Positions 1 to 64,000 of a stretch of DNA of 64,000 nucleotides are shown one piece after another (position 1 is the first letter of the stretch; each line of letters starts with the position of its first letter). Source of the DNA: [Phialemoniopsis] sp. UDSM-2020 (Eukaryota; Ascomycota; Sordariomycetes; Thyridiales; Thyridiaceae); assembly GCA_018873225.1 (NCBI GenBank), contig JAEILZ010000004.1, positions 248,001 through 312,000 on the forward strand. Direction: 5' to 3'. Made by a program: the position numbers and the translations under genes. The notes beneath the pieces were generated by a model. It searched no databases. It saw only the letters and a list, made by a program, of their open reading frames with translations, and was not told the DNA's origin.

Positions 1-2040
1 GGCCCTTGACGCCCTGCAGCTTGCGCGCCACGTCGTCGGTCAAGTGCTGGTCCAGGTTGCGGATGAAAAACGCCGAGCTCGCGCTCGTCACGCCGAACGC
101 GATACTCACCAAAAACATGGTCCGGAAGCTCATGGCGTTGGCCACCCTCGTCGCCATAAGGATCGCGTCCTTGATCGCCGGCGTCATGCCGGGCACCTTG
201 GCCAGCGCCGCCGGCGTCCCGGCCTCGGCGGCCTTGATCGCCGCGGGCACGGCGCCGGGCGCCAGACCCGCTGCAAGGGCCGCGGGGCCGACCTGTCCGG
301 GGATGTTGATGAGGTTGCGGTTCGCGAGGACAGTCGCATAAATCGCCGTCGCGATGGTGCCCATGGTCCCGCGGCAGCACGACTGGAAGCCCGAGGCCAG
401 GCCGATGTCGCCCGGCGGGCAGGTAAAAGGGACGAGCACGAGGGCGAGCAGCTCGACGTAGCCGACGGAGAAGCCGGACAGGGCCATGAGGGCGATGGCG
501 AGGGTGCCCTTGTCGACGGTGATGGCGGCCATGCTGGCGACGAAGGCGGCCATGGCGATGGCCGAGATGCGCATCTGCCAGTGGGCCTTCATGGCGCGGC
601 CGAAGGGGCGGACGGTGAAGCCGGCGCAGATCTGGCCGAAGGCCACGGAGCCGCCGAGGGCACACTGTTTTTCGGTTTTGTAAGTACTGTGTAGACATGA
701 CATTAGGAGTGTCGGTGGGGGAACTTACCGAGTACCAGCCAACCTGCATGACATCGGTCGTGAACAGGGCGCCGACCATCTGCGGCCACAGGACGTTCAT
801 GCTGTTGTAAATCATAGTGGCGACGGCAGCGGTCGACGCGAGGGCCAGGAAGCTCCTGTCCTTGAGGATGGAGGTCGGGACGAGAGCGTGAATGTCCTTG
901 AATGGCATGTACGCCTCTGGAAAGCGAGACGGTGGTCAGCCAGACGGATATACCAATATCGTGGTCGCAGGTTGAGGAGCTTGACGTACCATAAAAGAAG
1001 AAGATGATGATGGTCACAATACCACCAATCAAGAGACCAATGACAGTCGCCGAGTTCCACTCGTAGACCTTCCCGCCCCAGCTGATACCGAGGAGCAGCA
1101 TGAGCAGGCCCGAGATGAACAGCAAGACGCCGAGGTAGTCGAGGCGCTTGAGCTCGTGGCGCATCGACTTGCCCTGGTGCAGCAGACCGTAGCTGGGCGG
1201 GTGGTAGCAGAAGACAAAAAGGATTACCGACAGGCCGCAGGTGATCATGTTGAGGTAGTAGCACCACCGCCAGCCGAGGGCCGTGTACTGGACGAAGGCG
1301 CGGGCCATGACGGGGCCGAAGCAGGCAAAGGGGAAGGACATGATGAACTGCAGGGCGACGATGTAGCCTCTGTACTTGTTGGGCACCAGCTCCTGGATGA
1401 CAAAGGAGAAGGTGAGCTGGACGGCGCCGGCGATGCCTGGTAAGAGTTGTGTGTTAGTCGGTGGCTTTCTGGATGCATCACATGTGATTAAGCTTACCGA
1501 TAAAGGCCGTGCTTCCCATGAGAACGTTGACATCCTTTGCAGTGGCGCCAATGACGGCCCCGATGAAACCGAGAGTTTGTCCACCGATAAGGAACCAGCG
1601 ACGACCAAAGATGTCACCGAGGCGACCGACCAGAAGTACGACGACACCCTGGCCAAGAGTCTTGACAATGGGCACAAGGATGATGTTGGGGCTAGGACCA
1701 ATGTCTGCATTGATGATAGACAGAACGTTGACCTATTGAGCTTGGAGTCAGACATGGACTTTTTTTGAGTGCAAGTAAAGTCAATCGCCTCATCACTTAC
1801 CGGCAACACGTATCCAACATACAGACTGATATTCATCAGCGTGACACCAACCAGGGTGCCGATGAACTTGGGGCTGTAGAAATATCCCGGCGGGATGTTG
1901 CCAGTCCCGATAGCCTCCTTGGCCACGTCAAACTCGCCGTCCTCGCGCTCCCTCAGCTCCTCCGTCACCGCCGCGTGGGGGCGGGTGCTTTCGACTTGGT
2001 CAACCATCTCGTCGTGCTTGTTGTTGGTGGCGCTGGCCAT
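1..2040 (-). CDS. TRI12-like MFS efflux transporter (3' end cut by window edge)
   Basis: Major facilitator of the fungal trichothecene-efflux/siderophore (TRI12) type, expected to export small molecules or siderophores across the plasma membrane. Exons on the minus strand: 2040-1801, 1732-1498, 1436-990, 916-729 and 664-1; all phases agree. About 591 residues are visible. Seen: a hydrophilic N-terminus, many hydrophobic spans, the GRLGDIFGRRWF motif in the loop 2-3 region, and the family-like stretch ELVPNKYRGYIVALQFI followed by a segment resembling FYEAYMPFK. The extreme C-terminus continues past base 1, but only a few residues should be missing. It is divergent from a second MFS gene at 3021. 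The family does not fix the substrate; trichothecene export is only the name of the prototype, and no trichothecene biosynthesis gene is seen here. Confidence 0.88.
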
Positions 2041-3020
2041 GTTTCTACGATGACACGTTTGTTGACCAGAGATAGCTGGAACAATGCAACAACTGAGTCG
2101 TTGTCCCTTGCAATATGTAGGGTGTAGATCCCAGGCGGGTCAGGGTGTGATGCAAAAGACTTATATAGATCGACCTCGAGAGCCCTGCAGTCGCGTTTGG
2201 TGTCTTACACGACCTGTGTGCCACACCAGGGAGGATGGTTGGGGGCGATCTAGTGTTTCTTGGAGTGTCTAGATGGTTGAACCTCATTTCCAATTAATGG
2301 CTTTCGTGAAATTAGCGCATGCATGTTCCCTTGTTTTAAGAGACCATTTCCAAGGGCGTGACGAGTATTGTTGGCTGTTCAAAAGGTCGGGTAAGCGTTT
2401 CCCTCACCACCAGGTGCGCAAGGGTCTCTCCGCCCCCAGGAGTTGCATATGTCGTCCTGTGCTCACGCGTGGGGCTGTCGAATCAGTAGTCGAGCAAAGA
2501 GGAAGAAGAAGGATGTGCAGAGATGTCTCCGCATCTCGTCTGGGGAAAGAAGTGGGAACTGAACTACGACGTGTCGTGCTAGCGCCGACGAGGCTCACGC
2601 AGCCCACACGCGGAGGGGCTGGCCACGGCCAAGGGTGCTTCGAGAGGCTTGTTCCATCCCCACCGCAAGCTGCCGTGTCGTGTTAGCGCGCACGACTCGA
2701 CAGTGCGAATGTCGCGATGATGATAATTGCAGCCGCAGCATTGCGAACAATGGCCCTTGGATGGCGAAATATGGCTGGAAATACCTTCCGGGGATCCATT
2801 CTCGGGACGATCATCGTCGTAGCAATGTGGGCGGGGAGCCCGTGGCGAGGTCCATTCCCGAGCTGGACCCCTCGCGGTGGGAGGCATGTCGTGTCAACCG
2901 AAGGATATTGGCTCCTCAAGAATGGAGACAGGTCTCTTGCGTGATTCCAAAATCCCGTAGCTTCTCTTTCGCCATCGCGACTAAGTCCATAGCTCTCTGC
3001 AGACTTTGTGTTCAAGCGAG
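2041..3020. promoter_or_regulatory. Shared divergent promoter region between two MFS genes
   Basis: A 980-bp interval between two transporter genes that start on opposite strands, so both promoters must lie here. I see no coding sequence and no clear operator. Short open frames on both strands have no recognisable domain or splice structure. Confidence 0.5.
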
Positions 3021-4929
3021 ATGAAGGACTCAAAAACTCAAGTCACCGTCCACGAGCGGACGCCGTTGCTGGCAGACCCCACTGTCGACCCGAACACGTC
3101 GGAGGTCGTCAGCTACGAGACCATCGGCGACGATGTCGAGAGCCGGAGTGTTACGTCACAAGAAACAGAAGGAGAGACAGAGGAATATGAGTTCAAGTTT
3201 CTGGGCATATTAGCCTTGTTGCTGATAGGTACGCAACTGACGGCAGAATCGGCAAGTGTGCTTGGAGAGAGACCGTCAGACTGACCTGGAACCTGATTGC
3301 AGGAGTCTTCATTGCGAACGCCGACACTTCCCTAGTCCTTGCGACCTACGGCGAGATCTCCTCCGAATTCAAGAGCCTCGAGAATGCGGCGTGGCTTCTG
3401 AGCAGCTACATGCTAGCCATGTGCGGTTCACAACCGCTCTACGGGAAGCTCAGCAACATCTACGGCCGGAAAGCTGTGCTCCTGGCTTCCTACGTGCTGT
3501 TTGGTGCCGGATGTCTTGTGTGCGGCGTCGCTAACAGCATGTCTACGGTCATCGCAGGCCGTCTCATCAGCGGCGCCGGAGGTGCTGGCATGTCTTCAGT
3601 CGTCAGCTTTCTCATCGCCGACCTCGTGCCAGTCAGGGAAGTTGCAACATATCGAAGCTACATCAACATCGTACAGACGGTTGGCAGAAGCTGTGGTGGG
3701 CCGATGGGAGGCTGGCTTGCGGAACACATGGGTTGGAGATGGTATGATAGCCGCTCGATGAATTGTAGGCAGGCAAGCTGATGATACCTCGCACAGGTCC
3801 TTCTTGATCCAATGCCCTCTGACACTTCTGGCCATCATCTTGGTCGGCTGGAGATTGCACGTCCCGCGTCCCGTTTTCAAGACTGACGAAGAAACCGAGA
3901 CCCAACGCAGCAAATTGAGGCGCATCGACTTCTTGGGTGCCACTGTGATGGTCACCATGATCGTCACCTTCCTCCTGCCAGTCAGCATGGGTGGCAACCA
4001 GGTCCCGTGGTCGCATCCAGTCATACCAAGCTTGTTCGGTGGTGCCGTCGCCCTCGCACTCGTTTTCGCCTACATCGAATTGCGAGTCGCGAGGGAGCCC
4101 ATCTTCCCCTTGACTCTACTCACCAGGCGCGATATCGTTGTGCCGTATATCATTCTGTTCCTTCAAAACATTGCGCAGACTTTTGTAAGTATAGCCACGT
4201 CAACGCATATGGATGTGGAAGAGCTAACGAGGGTTGAAGATGATGTTCTGCGTCCCGCTCTACTTCCAAGTCACTCAATCGGCCTCCCCTTCCGAGGCAG
4301 GGTTCTATCTTGTGCCCGCAGTAGTCGGCAACACTGTGGGAGGTCTTGTCACAGGCTCTTACATCAAACGGACTGGCCGATACAAGCTCCCCACCCTGCT
4401 CGCTTCGATCATTGCTGGGTTCTGCCATCTCATGGTATCTCTCCGGTGGCGAGGCCACACCAGTATTTGGGAAGCCTTGTACATCTTCCCAGGCGGCGTG
4501 GGCACCGGCATTGCGAATTCCAGCACTTTCATCGCCATCACAGCAGCAACCACCGATGAGGAGCTGGCTATTGCCGGCAGCGGTCTTTACCTTTCTGGAA
4601 GCTTCGGCAGTCTTCTTGGTGTGACGCTGTCCAGTACCTTACTCCGCATGGTCACGGCCACTGTGGCCAGAGCCAAGCTGCCCGACAATCTCGATGTGGT
4701 GGACAGGGCACTCGAGGATGTCCGGTACATTGATCGTCTCAGAGGGAAGCTCCGAGACGCAATTGTTGAGGCGTATGTCATGGGCTCTCGAGCGAACTTC
4801 GGTATGTACACTCCGCAGGCCCTATTTCCGTTGGAACGATTACTAATTCGTCCTTTTTCAGCTCTTGCCTTGATCGCCTGCGTTGTGTGTCTGGTCATTG
4901 GATCCGCCATCCGAGAGAGAAGGTTGTAG
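3021..4929 (+). CDS. DHA2-type MFS multidrug / vacuolar basic amino acid transporter
   Basis: Proton-coupled transporter, 554 residues. Exons: 3021-3228, 3303-3741, 3797-4184, 4240-4801 and 4862-4929. The start ATG at 3021 is followed by an acidic N-terminus with TPLLADP, a leucine-rich sorting-like motif common in vacuolar members such as VBA/FNX proteins. Seen: motif A as YGKLSNIYGRKAVLL, motif C-like GRLISGAGGAGMSS, and about 14 hydrophobic spans ending in IGSAIRERRL. By family it exports drugs or moves basic amino acids into the vacuole; the sequence does not decide between these. It is divergent from the TRI12-like transporter, so the two may share regulation. The last exon is very short (68 nt) but keeps the frame. 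Confidence 0.88.
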
Positions 4930-5077
4930 GAGTAAATAATTGCGCAACAGCGGAAACAAAAAGTTATGATAGAACTGGCAAATAATGTAGAGTAGAAGTT
5001 AGGACTTTAACATCGAGATATTCGATCGACCGATAAATCTGGTTGATCTTTTGCATAGAGTAATAAGTGAGACCTGA

Positions 5078-6703
5078 CTATCTAATATTTACGGCTCCTT
5101 TCAGAAACGGAAATGCATCCACCACTTCTTGCCCAACACTCCAATTCGACGGGTCCCTGACGTGGTTCACAAAGGCTTGAGTGAGAACAAACCCCTTTTC
5201 CGGTGAACCGTCCAGAATGCCATCCATTTGGTGAGGCCAGTTGATGCTGAAAGTCCGGTTGATGATGCGGCCAAAGGTGGGCCACTCAGTAAAGTCCATG
5301 TGTCGAATCAACCGCTCTCTGGCTCTTGGCCTAGGGTTGACCGTTAGCAGGTATCTAACATTGCAGATATTGCACAGACATACCACCCAATCGTGCCAAT
5401 CCAGAATGGATGCGGCATGTGAAGCTGATGACCTGTTGGACGCATGAACTCGGGAATCGAGTCGTAGTTCTCTTCGGTTGGGCATATGAGCCACTGGAAG
5501 CATTGTCAGATCAAGTCTACTCGCAGCAGCCTTGATGGCACTTACCCTGATGAGGAGACATATTATGTACAATAACTAAGGAACCTAGTGTCAGCATTCT
5601 ACTCGAGTCGATGAAACCAACAAGGGAAGTCTTACAGCCGTTTTCTCCGGAGTCGTGTGCACCCTAATGACACTGGCGACGTGGCGGGCGAGGGTCGACG
5701 CGACAGGTTTGTCCTCCTCGTAAAGGACTGGGTTTAACAAAGCGCTCACGCTCGGGAAGTTGGCGTTTGTGAACTCTCCCGCGCCCACATCGGGACTCGC
5801 TTGTTTCTTTCTCTGCTCGATCAGAGAAAAGACCAATGCATCCATGGGGCAGGTGGGTGGGGAGTGATTGGGCAGCATTGCCCAGATGTTGACACTGTTG
5901 CGAAGCTTGTTTGTGGCCACCCTGTTGTCGAAGAAGTCGGCAGGCGTGTAGGTGTGGTGAGTTTCATTCACTCCGGGGTCCGCCGCTGGCAGGGCAGGTA
6001 TTTGAAAGTTCTCAAACTGGGGTGGGAACGAGCCGGCTGTGAGACTCTCTATGTCAAGCGAGACTACATCTCGGTTAGTCTACTGGCGTCGATGAGGGAG
6101 TCTTGAATGAACCTACAGTCCTCCATGCCCAAGGATGCAGAGCCCTCCAGCGGAAATGTGAGGGAGCCACCATGATTCCAAAAGTCGGGCTCTAGCACAG
6201 AGCCTTCAAAGGTGAAGGAGGGGTCGCGCAGGACTTGCGTAGTTGCTGATTGTTGCTGTTCATCGGCAGGAGAAGGTAATGAGCTGACTACCTGTTTGAC
6301 AGCTAATGAGGACGTTGCAAAAGCCTTGTCGCCAGACCCTGTCACCGGTGCAGTGCCTTGGAGACCTTGGAGCGTCGAAATGACAGCATCAATCTTATCT
6401 CTATGCTCAGCTTGGCGAGATTGCAGTTTGATTTTCTCCTGGTCAGACTCCTGAAGCAGGATCCTGAGTCTCTGGACCTCAACCTCCAGGTCCTGGAGAC
6501 GAGCCTTGTTCTTTTGCCTGGGACTGGTCAGTTGCAACTCTGCGCAATATCCCGGTGAACCCTCCATACCTAAGCAGCCTCTGATTCTCGCGGTCAATGG
6601 CGCGTTTTCTGTACAATTTGTCCAATGACAGATTCGCTACGGATCTAGAGGATGTTGCCATGCTATTGCGGCGCTGTTGCTGACCTTCGTCGTTTGTCTC
6701 CAT
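5078..6703 (-). CDS. bZIP transcription factor with DUF3425-type C-terminal domain
   Basis: Nuclear regulator, 453 residues. Exons: 6703-6570, 6517-6117, 6069-5636, 5575-5546 (30 nt), 5493-5384 and 5330-5078. The basic region spans the first intron (KLYRKRAIDRENQRLLR joined to QKNKARLQ) and runs into a leucine-zipper heptad series near residues 45-80. The C-terminal half matches the fungal bZIP-associated domain: NIWAMLPNH, a conserved LLYIICLLIRWLICPTEENY segment formed only when the 30-nt micro-exon is included, then HPFWI and RARERLIRHMDFTEWPTF. The third exon start (6069) is the least certain boundary, because its acceptor is close to a branch-like sequence. Target genes are unknown. It is divergent from the sulfatase gene at 7501. 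Confidence 0.85.
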
Positions 6704-7500
6704 GATTGCTTACGCGATTCCATACACCTGCACGGGCAATCGTAACTGGTGACGATGACACGACACAGCGATGTGATCCCCTAGATCCCCAAGATTCGGG
6801 CTGGCCACCGAACGGTACCGAGTTCCGAAGCCGGGGTCGATCTCTACCAATGGAGGCGATGTCTTACCAAAGCAGGGGACCGGAGCTGATGGGCGGCAAG
6901 AGCCAATGCAGGCCTTCAGAAAGGGTGAGGGGATAGAAAGATTTCCCCAGGTCAAAGTCGGTGGAGAAGTGGAGATACACGACATCTGTCCGCAGACTTT
7001 CTTCTGAACTGGCTAGTGGCATTAGCCCACAACCAGCACAGTCTGGTTAAAACATACCATCGTTACTCCAGAATCGCTTGAGAATTCCCCAGCCCGTCCC
7101 AAATTCTTGGCTCAGGCTGGTAGGACATATGTCGTGTTCCCCCGCAAGCCACCGTACACACTCAGCAGCAAGGATGCGGGGTAGACGGTGACCCTGTGAT
7201 CGGCGGCGTCCGAGTTCTTTGCACTGTGCGGCTTGGTTTGCGGTTATCCATAACCGTGGCCAGGAGAGACCGCGCTAACACGACTCGACAGCGTCTCGAG
7301 CGCAGCAACTGTGGGGCTCTGAATCATCACGACACTCAAGGGGCCGATTTGTCTATGCTTGGTAGCGAGCGAATTGGTGTTGGCGATATGAAGGCAGTGC
7401 TTCCAGGAGGCCGGCCAGACCGAAGCGATGTTATGCTTTACCCTTTGCGCAAGTACGACACATACAGTCACACTCGGAGAAAGTGTGAGCATCTGCAGTC
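6704..7500. promoter_or_regulatory. Divergent promoter region, bZIP factor / sulfatase
   Basis: About 800 bp between opposite-strand start codons, with no supported coding sequence. The arrangement would allow joint control of the regulator and the sulfatase. I found no convincing palindromic site. Confidence 0.4.
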
Positions 7501-9448
7501 ATGCATGCATTGTCCTCACTCTTGGCCGGTCTGGCCCTGTTGCAAGTTGGCCAGGCCAAAGTTGTGGGAAAGCGGCCCAATATTGTGTTCATCTTGACTG
7601 ATGATCAAGACACTCACATGAACACGCTGGACTACATGCCCTTGACTCAGAAATATCTTATCAACGAGGGTTCTTTATTCTCCAGACATTACTGCACAGG
7701 TTAGTTTATGTATCAAATCTTCTCAATTACTGAAGTTACTAATAATGAACATCAGTGGCAATATGTTGCCCCAGCCGAGTCAACATTTGGACAGGGCAAT
7801 TGGCACACAACACAAACGTGACAGACGTGATTCCGCCCTACGGTAGGCTTTTTGCAACATCGTCCTATGTATCTTGACTAACACAGCTTTCAAGGCGGAT
7901 ATCCAAAGTTTGTGTCTCAGGGCTACAGTGAGAATCATCTGGCGTATTGGATGCAGCAGTCTGGCTACAACACCTACTACTCCGGCAAATTGTTCAATGC
8001 CCACACGACAGAGAACTACAACTCTCCCGCTGTCAAGGGCTATACTGGTTCTGAGTTTATCTTGGACCCCTTCACATATCAATACTACAATGTGAGCATG
8101 ACACGCAACGGCGAGGAGCCAGTCAACTATTTCGGGCAGTATTCTCCCGATGTCACCGCTGAAAAGGCGTATGGGTTTCTCAAAGACGCCCTTGACGACA
8201 AGAGCAAGCCGTTCTTCCTGACTGTTGCCCCCGTCGCCCCTCATGCCGACGTCACTCTGTACCCCAAGATGGACGCGGGCCCTCCCAAGGTCGCTGAGCG
8301 ACACAAGCATCTTTTCAAGGACTACAAAATCCCAAGGACTGCCAACTTTAACCCCGAGAAAGCAAGCGGCGTCAGCTGGGTGTCGCGTCTTCCCCGTTTG
8401 AATGACACTGTTATCGAGTACAACGATGAATACCAGCGCTGCCGCCTCCGGGCTTTGCAATCAGTGGATGAGATGGTCGAGCAGATCGGTATACACTCAC
8501 AATTCATGTCTTCACTTATCATGTAGATTATTATAAATGGGGTTACTGACAACACTCTTCATAGTGAAACGGTTGGACGAGGCAGGCGAGCTGGACAATA
8601 CTTATATCTTCTACTCTTCCGACAACGGCTACCACATCTCTCAGCATCGGATGCAGCCCGGCAAGGAGTGCGGTTTCGAAACGGACATAAACGTTCCTCT
8701 CATCGTCAGAGGCCCAGGCGTCCCTGCTGGTAAGACCCAGTTTGTCGTCAGCTCACATACTGACTTGGCACCCACCATCATGCACCTCGCCGGAAACGAC
8801 ATGCGGTCCTCGTTTGATGGCCAGCCCATTGACGTCCAGGACCCGGACCTAGATCGCCCCGAGCATCTTGGCATCGAGTTCTGGGGTCTTGCCGTGCCAG
8901 AAGGCAAGTACGGCTTCAACGGTAAATATGGGTACGGCGACGGTACCGGCAACGCCTATGTCAACAACACCTACAAAGGCCTACGGATTGAAAGCGAAGA
9001 TTACAGTCTTTACTATTCGGTTTGGTGTTCACATGAGACCGAGCTGTACAATATGAAGGAAGATCCCGGACAACTCAACAACCTGCTGGCCGAGACGCAA
9101 TCTCACAACCCGCAGCCACTGTTGATGGGGCGCAACCAAGAGACCGTCATTGACCGTCTTGACGCGCTCATGATGGTCCTCAAGTCGTGCAAGGGCAAGA
9201 CATGCGTTGACCCCTGGCGCGCGATTCATCCCCGTGGCGATGTGCGTAGCCTGACCGAGGCTTTGAGTGCGCGGTTCGACGCGTTTTACAAGCAACAGCC
9301 AAAGGTTGCCTTTACAAAATGTGAGATGGGATACTTTCCTGAGTCAGAGGGTCCACAGAATGTCGTTGCCTTTGGCAATGAGGGTTGGCATGTCAAGGGC
9401 GGACCACAACGGCCGCTGATCGACCCCAATTGGAGTCTGTGGACTTGA
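7501..9448 (+). CDS. Secreted type I sulfatase (arylsulfatase family)
   Basis: Hydrolyses sulfate esters outside the cell, 587 residues. Exons: 7501-7699, 7756-7842, 7895-8488 and 8565-9448. A signal peptide is seen (MHALSSLLAGLALLQVGQA), followed by the N-terminal metal-binding strand NIVFILTDDQD. The active-site signature CCPSRVNIWTGQ lies at about residues 70-81. It fits C-x-P-S-R-x4-TG, in which the cysteine is converted to formylglycine in active sulfatases. SSDNGYHISQHRM supplies further metal and sulfate ligands. The signature is built across the first splice junction, which supports the model. Length is normal for the family. Aryl versus choline or other sulfate substrate cannot be fixed; the signal peptide argues against cytosolic choline sulfatase. 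Confidence 0.92.
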
Positions 9449-9661
9449 TCAGGCCACCTGCTTGTACAATCAAGATGTGGTATAACGAGAGTTTGTATAC
9501 ATAGCTAGAATGAATAGACCCGGCAACATAAAGACGTTTAGGTATGGTGAACATCCTGCGAACGGGACTGAATTCTGTCACTGATCTTGCAAATTAGCCC
9601 ACAGCAGCCCATTACTAATTCCTTGGGCAGTCTAAAGTCTCCTTTGTAGTTGATTCTAAAT

Positions 9662-10256
9662 CTAAGCTTTCACTAGTTCTTCTATATTTGGGTTCTCCCT
9701 GATGAAGTTGATAATAGGCTTGAAGGCTTTGTGGGTTGAGCCTTCTTCAAGCATCGCCTTGAGCTCCTTCCAGGTCAACCAGAACCATCCTTCGCACTTC
9801 TCCGGCTCTAAAAGCTATGAAAGGTTTAGCAAGTCAGCAAGTTCTCGTTGAGTAGAGAATTTGTGTTCATAAACGGCATACCTCAGGCTCCTGCTGCTCG
9901 TCCTCCCTCCGACAGATCACGAACAGTGTGATGTAGTGCTTCTGGAGCTCTGGGAATACAGTGCTCGTAACGCCGATAGTCTTGACGCCTTTGACTTTCA
10001 GCCCAGTTTCCTCTAGAGTCTCACGCTCAGCGCATTCGAATATGCTCTCGCCGAACTCGAGGTGGCCGCCTGGGAAACCCCACTCGCCTGCGCTAGTTAA
10101 TCAGCAATTTTGCCATCCGCCCGCCCGTAGGTGCTTATCGCGAGTGCGTTTACCGATTCCCAAATTGGCCTTACGCTTGCCGAGGATGACCCTTCCTTCA
10201 GAGTCGCTGACCAGTGCGGCAACAGCCGGAAGCGGGCGTTGTGCAGGTGAAGCCAT
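9662..10256 (-). CDS. Nudix hydrolase (NUDT15/MutT-like)
   Basis: Cleaves nucleoside-diphosphate-X compounds; small members of this shape often sanitise nucleotide pools. 153 residues. Exons: 10256-10154, 10087-9882 and 9814-9662, all in phase. The Nudix box is complete: [24 protein letters not shown] has its two ends G-x5-E and RE-x2-EE-x-G visible, placed at about residues 41-64. The short N-terminus ([10 protein letters not shown]) shows no targeting signal, so it is probably cytosolic. It is convergent with the sulfatase gene, with about 210 bp between stop codons. Substrate specificity is inferred only from size and resemblance to NUDT15. Confidence 0.88.
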
Positions 10257-10500
10257 CGTTATGTGTGAAGCCTAACGCGCGCGTGATGGTAGGTTGTTGA
10301 CAAGGTCAAGTTTGGGCAACTAAAAATCGCGGGACCAGAAGTTGAGTCAGACCGGCCAATTGTTGACACAGTGTGGATGCCAGCCAATCACTCCATACCA
10401 CGCAAGGACGGCACAACAGTATGTTCTAGAGTTTGAATTTCTGTATCATTCTACCTCTACATTATAATATTACTAAGAAGACAAACGCATGATTATATCG

Positions 10501-12139
10501 CTAGTTGGGGTAATAGAGTGAGTCGTAGCCAGCAGCAGCAGCTTGCCTGACCTGTCCCTTGAGGAATTGACAGTTGTCCACGCTCGCGATGGACGAACCG
10601 GCAAATGACATGTAAGTGCAGTGGTTGTTTTTCTAATGTGAAGATGCAAGATTAGTATTGCCGTGCGCCGGTTGAGTGTAGGAGGGCAGTTCAACTTACA
10701 TCACAAGCATCGAAGCACTGCGCATACGTGTTGACAGTGAGCGTGCTGACGCTGCCGCCGCTGCCCCTGGGCGTGAAGCGCTGGCCGCAAGCAGCGCTGT
10801 ACTGGTACCCGGTGCTGTGGATGGGCGTCTTCCTGTTGCCGTTGGTGCAGGCGCCGGACCCGTCGTAGACGGGGCACTGCGACGCGTCGGCGAGCAGGCG
10901 GATGCCGCTGGGCCCGCCGGTGTTGACGAGCGCCTTGGCCGAGTCGACGCTCGGGTTGCTGGAAAGAACGTCGCTGCTGACGCCGCCCTTGGAGAACATG
11001 GCGCAGTTGCCCGTGAACTTGGACGAGTCGAACGACATATAGTTGCACGCGTAGATGTCGTCGCACTGCCTCAGGCAGTCGCGGAAGCTCGTTGCCGTGA
11101 AGGGCGAGCCGGGGACGTCGCTCCCTTGAGTGAAGCTGTAGGAGGAGCTACAGAGGGGGAAAAGGGTCAGTAATGTGCAAGTGTCACAGCCGGGAGGAGG
11201 GCGGAGCTTCAAACATACCGGCATGCAACCAGATAGCTGTCCTGGTAACTGGTCTCTCCGAGCACAGCCGCGCCGCAAATCCCAGTGCCGCAAGTACCGT
11301 CGCGTGCCGTGCCGGGGGTGAAGCCCGAGTTGGCGGTAGTGCTGCTGACCAACGTCGTAGCATCGTAGATGCCAAATAGCTGGCAGTTGTTGGAGCACAG
11401 CGCCGAGTCAAACGTGAAAGAGCCGCAGGTCGAGCTGCCGGCGCACGCGTTGAAGCACTCCTGGTAAGAGGCGGCAGTGACGGCCGACAGCGTCGAGTCT
11501 CCGGTGTAGGCGAGGCCGCACTCGACCTGGTACTGGCGCGAGTTGGAGCCGGAGAGCACCGAGCCGCAGGCCTCGGTGGTCGGAGAGGGAAGCGAGCACT
11601 CCGTCACGTAGACGGTTGTGGTGGGGGCCGCAACTGTGGTTGTGCTCTGGCTGACTCCTACGCAAGAGCAGGCGCTGGAGTACCGGACGCTGCCGGAGCA
11701 TGCGGAGGCGTAGGTAGGAATGGATGTGGGATAGGCCGTCACCGGGGTGGCGGGAGGAGCGGCGGTGTCTACGGAAGCAACGGGAGCTGTGGGGAGAGCA
11801 GTCGAAACGACGGTCGAGTAAACGGTGCTGGATGAATCGATCAGCTTTCAATTCTCGGTATCGCCCTGTGATCGCGTCTAAGACTTACCTCGTTCCGGGA
11901 GTGACGGTTGCCAGCAGATAGGCGCCGCAGTCGGCGACACCTGAGCGCGTGGGAAACGAAGACGCCCTGATAGCTTGAGTTGCCCTTCGATGTCAGTATA
12001 TGGTCATGAGTGCGCTCGGCCGTCACTGGAGAGCAATGAGCCTACCTCGCAGACAGTTGTCAGCATTGCAGCCTCCAGAGCCGGTAGCTGATACAGAGCC
12101 CAGGAAGCAGCCCAGGGCCGCGGCGGAAGAGAAGCGCAT
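10501..12139 (-). CDS. Secreted Cys-rich protein with PAN/apple-like repeats
   Basis: Extracellular or wall-associated protein of 455 residues. Exons: 12139-12046, 11973-11889, 11827-11219, 11147-10700 and 10632-10501. The start gives a signal peptide (MRFSSAAALGCFLGSVSA). A Thr/Ser/Pro-rich spacer contains the fungal segment YASACSGSVRYSSACSC. Two or more copies of a Cys pattern follow, of the form YQ-ECFNACAG...C-x-SFTFDS...C (about residues 185-245) and FRDCLRQCDD...CNYMSFD (about 285-330), with a third partial copy at the C-terminus. These resemble PAN/apple modules, which bind carbohydrate or protein. Role unknown; an adhesin or wall protein is most likely. The mid-gene boundaries are well supported by phase. 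Confidence 0.75.
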
Positions 12140-12671
12140 CTTGTCTAGTGGCTTGAGCAGAGATCGTCAAGTTGAGAGGTATGAACGACAAAACTTCTTT
12201 TCCTTTTTCCTGGCTATTCCGGCCGGCACATCTCTAAGATATATCCCATCAGGTCCTCGGCCCCTTGGCGAGATAGGCCCATGAAAGAAGAACTAGATCA
12301 TCAACAGCTGGCCCATAGTAGCTACTCAGAATCAATAGTTCGGCATTCAGGTCCCAACAGGGCAAATAGCCTGGCCTAGGCGCATGGAGATGTACCGCTA
12401 ATGGGCGGGCTAGCACAGCTGAACCCGCGCTGCATGCCAGCATTTGCCAGCTCTAGTGTCACGCTAACCCTCTCCCGGCTCTACTCTGGTCTAGACTGCT
12501 AATAAAACAGGGCGCGAATCGCCGAACGAGCGCTGGCAAGCGCTTGCTCATGAGGATTTTGCCCAAGGGAAATACCGAGGCGGCGGTTCGGTCCCGACCA
12601 GGTCGACTAGTAGGGCTGCTGATGATGACCTACTAGTCTCACGCGACGCGGGGCGACGCGATGTTGGGGTT
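12140..12671. other. Intergenic, nothing recognised
   Basis: About 530 bp upstream of the PAN-like gene and downstream of the esterase gene. I see no coding sequence, RNA gene or repeat. It should contain the PAN-like gene promoter. Confidence 0.4.
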
Positions 12672-14413
12672 TTACTTCGTCGGACCTGCCACTACTTCGC
12701 TCCGTCTCAAGCAAAGCTCGTCGCTGAGGTTCGAGAGCGACGGCACCAGACCCGCTTCGTGCAGCGCCGACCAGATCCCATAACCCCGGGCAGGATCCTC
12801 CGCCTTTCCTTTCAAGACCGCGCCCTCTTCGCCAAAGATCATCCATCTCTCGTTCTCCGACAGCTTCTCCCACGGGTCTTCCCCGTTGGCGAACCTGACC
12901 CACGCCTCGGTCATCTTCTCAGATATCCGCTGGTGCGGCTCAGGAAGCAAGTGCTTGAGCACACCCCAGATCAGGACATTGTCATGCGAATGGTGTGCGT
13001 ATCCCTTCCAGGAGTTGTCAAAGGGAGAGGGAACATCGAAGTGGTAGGCGAATACCGACGAAGGGTTCGCTTTTTGCGCATAGTGGATCAAGGAGCGGTA
13101 CATTCCGTCCGATGTGAGGCGCTCAACAATCCGGAAGGTGTCCTCGGGAGAGCTGTCTTCATTCAAACCATACGCGTCTGAAATCTTCTTTGCTGCTGGC
13201 GCTCCGAGATATGAGGTCATCTTTGCCAGAACGAGCGGCGCAGTCGGGGTCGAAAGGTCAGCTCCTTTGGCCATAGGCACGGGCGACAGGTTGTCCCATG
13301 ACTTGTTCCAGATGATGCATTCGTTCGCGCAGTCTCCGATCATGACGCGCGGGCACCACTTCGGGACGTGGAAGGATTCGTAGTTGGCCGCCGTTGGCAA
13401 GCCCTCCGGCACTAGGACCCTGTCATCGCACAATGACATTGTGATAACGGGGACAATGAATGCGGGCATCATTGCTGCTGTCAAGCTCTTTTCATCTACC
13501 GCAAGCAGTTTCTCCACGCGCTCAGAGGCCGACAAGCTGAGCGGGATGTCCAAGGCCGCAAGCACCCGCTCGTAGGCAGCCTGCCATTCCTCAACGCTCA
13601 TAACGCCGCACAGGCGCACGAGTCCGGACTGCAGGATCGCGCTCGAGAAGAGAGGCTCGTCGCGTAAGAGATGGCAGTGTACCGAGACACCGCCGGCACT
13701 CTGACCAAAGAGCGTCACGCGTGCAGGATCACCGCCAAAGGCCGAGATGTGCTGCTGGACCCAACGTAGCGCAAGGACTTGGTCCCATATGGCGTAGTTG
13801 CCAACTCCTTCCTCGCCGTGGGCGGCGTTGTACGACTTGATATCGTTGCCCGCTAGGAACCCGTAAACACCGAGTCGGTAGTTGAATGTGACAACGATAG
13901 TTGGTCTGGAGAGGTTTGCCCCGGAGGAGGCGGCGATCAGGCGGCCGTCGTAGACTGGGGAAGATCCGGTCGAGTATGTAAAAGCACCACCGTGGATGAA
14001 GACCATCACTGGTAGGGGCTCGGTACTGCCAGACGGGCGGCAGGGTACGGAAATGTTCAGGTTCAAGCAGTTGAACTCATCCACGTCCGGTGTCTCCAGC
14101 CAGGGCCTTTCCGGCGACGGCACAGGGTAGAAGTCTCGAGGCGGCTGAGGGCAGTACGGCCTGGCAAGGATTAGTTCTTGGACCTCTGCAGAGCTCGGAA
14201 GTGTCGCACATACCCAAGCTTGGTACCATCCCATTTCTGCTCTGGCCAGGGTGTACTCGCAGGAACGGAGCGGCGAAAACGGCCTGGTATCGTTGCGTAG
14301 GGGATTCCTAGAAATTGACACACCTCGCCGCCCAAGTTCAAGCCCTTGATGATACCTAGACTGGCTACGTTGAGCTCGGTCTCAGTGACCGTGGGCACTT
14401 CGTTGGATCGCAT
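12672..14413 (-). CDS. Type B carboxylesterase
   Basis: Alpha/beta-hydrolase that cleaves carboxylic esters, 562 residues. Exons: 14413-14214 and 14160-12672, in phase. Seen: oxyanion-hole motif VFIHGGAF at about residue 140, the nucleophile elbow LFGQSAGGVS at about 240, and the likely catalytic His in YAHHSHDNVLIWG at about 460. EFNCLNLNISVP matches the conserved EDCL-x-LN region with N in place of D. The N-terminus (MRSNEVPTVTETEL) has no signal peptide, so the enzyme is probably intracellular. It is divergent from the class III aminotransferase and near a Zn2Cys6 regulator and transporter, which suggests a shared catabolic role. Substrate unknown. Confidence 0.9.
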
Positions 14414-15033
14414 GGCTACAGTGTGCACACTGCCGAAGCTCCGTCGGGTAGCTGGGTTGAGACAAGAAGTCAATTTGTGGTGGTTTTTCGCGCGATAAGC
14501 TCGAGAAGAATGAAAAGAATCAAGACGTCTAAGTACTCAACCAGGTTCTCCGCATCCTCGGCCTGCAACTCCGGGTGCGGAGAATGACAACGAATGCAAC
14601 TAATCCTTCGTGCGACGGCTATCACAGTGATCACATCGTATCAATTCACCGCATTGGCGCTAGTGCCCCGATATGCAAGCTGTTTCATTGGCCACTGGAT
14701 CCGCGTTCGGCGGACTTGATCGCATCTCGGGTCTGAAGATAGCATCTGGGCTCGGGTTTGATAGCCGGCTGACGGGTTTGCAATCTCTAGAGGCGAAACC
14801 TTCTCCACACATGACGAGGCGCCTTATCCTCAACAAAGATCACGCGGAGTAGCATGGGAAGCGGATCCCGGCATGTGTGGCAGGAACAAAGGATGGTGGG
14901 ATCAGCAAGGAACGTTCTCGCCCCTGAGCCGGATCCGGTCCGATTGCGCCTTCTCGTCTTTGTAGGCAACACTTGCGCAGAGTCCTATCTAAATAGTGGT
15001 CTTTATCGCCCATCACATTTTGGAAAAGCATGA
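14414..15033. promoter_or_regulatory. Divergent promoter region, carboxylesterase / aminotransferase
   Basis: 620 bp between opposite start codons, with no supported gene. It holds both promoters. I see no clear operator. Confidence 0.4.
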
Positions 15034-16594
15034 ATGGACACCAGTCGATCCCAGCCTTTCCTTATCGACCGCCTGGCCCCCTCTAGCACATCTTCCAGCA
15101 TGGCACCATCAGTCCTCCTAGACCCGCCGTCTCCCAGCTCGAGCTCGGACTTGGCACCTCAGACAAAGACACCCGTTACGACTCAGTTGCCATCCCATGA
15201 GCCGGCTCTGCTCCACCGTTCGCTTCTTGAGCAGCCGCACAACGTCGCCAGTGCATCAGGCAGCTACCTCTATCTGAACGATGGCCGTGCGATTCTCGAC
15301 GCCTGCGGTGGCGCCGCCGTTGCGATCATCGGCCACGGCGACGAGCGTGTCATCGCCGCCGCAACGGAGCAGATGCGGAAGGTGAGCTACGTGCACACGA
15401 TGGCCTACACCACGGACTCGGCAGAGGACCTGGCGGAGTGTATCCTGCGCAAGAGGGGAACGTACGATCACGGCCTGACAAAGGCCTTCTTCGTCAGCAG
15501 TGGAAGCGAGGCGAATGACACAGCGATGAAGTGCGCGCGTCAATACTGGGTTGAGAAGGGAGAGCCGCAACGGCGGCTGTACGTTGCGAGGCGACAGGGC
15601 TACCACGGCAACACGATTGGCGCCATGTCCGTGTCATCAGTGATTGCGAGAAAGATACCATATGAAGCCATCTTGTTGCCCAATGTCTCTTTCGTCACGC
15701 CAGCTGATGCTCTGCATCACCAAGCCTCGGACGAAACCGAGGAAGCGTTCGTCAAGCGGTTAATTCAAGAGCTAGAGGCGGAGTTCCTTCGTCTCGGTCC
15801 CGAGAACATTATTTCGTTCATGTAAGTCGCTACACAACTGTACATGTTTGTGCAATGCTGATGTATCTGGTAGTGGTGAGACGGTAGGAGGCGCAACGCT
15901 CGGAGCCATGTCCGCGCCAAAGGGTTACTGGCGTGCCGTCCGTGCTCTCTGCAACAACTACGGCATCTTATTGCACCTGGACGAGATCATGTGTGGAATG
16001 GGGCGCACCGGAACGTACTTTGCTTTCGAGCAGGAAGGGATTCAGCCCGACATTGTCACTATCGGCAAGGGTCTTGGTGGTGGCTACGCGCCCGTCGCGG
16101 GCATGCTCATCAACGACAAGATTGTGAACGGCTTGCGTGCCGGCACGTCGGCGTTCAACCACGGCCATACCTATCAGGCTCACCCAGTCACTTGTGCGAC
16201 AGCCCTTGCGGTACAAAACGTCCTAGATGGCGATGACCTGGTCGCCCGCGTTGCAGAGAAGGGCGAGATGCTGGACAAGCTACTTAGGGAAGCCTTTGAA
16301 GACTGCAAGTACGTCGCAGACATTCGCGGTCGTGGACTGTTCCGCGCCGTGGAGTTCATGGCCGACAAGGAAGCAAAGTTACCTTTCAACAAGAGTGTCG
16401 GCTTCGGCCCAGGAGTGCAACACGCGGCATTTGATCTAGGGGTTGCGGTTTACCCCGGGGCTGGCACAATTGACGGCATCAGGGGAGATCATGTACTGAT
16501 TGCACCACCCTACAATGTTACGGAGGAGGAACTAAGGACCACGGTCACGACACTGAAACAAGCATACGATATCATGGCCAGCAAAGTTGCATAG
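15034..16594 (+). CDS. Class III PLP-dependent aminotransferase
   Basis: Transfers the amino group of an omega-amino acid or amine to a keto acid, 502 residues. Exons: 15034-15821 and 15874-16594. Seen: VSSGSEANDTAMKCARQYW (PLP phosphate pocket, about residue 155), the LHLDEIMCGMGRTG stretch carrying the Asp that binds the pyridine nitrogen, and TIGKGLGGGYAPVAGM with the Schiff-base Lys at about residue 340. The junction restores ISFI-GETVGG. An in-frame ATG at 15100 is an alternative start; the extra Ser/Pro-rich N-terminus is less conserved-looking. Candidates are GABA-, beta-alanine- or amine-pyruvate-type enzymes, and the sequence does not separate them. Confidence 0.9.
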
Positions 16595-16630
16595 AATAGC
16601 TCAAGCCATAGAAGCATCAAAATTCGCACA

Positions 16631-18567
16631 CTACAGCTCCATATGGTCCAGATTGTAATCAAACGGGATTCCTTCCACCGCGAAGGGGAAATATTCCTGC
16701 TCGCCCCATAATGGCCATATTTGAACGTTGTTTGATGTGGCGTCGATGGCACCCGACGTGTCGTAGAATTCCTGCGAAGGCGCAGATAGACCTTGTAAGC
16801 TTATCGCAGCCTCCGCCATGTGATCTTCATCTCGACGACCCTCCAGAAGTTTGTTCTGCAATTCGATGTCTTCTGGGCTTGGCGGTTCACCTCTGCAGTC
16901 ATGAATGGAATACTCAAGAGCGGTAAAGTCTGCCCTGGTTCGCCCTCGGAACCCGCCCTGGCTGGCCTTTTGGTACAAAGCCAATGCGTGTTGGATGGTC
17001 ACCCACCAGCCCTCGCCCATGGGCCAGGTCCTCCTAAACCTGTCAAGGTATGCAATATTCGTAGAAAGGACAGATATGGCGTTTTTACTTCTGCCGAGGT
17101 TCATGTTGGGGAAGGAGACAACGTAGGCGTTCATCGATGCAGCGGAGAAGCTGCAGAAGCCGGCAAATGGTGTCATAAGCGGTGACCCTGAGTCCTCTAA
17201 AGCTCGCAGAAGAGTAGGTATGTATGCTGCAGCTTGAAACATCTCTTGCGCACGGTCACTCCACCAATTCTCGGGCGGTTTCTCGGGCAGCAGTGGAGGA
17301 TCGACTGGGCCGCTTGGTACCGACTCTGCTGTCGGTATGAAGGGCATATACTCTCTTGATAGAAAGAGTAAACTGCATGACATGGTTCGTTAGCCGGGTA
17401 TTTCAAGTCATTAGGCAGTTCCAGTGTTACTCACCTGACATAGTAGATAAGATTGACGTAAGCGAACGACTCTCCCTGCCCTAGAGCGGTATGGCCGTCG
17501 ACGACAGTCTCTGGGTATCGTAATCGACTGGTCTGGAGTTCCCGCCACATTGACAACTCCTCATACATGATGCGCCACGGAGAGGTGTCGGCCCAGGGAT
17601 GGTTCTCGCGCTGACACATGCCGGCTTGCCGCCTTCCTCCGCTGACAACCCATTTGAGGATCTTGGCCCAAATATCAAAGCCTCGGACGAGGACGTCAAA
17701 GTAGTGATCGACATCTCCTTTCATAAACTGAATGCCATTCGATTCCTCGTCCGTTAGTAGTCGCTCGACCGAGGACTGGCCGAAGGCAAAGTCCTGCTCG
17801 CCAATCGGCCAGTGCGTGTGCATTGACTCTACGGAAAGACCGAATGGCTGTGGCTTTCCACAGTAGATGAGCCGATCAACGACAAAGCAACTCCAGAACG
17901 TGCGGTTATGGATCTCAACATCGCGTTCGCTCATAGAGCTGGCCCTAGCAAGCACGAACAATGACTGCATCATCCTTGTTGCCATGCCGCTGTACATCCA
18001 TGCCCGATATCCATTCCCCGTGCCCCAATCATCGATGGCTATTATGAGGAGCGTTTGGACGCTGAGTATGTCGGGATTGTCCAGCACCGATATCTGCTGG
18101 CGGATGTAGTCTCCATGCTGGGCATTATAGGGTCGCGAGGGGTTTAACCGCGAACATAGCGTCAGTATTGCTATGCCCAACATCCATGCTTTCGAACGAT
18201 ATCGATCCTTGGGGCTCGGCAGGTCTTGAGCGGTCCGTATGGCCTTGGAGAAAGTCGGCAGGTGCAGGAACCTCAATTCTGGAAACTTGCGGATAAACGT
18301 GGAGGCTGCTTGCAGGATCAAGGGAACAATCGTCTCGGTCGCGTGTGCGGCGGCATCAAGCGCTGGCGAGCCTGCAGTCTCGGCATCGTCGTCTTCTAGA
18401 AATCTGGAGCGAGGACGGTGTCCTTTGACCCGCGGGCTTGTCAGGACGCACTCCCTCGAGATGCTCGACCCCTTCCTCCGACAGTTGCGGCACGGGGCCA
18501 CATCGTCGTGAATGCACTTGACCTTGAGCTTCCGACACCGGGCGCACGCGATTGTCGTTCGGACCAT
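16631..18567 (-). CDS. Zn2Cys6 fungal transcription factor
   Basis: Nuclear regulator of 624 residues. Exons: 18567-17435 and 17372-16631. The zinc cluster starts at residue 8, with Cys at 8, 11, 18, 26, 29 and 40 (CARCRKLKVKC then CRNCRRKG). A fungal-specific middle homology region follows, with LTLCSRLNP, WGTGNGYRAWMYSGMATRMMQSL and FWSCFVVDRLIYCGKPQPF, as in many activators. The reading frame stays open upstream to 18807, but the ATG at 18567 places the zinc cluster at the usual distance from the start. It is divergent from the DAL5-like transporter, a common layout for a pathway-specific regulator and its target. Confidence 0.88.
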
Positions 18568-19047
18568 ACTCGATAGCAATTGTATCAATATCGCAACGGA
18601 TCTCAATCGCGAGTTTGATGTGGATAAGACGGGGTGGGCTTCTTCGACGGCTTTGATGATATCGGGAGACTGGGGCGAGGATGATCGGGTCTGACTCGAG
18701 CATCCCCGCCGCGTTATCACCGGCTTTCGGGTCTGGCGGCATCGGCTTTGACTTAGTGAGCGCCATTTCGACCCCGCTTGCCAGAGGAGCCACTCATATC
18801 TCAGCATATCTCAGCCGACTCAACTCCCGATATGAGATTAGTCGCTATCTTTCTACCCCAGAACTAACCCAGTCTCGACTTACGTATCGAAAATTCAGAA
18901 TCTGGGGAGGGGAAAGGGTCCAGGGGGCTGATTGCATGTCCAGCATTGGTCGGGTATATATGTGCCACAATCCAACTTGGCCATGGTGGTAGCCTTGCAG
19001 CAGTGAAGCTCGTCGACAACCATCACCCGACCTTCCTTGTTGCAAAC
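18568..19047. promoter_or_regulatory. Divergent promoter, Zn2Cys6 regulator / DAL5-like transporter
   Basis: A 480-bp interval between opposite start codons. A TATA-like TATATAT lies at 18955-18961, about 90 bp upstream of the transporter ATG. A repeat group at 18794-18836 is listed separately. No gene is seen inside. Confidence 0.5.
18794..18836. repeat. Direct and inverted repeat group, candidate operator
   Basis: Two back-to-back copies of CATATCTCAG (18795-18804 and 18805-18814). The 8-mer CTCATATC at 18794-18801 is matched by its reverse complement GATATGAG at 18829-18836. The group sits in the shared promoter of the zinc-cluster regulator and the transporter. The repeats are seen directly; the operator role is inference. 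Confidence 0.45.
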
Positions 19048-20646
19048 ATGTCTTCCCACCCTCCCAGCAAAGACATCACTGTCACATCCCCTGTCCCGCA
19101 GGACGCGGAGAAGGGACAAATTGTTGACTCGCATGCCGATCTTGGACTTCAGTTCATCGCTAGACATGGCGCGATCGAGTACACGGCCGCGGAGGAAACC
19201 AAGGTCCGCAACAAGATTGATCTCTACTTGATGCCCATCGTGAGTCGAGAACTTCCACAATATTCATATTCTACCGAAAGCTTGCTTGCTAACTTCAACC
19301 AGCTGATGTTGACCTTTGGCCTGCAATACCTCGACAAAGTCACCATCTCGTACGCGGCGGTCTACGACATGAAGAAGGACCTGCACCTCAGCGGCCTGGA
19401 CTACAGCTGGGCCAACTCGATCTTTTACGTCGGCTACCTCGTTGGAGAATTCCCGGCCAACTACGCGATCCAAAAGCTCCCGATTGGAAAGTTTGCCTCA
19501 GTCATGCTGTTCATCTGGGGTGTGCTTGTCATGCTCTGTGCCGTGGCCAAGAACTTCGCCGGCCTTGCCACTCTTCGCTTCCTCATGGGCTTCTTTGAGG
19601 CTGGCATCCCTCCTTGCTGGATTTACATTACCTCGATGTTCTACAAGGCTCAAGAGCAGGGAACTCGCTGCACCGCTTGGTACTTTATGGTCGGTGTCGC
19701 CGCCATTGTCGGTGGACTACTCAGCTATGGCGTCGGGCACATCCACACCGCCGTCAAGCAGTGGCAGTTTGTGTTCCTCATCTGCGGCGGCTTCACTGTC
19801 TTCTGGTCGGCAGTTGTCTACCTGTTCCTCCCCGACTCGCCCGTCGACGCCAAGTTCCTGAATGAGCGGGAGAAGTCGATCGCTCTAGAGCGCCTGCGTG
19901 ACAACCGTACTGGCGTTAAGTCCACGACCTTTAAGAAATCCCAAGCTCTCGAAGCCCTCCGTGATCCACAGGTGTGGCTGTTTGGCCTGTGGAGTGGTAT
20001 CAGCCAGATGCTGAACATCGGCGGTAGCTTCCTGCCGCTCATCATCCAAGACATGGGATTTACGGGCCTACAGACCACGCTCCTGACACTCCCCGTCGGT
20101 GGCGTCGAATGTGTTGCCATGGCTGTGGCGGGCGCTCTCTCTTGGTACTTCGTCAACGGCCGAACGGCCATCATGGTGCTGGTCGGACTGCCCACTCTCG
20201 TCGGCACCATCCTCTTGGAAGTGATGCCCCAGTCAGCCACCTGGGCCCGTGCGAGCGGCGTCTGGCTGTTGCTCTGCATCCCGGCATCATATGCCATCTT
20301 GCTTAGTCTGATTGCATCCAACGTCGCAGGCACCACCAAGAAGGTCACCACTACACTGCTGTGCTTTGTGCTCTTCTGTGTCGGAAACATTGTTTCCCCG
20401 CAACTGTTCATCGCGCGCGAGCAGCCCGAGTACCCGACCGCCATGCGAGCCATGCTGACGGGTATGGCACTGGTTCAGGCCATCACCATTGCATTGGGCC
20501 TGTATTACTACTTTGAGAACAAGAGACGCGACCGGATTCTGGCGGCGACCCCGCAGGAGGTGCTTGATGCGGCGCACGTGGACAATGAGGAGTTCATGGA
20601 CAGGACCGATATGGAGGATTATCTATATTTCCGGTACAAGTGGTAG
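19048..20646 (+). CDS. DAL5/allantoate-permease-type MFS anion:cation symporter
   Basis: Plasma-membrane uptake carrier for small organic anions (allantoate, vitamins, peptides or similar), 511 residues. Exons: 19048-19239 and 19303-20646. Seen: the opening LMPILMLTFGLQYLDKVTISYAAV split by the intron, FYVGYLVGEFPANY, and RFLMGFFEAGIPPCWIYITSMFY, all typical of this family. About 12 hydrophobic spans are present. The C-terminus NEEFMDRTDMEDYLYFRYKW is family-like. The 63-nt intron has no stop and is a multiple of three, so a longer unspliced reading is open, but it would insert residues into the first membrane span. Likely controlled by the adjacent Zn2Cys6 factor. Confidence 0.9.
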   Translation: MSSHPPSKDITVTSPVPQDAEKGQIVDSHADLGLQFIARHGAIEYTAAEETKVRNKIDLYLMPIVSRELPQYSYSTESLLANFNQLMLTFGLQYLDKVTISYAAVYDMKKDLHLSGLDYSWANSIFYVGYLVGEFPANYAIQKLPIGKFASVMLFIWGVLVMLCAVAKNFAGLATLRFLMGFFEAGIPPCWIYITSMFYKAQEQGTRCTAWYFMVGVAAIVGGLLSYGVGHIHTAVKQWQFVFLICGGFTVFWSAVVYLFLPDSPVDAKFLNEREKSIALERLRDNRTGVKSTTFKKSQALEALRDPQVWLFGLWSGISQMLNIGGSFLPLIIQDMGFTGLQTTLLTLPVGGVECVAMAVAGALSWYFVNGRTAIMVLVGLPTLVGTILLEVMPQSATWARASGVWLLLCIPASYAILLSLIASNVAGTTKKVTTTLLCFVLFCVGNIVSPQLFIAREQPEYPTAMRAMLTGMALVQAITIALGLYYYFENKRRDRILAATPQEVLDAAHVDNEEFMDRTDMEDYLYFRYKW

Positions 20647-23599
20647 ATTGGTGTTAGTCAGAGGTTCAGTGACAAGGAGGCGTGGTTGTTGGTTAATTAC
20701 CTCTCAAAAATAACTCTAAAGCGGGAATAGCCCTATCCTCAATACTGGATTCCAATATACATCCGGTGGTTTACTTAAATTGTCAAAGGCCCACTGAAGC
20801 TAGCAATTGCATATGTTGCCTTCTCTATGTAAAAAGACTGGCTCATCGTTAGCGATCCTGCTGGAAAGAGAACAACTACAGAGCTACGGTAGAGGCACCC
20901 TTCCCCCAGATATTCTGAAGTGAACTCTCATAATTTGCAACTCGCATCTTTCTTCGCTCGAAAATTGTCCATCAAACCCAAGACAAGCGATAAGAACAGA
21001 CCAGGGGACACGCCACCGCGTCATCGGAGAGGGTCCTGTTAAATCAAATACTGAGTTGGTCGCAAACGAGGCTCTTCAGCTGAAGAGGATGTAGGACCTC
21101 TCAAAAGGGGGGGTGGATTTGAGTAACATAGGTCGTACAAACCTTCCACAGGCCCCATGCTATCACCAAGATATTTTCCAGATATGTCGGATTTCAGTTG
21201 TGGCGTCCACACTCTGTACCCAGCGGTCCGAAGTTCCCCGTGTAGGTCGGAGCCAGTTGGCCTTGTTGCACACCAGACTCTCCGTGTAAATAGAGCATTG
21301 AGATAGCGGTACCAGACCTCCAACATTCAGCTGAACTCCCAAGTCATTCTTAGCGTGTTCTCGCGAAGGTGCGCCAATAATGAAGCTAAAGCAAACTTGC
21401 AACCCTCGCTTAGGTTGCCTTCTGCACCCACAAGCTAGACTGGTAAGACGTCTAACATTGTTTGAGCATCATGGATCATGACGCCATACTCAAATTTGTG
21501 TCGCTAAGCGCGGAAAGCTCCCAGATGTCAGTAACATAGGCATAAGTCAAGGTATGGGCTCAGGACAGAATGTGCACAATGCTCCGAAAGCAATACCGCG
21601 CCTGGGTTGCTGCAAAATGCAAAGCCATAATATAAACAAATCTCTACAGGAATGAAAGAGTTAAGGGTTCAAGCAATCTTGGCATGGTATATGTTGCAAC
21701 GCAAGAATGTGTTTTGGAGTAAGATTCGCAACCTGAAGTCAAGAAGGCCTGTTGATAGAACCTGGAGGCAACAGTGTCTGGACCGTGGCCTGCAGGAAAG
21801 CGAACCAATGAACTTGGAGCAGAGCTAAAGCATGGTGGATGGCCCAAGAAAGAGACATCATCAACTGCCGACTGGCTTGCCAGAACGCCCAACGTCGCCA
21901 CCCAGTACAGTGAGAAAAGCCTACTCATCTTCCAGGCTTACTTGGCTCATCGTGACCAACACGAAGAAGACTCGTATATTGAAGCGACCAATAAGACTGA
22001 CTTATTTTACCATACGATTCCGTAGCTTACGAGCGACTGTGTCAGTTGAAGCGGCTGAGTACCCCGCAGCAGAATAGGTGCTGCTCAACCACCCTTTACC
22101 ACGTTACTAGCAGAGCCCTAAGACGGGATGGTCAACTGCAACACTCTGGTGTAGCCTATCATAATGCGAGGCGCTTCCCACCCAGGGACGGGACGCGTCT
22201 GCAGGTTGCGGTCAGATCTCTGCTGCGGTTCGTCGCCATGACCTCCTCGACACCTGCAATCAATATACCAGCCGTCTTTCATTTCGGCTAAACTACCCGT
22301 GCACCCTGCCCTCTCCCAAGGAGATGGATATAAATGATAGGTGCAGGCAGAGCACATGGCTGCCGCATGCTTCACACCATCTTCGTCCCCTCCGCCTAGC
22401 TCGCCGGCCGCCGGGCGGGCTCGCTGTCACTTGCTGCAATACGGCCTGGTCGCTTGGTCGGTTCTGGCTGCATGCTGCGTAATGCCTTGCCAGTTCAGCG
22501 GGGGCTCGATGTAACCCTGAAACCGCCAAATCAGACGACAGCCCGAGTTCAGATCACGTCTTCTGTCTAAATATAACACCCAGAACCAGGTCCTGCCGCG
22601 CTTCCCATATTGAGCTGGCCTTCAAACCAGGATGCTGGAACAACTGAATGCCACTGCAATACCGGTCGGTTCCGAGACCTTTCCGAAGCTACCGGGTCCA
22701 GGTCCAAAGCCCATTGGCACCTCGTGCTCAAAACTGGTGCAGGGTGAGCCAGGATTAATTTGGTGATTGCGATAAGTGATAAGACGCAAAAAGGGAGACA
22801 CTGACGTCGGCAATTAGATGACCCTAAGTACAAGGTCAGGGCAGCACTGCCGCGTTTCACGAAGCATTGCATTCGCTGACCTCTATGCTCCGTATCATGA
22901 ACAGAGCTTGTCTTACGCCTCGTAAGCATGGTAACTTGTTAACACCCGAATGTCCACCATAGCTTGCATTAGATCTACCAAGCCCCAATCCAGCAAATCT
23001 AAACGAGGGACCCAGAGCAAACATGCAGGCAGCCATCTTGCATCTCGCTTCTGAAGCGTAAGCTTATTCCCGATTCCTGAACTCGTCGATGGTGATGTCT
23101 GGCTAGATGCCGAGTCGTCAGCCACCCATGTCCGTGCGATGGCGGCTCGGGCGTGTCTCCCAAGACGGAAACTCAGGATTCAGCTGCGCGATCTGACTCT
23201 TCCCGCAAGATTCTCGTCTTCAGCCACACCTTCCTATGTGGGGCAGTCTCTGTGTTGGGATAGTTCTTGAGTGGACATGCCCAAGACGCGTGAGCTTGCC
23301 GCCCCTGCCGCTTCATGCAGTCCCTTCCCGTCCCCCAGACCGGGGCAACTGGGATGAGATGAGATGTCAGTTTCCAGGAAAGCCTTAGCTGCGCTGCAGG
23401 ACATCAGACTATTGAATGCAAGTTTCGGGCCAAGAAGTTAAGGTTCGTGCAAGACAGAGAATGATGTCAGATGACCATGTCAGGTCTATAAATGTCACGA
23501 ACGTCCCAGGTGGAAGATGCAACTAGGGCCAACAGAGAGAAATCTGAAGCGTCTCAGAGATTACCCCCGTCTGCTGCAAGTACTCTTGTCGATCTCTGC
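20647..23599. other. Gene-free interval of about 3 kb
   Basis: I see no reading frame with a recognisable domain or a coherent exon chain on either strand. Frames of up to about 120 codons occur but overlap each other and lack family features. No transposon termini, tandem array or RNA gene is recognised. The right end must contain the laccase promoter. Confidence 0.45.
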
Positions 23600-25639
23600 A
23601 TGATGGCTCTCGAAAAGATCGTCAGGGGCATTGCCGCCCTCTCACTGGCCTCACTTGCCTTGACCAACCCACTGCCTGATCCAGTTGTGAACCTTGCACC
23701 CAGACAAACCATCTCTCCCGGAGGCCAACCTTGTGGTCAGAACAACGCCACCAACAGGCGTTGCTGGAAGAACCTATGGAACATCAACACTGATTACGAT
23801 GTTGATCACCCACCAGCATTCAACAACCGCAATGTGAGACAAAACCTCCATGCCCGACCGAAGGTGAACTTCCGCTGATATGACAGCAAGTACGACTTCT
23901 TCATCACCAATGTCACATCATTCGTCGGCCCTGATGGCGTTACCAAGCATGCTATGCTTATCAACAGTGAGTAAATAGAAATGAGCAACGCGATATAACA
24001 CCCGTGTGCTGACATAGACAAAGATCAATTTCCGGGACCTACTATTGAGGCTGGTATGACGATCTTGTTCCATGCCTACATTTTCTTTAGTTAACATCTC
24101 ACTAGACTGGGGTGACTATATCTCCGTGACTGTGCACAATCAATTGCAAGATAATGGGTATGTAAACAAGAACTCGCTATCATCCGAACTTGTGCTGAAT
24201 TGGCTCTAGAACATCTATCCATTGGCATGGCATTCGGCAGCTTGGTGAAAGCGACCAAGATGGCGCCAATGGTGTGACTGAATGTCCCATCCCGCCAGGA
24301 CACAGCAAGACGTACTCCTTCCACGTCACTCAATTCGGTACCTCCTGGTAAGTAAATAGCACGCATCTTAAATCTCTCGTTCACATCATTAATCACGCTT
24401 TATAGGTACCACAGTCACTTCTCTTCCCAGTACGGGAACGGAATCGTCGGGGCACTCATCGTCCATGGACCGGCATCGGCCAACTATGACATCGACCTGG
24501 GCCCATACATTGTCACAGACTACTATCACCAGACAGCCGACGTCCTGCAGCGACGTGCTGAGCTTGTCAATGGTGGTCCCCCAGACAGTGACAACGTTCT
24601 CTTCCGTGGAAAGAACATCAACCCACTTGGTGCAGGTGGTCAGTACGACAAGATCACCCTGACGCCCGGCAAGAAGCATCTCCTGCGCCTCATCAACCCC
24701 AGCGTGGACAATAGCTTCACAATCTCGCTCGTGGGCCACAGCTTCACTGTCATTGCCACCGATCTGGTGCCTGTCACGCCCATCGTCAAGAACCAGCTGT
24801 TTATTGGCGTCGGCCAGCGCTACGACGTCATTGTCGAGGCCAACCAGCCAGTTGGCAATTACTGGCTCAACGCGACACTCGAAGTGAACAATAACTGTGG
24901 CAGATCTGTCAACAAGTTCCCGGCCGCCATAGTGCATTACGATGGTGCTCCAAACACCAATCCAACCAACAAGGGGACGCCAATCACCGCCGGCTGCGCG
25001 GATGAGACAGGCTTTGTCCCTATTGTCGATCGCTCCATCCCGTCATCTCAGTTCAACCCTACCTCTTTCGATCTCCAATTCACAACCCCGACGGTGGACT
25101 TCCGCGGCCCTGTTTTTCGCTGGCTAGTACGCAACATTGATATCGAAGTCGACTGGAGTCATCCGATCCTCGAGTACGTCGATCGCAACAACAACTCGTA
25201 CCCGCCCAAGGCCAACGTCGTCGAGGTTCCCCAGGCCAACATCTGGACCTTCTGGGTGATACAAAACAAGTTCGTCCTGCCGCACCCGGTGCACCTGCAC
25301 GGGCATGACTTCTTGCTACTCGGTGTGGGCCCCGGGACGTTCGACCCGGCGACCATGAAGAATCAGCTCAATTTCAACAATCCTACGCGCCGCGACGTGG
25401 CAGAGATGCCTGGCAGCGGGTGGATCGTCCTGGCCTTCAAGACGGATAATCCCGGCTGTTGGCTGTTGCATTGTCATATCGCGTGGCATGTCAGTCAGGG
25501 ACTGGGGATCCAGTTCCTGGAGCGCAAGTCGGAGATCAAGAGCTTGATGCATCTGAACCAGATGCAGCCGAATTGTGATGCGTGGAGGGCTTATGTGCCT
25601 ACCTCCTACTGGTTGCCGAAGCTTGATTCGGGATTGTGA
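23600..25639 (+). CDS. Secreted laccase (asco-laccase multicopper oxidase)
   Basis: Oxidises phenols with reduction of O2 to water, outside the cell; 589 residues. Exons: 23600-23833, 23891-23966, 24018-24053, 24106-24157, 24210-24347 and 24406-25639. A signal peptide follows [20 protein letters not shown]. All four copper motifs are present: [32 protein letters not shown] and [13 protein letters not shown]. The first two are formed across splice junctions. The protein ends in DSGL, the C-terminal tail that plugs the trinuclear channel in ascomycete laccases. ATG 23603 is an equivalent start. A first-intron acceptor at 23890 rather than 23886 is needed to keep the frame. Possible roles are pigment formation, lignin attack or detoxification. 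Confidence 0.93.
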
Positions 25640-25992
25640 TTAGCTATGACTAGCCATGGTACTAGTCGAAGAACCGCCGCAGTTTGAGCCGACGTCAGGG
25701 AGAACACAAGGGGCTCGGCATGCTTGGGGTGTATCATGTATATTGTCTAGCAACATTATGGAGGAATGCCCATTTCTTGCTGTTCTCGAGCATAATGTCT
25801 CCAATAGTCTCCTGAATTCCCAGGGCCCCTACCCACATTGCCAAAATCTGAATGGCCCTAAGTATGTGTTGTGGTATGGTTCCTTGTGCTTGCGCCCGCA
25901 TTTCAGCCAGAACCCCTTCATACAACAACTGCGCCGTCCACATGCAGTATTCCTTTGAAAACCCACCTGCCTTATACACCCACAACACCATT

Positions 25993-26541
25993 ATGCATTT
26001 CATTACTGTCCTTCTCGTTGCCTTGGCAGCTTCTGTCACTGCGACCCCCGGGCCTCCTGACTAAAAGATCCGAAACCCGAGCGATACACGTCTTGCGCTG
26101 TACTAGAAACCGGGTAAGAACCGCTGTCTCCTGTCGCCATCGATGGCAATAGTCAAGCTTACAACTCGTGACTCCAGATATGTGCCCGATGATTCTCTGA
26201 AGGCAACAACGTACGTTGTCGACGAGCTCATCAAAGTAAACCGCACCATTCAGACCAATCACTGCTACTACCAAGTCTCGAACACCACCATAGCAGGTGT
26301 CTGCAACGGATGTGCACGGAATCGCACCGTGACTGTGAGCGAGGTCGCGCGAGGGTTTGAACAGCTATTCAAAGACTGTGGTGTTGACAGTGGCTACCAT
26401 GTGGTGAACAACCTTACCTTCTCTACATATGGCCTAGTTGGAGGTATCAAGGCGTTGGTTCCCAAAACCTTTGCCTATCCAGACTTTCCCGGACGGAGTG
26501 TCGAGCCCGAAGTTGTACCTGTTAGGCGTTCTAGAAATTAG
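25993..26541 (+). pseudogene. Small secreted protein gene broken by a one-base frameshift
   Basis: Starts with a clear signal peptide (MHFITVLLVALAASVTAT), then stops 5 codons later in its own frame. The neighbouring frame continues with LTKRSETRA, a Kex2-like KR site, followed by a Cys-containing stretch, a GTAAG donor at 26114 and an acceptor ending at 26157. The rest then reads on to 26541 with NHCYYQ, GVCNGCARN and FKDCGVDSG. A run of five C at 26045-26049 sits exactly where the frame changes. Function unknown; by size and cysteines it resembles a secreted effector-like protein. It could instead be an assembly error in the C run or an unrecognised intron. Confidence 0.45.
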
Positions 26542-26848
26542 AGGCCTGGGATCCAGCGATGACGCGTAATGATGCGTTGCATAAGTCCCGGGTTATCGTT
26601 CACGGCTTAAATCATAGTCCCTTCAGTGTAGTCAGAAGAATTGCAGGTTTCTCTGTCATCGATCGCGGGCGCTGGCATCACCGCTGTGTTCATTGAGGGG
26701 AACATCCCGTTTGCGCTCAGGTCTGCCTCGGATACAATTAATCCATGCGTAAGGTCTATTGAACGGTCGAGACTTTTTTCCAGAGCGATTTCATCACGGA
26801 CTTATTCTTCCATGATCTCTAGCTTGCCCAAACCTTTTTCTAGCGAAG

Positions 26849-27598
26849 ATGAAGATGAAGAATCATCCCGTTCGTGATACTACGCAATGTCTTGGCGTCG
26901 GCTTTCAGGCTATTTATGCTACCAACAACACGCCCGAACCAACAGCATCGCCTAGACAGTTAAGCGAGATGGAGGACTCAATCGTACTCACCGCGAAATG
27001 TGACGTCAATGCCGTGCCAGAGGGTAGTTGCAAGCGACTATTTAAATTGCACAACCTCTGGAAACCTTTCTCTCTTCAAACGACGTTCAAACATCCCAAG
27101 CACCTGTCCATCTTGCATTTACGAACCTCTCTCCATAACATGTCGAATTTCTCCTGTCCCGCCGTGGGCGAGACGGCCATGAACCCATACGCTGGCGATC
27201 TCAGCAAGGTAGTGCGCCCGACGAATGACACCATCGCGTGCTACGCCCCGTACAACGAGGCCGGCGCCGACAATATCACGTCTGTCCTTAGGGACTGCGC
27301 CAATGGCGGCGAGCCCCAAGTTGTCATCGACAAAACTTACGATTCGAAGAATCGCGACGGATGCTACATCTATGTCAACATCACCTCCCATACGGATCCG
27401 GACCTTGCTTCGTCCTTCTCTACCGCGATAAGCTGCGTCCAGAATTGGAATGTGGCATCCCCGCGCAACGTCAACAACACTTTTCAGATTCAGTGTTTTC
27501 CGAGGGACAAAAAGTCAAGTGCTGCAAGCGCGGGTACCGAGGTTTCTTTGACTTCTTTATGGGTTTTGCTGCTGGCCGGAGCCGCGATCTGGTCGTGA
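26849..27598 (+). CDS. Predicted cell-surface (GPI-anchored-like) protein, 5' end uncertain
   Basis: The 3' part reads as a glycoprotein: Cys pairs, several N-x-T/S sites (NDT, NIT, NNT), and a C-terminal small-residue then hydrophobic tail (SLWVLLLAGAAIWS) as in GPI-anchor signals. The ATG at 26849 gives 249 residues and the ATG at 27140 gives 152; neither has a signal peptide. A surface protein should have one, so a first exon further upstream is probably missing or lost. The region just upstream (26640-26850) is poor-looking. No family recognised. It lies between a broken secreted-protein gene and the large phosphorylase-domain gene. Confidence 0.45.
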   Translation: MKMKNHPVRDTTQCLGVGFQAIYATNNTPEPTASPRQLSEMEDSIVLTAKCDVNAVPEGSCKRLFKLHNLWKPFSLQTTFKHPKHLSILHLRTSLHNMSNFSCPAVGETAMNPYAGDLSKVVRPTNDTIACYAPYNEAGADNITSVLRDCANGGEPQVVIDKTYDSKNRDGCYIYVNITSHTDPDLASSFSTAISCVQNWNVASPRNVNNTFQIQCFPRDKKSSAASAGTEVSLTSLWVLLLAGAAIWS

Positions 27599-27953
27599 CG
27601 TGTTTGTTGAGTTGCACGTGAGGGATTGGGAACACAGAGCGCTGCGCGTTGTATGCATTCTGCGATATGAGACATACTCTAGTGAGATAACAGCAAACAA
27701 CAAAACAAATCTCTCCGAATTGCTATCATCAAATGACCCCTCCTTCATTACATCAGCATGTTCGGAACTTGTGGTGCGATTGGCCATGAAGTCGAGGGCG
27801 CGGGCTGTGCAGCATGGTTAGGCAGCAAAGGGCTTTGCAAGGCTGATGTCAGGCTCGCGTACTTCATATTCATCAAATGATCCGACGTGGCCCGTCGCAA
27901 CCGCACCATCTTCCTTCCTAATCTGAATGTGACAAACATGAACCATCCCTACA

Positions 27954-30900
27954 ATGGAGAAAGATGAGGAAGAAAGCCACTCTCTGTGGACGTGTGTAAG
28001 TAACGTACCGGACAACCTTACAGCCTCCGGGCTGAACTGATGATGGCAGTGCCAATGTCAATTCGAGGATAACAAGGGCCTGACTTGCCTCTCGTGCCTG
28101 CATCCCCAAGATTCGCGATGCAAGATCCATATACATGAGCGCAGGGATCATTCTTCCGAACGCAAACATGGTTCATCCAATTACATCCCCCCACCCAAAC
28201 GAAAATCCCATTCCACCGGAGGCAATAGCCGCTCTACTAAGAGTAATCAGCACACTCCACAACGCTCGCGCTGGGGTGGTCCACATGAGGAAAACGACAA
28301 ATCTCCATGGATTTGCGTGAGTAGCTGTACCACTGAAGTGTGAGTATGACTGACCAACTATAGTGCCAATGTCTACGAGAAAGCATCGGATCATACTGCA
28401 AGCATTGCTATCATACCAGAGACACATGGTGCACTAATAAATTCAGTGAACTCAGACGACTCCCAAACAGCATGAGGGATACCACTGAGGATATAGGACA
28501 TGAAGACCCTTCCTCAGGGCACAGGTTGCAGGTTCCAGTGGAGCATCTCGAGACAGCCGGTGTGGTGAGCCAAGACCATCTGAGCGAGTCAAGGGCGCAA
28601 CAAGCCAGCAATGGCCTCGTCCTGGACAAAGTGCACTTGCGCGGGGTTGATGATACCTTTCATTCGAGCGACATCAGGGCCTACGCAAAAGAGCACTATA
28701 GTGCCGGCAACGTCGAATGGGTTGAATGGATCGACAGGACATCGGTCAATCTTCTGTTCGAATCCGAGGAAGCTGCTTCCAAAGCTTTGATTGCCATGTG
28801 CGCCGTTCATATTATACAGCCTGCGGACCTGCAGCCTGGTCAACTGCTACCAGCCAAATCGTACACGGCCAAGCCAGATGTTTCGCTGCAGATTCGCTTT
28901 GCATTGGAGTCTGACCGGAAAGGTGTAGACGATCCGTCACGCCGTGTGGATATCACATCTTCTTTTCACTTTGTAGACGAAGGATATGGGACCACAATGC
29001 GGAGAAACAGAAGTCCTCCGGCCACAGGGGAGAAGGCTTCGGGTCCGATTATATGGGCGTTGGCCAATGATCTAGTCATGGAAGTCAGCCCTTCGCATGC
29101 CGATCACGAGACTCAGCGACGAGTTTTACAAAATCTCCCACAGCTGCTGAGTTTATTTGCGTTGATGATTGGCTATAATCTTGTCAATAAGCAGCATCTT
29201 GAGATTATGGCCTTTGTGCACAAACACAGCCAGTAAGTGAATGCTCATATGGTCTAAATCATTTCTTTCAAGGTCAGGTCTGGATCAAGAGAAGTATCCG
29301 AGGCAAATGCGTTCCATAGATGTATTGCTTTCTGGACACATCATTTTGAAAAGGATAGAGTTAGACCGAGACTAACAAACCATGAACCACAGTGACATAG
29401 CGGCAGCGTTTGCAGACATTGCCTTCAGAAAAGACGGGCAAAATATCGATCACGGTGGGAAGAACTCAGGTATTATATCATGGGAGGAAAGAATACGCCT
29501 TTTATTGAACAAAGAAGAGCTGAGATTGGACGGTAAGCAACAAGATACAGACTGTGATATTGGTGCAGAAGGGAAAGACATCAGCGATCTCTGGCTTGAG
29601 TGTTACCGAAAATCAGGTGCCGAATCCTACAAATGGTTGCTGAGCAGGTTGCGGACAGAACTTCTTCTCCGCCCAGGTGATCCGGACGCTCGCGCAGAGA
29701 TTCGCGAGACGATACTGTCTCCATTGCCAGCTACTTCTTGGTTGCGTAAAATCAGCTACTCGCCTGCTCACGCCATTGAGTTCCTCGTCGGCTGGGATGC
29801 TTTGGAGTTCTTCGACAAGCAGAGCTACTCGAAAAAAGCGTGCCAGGTGTTTGAAGATGTCATCACCATCACCGGATTGGCTCAAGATGCACAGGCTATC
29901 ACATGTAGTCAGTACATGACACAGACATGGCCGTTTGCAGGATCCACTATATGCAAGTTGATCAAGAGGACCCTTTTTGTGGGCGAATATGTCGGTGCGT
30001 ACGAAAGTTCAGTGACGCTACCAGACGGCACCAGCGTCAGCGCTCGAATCGATGGCCCCTGTATTTCTGTTCATATTTTTGGAACTATTGCTTCCATCAT
30101 GGAGGTCGGGGAGATAGTCGCCTGGCTTGGAGCCGCCTTGAGACCTTCGCCACAGCAAACTGGCCTGATATATTGTCGTCCGACAATAACCGAGCCCGAG
30201 GAAGGACGCGCCATCACACGCCTCAATATTGGGTTTGTATTCGAGCAGATTCAGGCGTCAGCTCCGATTCAGAACGGTCAGTGCTGGCATGGGCTTTTCA
30301 GAAATTCAGTCGTGGTTCAGGGCTATCCCATCCCTCATCGTCTTGAATGGAATACTGGTCTAGAGATCCCACTGAATATTATGGCTGGTCTGACGCGAAC
30401 AAGACATATTGATGTCTTCAACGGGAAGACATATATCAAAGGGTTCTCAGCTATGCTTGCGTTGACAAGACTAGAAAAGGCTGTTGCACATTGGCATCTT
30501 ATTTATCACAAAGACGGAACTCGCATATCTTACCTTGCGGATAACGTAGGTCAAAAGCGGAGCGGGACACCTGGGGACTTGGAAGGCTGTCGGCATGTTC
30601 TTGGGTGGTGTTCCGAGGCCAGATTTTACGCTGGTAAGAGGTTTCGCCTCTGTCTTTCAGCTGCCCCTTAAACCTTGGCTAATGTGCATCCTTGCATATA
30701 GGTTCAGCAGAAGCTCACTATCCTATAGCTCATTCCGAGCTACCAGCGGTGCATGCTGGCGGTGAACTTTATGGGACTGTGTTCTTTCCAGGGCACTTGA
30801 TCATAGGTGGCCCACACTACAACCGTGGTATCAAAGACACTCCCCTTCAGGTGGTTCGCAATCAATACATCCCTCAACTCAAGTGGCTAGCCAGACAATT

Positions 30901-32980
30901 TGTGCTCTTTTGGGACGAGTCTGACAAGCGGGGCTGGCTTATCAACGGAACAAGCGCCCTCCTGCATCTTGTAAGGGCATCTCTTGCGCACGATAGTGCC
31001 GACAGATTCCGGCCTGCATTCCTATTCCAGAGCAAAGACCTCGAGGAATCGTCGACGCCGTTCGAACCTGAGTCAGCGATCGATGTCTTGATCAAGACAG
31101 AAAACTTACGCCTCCGAGTTTATCAAGACGGCGAAGGTTATCTAACTCTCAAAGATCGGATAGCACAACTCTATAACATTCTGGAGAAGCTTATCGACCA
31201 TCAAACATATGTCACAAGACCCAGTGGTGGGCCGCTCTCGGACGGACCATTCAGGTATCTTGAGGGGTGGGACTTTGAGGATTTGGCCACCAATTGTGAC
31301 CCTTTACGTGCACGTATGGCGAACCTAGAGCCAGCTGGAAGAGGGTGGGTTGATTTGATCAAATCAACTCATGCCGTCACCTTGTTTGGGCGTGGATTTG
31401 GAGACATCATCCGACCGGCTCGGACAGATACTTGCAAGTTGTGGGCTGAACTGCCCAGCCATCGCTACTTTTTAGCCGCGTCCCTCTTTGACCTTCGGAA
31501 GCTGTTAAAGATGCAAGGCAGTCATGATGATGGGCATGTCAGGCTGGATGAAAATTTGATATGGCACACCGAAACCACCATGTCTTCGACTTGCGGATGC
31601 AAAGGAGTTCCGGCGGCAGATTATTGCGAGCCTGTGCAAAGTCTCATCCCGTTATCACTTGCCAAGTCAGTGAAGAAACGAAGTCACCGGATCCCGCCAG
31701 GAGACGGCTGGGCATTTATCTTTGGGCGACATTCCAAATTCCCGAAGGTTTGGGGCGATACAGGGCTGACAAATGAATCGGACCTGGAAGTACATCCCAC
31801 TGGAACTAAGATCTTTCAACGAACGACCCCTTTGTCAGAAGACAAGGACAGTGGAATCGAACAGAGCCTAGCAAGTTCTGACTCTGAGGTCCGCGGTACA
31901 TCCCTAGCCTCGAGTAGTAACATTATAAGTAGGCCTCTCAGCAACGACCAGGATGAGTCTACAGTGACATCAGACTCGAGTTGTTCCGGAGAAAATGAGG
32001 ATACTTCAGTGCGAAAAAGATATACTGTCGGGATACTATGTGCGCTGTCAGAGGAACTCATGGCCGTCCGCGCTATGTTTGACCAGACGCACGACGATAT
32101 CAGGACACTGTTGGAAGACAGTAATCAGTACGTCCTGGGCCGGATGGGACGCCATAATGTCGTAGCAGCATGTCTACCTGTTAGCGGTTACGGCACTAAC
32201 TCGGCGGCGATCACCGCGACAAATATGTCTCGCACCTTCACTTGCATCCGATTTTGCCTTCTGGTCGGCATTGGCGGAGGCGTGCCATCAGAAGAGACAG
32301 ACATCCGGCTTGGCGACGTTGTAGTGAGCAAGCCTACCAAGACATTTCCCGGCGTGATTCAGTACGATCTCGGTAAGGAGAACGAAGGCGCACGATTTGA
32401 TCGGACAGGCATACTACGTAGCCCACCACGCGAGCTCATGAATGCGATTAGCATCCTTACATCGGACCCTCGTATAGGCTCGGAACCACTTGCTCCTTAC
32501 CTTGGACACATCGCTAAGCAACTAGCTGAGTACAGTCGGCCCGGACGAGAGCAGGACATTCTACTCCCTCCGCCTTGTCCAGCCTGTTCGCAAAAGAGAT
32601 ATTGTCCTGAGCAGGGCATTCACCCATCGAAGCCCAATTTACGCACGACCGATCAGCCCACGATTCATTATGGCCTTATAGCATCTGGTAACCGAGTTGT
32701 CAAAGATGCGGTGTTCCGCGACCAACACGCCCGGGAATATGGTGTGCTGTGTTTCGAGATGGAAGCTGCTGGTGTCATGGACGCGTTTCCTTGTTTGGTG
32801 ATACGTGGGATTTGTGACTACTGCGATTCGAGCAAGAACGACATATGGCACAAGTTTGCGGCGGCGACGGCGGCAGCTTACGCAAAGCTTTTGCTGAGCG
32901 TCGTAGCGCCTTGCGAGAGCGGCGATGATCTATATACTAGAGGATCCTCTGAGCGCGCGACTAAACGGCGGAGGCTATGA
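27954..32980 (+). CDS. Multidomain protein: duplicated Cys modules, NCBP3-like RNA-binding fold, fungal helical domain, C-terminal nucleoside phosphorylase
   Basis: 1,565 residues. Exons: 27954-27995, 28050-28316, 28364-29232, 29393-30633 and 30702-32980, all in phase. Order: Cys-rich module 1 (residues 12-38), Ser/Arg/Lys-rich linker, module 2 (101-126), an NCBP3-like fold (about 188-285: VHLRGVDD, VEWVEWIDRTSVNLLFESEE, AKPDVSLQIR), and a helical segment (about 330-400: LPQLLSLFALMIGYN, FVHKHSHDIAAAF). A long region found in many uncharacterised fungal proteins follows (about 400-1100: WDESDKRGWLINGTSALLHL), then CGC (about 1100) and a Ser/acid-rich linker. A PNP/UDP phosphorylase domain lies at about 1245-1540 (VGILCALSEEL, VGIGGGVPS, RLGDVVVSKPT, FEMEAAG, RGICDYCDS). 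The tail ATKRRRL is a possible nuclear signal. Such phosphorylase domains are effectors in fungal NLR-like proteins; no NACHT is seen here. Function is inferred. Confidence 0.85.
28050..28121 (+). repeat. Cys-rich module, copy 1
   Basis: Codes for C-x-C-x9-C-x2-C-x-H-x5-C. It is preceded across the intron by W-T-C at 27987-27995, which gives W-x-C-C-x-C. The pattern suggests zinc binding. The intron falls between the two adjacent Cys codons, in phase 0. Confidence 0.7.
28364..28432 (+). repeat. Cys-rich module, copy 2
   Basis: Codes for C-x-C-x8-C-x2-C-x-H-x5-C, preceded across the next intron by W-I-C at 28308-28316. It starts with the same codons as copy 1 (TGC CAA TGT) and is split by a phase-0 intron at the same place, as expected from an exon duplication. 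Confidence 0.7.
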
Positions 32981-33263
32981 TTTCCAGGGAAGTGGCCCTT
33001 GCCCCGATTGAATGCGCATCTGGGGTTGCAATTGTGTCTAACAGTTTCATATTTCATTTCACGTCTTTGTTTCATGGGTCACTGATCATTGTAATCGACA
33101 TGATTTGCTCGGTTGAGACGTTATCGGTTTACAAGTCTGTTTTCACACAAAGGGGAAATGCATTTATGCAGGTATTTATAAGATTGCTCTTCAGATTACA
33201 ATTTGTATATGATCATGCATCGTGGCCAAGAAAGTGCCCTACTATTTTCGCCTCCCTCAATCT

Positions 33264-35119
33264 TTATGCGGCAGAGATGATCTTGGCAGCCGCAATCTCG
33301 GCAATACCGTACGCCGCCGTCTGGATGTGAGCAGACAGAATGACGGGGATGATGCTGTTGTCCACGACGCGCAGGTTGGTCGTGCCGTAGACCTTGAGGT
33401 CAGCATCCACAACACCGCCGTCCTTCTGGGGCAGCATGGCGCACGTGCCGACGGGGTGGAAGAAGCTGTCGACCGAGTTTGTCGCGAACGCGCGCCACGC
33501 GTCGTCTGACTCGACGGCCAGGCCGGGCTCCGTCTCAACCTCGAACATGGACGCCATGGGCTCGGTCTGCGCGATGCGGCGCGAGAACTTGGCGGCCTCG
33601 ACGATGGCGCGCAGGTCATGCTCATTGCTGAGGTACTTTGGGTCGATGACGGGCTTGCCGGACGGGTTGGCCGGGTCGATGTGCACGCTGCCGCGGCTCA
33701 GGGCGTGCATGACGGTCGAGAAGATGGTGACAAAGTTGCCGCCCGTGTACCCGCCCGCGCCGACGTAATTGGCCTCCATGATGAGCTCGATGTCCGGGAT
33801 GGAGGCGTCCTGGAGGTACTTGAGCTTGAGCTTGTCGACGACGTTGGTGCTGGACCCCGCGGCGGACTTGGCGGCGGCGATGACCTGGGCCTTGGAGCTG
33901 GCGCCGATCTGGTCCCAGTTCAGGAAGCCGTATGCGGCGGTCGTGTACTCGTACAGGGAGCGCTCGCCGTTGATCCACTTCTGGAGCTCGCCGGTCGCGT
34001 TGGCGCCCTGGTTGGCGTAGATGAGGTCGTCGAAGGACTCGACGCCGGCCTTCAGGCGGTAGGTGTTTGAGACGCGGATGTGGTCCTGGTAGTTCTCACC
34101 GACGCCGGGGAGGTTAATGAGAGGGGTGACACCAGCAGCCTTGACGACGGCAGTCTGGCCAATGCCGGAGTTCTCAAGCAGACCAGGGCTCTGGATGGAG
34201 CCGGCAGACAGGATGACCTCACTCTTGGCATTGATGATGGTGCCATCAGATAGCTTGACGCCAGTAGCCTGCCACTCCTTGCCGCACTCCCGGAAGACGA
34301 CATTGGCGACCTGGGTGTTGGTCTTGACGACCAGGTTCTTGCCGGCCAGGGGCAGATAGCTGTTGGCCGCATAGGAGCGAGTGCGGTGGGTGACGTCGAT
34401 GTTGGTGGGCTGGAACATGACACCTATAGGCTTGCCGCCCATGTTGCTGCCATCATTGACGTTGACGCCAAGCTTGCTCACGGTGGGCTGCCATGTGTTG
34501 AGGACAGGGTAGACGACACGGTTGTACGTGTTCTTGATGGGGCCGGTGTAGCCGTGGGTGTCCTTGTCGGAGCCGGTGAAGTTCTCCGACTTGGTCATGG
34601 CGGCGATCATGTGGCTCCAGTCCCAGCCCTTGCTGCCGAGCTGCGACCACGCGTCGTACTCGCCCGAGGCGGCGCGGTCGTAGCACAGGTAGTTCATCGC
34701 CGAGGAGCCGCCGAGCACCTTTCCGCGGTTGACGCCGATCTTGCGACCGGCGGCGTTGGCCTGCTCGACGGTGGTGAAGTTCCAGTCGTAGTTGGTGCCG
34801 AGGATGGAGCCTCGGAGGCCGGGGACGTTGATCCTCAGCTCATCGAGGGCGGCGGGGCCGGCTTCGATGAGCAAGATGGAGGCGCGAGGGAGACCGAGAC
34901 TCAGGCGCGTCGCGAGAGCCGAGCCGGCAGTGCCACCTCCAACAATGACCTGCATTGAGCGAGGTTAGCTTTGTCCTTTCCAGCGTGCGGCGCGGCGCGT
35001 CGGCTTCAATTGGGCAAGGAACTATCATTGGGACCTACATAATCATAAGACTCCTTGGCCGGTGCCGCAACGGCGCCGGTGATGAGGGCAAGAGCCGTCC
35101 AAGTCTTGGGGAACAACAT
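33264..35119 (-). CDS. Secreted GMC oxidoreductase (AA3-like)
   Basis: FAD enzyme that oxidises an alcohol or sugar, often producing H2O2; 588 residues. Exons: 35119-35039 and 34949-33264. The signal peptide MLFPKTWTALALITGAVAA is encoded in the first exon. The FAD-binding VIVGGGTAGSALATRL is formed across the splice. Seen also: GKVLGGSSAMNYLCYDR (GMC signature 1), LSAGSIQSPGLLENSGIG (signature 2), FFHPVGTCAM with the catalytic His near residue 515, and TNLRVVDNSIIP at the C-terminus. Length is normal for aryl-alcohol or glucose oxidase-like members. A secreted H2O2 source would fit with the laccase 8 kb away, but the link is inference. Confidence 0.92.
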
Positions 35120-38100
35120 GGTGGACTGGTTGGGGAATTAAAGAGCGATGACCCGTTCCGGAAGAAAAGAGTGACTACCCGTTCCTGAGAGAACTTGGAT
35201 GAGGATGGCTTAAGACCGGTATGATCGTACAGCGGCTGGGAAGCGCGGTATTTTATGGCTGCGAGCCCATGCCGTCGGTTCCACGAACTGAACTGCCGCG
35301 GTACGATCATGCATGGTTGGCAGGCCTGGAATCCAGGGCAAGGGGATTCCTCATTTCTGGGTAAAGACCTCTAAACGATCATGGCTGTGTGCGAATCAAT
35401 AGCGCCCCGCTCCCAAAGATAGCCTCAGTGCCATCAGCATGGCAAGTAACGACAGTGTGGGCTCATCGCAGGGGACGGGACTGGCTTAGACGAGATTAGA
35501 TGAAGCCGCCAACTCGGGTTTCCTAAGCATTGAGTAAGAGGCTGGCCAGTGGATAAATAAATATGTCGACGGATATTACGGACAAGCTGCCTTCCCAATT
35601 GAGGCACGAAGGCCCGGCGGTCGGGGTAACGGAGAGAGCATGCTTCTCCCAGAGCCACCTTTGGGGGCAGAAACACCGAGCATCTGAGCATCTGTGCGAG
35701 TTCCCGGTGCATAACAACATCCCGTCTGCTAGTGCACAAGGAAGATAAAAATGTGGGATGAAATGTCAGGTAAGAAGAGTTGGGTTGTGCAAGATCGCTT
35801 GCACGGCTGGATGGCTGTTTTTGGCTGCTTGTCCCGATTACGTAGCAGTAAGCCAGGGGCAGAGCAACAAGAGGGGCTGGAGCAGCACCAGGATCAGAGC
35901 TGGCGTTCCCCGGAATCGACTGAGGGAAACCATGCCCTGATCCCCTAATCCCCAGGGTTGCATCGCGATGCGGAAGAAGCTAGCCCGAACAAGACTTGCG
36001 CCTCCTCGCCGTTCATCTGGGGTGAGATGAGCCGAAGAGGGGACGGTATTCCGAAAGATGCCGCGACACGCGCGACGGGTGTGGCGTATGCCTCTCAAAT
36101 TCAAGTTCAATCATCATTTTCCAAGGTCAGAGGAGGCGTTTATTTATGATTGCATGGTCATCGCGAGGAGCATTCTGCTAATCAGGGCACGGATGGTGCG
36201 CTCAGACGAGATCTCATCTTCAGCTGGCGGCCCGAGTCGACGATCTTTACCTATCACACCCTTCTTTAACGCGCTTCTCGAGTGAAGGCCGAGCCACCAC
36301 CATTCCTTTCTTAATTTTCATGATTTCTTTCAGGGGTCCTCACCCGGATTGGGGCCGCGGACCGCTTCCGGATCATAGCGCCTGCCAAGCCAATGCGCAT
36401 TGACACTCTGACACACCCTGCTGAAAATCTGTTCAAAAGCCGTAGTGGCCGTTAAGGTAGAGTTATGGAGCCAAGGATCATTGCTTACATGGACAGGGGC
36501 AGGAGAACTAGTCTCTTTGGAACCGCTTTATCCCCTCAACTGTTTCGTTCCGCCGACTCCGCTAACCTGAGTTAGTCAGACAAGGGCAAACCCGGGGGTC
36601 AAGCTAAATGTGTTCGTATTATCCTGAGACCAAGTTAGGAAGGAGGTGTGTCCCTGGCTGTTGAACGAATTATCCAGAGCGTTAAGGCCCTCGGAAGATA
36701 CGGATGTCGCTCGACTCTGTGTTTACATGATCTGGACTACAGAGGAGCACACCGAGATTAACTCAGGTCAGACTCGCAAACTTGCTAACTTGCAACAGAA
36801 TAATTGCACCACTCCCCGAGACGTGGCACCCATGTCGAAGCACATGCATATCTGCATCTTTGCTCAAGTAATCATCGAGGGCACCCGTGCTTTCAAGGCA
36901 CCTGCATGCCATGACCTGCAAAGTAGATAACTAATTTGCACCCTGCAGCAAAGCGGTAACCGACCACAACGTCGGCGTGGTCTTTTCTTCTCGACCGATT
37001 AGGCCATGCAAGAATTAACCCACGAGTCATCCCTGAGAGGGGTTCCAGGCCATCAAACTTGGACCTGCATCGTGGCCATTCCACGTGCCACCCCTACTGC
37101 AATGCTTGCAAACATCCTCGATGGGTTCTCATCTCCGGTTCTAGAGCTTCAATCATTCCCCTCCTTAATGATGACTTGATATAGACACTGTCTGCTAGCT
37201 CCCCTTATTGCTCTCTCGGTCACTGATGAAACGAACTCCCCTCTGATTGACTCTGGACCAGTGTTTCGTGGACAGGAAACAAATCCCCCTTTCAGACACA
37301 CAGCCACCAACTTGCCACTCTACTTGATTCAGACAGCAGGTCTGTCACCCCGAGCTCGGTAATTTCCGCGGCGCTCGTGCTCTGTTATGCGTACACCAAG
37401 TCTGCAGGCACAACCGGTGATACAGACAAGACGTAGCAAGACATTCTCTTGATTCCGGACTCGGTCCGGAATCCTCTACACGGCACTCGACAAGATACCC
37501 CAGACAATAAATGTGCGAGGCTTGTGTCTGGGATTGACCAGTCCATGTCACTGTCGCCATCTTAGCTGTACAATAAACAGGGAAGAGGCTCACTAAAACA
37601 GTGATGCTCTGCAGAGATGTAAGACGAGCTTCTGCAGGGGAGCCAGTGCGGTCCGAGCACCCCCCCCCCACCCCCCCCCCCCCCCCCCCCCCCCCCCCCA
37701 CGCGGGATAACACCTACCTACTTGGAAAGAGAACTTTTCCTGAAGGGCCTGTTACCCGGTTTCTCGCCCAGGTTGCGGCCATGGATGCGACTTTGCTGTT
37801 GCACCGTTAGGTACCTGCCGGCGGACTCGACCTGGGAAAAAGGGGAAGAAGGGTGGGAAGGGGTTCATGTCCGTTCGTGCAAGCGAAGTGTGCCGTGCGT
37901 GGTAGGGTATGCTGCACACCCCCAGCCCCAGCAACCTGGTCAAGCACGCACGCACACACACAGATGCGCACCCGAGGAATGAGACCCTGTCCTGCCATGT
38001 CTTGATTTTCACAACCCCGTTGCAAGATCGAAGTGATCAGAGGCATGGAAGCAGTGAGCAAGTGGTGATCCCTCCTTGATCAGGGCAAGATCATAAGATC

Positions 38101-38218
38101 AACAGATCTTCCCACCCCTCGACTCCCCTCACCCATCCCCGGACCCCAGCGAAGCTTACTTTGTGCCTCACCTCACCTCGTCTCGAGACGATAACACACG
38201 ACAAGACACCTTTTCACC
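35120..38218. other. Gene-free interval of about 3.1 kb
   Basis: No supported coding sequence on either strand; frames reach only about 120 codons and show no family features. It contains the poly-C tract at 37660-37699 and a short CA-rich stretch near 37946-37972. The last kilobase, pyrimidine-rich just before 38219, must include the PTH11-like gene promoter. No transposon signature recognised. Confidence 0.45.
37660..37699 (+). repeat. Poly-C homopolymer tract (about 40 nt)
   Basis: A run of C interrupted by a single A at 37670. It reads as proline or glycine codons in overlapping frames, which explains the odd peptides predicted there. The true length is likely to vary and is hard to sequence. 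Confidence 0.95.
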
Positions 38219-39540
38219 ATGGACGGCAACACAGTCATCCGCACCGAGACCCGGGGGCCCATGGTGAGCGGTCTCGCGATCGGGTTCACGGTGGCCGCAG
38301 TAGTGGTTTTGTTCTTTCGATTCTACACGAGGTTGGTGCTGTTGAAGAATGCGGGCAAGGACGACTGGACGATTCTCCTCGCGGCGGTATGTACAAAGAG
38401 CTGTGGTCTTGAACGTTACATCTGGCTAACGACAGAGATCAGGCTCTCTCGATTCTTGTCACTGTCTCGACTTGCTATGGTACGTAGTTCACGCTGGAAC
38501 TGTTTTGGAAACTTGATCACTGACAACGCTCCTCGAATCCAGAGGTCAAGAATGGCATGGGCAGACATCAGGAGAACGTCTCCGCAACGGAGGGAATTGA
38601 GCAACTCAAGGTTTGTCATTCTGCCACAATTGACGCTTACCGACATCATGATTCTGATTGTTCCCACCAGTTCCTCCTGACCAGCGTCATCTCCTACAAC
38701 GTGGGCATGAACGTGATCAAAATCTCGTTCCTCTTCCAGTACCGCCGTATCTTCAGTATCAAATGGGTGCAGCGGATCTGCTTCTGGACGATGCTTTATG
38801 TGGGAGCCTGGTGCATCGTGCAAGCCATCCTGCTCGGCCTGTCCTGCCTGCCCATTTCCTTCATCCAGCCCAGCACGGCCGAGATCTGCCTCGACACGCT
38901 CCCGATCTGGTACTTCTCATCGGCCATGAGCATGTTGTTGGACATTGTGATCTTCTGCATCCCGTTGCCCGCAGTATTTAAGTTGCAGCTGCCGCTGAAG
39001 CAAAAGATCATGGTCACTGGTATCTTCAGTCTCGGTTTCTTGTAAGTTTGCAGTCACAACTTCGGCTCGATTTCATTGAGGCAAAGCTAACATAATGTCG
39101 ACAGCGTCTGCGTCATCTCCATCTACCGCATGTTCACGCTCAAGTCCGCCGTGGACAGCCAGGACCCGTCCTGGGAGAACATCGGCGCCGCCATCTGGTC
39201 CTCCATCGAGCTCAACGTCTCCATCATTGCCTCGTGTCTCCCGACTCTCCGACCTCTACTCGCCAGGATGCTACCTGGCGCCGGCCTTTCCTCGGCCAGG
39301 AACGACCGCAGCACATATATGCGCTACGGCTCTGCCTCGGCAGCAATCCGCACCAAGGACAAGAAGCGACAGACAAGAAGCATCAGCACCGAGGAGCTTG
39401 CTCTCAAGGAGATGGTTCCCAGCCCTGGTGAGAGCATCCCCGCCGCATACACGCAAATTTCAGCAGATGGTCAGCACCAAGTGTGGAGCGACAAGACGCG
39501 GATCATGGTCACTACGGAGACGTCTATCGAGAAGAGGTGA
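38219..39540 (+). CDS. PTH11-like integral membrane protein (fungal rhodopsin-like fold)
   Basis: Seven-span membrane protein of the class that includes PTH11-type putative receptors, 359 residues. Exons: 38219-38386, 38443-38479 (37 nt), 38543-38610 (68 nt), 38671-39041 and 39105-39540. Seen: FFRFYTRLVLLKNAGKDDW after the first span, then ISYNVGMNVIKISFLFQYRRIF, and IWYFSSAMSMLLDIVIFCIPLPAVFKLQLPLKQK, all hallmarks of this fungal family. The last span VCVISIYRMF is followed by WENIGAAIWSSIELNVSIIASCLPTLRPLL and a cytosolic Ser/Lys-rich tail. No N-terminal CFEM domain. By family it may sense surface or host cues; ligand unknown. Two small exons are needed to bridge spans 1-3. Confidence 0.88.
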
Positions 39541-40539
39541 GGGGAATCCGAGAGGGAAAGGCTGTTTGGTGAGGTTCGGATGGAGTACTCTGGAACGGGA
39601 ACGACGATACGGCAAAGTCACGGATTACAAGTATGGACATTGTCCTCGGCCCTGAATGTTCAACACACTATTCTTTCATAGCGTCAACTCAAAAATGTTG
39701 ACAATGTATTCTAACAGTATGGAGTCACATCAATCCAATACATCAACACAGTCAATTCCCTAGTGCCTGTTTCGATTGCAGTACCAGGAACACCCCTGAA
39801 ACGTGGTGATCTAGACCTTTCAATTACGAGGTTCAGTGTTATTTCGGGGTCTGAGTTGATCTCCGCACCACTTTGGCGGCGGGCGGCTTAGTGCGACGGC
39901 ACTGGGAATAACATGATGAGTTTCACACCGAGCGGTCAGTAATCACGACACCCTCTGCCTCACCTTGCTACAGACCGAGGCACAGTTCCAGGAACAGAGC
40001 AAGATCATGACACACCTATGATGCCCAGAGTTAGCCACAAATTTGCACATCTCCGCGCGCCAAGGCACCTGTATATGAGGTTTTACATGGCAGCCCTGGT
40101 CGCAGACGTGCTCTAGCTCCAGACATAGTGCCGTACAGGCCATCCCAGTCAGGCCCCCAATGGGAGGATGTCCCGTGCGCTCAGACATGACATGGATGTA
40201 GCTCCAACGGGAAACACGCCGTAAGCCGCGATGGATTCCGCGGCATGGGAAGGGGAAAACGTCTTTTGCGCACATCCCGATCATTATGCCATGGCACATA
40301 TAGGCGCTAGTGTGACCCTTTCCTTTCTCGTAATGAGCTGCGCGACTTTCTTGGTGGCTTGTTCATGACTTTTCTCGACAGGCGTTTTTGTCCTTATTAA
40401 TTACTACTGTTACAGACCCCTGACGTGGGCAATTATATGATGGGGTCCAGCCAGGTCCGGGCGTGCGGAGGTGTGGACAGGCCTCAGACAGGAGACTATT
40501 GAGACTCGGTCAGGCTGCGCCTCTTACCTGCATCCCCGC
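39541..40539. other. Convergent intergenic region, nothing recognised
   Basis: About 1 kb between the 3' ends of two convergent genes. The longest frame (39943-40299, minus strand, 118 codons) is Cys/His-rich by chance and shows no domain. No RNA gene or repeat seen. Confidence 0.4.
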
Positions 40540-41769
40540 CTAAATCTCGAGCATCTCATACACGGCCTTGATCTCGGGGACCTTGGCCTCGAACTCGGCC
40601 TTGGTCTCCGCCCAGACCTGCTGCTGCGCCGCGCGGCCGCTCTTCCTGTTCATGAACGGTGGGTATCTGCCACGCGCTTGTTAGTCATCTCGCATTCTTA
40701 CTATTATTCCCACTCTCCCGTGGGTGCTGTTTTGTACTTACGAAGCAGTATCAAAGTCCTGCATGATCTTGCCGTGCGCATCCTCCGCCACCGAAGCACC
40801 GTTGACGAGCGCAGTAGCACCGATCTGCGCGTCTCTGGCTCCCAGGTTCATGATCAGGCGTGGGATCAGCTTGGCCTGGTTTGGGTTGGTGAGCGGCGTC
40901 CACGCCGAGCCGGGGTCGGCGCTGTTGACGGTCACCTTGCGGCCCTTGGCGGTGAGGTTGGTGGCCACACGTGCAGCGAGCTCGCGGGTGAAGTAGAGCA
41001 GGAGGCCCTTGGAGCGGCCGTACTGGTGGGCCTGCATCATGTCGCTGTTGTTGCTGAGCTTCTTGAGGTAAGAGCCACGGCTCGGCACGCCCATGGTGAA
41101 GGACGACGGGTAGATGCCAAAGGTGGTGACAAAGGTCAGAACAGGAGGGTTAGGGTTTCCTGGTGACGACTTGAGCACGGGAAGCAAGAAGAGTCCAATG
41201 AGCGCGCTTGAGAGGTAGTTGACTTGGACGGCTATAGTCATGTGAGTTAGGGTCACTGTCACTTATGGAATTACAGTGGAATGTGTCCACGTACAGGTTT
41301 CCCAGCCCTCGGGAGACTCGCGGCGGTTGAAGGACAGAATACCAGCAGTCAGCAGGGCATGGTCGAGGCTCTTGAGCTCGCGGGCCTTGCGGCCCAGCTC
41401 CTGGCAGCCCTTGAAGGTCATCATGTCGATCTGCCACATGAGGATCTTGGGCGCGGGCTTGCCCTTGTCGGCGAGCTCGGCCTCGATCTGCTCCTTGACG
41501 GCGGCGAGGTTCATGACGTCGACGAGGATGAGCGTGTCGACGCCGTGGTGGGCAAAGATCTTGGCGGCGCGGGAGCCGTAGGCGCCGCTCGCGCCGGTGA
41601 CGAGGGCGGTCCTGCCCTTGTACGACTTGGTGCGGACCTCGGGCCTGCCGGTGCGCTGGGCCACGAGACTCTTGTAGGGGAAGTACTCTGCGATGACCCA
41701 GGGGAGGCCAAAGGTGAGGAGGGCGATGACGACGACAGCGACGCCGCCGAGGACACCGTAGCTGACCAT
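40540..41769 (-). CDS. Membrane-anchored short-chain dehydrogenase/reductase
   Basis: NAD(P)H-dependent oxidoreductase, 363 residues. Exons: 41769-41295, 41231-40742 and 40666-40540. An N-terminal membrane anchor is seen (VLGGVAVVVIALLTFGLPWVI), then the cofactor motif ALVTGASGAYGS at about residues 55-66. LTAGILSF stands in the NAG-motif position. YGRSKGLLLYF holds the catalytic Y-x3-K at about 240. VTVNSADPGSAWTPL follows, as in retinol- or steroid-dehydrogenase-like SDRs. The glycine motif is S-G-A-Y-G rather than the usual x-G-I-G. Likely ER-bound with a lipid-type substrate; identity unknown. Confidence 0.85.
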
Positions 41770-42319
41770 CTTGTCCGTGTGGTCGGATCTGGCGATATAT
41801 GGGAATTTGTCGGTGAGAAAAAGTTCCAATCGGCCCACGCACGATAAGGAGACGCGATGCTCGCTCGTGCGTTTCGTGTCTAATTTCGTTTCACTAATTT
41901 CGTTGAGTGGCCGGTTTCGGAACGGAGAAACGATTGAGAACTCAGAAAACCCCACTTCATGTTGGCGCTTTCACGTCATTTGTTACGCATGGTATGTGTT
42001 TGTCCTGCTTGTAACAATCACAGACGCGTCCTCACGACGCCCATAGTCGTGCCGATATTGTGATGAGGCAGTTTTCATAGTATTCTTTCAAGAAGCATCG
42101 AGACCATTCATGCTGCTTGCAGTGAGATGCTGTTGGTGGGTGTGGTGGGGGCCATGGTGGGCGTGATCCTTCTCCAATCTGACATCTCTTTACGGATTTA
42201 TGGCTAATAAATCCCAGCCAGCCTTTGCAGATGCTGTCTCAACTCCAGCTGCAGCCCATACAATTTCTCCTTCTTCCTTTCCTAGCCATACACTACAACA
42301 TCCAAGTCATACGGGATTT
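41770..42319. other. Intergenic, nothing recognised
   Basis: 550 bp upstream of the SDR gene and downstream of the membrane-protein gene. No supported coding sequence or repeat. Confidence 0.4.
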
Positions 42320-43927
42320 TCAAGCCGGCGATCCGTTCGCCTCGGTCACTGGCGTCTCCTCCCTCGTCAACGACTCCGGTAGCAACGCGACCCATGGTTT
42401 GGGTAACCGCTTCGTCAATGTACTCGTCATTCCAGCTATCATCCGTCATTAGTGTTGTTCGAAGCAAAACGCGAGAAAAGGATGTACTCACTCAAATACA
42501 AATCGGCACACTGCAGAATGGGCGGGAACCACGTCGCCAAGGCCAGGAACTGCCCGAACCCCCAATCATTCGCCGTGCTGACAAACACGTCGCCAAAGGC
42601 CATCCTCATGTCCATCCACGTCCTGTAAAACAGGACACAAAGCCACGCCAAGGTGGCCGTACCAAACAAGAGCGGGCTCGCCGCCGCCAGCCGCGACGCA
42701 AAGTAGATCACTCCGCTGCGTGCCTCGTTGCGCTTGACGGGCAGACGATCGCGCGCCCAGCGCAGGTGGAACAAGCTACTCAGCAAGGTGAGGCACCAGA
42801 GCGCGAAGCAGATGGGTAGGTGTACACGCTTGCCGCCCAGGTTGTTCAGGTCCGTTCCGCCGAGCGTGTGTGCCAGGCACTGCCGCTCCATCGGTAGGCC
42901 AAGGACCTCCGAGTCGTCGTGCTGGTAGTAAAATTCGGCCGAGAACAAGACCACGGTAAGCACCGCGCAGACGGCGCTGCCGAGGAGGAGCGGCAGGCGA
43001 ACCCGATTGTGGCGCCAGTAGGCGGCCGAGATCATGACCCCGGCCGTCGCGGAGATCAGACTGAGGACCTCGGCCATGTAGATGTCGTAGATGGAGTCGT
43101 TCCAGAAGCGGTAGACGAGCGACGATACCTGGACCGATAGTGTGAAGAGGATGATGGCCGAGAAGAGGTCGTCGAGCGTCCCAGTCAAGGCGTCGCGTAC
43201 GACGAGACGCTTGTGCCGATTTCGGGTCGGTGTATGAGAGCGAGCAGACGTCGACGCTGCTGCTGCCTCCTTTTCAGTGACCCGTGGCGGGGTGTCGGCT
43301 GTCTGACGAAAGAGGACGGGGATGGCGAACACGACAGCCAGAATGATGAGCATTCCGGTCGAGATCAGCATCTGTGTATCGGACACCATTAGCAATGACT
43401 CCTGATTCACGACACATCAAGCAACCTACGCCAACGCCGGTGATGTCGGCATCCCCGATCCCAGCCCTACTGTGGCAGATAGCATAGGTGCAGTTGTCTC
43501 TGATCGCTCCGAGAAAGTTCTGTGTGGCATTTCTGTCGTTCACGACGCTGTTCCACCACCAAGTAACAATCTGGCCTGGGTTGGACTCGTTCACAGGTGC
43601 TGGAAATGCCATCCGAGTCAAATCGTACAGTCGTAAAGTCGGCATATCAAGCTTCTGCGGCTGAGTCGTGACAGTGTCGATGGCAATAAAGGTCGAGGGC
43701 ATCAACATGGCCGCGTAGTAGCAGGCCCCGATATTTCTGCCAAAGGAGGGATTCATGATGATCTCGCGCAGCATGTCGATCTTGAAGTCGGCCAGCTCCG
43801 TCACATTGTAGGGGTTTAGAGCCGACGGGTTTGGCACGCACGGGTTTGGCGCGCCTGGCGGTGTCACTTTATTTGGTACACCGGCGAGGCACGTATAATA
43901 ATCGTAGCTTGAGTAGCTCTTCTCCAT
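42320..43927 (-). CDS. Polytopic membrane protein of unknown family
   Basis: 497 residues. Exons: 43927-43430, 43371-42492 and 42435-42320, all in phase. The N-terminal 165 residues are polar with Cys and N-glycosylation sites (NVT, NAT, NCT) and YAICHSRAGIGDADITGVG. At least six hydrophobic spans follow (MLIILAVVFAIPVLF, FSAIILFTLSVQVSSLVY, LLLGSAVCAVLTVVLFSAEFYY, ICFALWCLTLLSSLF, LLFGTATLAWLCVLFY and FLALATWFPPILQ). This suggests an extracellular or lumenal head with a membrane bundle. I do not recognise the family, although similar architectures are frequent among fungal hypothetical proteins. The last exon reads MTSTLTKRLPKPW to NGSPA. A different frame there is open too but does not fit the splice phase. 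Confidence 0.75.
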
Positions 43928-44733
43928 TTTGGCGACAGAAGAAGCTGTTGAGCAGCCCAGAGCAATGTGAAGGCACTATTTTGGCAGGCATCGACGCAAA
44001 AAGATAAGAGTCGTCCGGAACGATGAAGGATTTGTGAACATTTATCAACGTTGGCTTCTACGACCGATGTCATCGGATCGGCTGTGATACATACATGGCG
44101 GTGCACTAGGGATGGTCCGCGCCGCCACCATTGGGGGCTGGGAGCTCGAATCGATGTCCCGAGCTGACATCCGTAAGCCTGTGTGATGCGGTGCTGCAGG
44201 TAGACAAGGTAGATCATCCGCTGTTGAGCATCAGCCCTGTTACACATCACGTCAATGTCGATCCCCCATCAAAACCGCCAACCACTAAGAAGCTTAATAC
44301 TTTAAGTCTTGAGGTAAGACTAAAATTCAACAAACACCAAGATGCGATTAATGGGTCGTCTTCATTTACTGGAACCGGCGAATTCTGCGCCGGGTCACGC
44401 CGCACCTGAAAAACGCATAGCATGGCCTACTAGGTATCGAAGTCTCGAGCTCTCAGAATGGGAGAGTGTCCACTTCGCGGTCGGTAGTTAACCAGTTTCC
44501 TTGGCAGGTCTCTAAATTTACATGCTATCCCTAAAGGGTTTAGGGCATCAGCAGCCAAGTCCGCATTACCAGATTCGTCAGCCCCCGGAACTACTCCGGT
44601 CCACCCGGCATCCTCAAAGACAACAACCCATCATGAAGCAGACTGCATCCCTTCCTATCCCAAGAACCAACATCCGCTTAATGCTAATGCAATTCATTGA
44701 TTCGAGTTTGCTCTACTCGGGATGCATTCTAAC
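43928..44733. promoter_or_regulatory. Divergent promoter region, membrane protein / bZIP factor
   Basis: About 800 bp between opposite starts. No supported gene or repeat is seen. It should hold both promoters. Confidence 0.4.
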
Positions 44734-45712
44734 ATGGTTGTGGCATCTTCGCGTGCTGGAGCATCTCTGTCTGAGGTTAGTGGCCTTCCAATCGACCTTA
44801 CCCTAGCACAGATAGTTGAGAAAGTGTAGGCTGTCGACCAGCATGACCGTTGGCTCGAACTGTCGGATCCTCTAGCGAGAAGAAGAGCACAGAATAGACT
44901 GAGCCAAAGAACAAGGAGTACGCCAGCCATCTACCAACGGTATATCGCGTACAGAGCTAATTCCGCTGGACACAGGACGCAAGAAGGACCCGAAGAAATG
45001 GACTCCGATTCGGTCCAAGATACAGGACATTTCTCAAGGCCACCAAACTGGGCCGTTCCATACCATTCCACTTCAACAACTCGAAGTCGAGAGCCGAGGC
45101 GCCGAGATTGTCCACCCGCGTATAAGATACGAAATAGTCCGAATGTTTACGACCTATTTCCCCTTGACGCCGGACTACCTAATCCCATTGATACAGTTTA
45201 ACGTCTTTCGGGCGATTCTCACCAACATGGCCACCCTTTCCATCACGGATGCCCTCTCAAGTAACCAGGACATGGACGCTTGGTTCTCGATCTCAGCAAC
45301 ACCTCTGCCCAATGCCGTCCCACTTTCTCTCGAGCCGACGGAACTGCAACGGAGGAAACCCCATTCGCCATACCTCGATGGCTTGCCCCTAGCGAGCTTA
45401 CGAGATGCCCTTATCTTGGCAGATGGCAAGTACGATGACTGCGAGCTCTGCATCGATGTGCTCGGATCAATCTGCCAACCTCTACACGAGCCCCCCGCAT
45501 CTGCGGAAGATGCAAAGCAATCTCGAAGAGGGCTTGTTGTCTGGGGAGAACCTTGGCACGTTGAGTCCTGGGAAGTTGAGGAAGGGTTTGTGGAGAAATG
45601 GGGATGGACGCTCAAGGACGCCAAAGATTTGCTACAGTCCACAAACAGGTGGAGGCGGATGAGGGACGATGAGCCGCTCGACTGGGCCAAGTGGGGATTA
45701 AGCGCGTCTTGA
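44734..45712 (+). CDS. Short bZIP transcription factor with DUF3425-type domain
   Basis: 288 residues. Exons: 44734-44775, 44830-44917 and 44976-45712. The first two exons are short. Exon 1 gives MVVASSRAGASLSE. Exon 2 gives RWLELSDPLARRRAQNRLSQRTR, continuing as RRKKDPKKW in exon 3, which is the fungal bZIP basic region and confirms the junction. A full leucine zipper is not evident. The C-terminal part matches the DUF3425-type domain: YFPLTPDYLIPLIQFNVFRA, ILTNMATLSI and WVVWGEPWH-like VVWGEPWHVESWEV. The stop is at 45712. This is a paralogue by family of the factor at 5078-6703, though much shorter. An ATG at 45143 would miss the DNA-binding part. Targets unknown. Confidence 0.8.
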
Positions 45713-45812
45713 TTAAATGTTCTGGTCCAGAGCATCCATTCGATAGAAACTATGTCCGTGTAACAGGGATCTCTTACTTTATTCTAAGTATTGAACGAAC
45801 AAAGTTTGCTGG

Positions 45813-46775
45813 CTAACCCATCTTCTCAGAGACTTTGTCCAGACCGGTCCCCTTGGTTAGAATGTTGTCCTGCGCCTGATGTCAGTGCTTGTATGAGTGA
45901 ACTAACCATTGTGATGCTTACCATCATCGACATGGGCATAAAATGCGAAGCCCAGCGTGTCGTCGACGCGTTAGCGCCGTGCCAGATCTTGCCAGTCGCA
46001 CCGCCCAGCACATCCGCCACGACCTGTGGAGCAAAGGCCTCAGGCTTGGTCATCTTGTAGTTTCTCGTTCCGGTGCGGAAGTCCTCGAGAGCCTTATCAA
46101 CGGACTGGTATCTCGAAGTCGGCGGTAGGGGCGGGGTGTTGGAATTCGTCGAGATGTGCGTGTCGATGGAGCCGGTGACCACTATCACCACCTTGACTCC
46201 AAAAGGGGCCATCTCCACTCGCAGAGTCTCGCTGAACTGATGGATAGCAGCCTTGGATGCGTTGTAAATACCTATGTTCAGACAGTTAGTGGCCACATTC
46301 ATCCGAAACCTTTCGCTTGGTCAGAGGATCCGCACTTACTACCAAAAGGGGCGTGCACGTACGCCGTGATGGAGCCGACGTTGACAATGGTTCCTTTGGC
46401 CTCAATCAACATCGGTGCAAAAGCCTGGATCATATTGAAAACGCCCCAAAAGTTGACATTAAAAACGGCCATGGCGTCTTTGACATCGACATCGAGTGTC
46501 GGCGCATGAAGCGATTGTCCCGAGTTGTTGACGAGGTAGCCAAGTTTGCCTCCGGTAAGAGACCTGACCTCTTCAACAGCCGCGCACACCGACTCCTGGG
46601 ACGTGACATCTAGGGCAAGTAGAGTAACGTTTGGTAGCTTGGCCAAGTCCGCCATCTTGGAGACATTTCGGGCAGTGGCGATGACTTTGAGTCCGCGCTT
46701 CTGAAACTCCTCAGCAAGGGCAAAGCCAATACCTCCGGCACTGCAGCCCGTTATGAGCACAGTTTTGGAAGCCAT
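45813..46775 (-). CDS. AYR1-like short-chain dehydrogenase/reductase
   Basis: NADPH-dependent reductase, 280 residues, resembling 1-acyldihydroxyacetone-phosphate reductase (AYR1). Exons: 46775-46340, 46271-45922 and 45869-45813 (19 codons). Seen: VLITGCSAGGIGFALAEEF (cofactor loop), LGYLVNNSGQS (NNAG-type motif), IVNVGSITAYVHAPFG, then YNASKAAIHQFSETLRVEM with the catalytic Y-x3-K. The first donor could also be 4 nt earlier; both keep the frame and differ by one residue. Classic enzymes of this type work in ether-lipid or triglyceride synthesis, but fungal clusters also use them for other carbonyls. It lies next to the fumarylacetoacetase gene on the same strand. Confidence 0.9.
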
Positions 46776-47223
46776 GATTGTTTAGCATGCATGAGAAATG
46801 AGAAGAAAAAAAGATCATCGCCCTGAATTAACCAGTCCTTTTATACTTCTCGCGTTGCGTGTCGTGGATGATTCGGAAGTTCAAGCTTGACTGTCTCCGT
46901 CCCAAACGAGTTTGGCGCGTCAGCATCCAGACGAACGTCAGGGGGCCACCTGGTGCGACCCCGAAACTCGGACAAACTCCTGACGTGACTGACTAGCGTA
47001 ACTTTGAGAATAGACACTCGATAAGTCTGTAAAGCTCGTTGAAAGGTTTCCAGGTCTTACTTACATATCATGCTGATCTTTGGGTTGGGCAACCTTGAAT
47101 GCATCTACTCCTCTTCAACCATTCGACCATTGTTCCATAACTCAAGCAGGAAAGGGCATGTACTGGTAGTGTTTCATCTCGCAATCTCTTTGATAAGATG
47201 ACCATGACTCTCTCTGGCTTGCT
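46776..47223. other. Intergenic, nothing recognised
   Basis: About 450 bp between two minus-strand genes; it should hold the AYR1-like gene promoter. No coding sequence or repeat supported. Confidence 0.4.
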
Positions 47224-48599
47224 TCAAGCGAATGGCCTTGCCGGGAAAATCTTGCCAACACACTCCCCGAACCCAACACCAGAGTCCGGCCCACCAGCAA
47301 CAGCAGTCATACGCACCACATCTCCATCTTCCAGGAACCTTCTCTCCACCCCTTCGCCCACTGGCACCGTAACCTTTCCGCCTCGCGTCGCCTCCGCCAG
47401 ACACCCGTGCGAGCCGTCGACGGAGCCGCTCACCGTCCCCGTCGCCATGAGGTCTCCCGTCCGCAGTGCACTGCCGGCGCTGACAATGTGCGCGATCATC
47501 TGGCGCACGCTCCAGTACAGGCTCTCAACCTTGGCAGTGCCCGTCACGACACCATTAGCCCCCCGAGGTAGGATCTCCACTTGCATCGTGACATCGTACG
47601 TCTTCTCCTCGGGATCTTGCAGGTAGCTCACGACCGGCTGCACCCGTTCGGGACCTCGGGTAGTAAATGCCTCGAGCGCGTCTACAGTGACGACCCATGG
47701 TGAGATCGTAGTCGCCAGATTCTTGCTATTGAATGGTCCGAGGGGTCTCATCTCGAGGATTTGGACATCGCGAGCTTGGCGTCTTAAATCAGTATCGGGT
47801 ATCAAATCGCACTGCGCAGCGTTGGTCAAGACTCACCGCTCCAGTCGTTCAATACAACAAAGCCAAAGATGTGTTCGTCGGCATCAACAGCATTAAGCCT
47901 CTGCCGCATAGGTAACGGCTTGCCAACGATTGCGGCGAATTCCATTTCGTAGTCCATCATCTGGGATGCACCAAACACCACCGGCTTTGGCTTGCCGGGC
48001 TCGGTCTGGGCAGACGTGTCATAGTACTTTGCCATGGGCCGCTCAACGGGGGCCCCGGACACATCGACCGACGCAGCTCTGCCGCCATAGCCACCCGGGT
48101 AGTGGTAGAAGCCGGGCGGCGGGGTGGGATCATTCATAACTACCCGACCCATGTTCTCGTTATGATGCAGGCTGCAGGAAAAGTCTGAGTACTTCGGTGA
48201 GCCGGCCTATTCTTCCATGCGGCTTCTAACCCCGAGTAACGTACCTGTAAAGTCCTTCACCTCCACCGGCATATGCATCGTCACATTGGTGACATCTTCG
48301 ACACTTTCAGCTGGGAGAGCAGTCAACCCCGCTTCATCGACTGCTTTTCTCACAGCTTGTCGCACGCCACTGATGACCTGCCGTGGCAAGGCGGCAAATC
48401 CATTCAATGTGGGTTGTGCGAAAATTCCCGAAGGTAACGGCAAATCACTAAAGTGCCCGGCTTGCAGCAGATCGTCGAGGAAGATGACGGTGTTTTCCAC
48501 TCTTGTGACTGCGCCTGGCTTTGGATGGTTCTCGGAAGAGGCAATGCCAAAAGGCACATTCCTCGTCGAGAAGTGATGCTTGTAATCGGGAGAGGTCAT
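47224..48599 (-). CDS. Fumarylacetoacetase (FAH) family hydrolase
   Basis: Cleaves the C-C bond of fumarylacetoacetate (or a related acylpyruvate) to give fumarate and acetoacetate, the last step of tyrosine/homogentisate breakdown. 417 residues, the usual length. Exons: 48599-48245, 48184-47837 and 47774-47224. Seen: an N-terminal FAH domain (HHFSTRNVPFGIASS), the metal and catalytic site in KDFTDFSCSLHHNENMGR formed across the first splice, QMMDYEMEFAAIVGKPLP, FVVLNDWSARDVQ across the second splice, and STISPWVV-like TTISPWVVTVDAL with GTVSGS. The frame is open upstream to an ATG at 48695, but that segment looks like an intron or leader. The neighbours suggest a cluster copy used for an aromatic substrate rather than only housekeeping tyrosine catabolism. 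Confidence 0.92.
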
Positions 48600-48853
48600 G
48601 CTTGCCAGTGTGTAGAAACAAGTACCAGATCTCGAGCCTTTGGTCAGACTATAGGTCTTACCTGAGCTTCGAAATTGTATTTTGTCGTCAACCATGGATA
48701 CAATGTGTGGTTGATGAGTGCTCCGGGAGGTGGAGCCGCGACCCGAAGTCCGAGGAGCGGCACCAACCGCCGCTCTAGAAAAGCTATTTGTGTATTAGCG
48801 ACATGTATGACTCTTTCCACAATCTTTGATTGCCTTGTAACTTCTTGACGTGG

Positions 48854-49735
48854 TTATTTACTATCTTGCTGAGCCTCTAGCACCTTCATGATAGCAATCA
48901 TGTCTTCCCCGCCGAGTCCCTGCTGATCTGCCTCCCCGAACAAGTTCTTGCAGTGCTGCATTATGGGAGAAGAAATATTTGCTGCTTCCGCCGCATTGCA
49001 GATAAGCTTTGTGTTGTTGTACACATCCTTGATAGCCGCCTGAGGTGACCAGTCCCCGTTGACTGCCTTCGCGACTTTCATAGTCGAGTGGGCCGATGCC
49101 ATGGGCCCAGCTTCGAGAACCTGACCGAACGACTCGATGTCCAGGCCCAGCCCGCGAGCAATGCTCATCGACTCGGCGAGGCCGGCCGTCATCGTGAGGA
49201 GGTAGGAGTTGATGGCAAACTTCATCTTGAGCCCGGTGCCGACGGGCCCGCAGTAGACGGCCGTCTTCGTCATGGGCTCGACAAAAGGCCGGATGCGCTC
49301 GGCGACGGCGCGGTCCCCGCCCATCATGCCCACCAGCGTCCCCTGCTCGGCGGGTATCTTGCTGCCGCTCACGGGCATCTCGATGAACTCTCCGCCCGCT
49401 TTCCGTACCTGCTCGGCGAGGGACTGGTTGAACTCGGCTGAGACTGAGCTGCAGTTGACCAAAACCTTGCCAGCAAGGGAATGCTGCACTTCGTCGCTGA
49501 TGGCTGACCGGATGGCATTCTCGTCAAAGAGCATGGCGAAGACAATATCCGACGAATCGGCCACTTCGGTCGGGGTCTTGGCAATGCTAGCACCTGCTCG
49601 GACAAGTGGCGGGTATTTAGACGGACTCCTGTTCCATACTGTGAGGCGAAAGGCGCGGGCGAGGTGAAGGGCCATGGGCGTGCCCATCACACCGAGGCCG
49701 AGAAATCCAATCCGCATGCTGGATGAGTCCTTCAT
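48854..49735 (-). CDS. 3-hydroxyisobutyrate dehydrogenase-like (beta-hydroxyacid dehydrogenase)
   Basis: NAD(P)-dependent oxidoreductase acting on a beta-hydroxyacid, or reducing a semialdehyde; 293 residues in a single exon. Seen: the cofactor fold IGFLGLGVMGTPMALHLARA at the N-terminus, the substrate-binding VSGSKIPAEQGTLVGMMGG, and the catalytic region GPVGTGLKMKFAINSYL with the expected Lys. An in-frame ATG at 49717 (MRIGFLG) is an alternative start. GLYR-like reductases share the fold, so succinic or glyoxylic semialdehyde reductase is an alternative. It lies in a run of catabolic genes on the same strand. Confidence 0.9.
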   Translation of the reverse strand: MKDSSSMRIGFLGLGVMGTPMALHLARAFRLTVWNRSPSKYPPLVRAGASIAKTPTEVADSSDIVFAMLFDENAIRSAISDEVQHSLAGKVLVNCSSVSAEFNQSLAEQVRKAGGEFIEMPVSGSKIPAEQGTLVGMMGGDRAVAERIRPFVEPMTKTAVYCGPVGTGLKMKFAINSYLLTMTAGLAESMSIARGLGLDIESFGQVLEAGPMASAHSTMKVAKAVNGDWSPQAAIKDVYNNTKLICNAAEAANISSPIMQHCKNLFGEADQQGLGGEDMIAIMKVLEAQQDSK

Positions 49736-50284
49736 TAGGTGTGATGATCAGTAGTGGTAGGTTATTGAATCAATTGCCAAGGTACGACCACTTTTCTTTG
49801 GGGCTACCGTAAATGATTTGCGGTAGGGCGTGCGTAGGGCAAGACATGAACGGCTTATTTGGTCCCAACCGCCGATTCTAGCCGCTATCACTAGATTTCG
49901 GAGACAAGTGATCTTTCGGCGATAAGCCCACTTGCTCACCTGCGTCGGGAAATACGATCTGGAGTCATTATATTGGGCAGTCCTTGGTACTTGTGAACTT
50001 GGGAGTTTTATGCTTCGTCGTTTGTGCCCTGAGCCGCCTAGATGTGTACCCTGTATGTTGCGCTACAAAAGCCGAAACATGTCGCGTACACGCCCTTCGC
50101 GCGTCAAAAGACCCACAAAGTACGCCCTACGCCCTCCACCCGGGACGAGGACTTCATTGTTGTCTTTCACGGCTCTTGATGAAATTGAAGATCGAAACAC
50201 CACAGGCCGAGCTACCAGTTGGAGAGATAGGAGGTATATAGGTACGCTCCATACAGAAAGACAAAAGCTTGATAGCCCATTTCT
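49736..50284. other. Intergenic, nothing recognised
   Basis: About 550 bp between two minus-strand genes, containing the dehydrogenase promoter. No supported coding sequence or repeat. Confidence 0.4.
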
Positions 50285-51975
50285 CTAGATCCTCGATCTG
50301 GCGAATCTAACGGCGTAGTAACACAGAACACCGGTGCAGGTAATGACCGTCGTAAGCAGAAGCGTGCCCCCAGTGATGATACCCTGATCAAAGAAGCCGA
50401 TGTCCCTGCCTTGCTTGAAGCGTTTGATCTCCGGTAACGGAGCTGTGGCCGCCTGCTCAAACTTGCGCAACTCCCGCGCTGAAGATTCTAGTAAGAGGGA
50501 ACTTATCCTTTGATCGTCTTTTGACCGAGTCACATATTGAGGCTTCGACAGTGAGAAGTCGCTGACATCGTAACGTTCGCCACAGTTTATTGCGTGAAGC
50601 TTGCCTTCGGCAAAGGCCGGTCCGACTAGGCTTCATCAGTCTCTTATCTAAAAAGCTAATGTTGGCATCGTCACTCACAAAGAAGCTCGGTGGGTATCTG
50701 GTTGACAAAGGCAACATCCGTGTCAGTGAACTGGCCTAGGTATTTTGCCACAGCAGGCATTGCGGTGAATACGTAAAGTGCCAAGTGACGATCAAAGCTG
50801 AATAATATCAGCCAAGTGCTTGCAGCGCCGGGAGGTTGTTGGGGCCATATACCTCTTAGTGATGTCAATAGCATCATCAATGCTACGTACAGCGTGGATT
50901 GCCAGGCAAGGTTCTTGAATTTTATCTTGTAGTAGAAATGTGTCTCTTGAGGCAATCAAGTCAGTACCGTGCAAGAGCCGGAGTGGAACTCGCCTTCAAT
51001 CCTGTGTGAGAAAACATACCTATTCTCGACATCCACGATCAGGCCAGAGCCGTCAGAGCTGACTACCCGGCAACGTCTTTCCTCGACAATCTTGTTGACG
51101 AGTCCCTGCCTGGCCTTCCCAGCTAACGCGGGCTTGCCTGCGACCTCGGGAGCAAAACGGATAGCGGATTGCGTGACGGCGGCAAGAAAGTCCTTCTTGA
51201 CCCATTCGTTGACCAGGACAAGGTCAGGGGCATACGGCGACCTTCCTCGTAAGCTGAACCGTGCCTTGACAACGGCTTCCGCTGCGGCCTGGAGGTCGGC
51301 ATCGCGCTCGATTATAGCCACGGTACGAGCCTCGGCACGAGAAACTATCTGGTTGTCCAACACTGCGCTCGTTGTTCCATTCTGCAAGACTCGGACGTGG
51401 CGGTGGTTGATGTCTGTGTCTGACAACTTCTTGTTGGAGACGTAGAAGATGTCTCCGTCGAGAGCCTGGCTGATGATGTCAAGCACTAGGCGAGGAGTTT
51501 TGAGCATTGTCTGCTCTAGCTGGATGTTGAAGTTAGAACCAAGATCAACAATAACCTGTTCTGACCTCCTCGCACGTACCTGGATGATGATGCAGTTCCC
51601 TGCCGCGAGTGCTGGAGCCAGTGCCGAGATCAGACTGAGTAAAAAGGTATGTGTCGTCGGCTCAATGACCACAATACCGACTGCTTCTAGGGCGCCCGGT
51701 GCATCTTCGGACCGCGTAATAGCGTATTCGTCATGTAGCGAACTCTTTGGATCTATCGTATTGAAGTGTTTTGCTACGCATTCCAGGGCAAGACAATACT
51801 CAATCTTCACTTCGGATAGTCGATGTCCAGTATCGCTAGCAATCGCATCCTGAATCTGTGGCCCGTTCGCTACCAGCTTTTCGTGCAGCTGCTTTAGTTG
51901 CGTCTTCTTGTAAAACACGTTCTGGGCCCTGCCGTCGATGGCGGCCGACCTCACGTCGACCAACGAGTTCGGCAT
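50285..51975 (-). CDS. Aldehyde-dehydrogenase-like protein with C-terminal membrane anchor
   Basis: ALDH fold of the fatty-aldehyde (ALDH3-like) type, 482 residues. Exons: 51975-51580, 51519-51020, 50945-50853, 50797-50679 and 50625-50285. Seen: GIVVIEPTTHTFLLSLISALAPALAAGN (cofactor-side motif, degenerate), RFSLRGRSPYAPDLVLVNEWV where active enzymes have a G-Q-x-C motif, AIHAVRSIDDAIDI, and a C-terminal span TGGTLLLTTVITCTGVLCYYAV. No Cys occupies the usual nucleophile position. Similar Cys-less ALDH relatives occur in other ascomycetes, so it may be inactive or regulatory, or use another residue. The 60-nt first intron has no stop and is in frame. Confidence 0.85.
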
Positions 51976-52358
51976 GACAACGTCGGATCGCAATTGTGTT
52001 CGCGCAATAGAAGCTCAACAGCTACGGGCACCTACAAGAGACTGGAGCACTGATACATAATCATCATCATTTGTCGCGACGCGTCGCTCGCACGTGAAGC
52101 AGCTCGAATCCCCAGTGCGGATGTCCTCCACATTCCGAGGCCGGGGTAAGATTTCCGCTCGGTTCGGCTCCGAGCCTCCCCCACTTGCCGTTCCGCGGGA
52201 CACCGACGGACGCAACGCCAGGTCAGGTGTTCACGAGCTTCATCAGAGACACGCGAGCTCAAGATGCGTGTCCTTTCAAGCTCGTTTATGTTGCCCCCTG
52301 AAATGAATCTTGCCGCGACCTGACCATCAATCAAACCTCCCGACAACAAGCGCACGCG
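51976..52358. promoter_or_regulatory. Divergent promoter region, ALDH-like / small hypothetical
   Basis: 383 bp between opposite starts. No recognisable site beyond its position. Confidence 0.35.
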
Positions 52359-52799
52359 ATGTCTTCCACAGCGACAACGACCAGGACGCGGGCGGCGCCT
52401 ACGAGGACCGCCGAGACTATCCTATCCGACTACGCCCTACACCACTCACCAGCATCGCAGGCAAACGCTCCGAACGGTGCAGCGACCGCGCCGCAACAGC
52501 AGCGACCAGACACTCCGCCGTGGGACACCACGCACCGCCGAGTACCTCCCTACAGGCCGACGAATCGAGACAGAGATCCGGCTGAGACGGGCGTGTACAA
52601 CAACAGGATAGAGCAGGTGTTCATCACGACGATGTTTACGGGCGTAATCATAAACGCGGTGAGTAGACGGCGGAGGACCCATGCGACGCGCGGGCAAACG
52701 CTGACTGGACACTCCAAGACCACGGCGAAAGTCTGGCACAGCACGTTGGGGAAGTTGAATGGCAAGATATTTCACTACCGGATTGGGGGCGAGATATGA
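52359..52799 (+). CDS. Small hypothetical protein
   Basis: No family recognised. The ATG at 52359 opens a Thr/Ala/Pro/Gln-rich, disordered N-terminus. A consensus donor (GTGAGT) at 52659 and an acceptor ending at 52718 define a 60-nt intron. Spliced, the protein has 126 residues; unspliced it has 146, both in frame. The C-terminal part (VFITTMFTGVIINA then KVWHSTLGKLNGKIFHYRIGGE) has one hydrophobic stretch, possibly a membrane span. The opposite strand has an overlapping frame of 128 codons, so coding strand is not certain, but the splice signals favour the plus strand. Confidence 0.45.
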   Translation: MSSTATTTRTRAAPTRTAETILSDYALHHSPASQANAPNGAATAPQQQRPDTPPWDTTHRRVPPYRPTNRDRDPAETGVYNNRIEQVFITTMFTGVIINAVSRRRRTHATRGQTLTGHSKTTAKVWHSTLGKLNGKIFHYRIGGEI

Positions 52800-52913
52800 C
52801 TTTGGCAGTACATAGAATGATACTAAGGGCATGTCTCAAATGTTCATAAGGAAGTCTCTTCGCATGATTTGTTCCAAGGTACCCATGGCATAGCACCGTG
52901 ATCAATCCTGGCC

Positions 52914-53465
52914 CTACGTCGACGCCCTCACACCCTGCATATCAGCATAGTCCTCCTTGACCTCCTTGCCCGCAACGGTGACAGGCTGCGACGGCTGCAG
53001 AATGTATAGCATCCTCGCCCACTCGGTCTCGCTCCTGTTCCTCCACGCATGCATCGTCGCCCGCTGAACACAAACGTCGCCCTTCTTCATGACCCGCGTC
53101 TCGCCCGAGTCGAGCACGAGCTCGATGTCGCCGTCGAGCACGACGCCGTAGTCGAGGCTGACGGTGCGGTGCATCGGCGACAGCAGGCCGGGCGGCATGT
53201 CGACGTAGCGCAGGACGGTGCCGTCCGAGACCGTGAGGCCCGGCGCGCTGCCGAGGTACGACTTGTAGACGTCGAGGTCGGCGTCCGCGGTGAGCTGCGT
53301 CGGGAAGCCTTTGGTCACGTAGGCCTGGGCGAAGCCTACGGAGCCGCCGGGAAGCTGGTAGAACGGGGCGTCTTCCGGGACCGAGGTGTCGATTACGGCT
53401 TGGCCCTTGTCGTTGTGTGTTGTGATGAAGCGCTTGGGGTGGTCGAGCTTGCCTTGGAGAGCCAT
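52914..53465 (-). CDS. Cupin-domain protein
   Basis: Small beta-barrel protein of 183 residues in a single exon. Seen: PGLLSPMHRTVSLDYGVVLDG, with His and acidic residues like cupin motif 1, and MKKGDVCVQRATMHAWRN, with the His of motif 2. Both fit one cupin fold of the kind used in small dioxygenases, isomerases and decarboxylases. The metal-ligand set looks partial: H-x-T-x-S-x-D replaces the usual H-x-H. In the cluster a ring-cleavage or decarboxylation helper is possible. The upstream GTG in frame is not needed; ATG 53465 is the first ATG. Confidence 0.85.
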   Translation of the reverse strand: MALQGKLDHPKRFITTHNDKGQAVIDTSVPEDAPFYQLPGGSVGFAQAYVTKGFPTQLTADADLDVYKSYLGSAPGLTVSDGTVLRYVDMPPGLLSPMHRTVSLDYGVVLDGDIELVLDSGETRVMKKGDVCVQRATMHAWRNRSETEWARMLYILQPSQPVTVAGKEVKEDYADMQGVRAST

Positions 53466-53891
53466 GGTCAGGGAATGGGACACTTGGTGAGCAGGTGTTG
53501 TTTAGGGAAGGTAATGTGAGATGCGAGATTGCGCGAAGGGGCTTCGTTGACTCTAATTACTGATATCGTTGATCTAGAATTCGATGATCTTGTAGTGGCT
53601 GCGACTGTACTGCGGAATGTGGGCGTGTCGGGTGGATGGCGCCGGTAGTCAAGCGGAGTTAGGCAGGTGTGCGGGGCCGGTTGTGATTCATCTGGGCATT
53701 CCTGTTTCCTAGTTTGGATGCAGTGTCATGAGGCTCAGCTATTCAACTGGGATAATCCATCGCCTGATGAGACACATCATATCGACTGACACGTACAAGC
53801 GCTTATAAATATTATCCTCCATCACAATCGGGGTATCATTATGAAAGCTAATTTGTCCGAGTGGTACCAGAACCAAGTCTAGCTAAACTAT
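53466..53891. other. Intergenic, nothing recognised
   Basis: 426 bp upstream of the cupin gene and downstream of the regulator; it holds the cupin promoter. No coding sequence seen. Confidence 0.4.
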
Positions 53892-56716
53892 TTAGTTTGA
53901 CTGCGGCAGAGTCCGCAACCTTGTCGTCATATTCTGCAGACCTCCCATGAGTTGAATCAAATTGTCGACCAGGTAAGGTCTAGGCATGTTCTCATGGTTA
54001 TGTTGCAGGATCTCCATCACAGCCTCCAGGACCTTGTCAGGCTGTGATAGTAAGACGGGTTGTTCATCTACGCCCCTAATACACGGACTCCCACTGCCAA
54101 GCTGGATGAACCTTTGCACGACGATGTTGTCCGAGCCATCCAAGTCAGCCGTATCGACTGCCTGAGTGGAAGTTGGTGGGCTGATCACGCCCCAAATGTT
54201 GTTCGGGCCGGAAGGCTCGCTTATGGACCCGTGAACCCAGAGGACAAGTGCCGCATGGTAGAGAATAACGGCCACGGGCCCCCATATCGAGCCACGAGGT
54301 GTCATTTTAGCAGCTCGGATGATCTGTCCAGCATGCCAGACAGCCTTCCTGGCATCCTCGGACCGGGCCCACTCCAGCACTGAAGGATAAACATGGCTTG
54401 CCTGTTCCGGCCCTTCCATGCCCGCAAAGAGCTGTATTTCATCAAAGGGGGTTTGTAGATGCATGTGAATGATGTCCAACCTCATTGAGATATCTTGAGC
54501 ACAGTGAGGTGGGAACTCGGACCCAAGGCGAAAGTTGTTGAGCATTTTGAGCAGCTCCTCTCGGCGAGAGGCCATGAGAAGAGCATTCCAGCGACGAGGG
54601 CCAGTCTTCTGGAAAGCTTTGAGTTGTATGTACTCCCAGGACAGGCTCCAGGCACAAGAAAGAAAGGCGAATGCGACCAACATCGGGTCAGCTGTGCCTT
54701 GCTGAGGGCTGAACTCTTCGGGGTTGTTAAGGTAGTCGATGGGGCTCTTGGCCTGATCTGCGTCGGCCCCTGAATGTTTGAGAAACGAGGCTTTCCAATG
54801 TTCAGATGTGGAAGAGCTCCAAAGTCCCGGTGGGTCTGGGAATGGGAGTTGTATCTCGGCATACGAGATTAGCGGATTGACCAGAAGGACCATGGAGACA
54901 TTCGTGTCGTGCTGCAGCACCCTGAAGGCAAGTCTCTTGAATGACTCTTGCTCAAGCCACTTCTTCCATGCCGTGTCAAGACTCTGACCGACGTCACCCT
55001 CTTGTAAGATGGTCTTGGGGTATCTTGAGCGTTTCAATCTTCCATCGCGCCGCAGCATTGTAAGAAGCGGCTGGAGAAAGCTCTCGGCGATCTCGACTTT
55101 CCGGCTCCGGCCACTCCACAAGCCAATCTCCAAAGAGATTAAGAATGCCTGTGCCAATTCCAAGTCTCTTATTAAGGCGTTCTCTCGCTCCCACTATATT
55201 GACAGGTGTCAGCACATGATCGGAAGTGTATGGGTTCTTCAGCTAGCTCGCTCACATGCTTGGGTACTGCAATCCGGATGCACTCCTGAATAGCAAAGCC
55301 GAGCTTTGACAGAGCCGGATCGGATGTGAGTACTGCTCCACAGGCAGCCATTGCAGCGAGGAGCTCAGGGCGCTTATCATTGGGGTCAAAGGTTGGCGTG
55401 TGTAGGAATGAGTCTGCACGGGCAACCGGCGAACTGAGGTAGTATTGCAGAAGCATGTCTAGTAGCTCCGCCGATGGGAAGGATACCACAGCTTTTGACA
55501 GGTTCTCGGGGCGGCAGCATTGCACGATGATAGCGAGGATCTTGTCCCGAGCTGCGACGGTCAGTGGCTTGCATGTGATGCGTTTGTCTAGTGAGATGCG
55601 TGATTCGGGTGACGCGTGGTGATCTAGAACGGTGGGAAGAGACAGATTGTGCTCCTCCGCCGCACCGTGATCTTGAGCGTTGGGCCGGAATCGCCAGTAC
55701 GAATTCTTGAAGACCTCGTTGTAAACAGTGGCGGGCTGTTCCAGGTGTGGAGATGTGCCTTGGGGTAGATTTTCGGCCGGCTGAAAGTTCTGGGGGCTAA
55801 TGCCGAACTCGAAGGGGACATTGGTGTTGTATGCATCCAGAAAGCGCAGGTCGATGTCGTCGAGCTCCATTCCGGCGCCCATATCAAAGTCTAGCGGGCC
55901 CATTGGAGTCCATTGACCTGAGCTCAGATTCATGTCGCCGAACCCTATAAAGAGTATTAGGAAAGGAAACAACAACAGTTGAACCAGTCGAATCTTACCA
56001 CCAGCAAAGAACGGCTGTAACATGTCAGGATTCCCCTGATCGATCTGGTCGATTTGATCTGGCTGTTGCACACTGCCTGCCGCGGTGATGACCTCAGCCA
56101 TCTCCACGCTCAGGGGAGGCGAGTTTCTCGGCTCTTCAGTTCGTGCCGTCGTGGGAGTGGGCGTTGGCATCAGGTCCATCGAGCGATCCCATATGCATTC
56201 GAGTCCCTTCTTTCGGCATCGTTGACATGGCTTTCTCTCCGAGCAGCGCAAATGGTTGCTCGAGCATGCCTGACAGGCCTGCGTCGCTCGTCCGGCACTG
56301 GCCAGTATGGTAGATGGCGGTTTTTCGTCCTTGCCACTACGGCTTGCAGCATCATGGCCCAGAATGTGTCGTTTGAGAAGGTCGCTGTTGTCTTCATTAA
56401 CCTAAGTCCATATCGAGAGGACGACCGTCCATGGTGAGAGAGACTCACGCTCTTGCGAAGCCCTTAGGGCAGATGTGGCAACGGTAGGGTCGCGATTGTG
56501 TGTCTGTAGATCGCTCACATGAGTCTCATGACCAATTGGTGAAACCTGACTCGCTGACGACTTACGCGATCTTACATGGCGCGATAGGTGATCCAGACGC
56601 TTGTATTGACGTTTGCACATGCCACACTGGAAGATTGCATTGTCGGTAGAAGCATCACCAGTTGTCGTTGCATTGGTAGCGTCAGGGCCAGCACCAGCGG
56701 CAGGGGACGTCGACAT
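53892..56716 (-). CDS. Transcription factor with two C2H2 fingers plus a Zn2Cys6 cluster
   Basis: Nuclear regulator of 860 residues. Exons: 56716-56566, 56503-56449 (55 nt), 56384-55999, 55944-55256 and 55193-53892. The first finger (CGMCKRQYKRLDHLSRH) ends in RHVRSHTQSRPY, formed only by using the donor at 56565. The second is CHICPKGFARADLLKRHILGH, made from exons 2 and 3. A Zn2Cys6 cluster follows at about residue 90 (CQACSSNHLRC then CQRCRKKGLEC). The C-terminal half is a fungal transcription-factor domain (MRLDIIHMHLQTPFDEIQLFAG, AGQIIRAAKMTPRGSIWGPVAVILYHAALVLWVHG). Mixed C2H2-Zn2Cys6 factors often control local catabolic or secondary-metabolite clusters. It is divergent from the ring-cleavage dioxygenase. 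Confidence 0.88.
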
Positions 56717-57160
56717 GTCTCCTCGGGCTTCGTCGCAGTGCTCCGGACGGTAGAGCACCTCGCATTGGTATCGGAAACAAAGGTGGAGGAAGAACTGTCA
56801 AGGCGATTGTCTGTCGGGTGTGTTCCCCAGATTTTGCCTTTCCCCGGATCACAATTTTCCCTGCGACTCTCTCCTTAGGCCAGGCATCTCCTCGTGCGGG
56901 GAAGGCATTGATGTGAGTGGAGCAAAAAGGAGGCCGAGGCCGGGTAGTCTCCTCCACATTCCGACACTGGTCATGAATTCGCCTCGCTGTTTGTTCGGCT
57001 CGGTCCAAAAGCCGTACTGCCCGCACAGAACATCCGTTGGTCATATGTAGAGGTGGAAGAAGATGATTTGGGGTAGCGTGAGGACATACGTTCTGCCGAT
57101 GAGGGTCTGTATTCTCGTGCAAGCAACATTCTGATTGAGACAGGAGAGAATCTTCGCGCG
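56717..57160. promoter_or_regulatory. Divergent promoter region, C2H2-Zn2Cys6 regulator / LigB dioxygenase
   Basis: 444 bp between opposite starts; the shared position suggests the regulator may control the dioxygenase. No clear binding site identified by eye. Confidence 0.45.
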
Positions 57161-58143
57161 ATGGGTAAGTTCCCCAAGCTCAATCGCACTGCTGGTTCTA
57201 ATCTGCATCGTCACAGGAGGTCTCACTCCCGTACACTTCTTCTCCCATGGGTCTACCATGATGTTGGGAGAGCCGTCAGACTCGGCCGACTACTGGAAGA
57301 AAGCCGGCGACGAGGCACTCGCTCACAAGATCAAGGGAGTCATCATGATGGTGAGTCCATGGATTCATTTCACTACTTTGCGCTCAATAGTCTCATATGT
57401 GATTGACCTAGGGTGCCCATTGGGACGCGCTTGGGGACAAAATCGAAGTGGCCATGCACCCCGACCCGGCCAAGTCGCCCGTCGCCTATGTCCACCCTTC
57501 CAAATACGTCGACTACAAGCTCAACCCGGATCTCAAGACGGGAGAGCGCTGCATCTTGATGCTTCAAAAGGCCGGGTTCAACGCGAGCGGCAACCCGAAC
57601 TTCGACTGGATCCACGACACCTACCTGGTGCTGATCCGGATGTTCCCCGACGGGTGTCCGCCCACAGTGCTCGTCTCCATGAACGCGCGCTTCGACCCGC
57701 ACTACCACATGAAAGTCGGCGCGACGCTGCGGCCCCTTCGAAAAGAAGGATACCTCATTATCGGCTCCGGTGGCGCGGTTCACAACCTCTACCGCAACTA
57801 CTGGACCCCGATGCTGCGGTACGGCGACAACTTCGCCATGGAGAAGCCGCCGGAGCCATGGGCGCTCGAGTTTCGCCAGGCCTTCGAGGACGTCATCACG
57901 CGCAACAGCGGCCCGGAGCTGCGCAGGGCCATGACGCGCCTGATGAAGCATCCGCTTTACCGGGAGGCGCATGGCACGGACGACCATTTCATGGCGGCCA
58001 TGTTTGTCGCTGGCGCTGCAGGTGACGAGGAGGACAAGGGTATCTTTGCTGAGCTCAAGGCAGAGGACTGGGAGTTGACCAATATGTGCAATAGCCAGTT
58101 TACGATTGGGACCTGGCCTCGGACTCTGGCGACGGCCGCGTAG
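57161..58143 (+). CDS. LigB/DODA-type extradiol ring-cleavage dioxygenase
   Basis: Non-haem metal enzyme that opens an aromatic catechol-type ring next to the hydroxyls, 289 residues. Exons: 57161-57164 (ATG plus one base), 57217-57350 and 57412-58143. Seen: VHFFSHGSTMMLGEPSDSADYW with the first His ligand, GVIMMGAHWDAL with the second (across the splice), LIIGSGGAVHNL, and GTDDHFMAAMFVAGAAG with the active-site His near the C-terminus. The 4-nt coding first exon is required to supply an ATG at the usual distance from TPVHFF. A start within exon 2 at MMLGEPS would lose the first ligand. By family, substrates include DOPA, protocatechuate or other catechols. It is divergent from the local regulator. 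Confidence 0.88.
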
Positions 58144-58318
58144 TACGTTCGTGTATTTATAATTATGACGGTGTCCTCACTCAAATTCTCCACTTACTCC
58201 TTGACTTCACCTCAATTGCTGGTCTTGTATCACTCCTTGAGCACAATTTACCACAGTATAATGTAGTATATGAGACTTACGGCTCCTTGTTTTGGATATC
58301 GTATTGTTCTATCAAAGT

Positions 58319-60209
58319 CTAATTCGGGATAATTGGGAGAGTGACGTAGTTCTGGAGGTGTGGGCCAAAGTGAATGTGATTCATACCCTGGAAGCGTTCG
58401 GGAGACCTAATTTAACATCCAGTTAGAGCAGCCTTCTAAGAGAGACAAAGATTTACTTACCGGTCCACGGGGTCATCGTGAAGGAAAATTCCTGACCCTT
58501 GGGTATCGCCAGAGCTGACCTCGAACACGATCTTACCACCTTTCTCGACGACAACATTGGTTGGCCAAATCTCGACGTCAACGGCGTAAACCTCACCCTG
58601 GATAACTGGAAGGACATCGGCACCGGTGTAGTCTCGGTGAGGTAACCACTCACGATGCTTTGGGTGCTCCTTGTTTACCTTGCGAAGGGATACTCTAAGC
58701 CACCCCTTGGTCAGAGGAACGGGATCGCCCGCGGTACCGGTGTAGAAGATCTCTTTGCCGGTGGGACCAATGTGTCGCAGCGACACAAACAGATCGATGT
58801 CCTTGGGTGTCGGCCCTGCAGGGTCAGGTGTGACTGACACATTCAGGTGAGCTGTGACATGGCCTGTGATTTCAGTTTCCGCCTCAAACGGGCCAGTGGT
58901 GAACTGCAGTAGTTCCGGGTTGTCCATGGTGCCAACTGCGCGGTACGCGAGCTTCTTGCGTTCCGACGCCTTTGTCTCGTCTTGCGTCAACCCCAGGCCT
59001 GGTGTGAGGAAGAACTTCGTATACTGCGTCCGAGCAATCGGCCATTCGTTCTCTTCTCTCCTAGAGTACGCCTTCTCCTTCTCCGCATCATTGAACCCGA
59101 CGTCGCCCTTGCGAAGGACAAGACTGACCGGGGCTACTTTGCCAGGCTCAGACCATCCGACGCGGTCGTCACCTTTCAAGAACGCATCAAGGAAGCTGCG
59201 TTGGATCTCGACCTCTTCCTCGTAGTAAAAAGGAAGATCGTGGCGGCCGGTGATCATGCGGAGATACTTTAGCTTAGATCCGGCATGGGTGTAGCCCTCA
59301 ACATTGCCTCTCAGATGCAGCAGGATACCACCCCAGTTGCCGACAGAGAGGAGCGGTACCTCGATGTCGCCCATGTCATACTCCTTGGAAGCATAGTAGT
59401 CCTCGTCACGGAACCTATAGGCCTGGTTGTCCACAGTCTGGTCGTTGCGATTCTTGACCAGCTCTTCCTCGGGCAGATCTCCCTCGATGGTGTCCGGGCC
59501 CCAGTTGCTTGCCGTCCTTCCTGGCCGGCCGTACTGGTTCGTTATGACCTGCCTGTTCCACCAGAACTTGATGAAGCCATTGCTCAGGATGCCTCCATGG
59601 CGACATCGGTCGCGGTAGTAGTCCGACATGCCCTCCCACGGCACGATGGCGGACAAGCCCTTCGGCTTTCGGGCCGCGACGCGCCACTGGCTTCCGGCGT
59701 AGTAGCTGATGCCGAGCAGGCCGACCTTGCCAGATGACCAGGGTTGCTCAGCCGCCCACTCGACAACGTCGCAGAACGCCTCGCTGGTGCTGCGAGACAT
59801 GGTGTCCAGGGTACCGGGCGACTGGCCCAACCCACGCTCATCCGCTCGCACCACTGCATAGCCGTGCTTGGTCCAGAACGCCGGGTCCGGCGTCTCCCAT
59901 GCGGAATGGTCAGACTTGTGCTGTGGGTTCAGCTGCGAGAATGACTTTCCCTGGAAACTAGCCGCGTGTCAGCTTTCAATTTCGTGTTCGCAATTCGCAC
60001 TCTCTCTCGACATACTCCTTGTAATGAATGTCCTTGCCATAAGGCCCGTAAGTGACGAGGACGGGGACGGGCCCGAATCCCTTCGGCCGGTATACGTTGC
60101 ATCGGACCAGGCCATCGCCGGACTTGACCTCTACCGTCGCATTTTGCTCAAATATGTACGGGTACGATGTCTCATCGACCTGGTGAATGTCCTTGATCTC
60201 GTTCGGCAT
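58319..60209 (-). CDS. CocE/NonD-family alpha/beta hydrolase (X-Pro dipeptidyl-peptidase-like)
   Basis: Esterase or acyl hydrolase, 592 residues. Exons: 60209-60016, 59957-58461 and 58406-58319 (29 codons). Seen: VRCNVYRPKGFGPVPVLVTYGPYGK, then RADERGLGQSPG, the nucleophile elbow VGLLGISYYAGSQW (Ser at about residue 165), IVPWEGMSDYYRDRCRHGGI, and the C-terminal jelly-roll domain (LFVSLRHI, GWLRVSLRKV). The catalytic His is probably in GIFLHDDPVDR at about residue 560. The short last exon adds RSPERFQGMNHIHFG. No signal peptide, so cytosolic. Known relatives cleave cocaine, acyl esters or glutaryl-amide side chains, so it may release an aromatic acid for the cluster. It is divergent from the monooxygenase. 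Confidence 0.9.
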
Positions 60210-60629
60210 GGTGGGCAGCGCAACATAAGAGCCCGAGAAACGTTTATAAATTGAAGGCTTTCGATCTGAGTCGGAATTCCGGTGCCAATATCTCAAATAC
60301 TGACCGAAACATTTATTTCAGCTGGTGAAACTAGTCGTCGGTGGTACAGACCAGTAATGTCCGACACCGAAGTGGACAATGTACTCCGTCGGCAAGTGGA
60401 GGGAGCATCCCGGCTCCTCCGCAAATGAACACCCACAGCCATGACGGGCGTTCGCGATATGTGGGGTAAATGCGACAGCAATATTCAGTATGGCTGTATG
60501 GCTATTTCCTTCAAATCGTGACCTAGTAGAGTCGTACTTTATAAGTCTACGTCGCTAATTTAATGTTCATGTCCCTGCTTTCACTTGACCAGCCAGGCTT
60601 TCGACATACTAAAAAGAACCCAAGCCAAG
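60210..60629. promoter_or_regulatory. Divergent promoter region, CocE hydrolase / monooxygenase fusion
   Basis: 420 bp between opposite starts. It contains a weak inverted pair TGTCC / GGACA (60358-60362 and 60374-60378) with an 11-nt spacer, which may be chance. Confidence 0.4.
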
Positions 60630-63257
60630 ATGTCAACAGAAGGGCTAAACGTGATCATAGTAGGAGCAGGTGTGTTACATGGCCCGGAATCAAAGTTTAA
60701 TCTAGCTGACATGGTGATGTGTAGGCATTGCCGGGCTCACTGCTGCCGTCGGCTTGCGCAAGAGCGGGCATAGGGTCACTGTGAGCAACGTCTTCCAACC
60801 TGTCGTTCAATAACCAGGACACTAATATCATTCGAAGCTACTCGAGAGGTCAAGCTTAGCTCAGGAAGTTGGAGCGGCGATTCATCTGGCCCCAAATTGC
60901 AGTGGCATCTTGCGTCGGCTCGGGGTGTTTCCGGAGACCATTGGCGCCAATCCAACAAACGGAGTGCGTGTTTCAATTGTTGCAGGTTGAGCTTGAGATC
61001 TAGTTGTACTGACTTCGAGATTTTCCAGATGGCTGAATACGACTTTGAAGGCGTGAAACGGTTGGAACTCGACTTTGCCGGCGGGCCAGCCAAGCTGTGG
61101 GAACATGTAAGTCTTCGAGGATCACGTGGGACGAATGATGATGCTAAAGTGAATAAAAGCCATGGGTTCTCAGTCATCGGGTTTCACTGCATAACGAACT
61201 GAAACGCATCGCAACTGATCCCAATGGAGAGGGTATACCTGCGGAGTTACGAGTTGGCGCTTGCGTAAGCAATGTCGACACGGAGACAGCCACGGTGACC
61301 CTTGAAGACGGCTCCACCCTCCAGGGGGACTTCATCATCGGTGCCGACGGCGTAAGCGTAAGTACTCTTCGGGAATGGCATGGGTTTCGAGATCCGTTCA
61401 ATGTACAGCGCTGAACCATGAGTAGTCCGCCACAAGGCGCGCGGTGGCTGGTGATGCCATCAAACCGTTTGCCTCCGGCAAGAGCGCCTTCCGGTTCCTC
61501 GTGCCAAAGGAGGAGATCCTCGCCAATCCCGAAATATCACACTTGGTTGAGAAGGAAGGCTACATGGTGATTTGGTACGGGGTAGACCGGCGCCTCGTCA
61601 TGTACCCCTGTTCCAACAACACGACGCTGAACTTTGTCGCGATTCACCCGAGCGAGCTGTCTGCTGCTTGCAAAGGGGATGGTAAGACGTCCATATTTCC
61701 ATCGCATTACCATTAAAAAAAGGCATGCTATGCTAATATGGATTGCCAGGATGGGAACGCGGCAGTAGCAAGGAGACCTTGCTGAGTGTCTTCGGGCAGT
61801 GTGGGCCTATCGTCAAGGCGCTCATTTCGCTCGCTGATACTAGCACGCTCAAGGTTTGGACACTCCTTGATATGGACCAGCTGTCGTATTGGGTAAAGAA
61901 CAAGGTAGCCTTGATTGGTGATGCCGCCCATCCTTTCTTACCACGTAAGTACCCTTGTCTGGCACACAGTTCCGATAGAAGCTAATTGCGTAACAGATCA
62001 GGGCCAAGGAGGTAAGATTTTGTTAATCACACGCCTTCGTTCAAGGTCTGACCGGTATTCCAGGTGGTATTGCCGTCGAAGACGCCGCTTGTCTCGCTGT
62101 TCTTTTCCCTCGTGATACCCCCAAGGAAGAGATCCCCGAACGATTGGCTCTTCTTGAGAAGATCCGCATGTATCGTGCTCACCGCGTTCAGTATCTCACA
62201 CGACTAGCCGGTGCAGATGTGAAGGAAGGGAAGCTCAATCGTAAGTACCAGGGCTCAGCACCTCGCCGGATGCACAGACGGCTGATTCAAAGCAGTTCAC
62301 GAGTTTTCCAACTACAACTTTGGCCATGACGAATGGCACAACTCCACCCATGAGCTTCGCAAGTGGTTATGGTCTCGGAACGGTAGCCCCTACATGCGTC
62401 AGCCCCTTTCCTTCGGACCCATGGTCAGTCCTCGCCAGGACCACTACGGCAGGCCGATCCCATCTGCGGATGCCAGATTTGTGACGTACTCGGTCAAGTT
62501 CAAATCATCCGGGACATATCTACGAACGCTGTTTCCTAGCCCGAGCTATAGCTTCGCTAACCCCGGTACTCTGGTCGATGCTACATTCTTATGCACCGAG
62601 CTGAGCAACCTAGACTGGCTTGGCGGCGGCGGGTATCGCTTCTTCGGCCTCTGGATTCACGGTGTCAAGTATACCAAGAAGGATGGGTCCGCGCTGTTTG
62701 GGTCTTTCTTGCCGGTATTATTTGAGAACCTGAGCGACCCGATCACCACGGGCAGGGAGGAGGTCGCTATGCCCAAGCTCTTCTGCGATATTGATGTGGT
62801 AAGAGACGAAAGCTCTGTCTGCATAAAAGCTGGGTGGAGAGGCGCCGAGTTCTTCACTCTGCGACTCGACGATCTGTCCGAGCAAACACCAACCCAGCCA
62901 AATGGTATCAGCTCAGCCTCTAACGGTCTTCCTCCCGCGATGGGACCGCCTCCACCCCCAGAGAATGGCTTGCTTGTGCACAGATATGTCCCAGCTGTGG
63001 GCAGCAAGGGAACTGCAGACGCAGACTACCCAGTCTTTATTAGCAAGGAAGGTGCTACTACCAAGCAGACAGTCGAGAGAACACACCTTGCTGCTAAGGC
63101 TAGTGTCTCCGCACAAGCGGGAGACTGGAAGTCGCTGCCTACGCTCCATCATGTCGCGACCGGGCTGTCCGAGGTACCCATCTATGAGATACTGGAGGCG
63201 AAGATACAAGAAGGTCGTGGCATCGAGGACTTGTCGCAAGCAGCCCGCATAGAGTAG
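60630..63257 (+). CDS. Flavin monooxygenase fused to an acetoacetate-decarboxylase-like domain
   Basis: 700 residues. Exons: 60630-60669, 60725-60780, 60838-60963, 61029-61106, 61160-61357, 61426-61681, 61750-61944, 61997-62011 (15 nt), 62064-62240 and 62296-63257. The N-terminal half is a salicylate-hydroxylase-type FAD monooxygenase: IIVGAGIAGLTAAVGLRKSG across the first splice, LLERSSLAQEVGAAIHLAPN, PWVLSHRVSLHNELKRI, FIIGADGV, and ALIGDAAHP joined to HQGQGGGIAVEDAA through the 15-nt exon. The C-terminal half (about residue 440 on) matches acetoacetate-decarboxylase-like proteins (GTLVDATFLCTELSNLDWLGG, YRFFGLWIHGVKY, MPKLFCDIDVV). The last acceptor is a tandem AAGCAG, so one residue is ambiguous. 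The third donor could also lie 6 nt later. Likely hydroxylates, then transforms, an aromatic or keto acid. Confidence 0.87.
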
Positions 63258-63379
63258 TCAGTGGCGTGAGATGTGATAGAATGCACTTTATGTTTTGTTG
63301 ATGCTACGTCTACAAGAGGCGCTACCCATGTATGCGTCTTCTCTATCCTTGTGAGCTCTAAGCCAGTCGATACTGCCTT

Positions 63380-64000
63380 CTACACCTTTAGTACCGGTAT
63401 GTTCTTCGCATGCAGATTCTTGAAAGTAGGCGTCGTCCGCCACCCCTTCTCCCGGTTCCACAGGTCCTCGATCGCGCTCGCCCACTTGATCAGCTCCGGC
63501 TCCCGCCACGCCTTGTGCTGCACCGACAGACTGACGGGCATCATGTCGTCGTCGACGCCGATCGGGATGCACATGACCGGGTACCCGGCCTGTGCCGCGT
63601 ACTGCTGGCCGATGCCCGCGCGGTCGCAAAATATGAGCGCGTCGAGCTGCGATTTCTCGCCCGTTTTGGGATCCTTGTACGTGAGCGCCGCGTCGATGCC
63701 GTGTTCGCGCGTCTGCGAGCGGATGTGCTTCAGCGCGGCGTAGTACGTGTCGTCCTTGATGCCCTTGCAGGCGGCGATCTCCTCGAGGTTGGACTGTCCG
63801 TCCATGAACGCGGGCACGTCGCCTGGATTGGCGCCCTCTGTGCCGGTGTTGTCCTTGTTGTACTGGATCAGGTCTTCCACCGAGTGCACGACCCCTCCCT
63901 CGAGGGTGGAAAAGTACTTGTTCATGTCGTTGTAGGCGTCGACCTTTGTGACAGTCCACTCGGACTTGGACGGCTCGCCGTGCTCCCAGTTCCACCCGGC
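63380..64000 (-). CDS. Amidase (amidase signature family), 5' part cut by window edge
   Basis: C-terminal part of an amidase, about 206 residues visible, open to the right edge. Seen: DAYNDMNKYFSTLEGG, DLIQYNKDN, LDALIFCDRAGIGQQYAAQAGYPVMCIPIG, and LSVQHKAWREPELIKWASAIEDLW, all placed as in the C-terminal lobe of fungal amidases. The catalytic Ser-cisSer-Lys region is beyond the window. It hydrolyses an amide to acid and ammonia. It is convergent with the monooxygenase fusion, and could supply an aromatic acid from its amide, which is inference from position only. Confidence 0.85.
   Translation of the reverse strand, partial: AGWNWEHGEPSKSEWTVTKVDAYNDMNKYFSTLEGGVVHSVEDLIQYNKDNTGTEGANPGDVPAFMDGQSNLEEIAACKGIKDDTYYAALKHIRSQTREHGIDAALTYKDPKTGEKSQLDALIFCDRAGIGQQYAAQAGYPVMCIPIGVDDDMMPVSLSVQHKAWREPELIKWASAIEDLWNREKGWRTTPTFKNLHAKNIPVLKV

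Follow-up and report, generated by a model that had tools for sequence, protein, structure and literature searches.

The locus lies within the window, by which we mean the complete 64,000-nucleotide stretch of [Phialemoniopsis] sp. UDSM-2020 DNA that was analysed, and all window coordinates given here refer to its plus strand. At positions 27954-32980 we place one gene model of five exons, which join in frame to encode 1565 amino acids and a stop codon, with every intron beginning with GT and ending with AG; an earlier note on this DNA had proposed just such a five-exon gene. Exon 1 (27954..27995, residues 1-14) carries the ATG at 27954 and begins the first of two Cys modules; it has no homologue support. 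Exon 2 (28050..28316, residues 15-103) holds the remainder of this module, a linker with a basic stretch and the beginning of Cys module 2. Exon 3 (28364..29232, residues 104-392 plus two bases) is an uninterrupted open frame of 290 codons, encoding the bulk of Cys module 2, an NCBP3-like module and residues 333-392, the start of a conserved family core. This PF28131-type core continues through exon 4 (29393..30633, residues 394-806, with a split codon at each end) into exon 5 (30702..32980, residues 808-1565 and the stop, first codon split), which also supplies a serine-rich linker, a phosphorylase domain and a basic tail. One uninterrupted exon carries both the NCBP3 module and the beginning of the core, so that their fusion at the DNA level is independent of splicing assumptions. 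Two separate genes were considered and rejected, as this exon crosses the join. The homologous core encloses introns 3 and 4; in 85 of the 120 listed homologues it starts no later than residue 345, and homology to the family reaches the stop of the window gene. Homologue support is absent for introns 1 and 2, and an additional exon within intron 3 would also keep the frame. The GC3 value of the gene is 0.516, compared with 0.71 and 0.87 for two neighbouring frames and 0.77 for the host NCBP3 frame described below. Rfam gave no match at gathering scores anywhere in the window.

Up to E 1, the only Pfam models listed on the protein are NCBP3 and PNP_UDP_1; in agreement with the earlier note there is no NACHT at this threshold, nor are there NB-ARC or C-terminal repeats, and nothing resembling a switch, for example an NTPase, was seen. 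The two Cys modules already noted are recognised by eye at residues 12-38 (27987..28121) and 101-126 (28308..28432). Both show the pattern W-x-C-C-x-C...C-x2-C-x-H...C, and both are split between the same two Cys codons by an intron (27996-28049 and 28317-28363, respectively). No Pfam model matched them up to E 10, the pattern was found in none of the front ends of the 85 listed homologues in which the start of the core is complete, and a query with exon 2 gave other matches in the same genome only at E 0.53 and 0.65. For residues 1-332 as a whole, the best E value against the 120 listed homologues is 0.86.

The NCBP3-like domain is identified by its profile: PF10309 scores 58.9 bits (E 4e-16, cut-off 28.9) over residues 189-246 (28619-28792), confirming the earlier assignment. 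The complete NCBP3/SAD-8-like module, as delimited by homology to a host protein, extends over residues ~160-319 (28532..29011). In the host genome we find two NCBP3 places. Besides the window gene there is a SAD-8-like gene of its own at C5:4090531-4090974, which looks intact and is 55% identical to the module over residues 63-216 of the exon 3 query, with 82 of 151 aligned sites identical. Judged by this similarity, module and host NCBP3/SAD-8-like gene are paralogues, the module being the diverged copy. The homology ends at about residue 319, and the long C-terminal part of the host protein has no counterpart in the fused copy. Upstream of the Pfam domain, the similarity of residues ~160-188 to the host protein is not significant alone, its score being equalled in 181 of 2000 shuffles. 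The module may be a retrocopy, since it lacks the host gene's first intron at the corresponding position, but this upstream similarity falls short of significance.

The cap-binding motif position (28727..28738) reads W-I-D-R in the window gene; W-I-D-D is the reading of the host gene and of P0122, the one canonical NCBP3 protein that the exon 3 query found among 616 candidates. The WxDD motif is hence not matched in the window module: the Trp and the first Asp are kept, and the second Asp is replaced by Arg. In human NCBP3, exchange of WLDD for ALAA is reported to abolish cap binding, and NCBP1 binding was mapped by two-hybrid to the C-terminal region (PMC4595607); the NCBP3-NCBP1 link in human has itself been questioned (PMC7544205). 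Given the retained Trp and first Asp, cap binding by the window module may persist. PF10309 scores 81.0 bits on the host gene and 75.8 bits on P0122, and the lower score of the module agrees with a greater divergence. Over the 151 sites we count 34 unique changes in the window module, 8 in the host gene and 26 in P0122, which is not an established outgroup, so that these counts give no relative-rate result. NG86 comparison of module and host gene gave dN 0.38 and dS 2.30, with dS saturated; the module does not look decayed, which speaks for the bait reading developed below, and appears to be under purifying selection on average, which counts against it. A predicted model of exon 3 shows the RRM-like order of strands and helices at a mean pLDDT of just 35, and P0122 had no match among PDB sequences up to E 10. 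According to PMC7263685, NCBP3-family genes occur in several Pezizomycotina classes; as exon 3 recovered P0122 alone, our searches evidently miss remote NCBP3 copies.

At the other end of the protein, a phosphorylase/nucleosidase-superfamily domain, C-terminal as the earlier note had placed it, occupies residues 1248-1541 (32024..32905; PF01048, 42.9 bits, E 5e-11, cut-off 25.1). The alignment gives E1258, E1492/E1494 and D1512 as the putative catalytic positions, which we take to be the Glu/Glu/Asp set of MTAN enzymology. E1258 is present in 120 of 120 listed homologues and E1492, E1494 and D1512 in 118, the other two being unaligned there; the loss of active-site residues in all homologues, which the earlier note named as grounds for refutation, is not observed. 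The predicted model of a relative matches MTA/SAH nucleosidases in a PDB fold search, in which the phosphorylase domain fills the lists, pointing to an MTAN-type fold, and both matches at E <=0.001 in a viral library fold search are phosphorylases. A bacterial 'PN-superfamily effector' profile matches with E 9e-17. Since the MTA/SAH nucleosidase equivalog PRK05584.1 scores 67.8 bits, below its curated cut-off of 169, we do not assign the domain as an MTA/SAH nucleosidase proper. The basic tail that had been pointed out is present as KRRRL at residues 1561-1565 (32963..32977). Such NLS-like basic clusters occur in 52 of 74 family tails, compared with an average of 7.4 and a maximum of 16 in 200 shuffles, and the tail argues that the window protein is probably nuclear.

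The large region of ~900 amino acids between the NCBP3 and phosphorylase domains, previously called uncharacterised, is real and also widespread. Residues 333-1565, whose first part lies at 29051..29232 according to the homologue alignment, match 946 proteins, and all 120 listed among these matches carry the PF28131 label; their best local alignments have 37-57% identity. With the Pfam library used, PF28131 was unmatched in the window protein and equally in 15 proteins bearing the label, so the library seemingly has no model. The earlier view of an undescribed protein needs division: over its last ~1230 residues the protein is a member of a large fungal family, and an NCBP3 front end was found on none of 914 candidates. 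This search, in which candidates of ~860-2740 amino acids had to share 5-residue words, returned neither a relative of the window front end nor another NCBP3 fusion at E 0.01, and the NCBP3 label is on none of the 120 listed homologues. Homologues with the same domain order, which the earlier note had proposed to look for, accordingly number 0 of 914. A second full-length family member was not found in the genome, in which both parts are joined in the window gene alone. That this architecture occurs once among the candidates searched counts against the bait reading.

What varies in the family is the region before residue 333, where kinase, caspase, TEA, HLH, PHD, PAH, Clr5, zinc-finger and NACHT/ankyrin modules are found; the RNA-protein module stands where relatives carry other modules, in the place that the earlier note had called the sensor position. 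By hand tally, 52 of the 120 listed homologues have labels beyond core and phosphorylase; domain positions of front ends were checked in 15 proteins. Among the 52, the labels of 14 are of DNA-binding, chromatin or zinc-finger type (10 without PF26082), a count that leaves out five DUF7082 proteins, DUF7082 having no known function. NACHT, ankyrin, AAA or LRR labels occur in 25 and, together with 6 caspase proteins, outnumber the nuclear-type domains; kinase labels occur in 2. From their labels, the NACHT/ankyrin/AAA/LRR and caspase front ends look like receptors, effectors or adaptors, not baits. Similar front ends are shared by 121 of 392 pairs at 45-50% core identity and by 51 of 51 pairs above 70%; besides exchange, fast divergence is another way for front ends to differ where core identity is moderate. 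In homologue P0001 a PNP-NACHT-ankyrin unit precedes the core, as Pfam positions and core start indicate; insertion of its NACHT between core and phosphorylase was considered and is unsupported by the same data. A sub-threshold RRM match was seen in homologue P0007. The distant relatives L043 and L044 have fingers of zf-met or zf-C2H2_jaz type.

We tentatively read the window protein as a NACHT-less, single-chain immune-type receptor and executioner, probably nuclear, with the NCBP3 look-alike as integrated bait, a reading that we favour and yet hold to be slightly short of probable. The N-terminus would be an exchangeable sensor slot, filled here by the two Cys modules and the diverged copy of host NCBP3/SAD-8, and the PF28131-type core would keep the protein off or relay the signal. 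An attacker of the real NCBP3, which may be a mycovirus, a mobile element, a parasite or an incompatible partner, would also contact the copy and cause the enzyme to fire; the C-terminal MTAN-like domain would then destroy the adenine nucleotide or nucleoside pool and halt the cell. It is by analogy with relatives that a role in nucleoside depletion or cell death suggests itself. The NCBP3 module is fused to an effector-type domain with a presumed immune role, and the separate paralogous host gene at C5 is what an integrated decoy calls for in the same genome. Precedents are hetA of Aspergillus fumigatus (PMC11138114) and the kinase copies proposed as decoys in Sordariales (PMC12258605), both taken up below. 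Extended to the family, PF28131-phosphorylase proteins might form a class of fungal immune receptors, mostly without NACHT and in many cases nuclear, with copies of host regulators (transcription-factor, chromatin, RNA-cap) as baits in one N-terminal slot, the window gene guarding NCBP3/SAD-8 and destroying nucleotides upon attack; in this general form we regard the proposal as doubtful.

The earlier note had suggested a sensor of capped RNA or, alternatively, an antiviral or self/non-self factor, the latter being a possibility on which the data are neutral. We think it unlikely that the protein is an RNA-triggered effector in which binding of capped or viral RNA, retained by the NCBP3 module, itself switches the phosphorylase on. 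The domain does exceed its Pfam cut-off, the Trp and first Asp of WxDD remain, the two Cys modules could contribute nucleic-acid binding, and the RRM match of P0007 and the fingers of L043 and L044 fit such a mechanism. The capped-RNA sensor is nevertheless weakened because WIDR replaces WxDD, with Arg for the second Asp, and because the NCBP3 C-terminal part is missing; moreover, with the exception of P0007, the front-end labels of the listed homologues have no evident RNA link. A role as bait or look-alike fits better. It also seems rather improbable that the gene is a polymorphic heterokaryon-incompatibility (het) factor, in which recognition is allelic or a property of the core while the NCBP3 module is a passenger or serves location only. 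Such a factor would be in keeping with the low GC3 of the gene relative to neighbouring frames and host NCBP3, and with hetA and hetD of Aspergillus fumigatus, which are reported to encode PNP_UDP proteins with trans-species alleles (PMC11138114), but the average purifying selection on the module is not required of a passenger.

An MTAN-type nucleosidase that is stationed at cap-associated complexes as a metabolic or RNA-processing enzyme, with no immune role, is in our judgement very unlikely. The MTAN fold of the relative's model would suit it, as would the function of NCBP3-domain proteins in RNA processing and silencing described in PMC7263685. Against it, the front ends of relatives vary and include NACHT and caspase, and the window protein has no counterpart of the NCBP1-recruiting C-terminal part of human NCBP3. 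That the locus is an artefact, be it a pseudogene or two genes taken for one, is hardly credible: introns 1 and 2 do go without homologue support, but NCBP3 and core start lie in one open exon, homology continues to the stop and the dN/dS of the module is well under 1.

If the NCBP3 copy is indeed a bait, the nuclear cap-binding and silencing machinery would be attacked by fungal parasites or elements, and the bait principle would operate outside NLRs. For plant NLRs there is a large body of work on integrated decoys, and in fungi their existence has been proposed (PMC12258605). The conserved enzyme-bearing core, with its front ends of transcription-factor, chromatin, kinase and caspase type, would furthermore supply a candidate list of guarded host proteins. 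SAD-8, the fungal NCBP3 relative, is required for meiotic silencing, which makes the bait idea directly testable. Mammalian NCBP3 is described as important for antiviral defence (PMC7263685; PMC6946169).

As far as our searches indicate, the novelty lies in the NCBP3 front end on a PF28131/phosphorylase core, the family of PF28131 and PNP_UDP_1 proteins being already known. These fungal proteins, annotated as 'Pfs domain protein' or 'nucleoside phosphorylase', share with the window protein the core from about residue 333 to the end, the catalytic residues and often the basic tail, but their front ends (120 listed, 914 candidates) are unlike its Cys and NCBP3 modules. Compared with NCBP3/SAD-8, the window module has the PF10309 domain and flanks in common and differs by WIDR in place of WxDD, the absence of the long C-terminal part and the fusion to an enzyme. 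Some fungal NLRs combine a PNP_UDP effector with a NACHT-type domain and ankyrin repeats, and the same genome has one on C4 (L046, with PNP_UDP_1, NPHP3_N and ankyrin). They use the same effector superfamily; the window protein differs in that NACHT, NB-ARC and repeats are missing and the effector is C-terminal. A host-gene duplicate fused to an immune-type protein is likewise the hallmark of integrated decoys in plant NLRs and of the CHK-2-like kinase copies proposed as such decoys in Sordariales NLRs (PMC12258605), whereas the putative receptor here is not an NLR and its bait would be N-terminal and a copy of a cap-binding protein. In A. fumigatus, PMC11138114 presents hetA as a PNP_UDP gene whose incompatibility role was validated by expression, and hetD as one mapped for incompatibility, not expression-validated and devoid of other NLR parts; what they share with the window gene is PNP_UDP. 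Finally, the bacterial ATP-nucleosidase/PN-superfamily anti-phage effectors (PMC10197012), distant as they are in sequence from the window domain, resemble it in superfamily and in effector logic.

The fused gene (27954-32980, + strand) is modelled with five exons and encodes 1565 residues, in which a Pfam search finds two domains in all, NCBP3 at residues 189-246 and PNP_UDP_1 at 1248-1541. Exon 3 (28364-29232) is a single open frame of 290 codons in which the NCBP3 module stands between most of the second Cys module and core residues 333-392, showing that the join between NCBP3 module and core is independent of splicing. A short upstream ATG frame (27938-27967, out of frame, 10 codons with the stop) runs across the proposed start codon (27954) and could dampen translation of the fused gene. 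By eye, the gene is flanked by a multicopper oxidase-like frame (24356-25639, + strand) and a GMC oxidoreductase-like frame (33264-34964, - strand), whose GC3 values of 0.71 and 0.87, respectively, lie well above its own 0.52.

Searching 5.8 billion proteins, we found 946 that match the window protein at E ≤ 0.001. Our label and domain counts cover the best 120 of these; all 120 carry the PF28131 label, 112 of them have PF01048 as well, and those that bear a species name are ascomycetes. Because these matches share the labels and the homology extends to or near the protein end, core and phosphorylase form a widespread pair. Hence the "very large uncharacterised region" joined to a phosphorylase, as described in the earlier note, is indeed present but is not peculiar to this gene. 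A literature search for PF28131 returned no paper, and in the genome (44.2 Mb, 11 contigs) we found no second gene with both core and phosphorylase. Five loci of this genome, L041-L045, are distant core relatives, and the ORFs read from the surrounding stretches examined gave no match to the phosphorylase. Frames at L043 and L044 show zf-met or zf-C2H2_jaz fingers barely over the cut-off; L045 is linked to the core only by a single match (E 1e-7), and a frame close to it encodes a double Myb domain and a jaz finger below the threshold.

What precedes the core varies greatly. By local alignment, the core starts at or before query residue 345 in 85 of the best 120 matches, and in these the front ends span 20 to 1303 residues (at least 100 in 75 of the 85). 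A hand tally of the same 120 gave labels beyond core and phosphorylase in 52 and none in 68: NACHT (19), ankyrin (11), caspase (6), DUF7082 (5) and PF26082 (4); kinase, TEA, C2H2, PAH, PHD and Clr5 (2 each); and HLH, Zn2Cys6, HeLo, AAA_16, PF20233, SDR and LRR (1 each, the last three under label names that we assume). NACHT, ankyrin, AAA or LRR occur in 25 of the 52 labelled homologues, and DNA-binding, chromatin or zinc-finger type labels in 14, not counting DUF7082, or in 10 without PF26082 as well. Domain positions were checked in 15 proteins, where kinase, caspase, TEA, HLH, PAH, PHD, C2H2, Zn_clus, Clr5 and DUF7082 precede the phosphorylase, as does NACHT in the homologue P0013. P0001 from Fusarium xylarioides places a PNP-NACHT-ankyrin unit before its PF28131-phosphorylase core, so that this protein contains two phosphorylase stretches. 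The front end of P0007 (Clonostachys byssicola, residues 230-592) has a protein kinase and, after it, a weak match to an RRM (E 4e-4; score 20.6 bits, cut-off 20.7), possibly a second RNA-protein module in the family.

Comparing front ends with cores across the window and its homologues (86 sequences in all, of which 76 have a front end of at least 100 residues), we found similar front ends in 51/51 pairs with core identity above 70%, 36/37 at 60-70% and 31/37 at 55-60%, falling to 66/104 at 50-55%, 121/392 at 45-50%, 88/791 at 40-45% and 92/1363 at 30-40%. Fast divergence may account for part of this fall, but pairs such as P0057 (TEA) and P0061 (NACHT/ankyrin), with cores 58% identical, differ in their labelled domains. 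The window front end matched none of the best 120 homologues (best E 0.86) and none in the pair comparison; when it was searched as part of the full-length protein, 0/914 candidates matched it.

A profile search of the genome at E 1 places PF10309 at two sites, the window gene and C5:4090600-4090770. The latter is part of an ordinary NCBP3-type gene, L033, which in our reading runs from an ATG through one intron in an open frame of 461 aa, with a further later intron possible; its start resembles that of the unnamed database protein P0122, and the TAG inside the match between the two modules is the acceptor of its intron. The modules are 55% identical. Their dN of 0.38 and dS of 2.30 (NG86) suggest that the copy is old but remains under constraint, although dS is saturated. 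At the cap-motif position the window copy reads WIDR, and L033 and P0122 read WIDD; its homology to the host protein ends near residue 319, ahead of the long C-terminal part. A predicted structure for exon 3 agrees in strand-helix order with an RRM, but its confidence is very low (mean pLDDT 35, from two sequences). According to PMC7263685, Neurospora has SAD-8 as its sole NCBP3-domain gene; the protein lies mainly in the nucleus, has NCBP1, NCBP2 and Argonaute among its interaction partners, and is required in meiotic silencing. For human NCBP3, excerpts of PMC4595607 describe cap binding that depends on a WLDD motif and NCBP1 binding mapped by two-hybrid to the C-terminal region; parts of this picture are disputed in the abstract of PMC7544205.

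At the other end, the window retains the active-site residues, whose loss in all homologues the earlier note had named as a possible refutation. So do 118 to 120 of the best 120 of 946 homologues, depending on the position; the catalytic roles are those known from MTAN enzymology. The NCBIfam MTA/SAH nucleosidase model scores the window domain at 67.8 bits (E 9.5e-19), far under its cut-off of 169, so that, judged by the curated threshold, the domain counts as a relative and not as this enzyme. A profile built from 59 homologues, with the window left out, matches MTA/SAH nucleosidases in the PDB, which the window protein alone reaches only at E 0.005, and the predicted structure of the relative P0069 (mean pLDDT 74) resembles them in fold. 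Against viral structures, this model gave two matches at E ≤ 0.001, both giant-virus phosphorylases (pithovirus, megavirus). The PADLOC PN-superfamily effector profile also matches the window domain (E 9e-17); bacterial superfamily members include immune ATP nucleosidases, according to part of PMC10197012. Tails of at least 12 residues follow the phosphorylase in 73 of the 120 best homologues and in the window, and 52 of these 74 hold a basic cluster (shuffled mean 7.4, maximum 16 in 200 shuffles). Such tails are consistent with nuclear import, which would suit front ends of nuclear type.

Of the readings considered, the likeliest is an inference: the NCBP3 module would be a bait, a host copy that an attacker would touch. 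The predictions for an integrated decoy agree with what the gene shows: there is a host paralogue, a functional motif is altered, the C-terminal part is lost, the module sits where front ends are swapped in, and the enzyme is intact. Less likely are a sensor of capped RNA, a plain RNA-linked enzyme and a het factor in which the module is a passenger. On the last, PMC11138114 presents Aspergillus fumigatus hetA, with its PNP_UDP domain, as a validated incompatibility gene, and hetD as mapped without validation by expression. In the literature searched by titles, abstract openings and passages, we found no earlier report of an NCBP3 fusion.

According to PMC12258605 and PMC9815663, PNP_UDP is one of the domains that fungal NLRs commonly carry at their N-terminus. 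The same genome holds such a conventional NLR, L046 (C4:4166500-4175500), with PNP_UDP_1, NPHP3_N (NACHT-type) and ankyrin in the usual layout, in contrast to the window gene. Integrated decoys have been proposed in fungi for CHK-2-like kinases in Sordariales NLRs (PMC12258605); the bait reading differs from that model in that the scaffold of the window gene is not an NLR.
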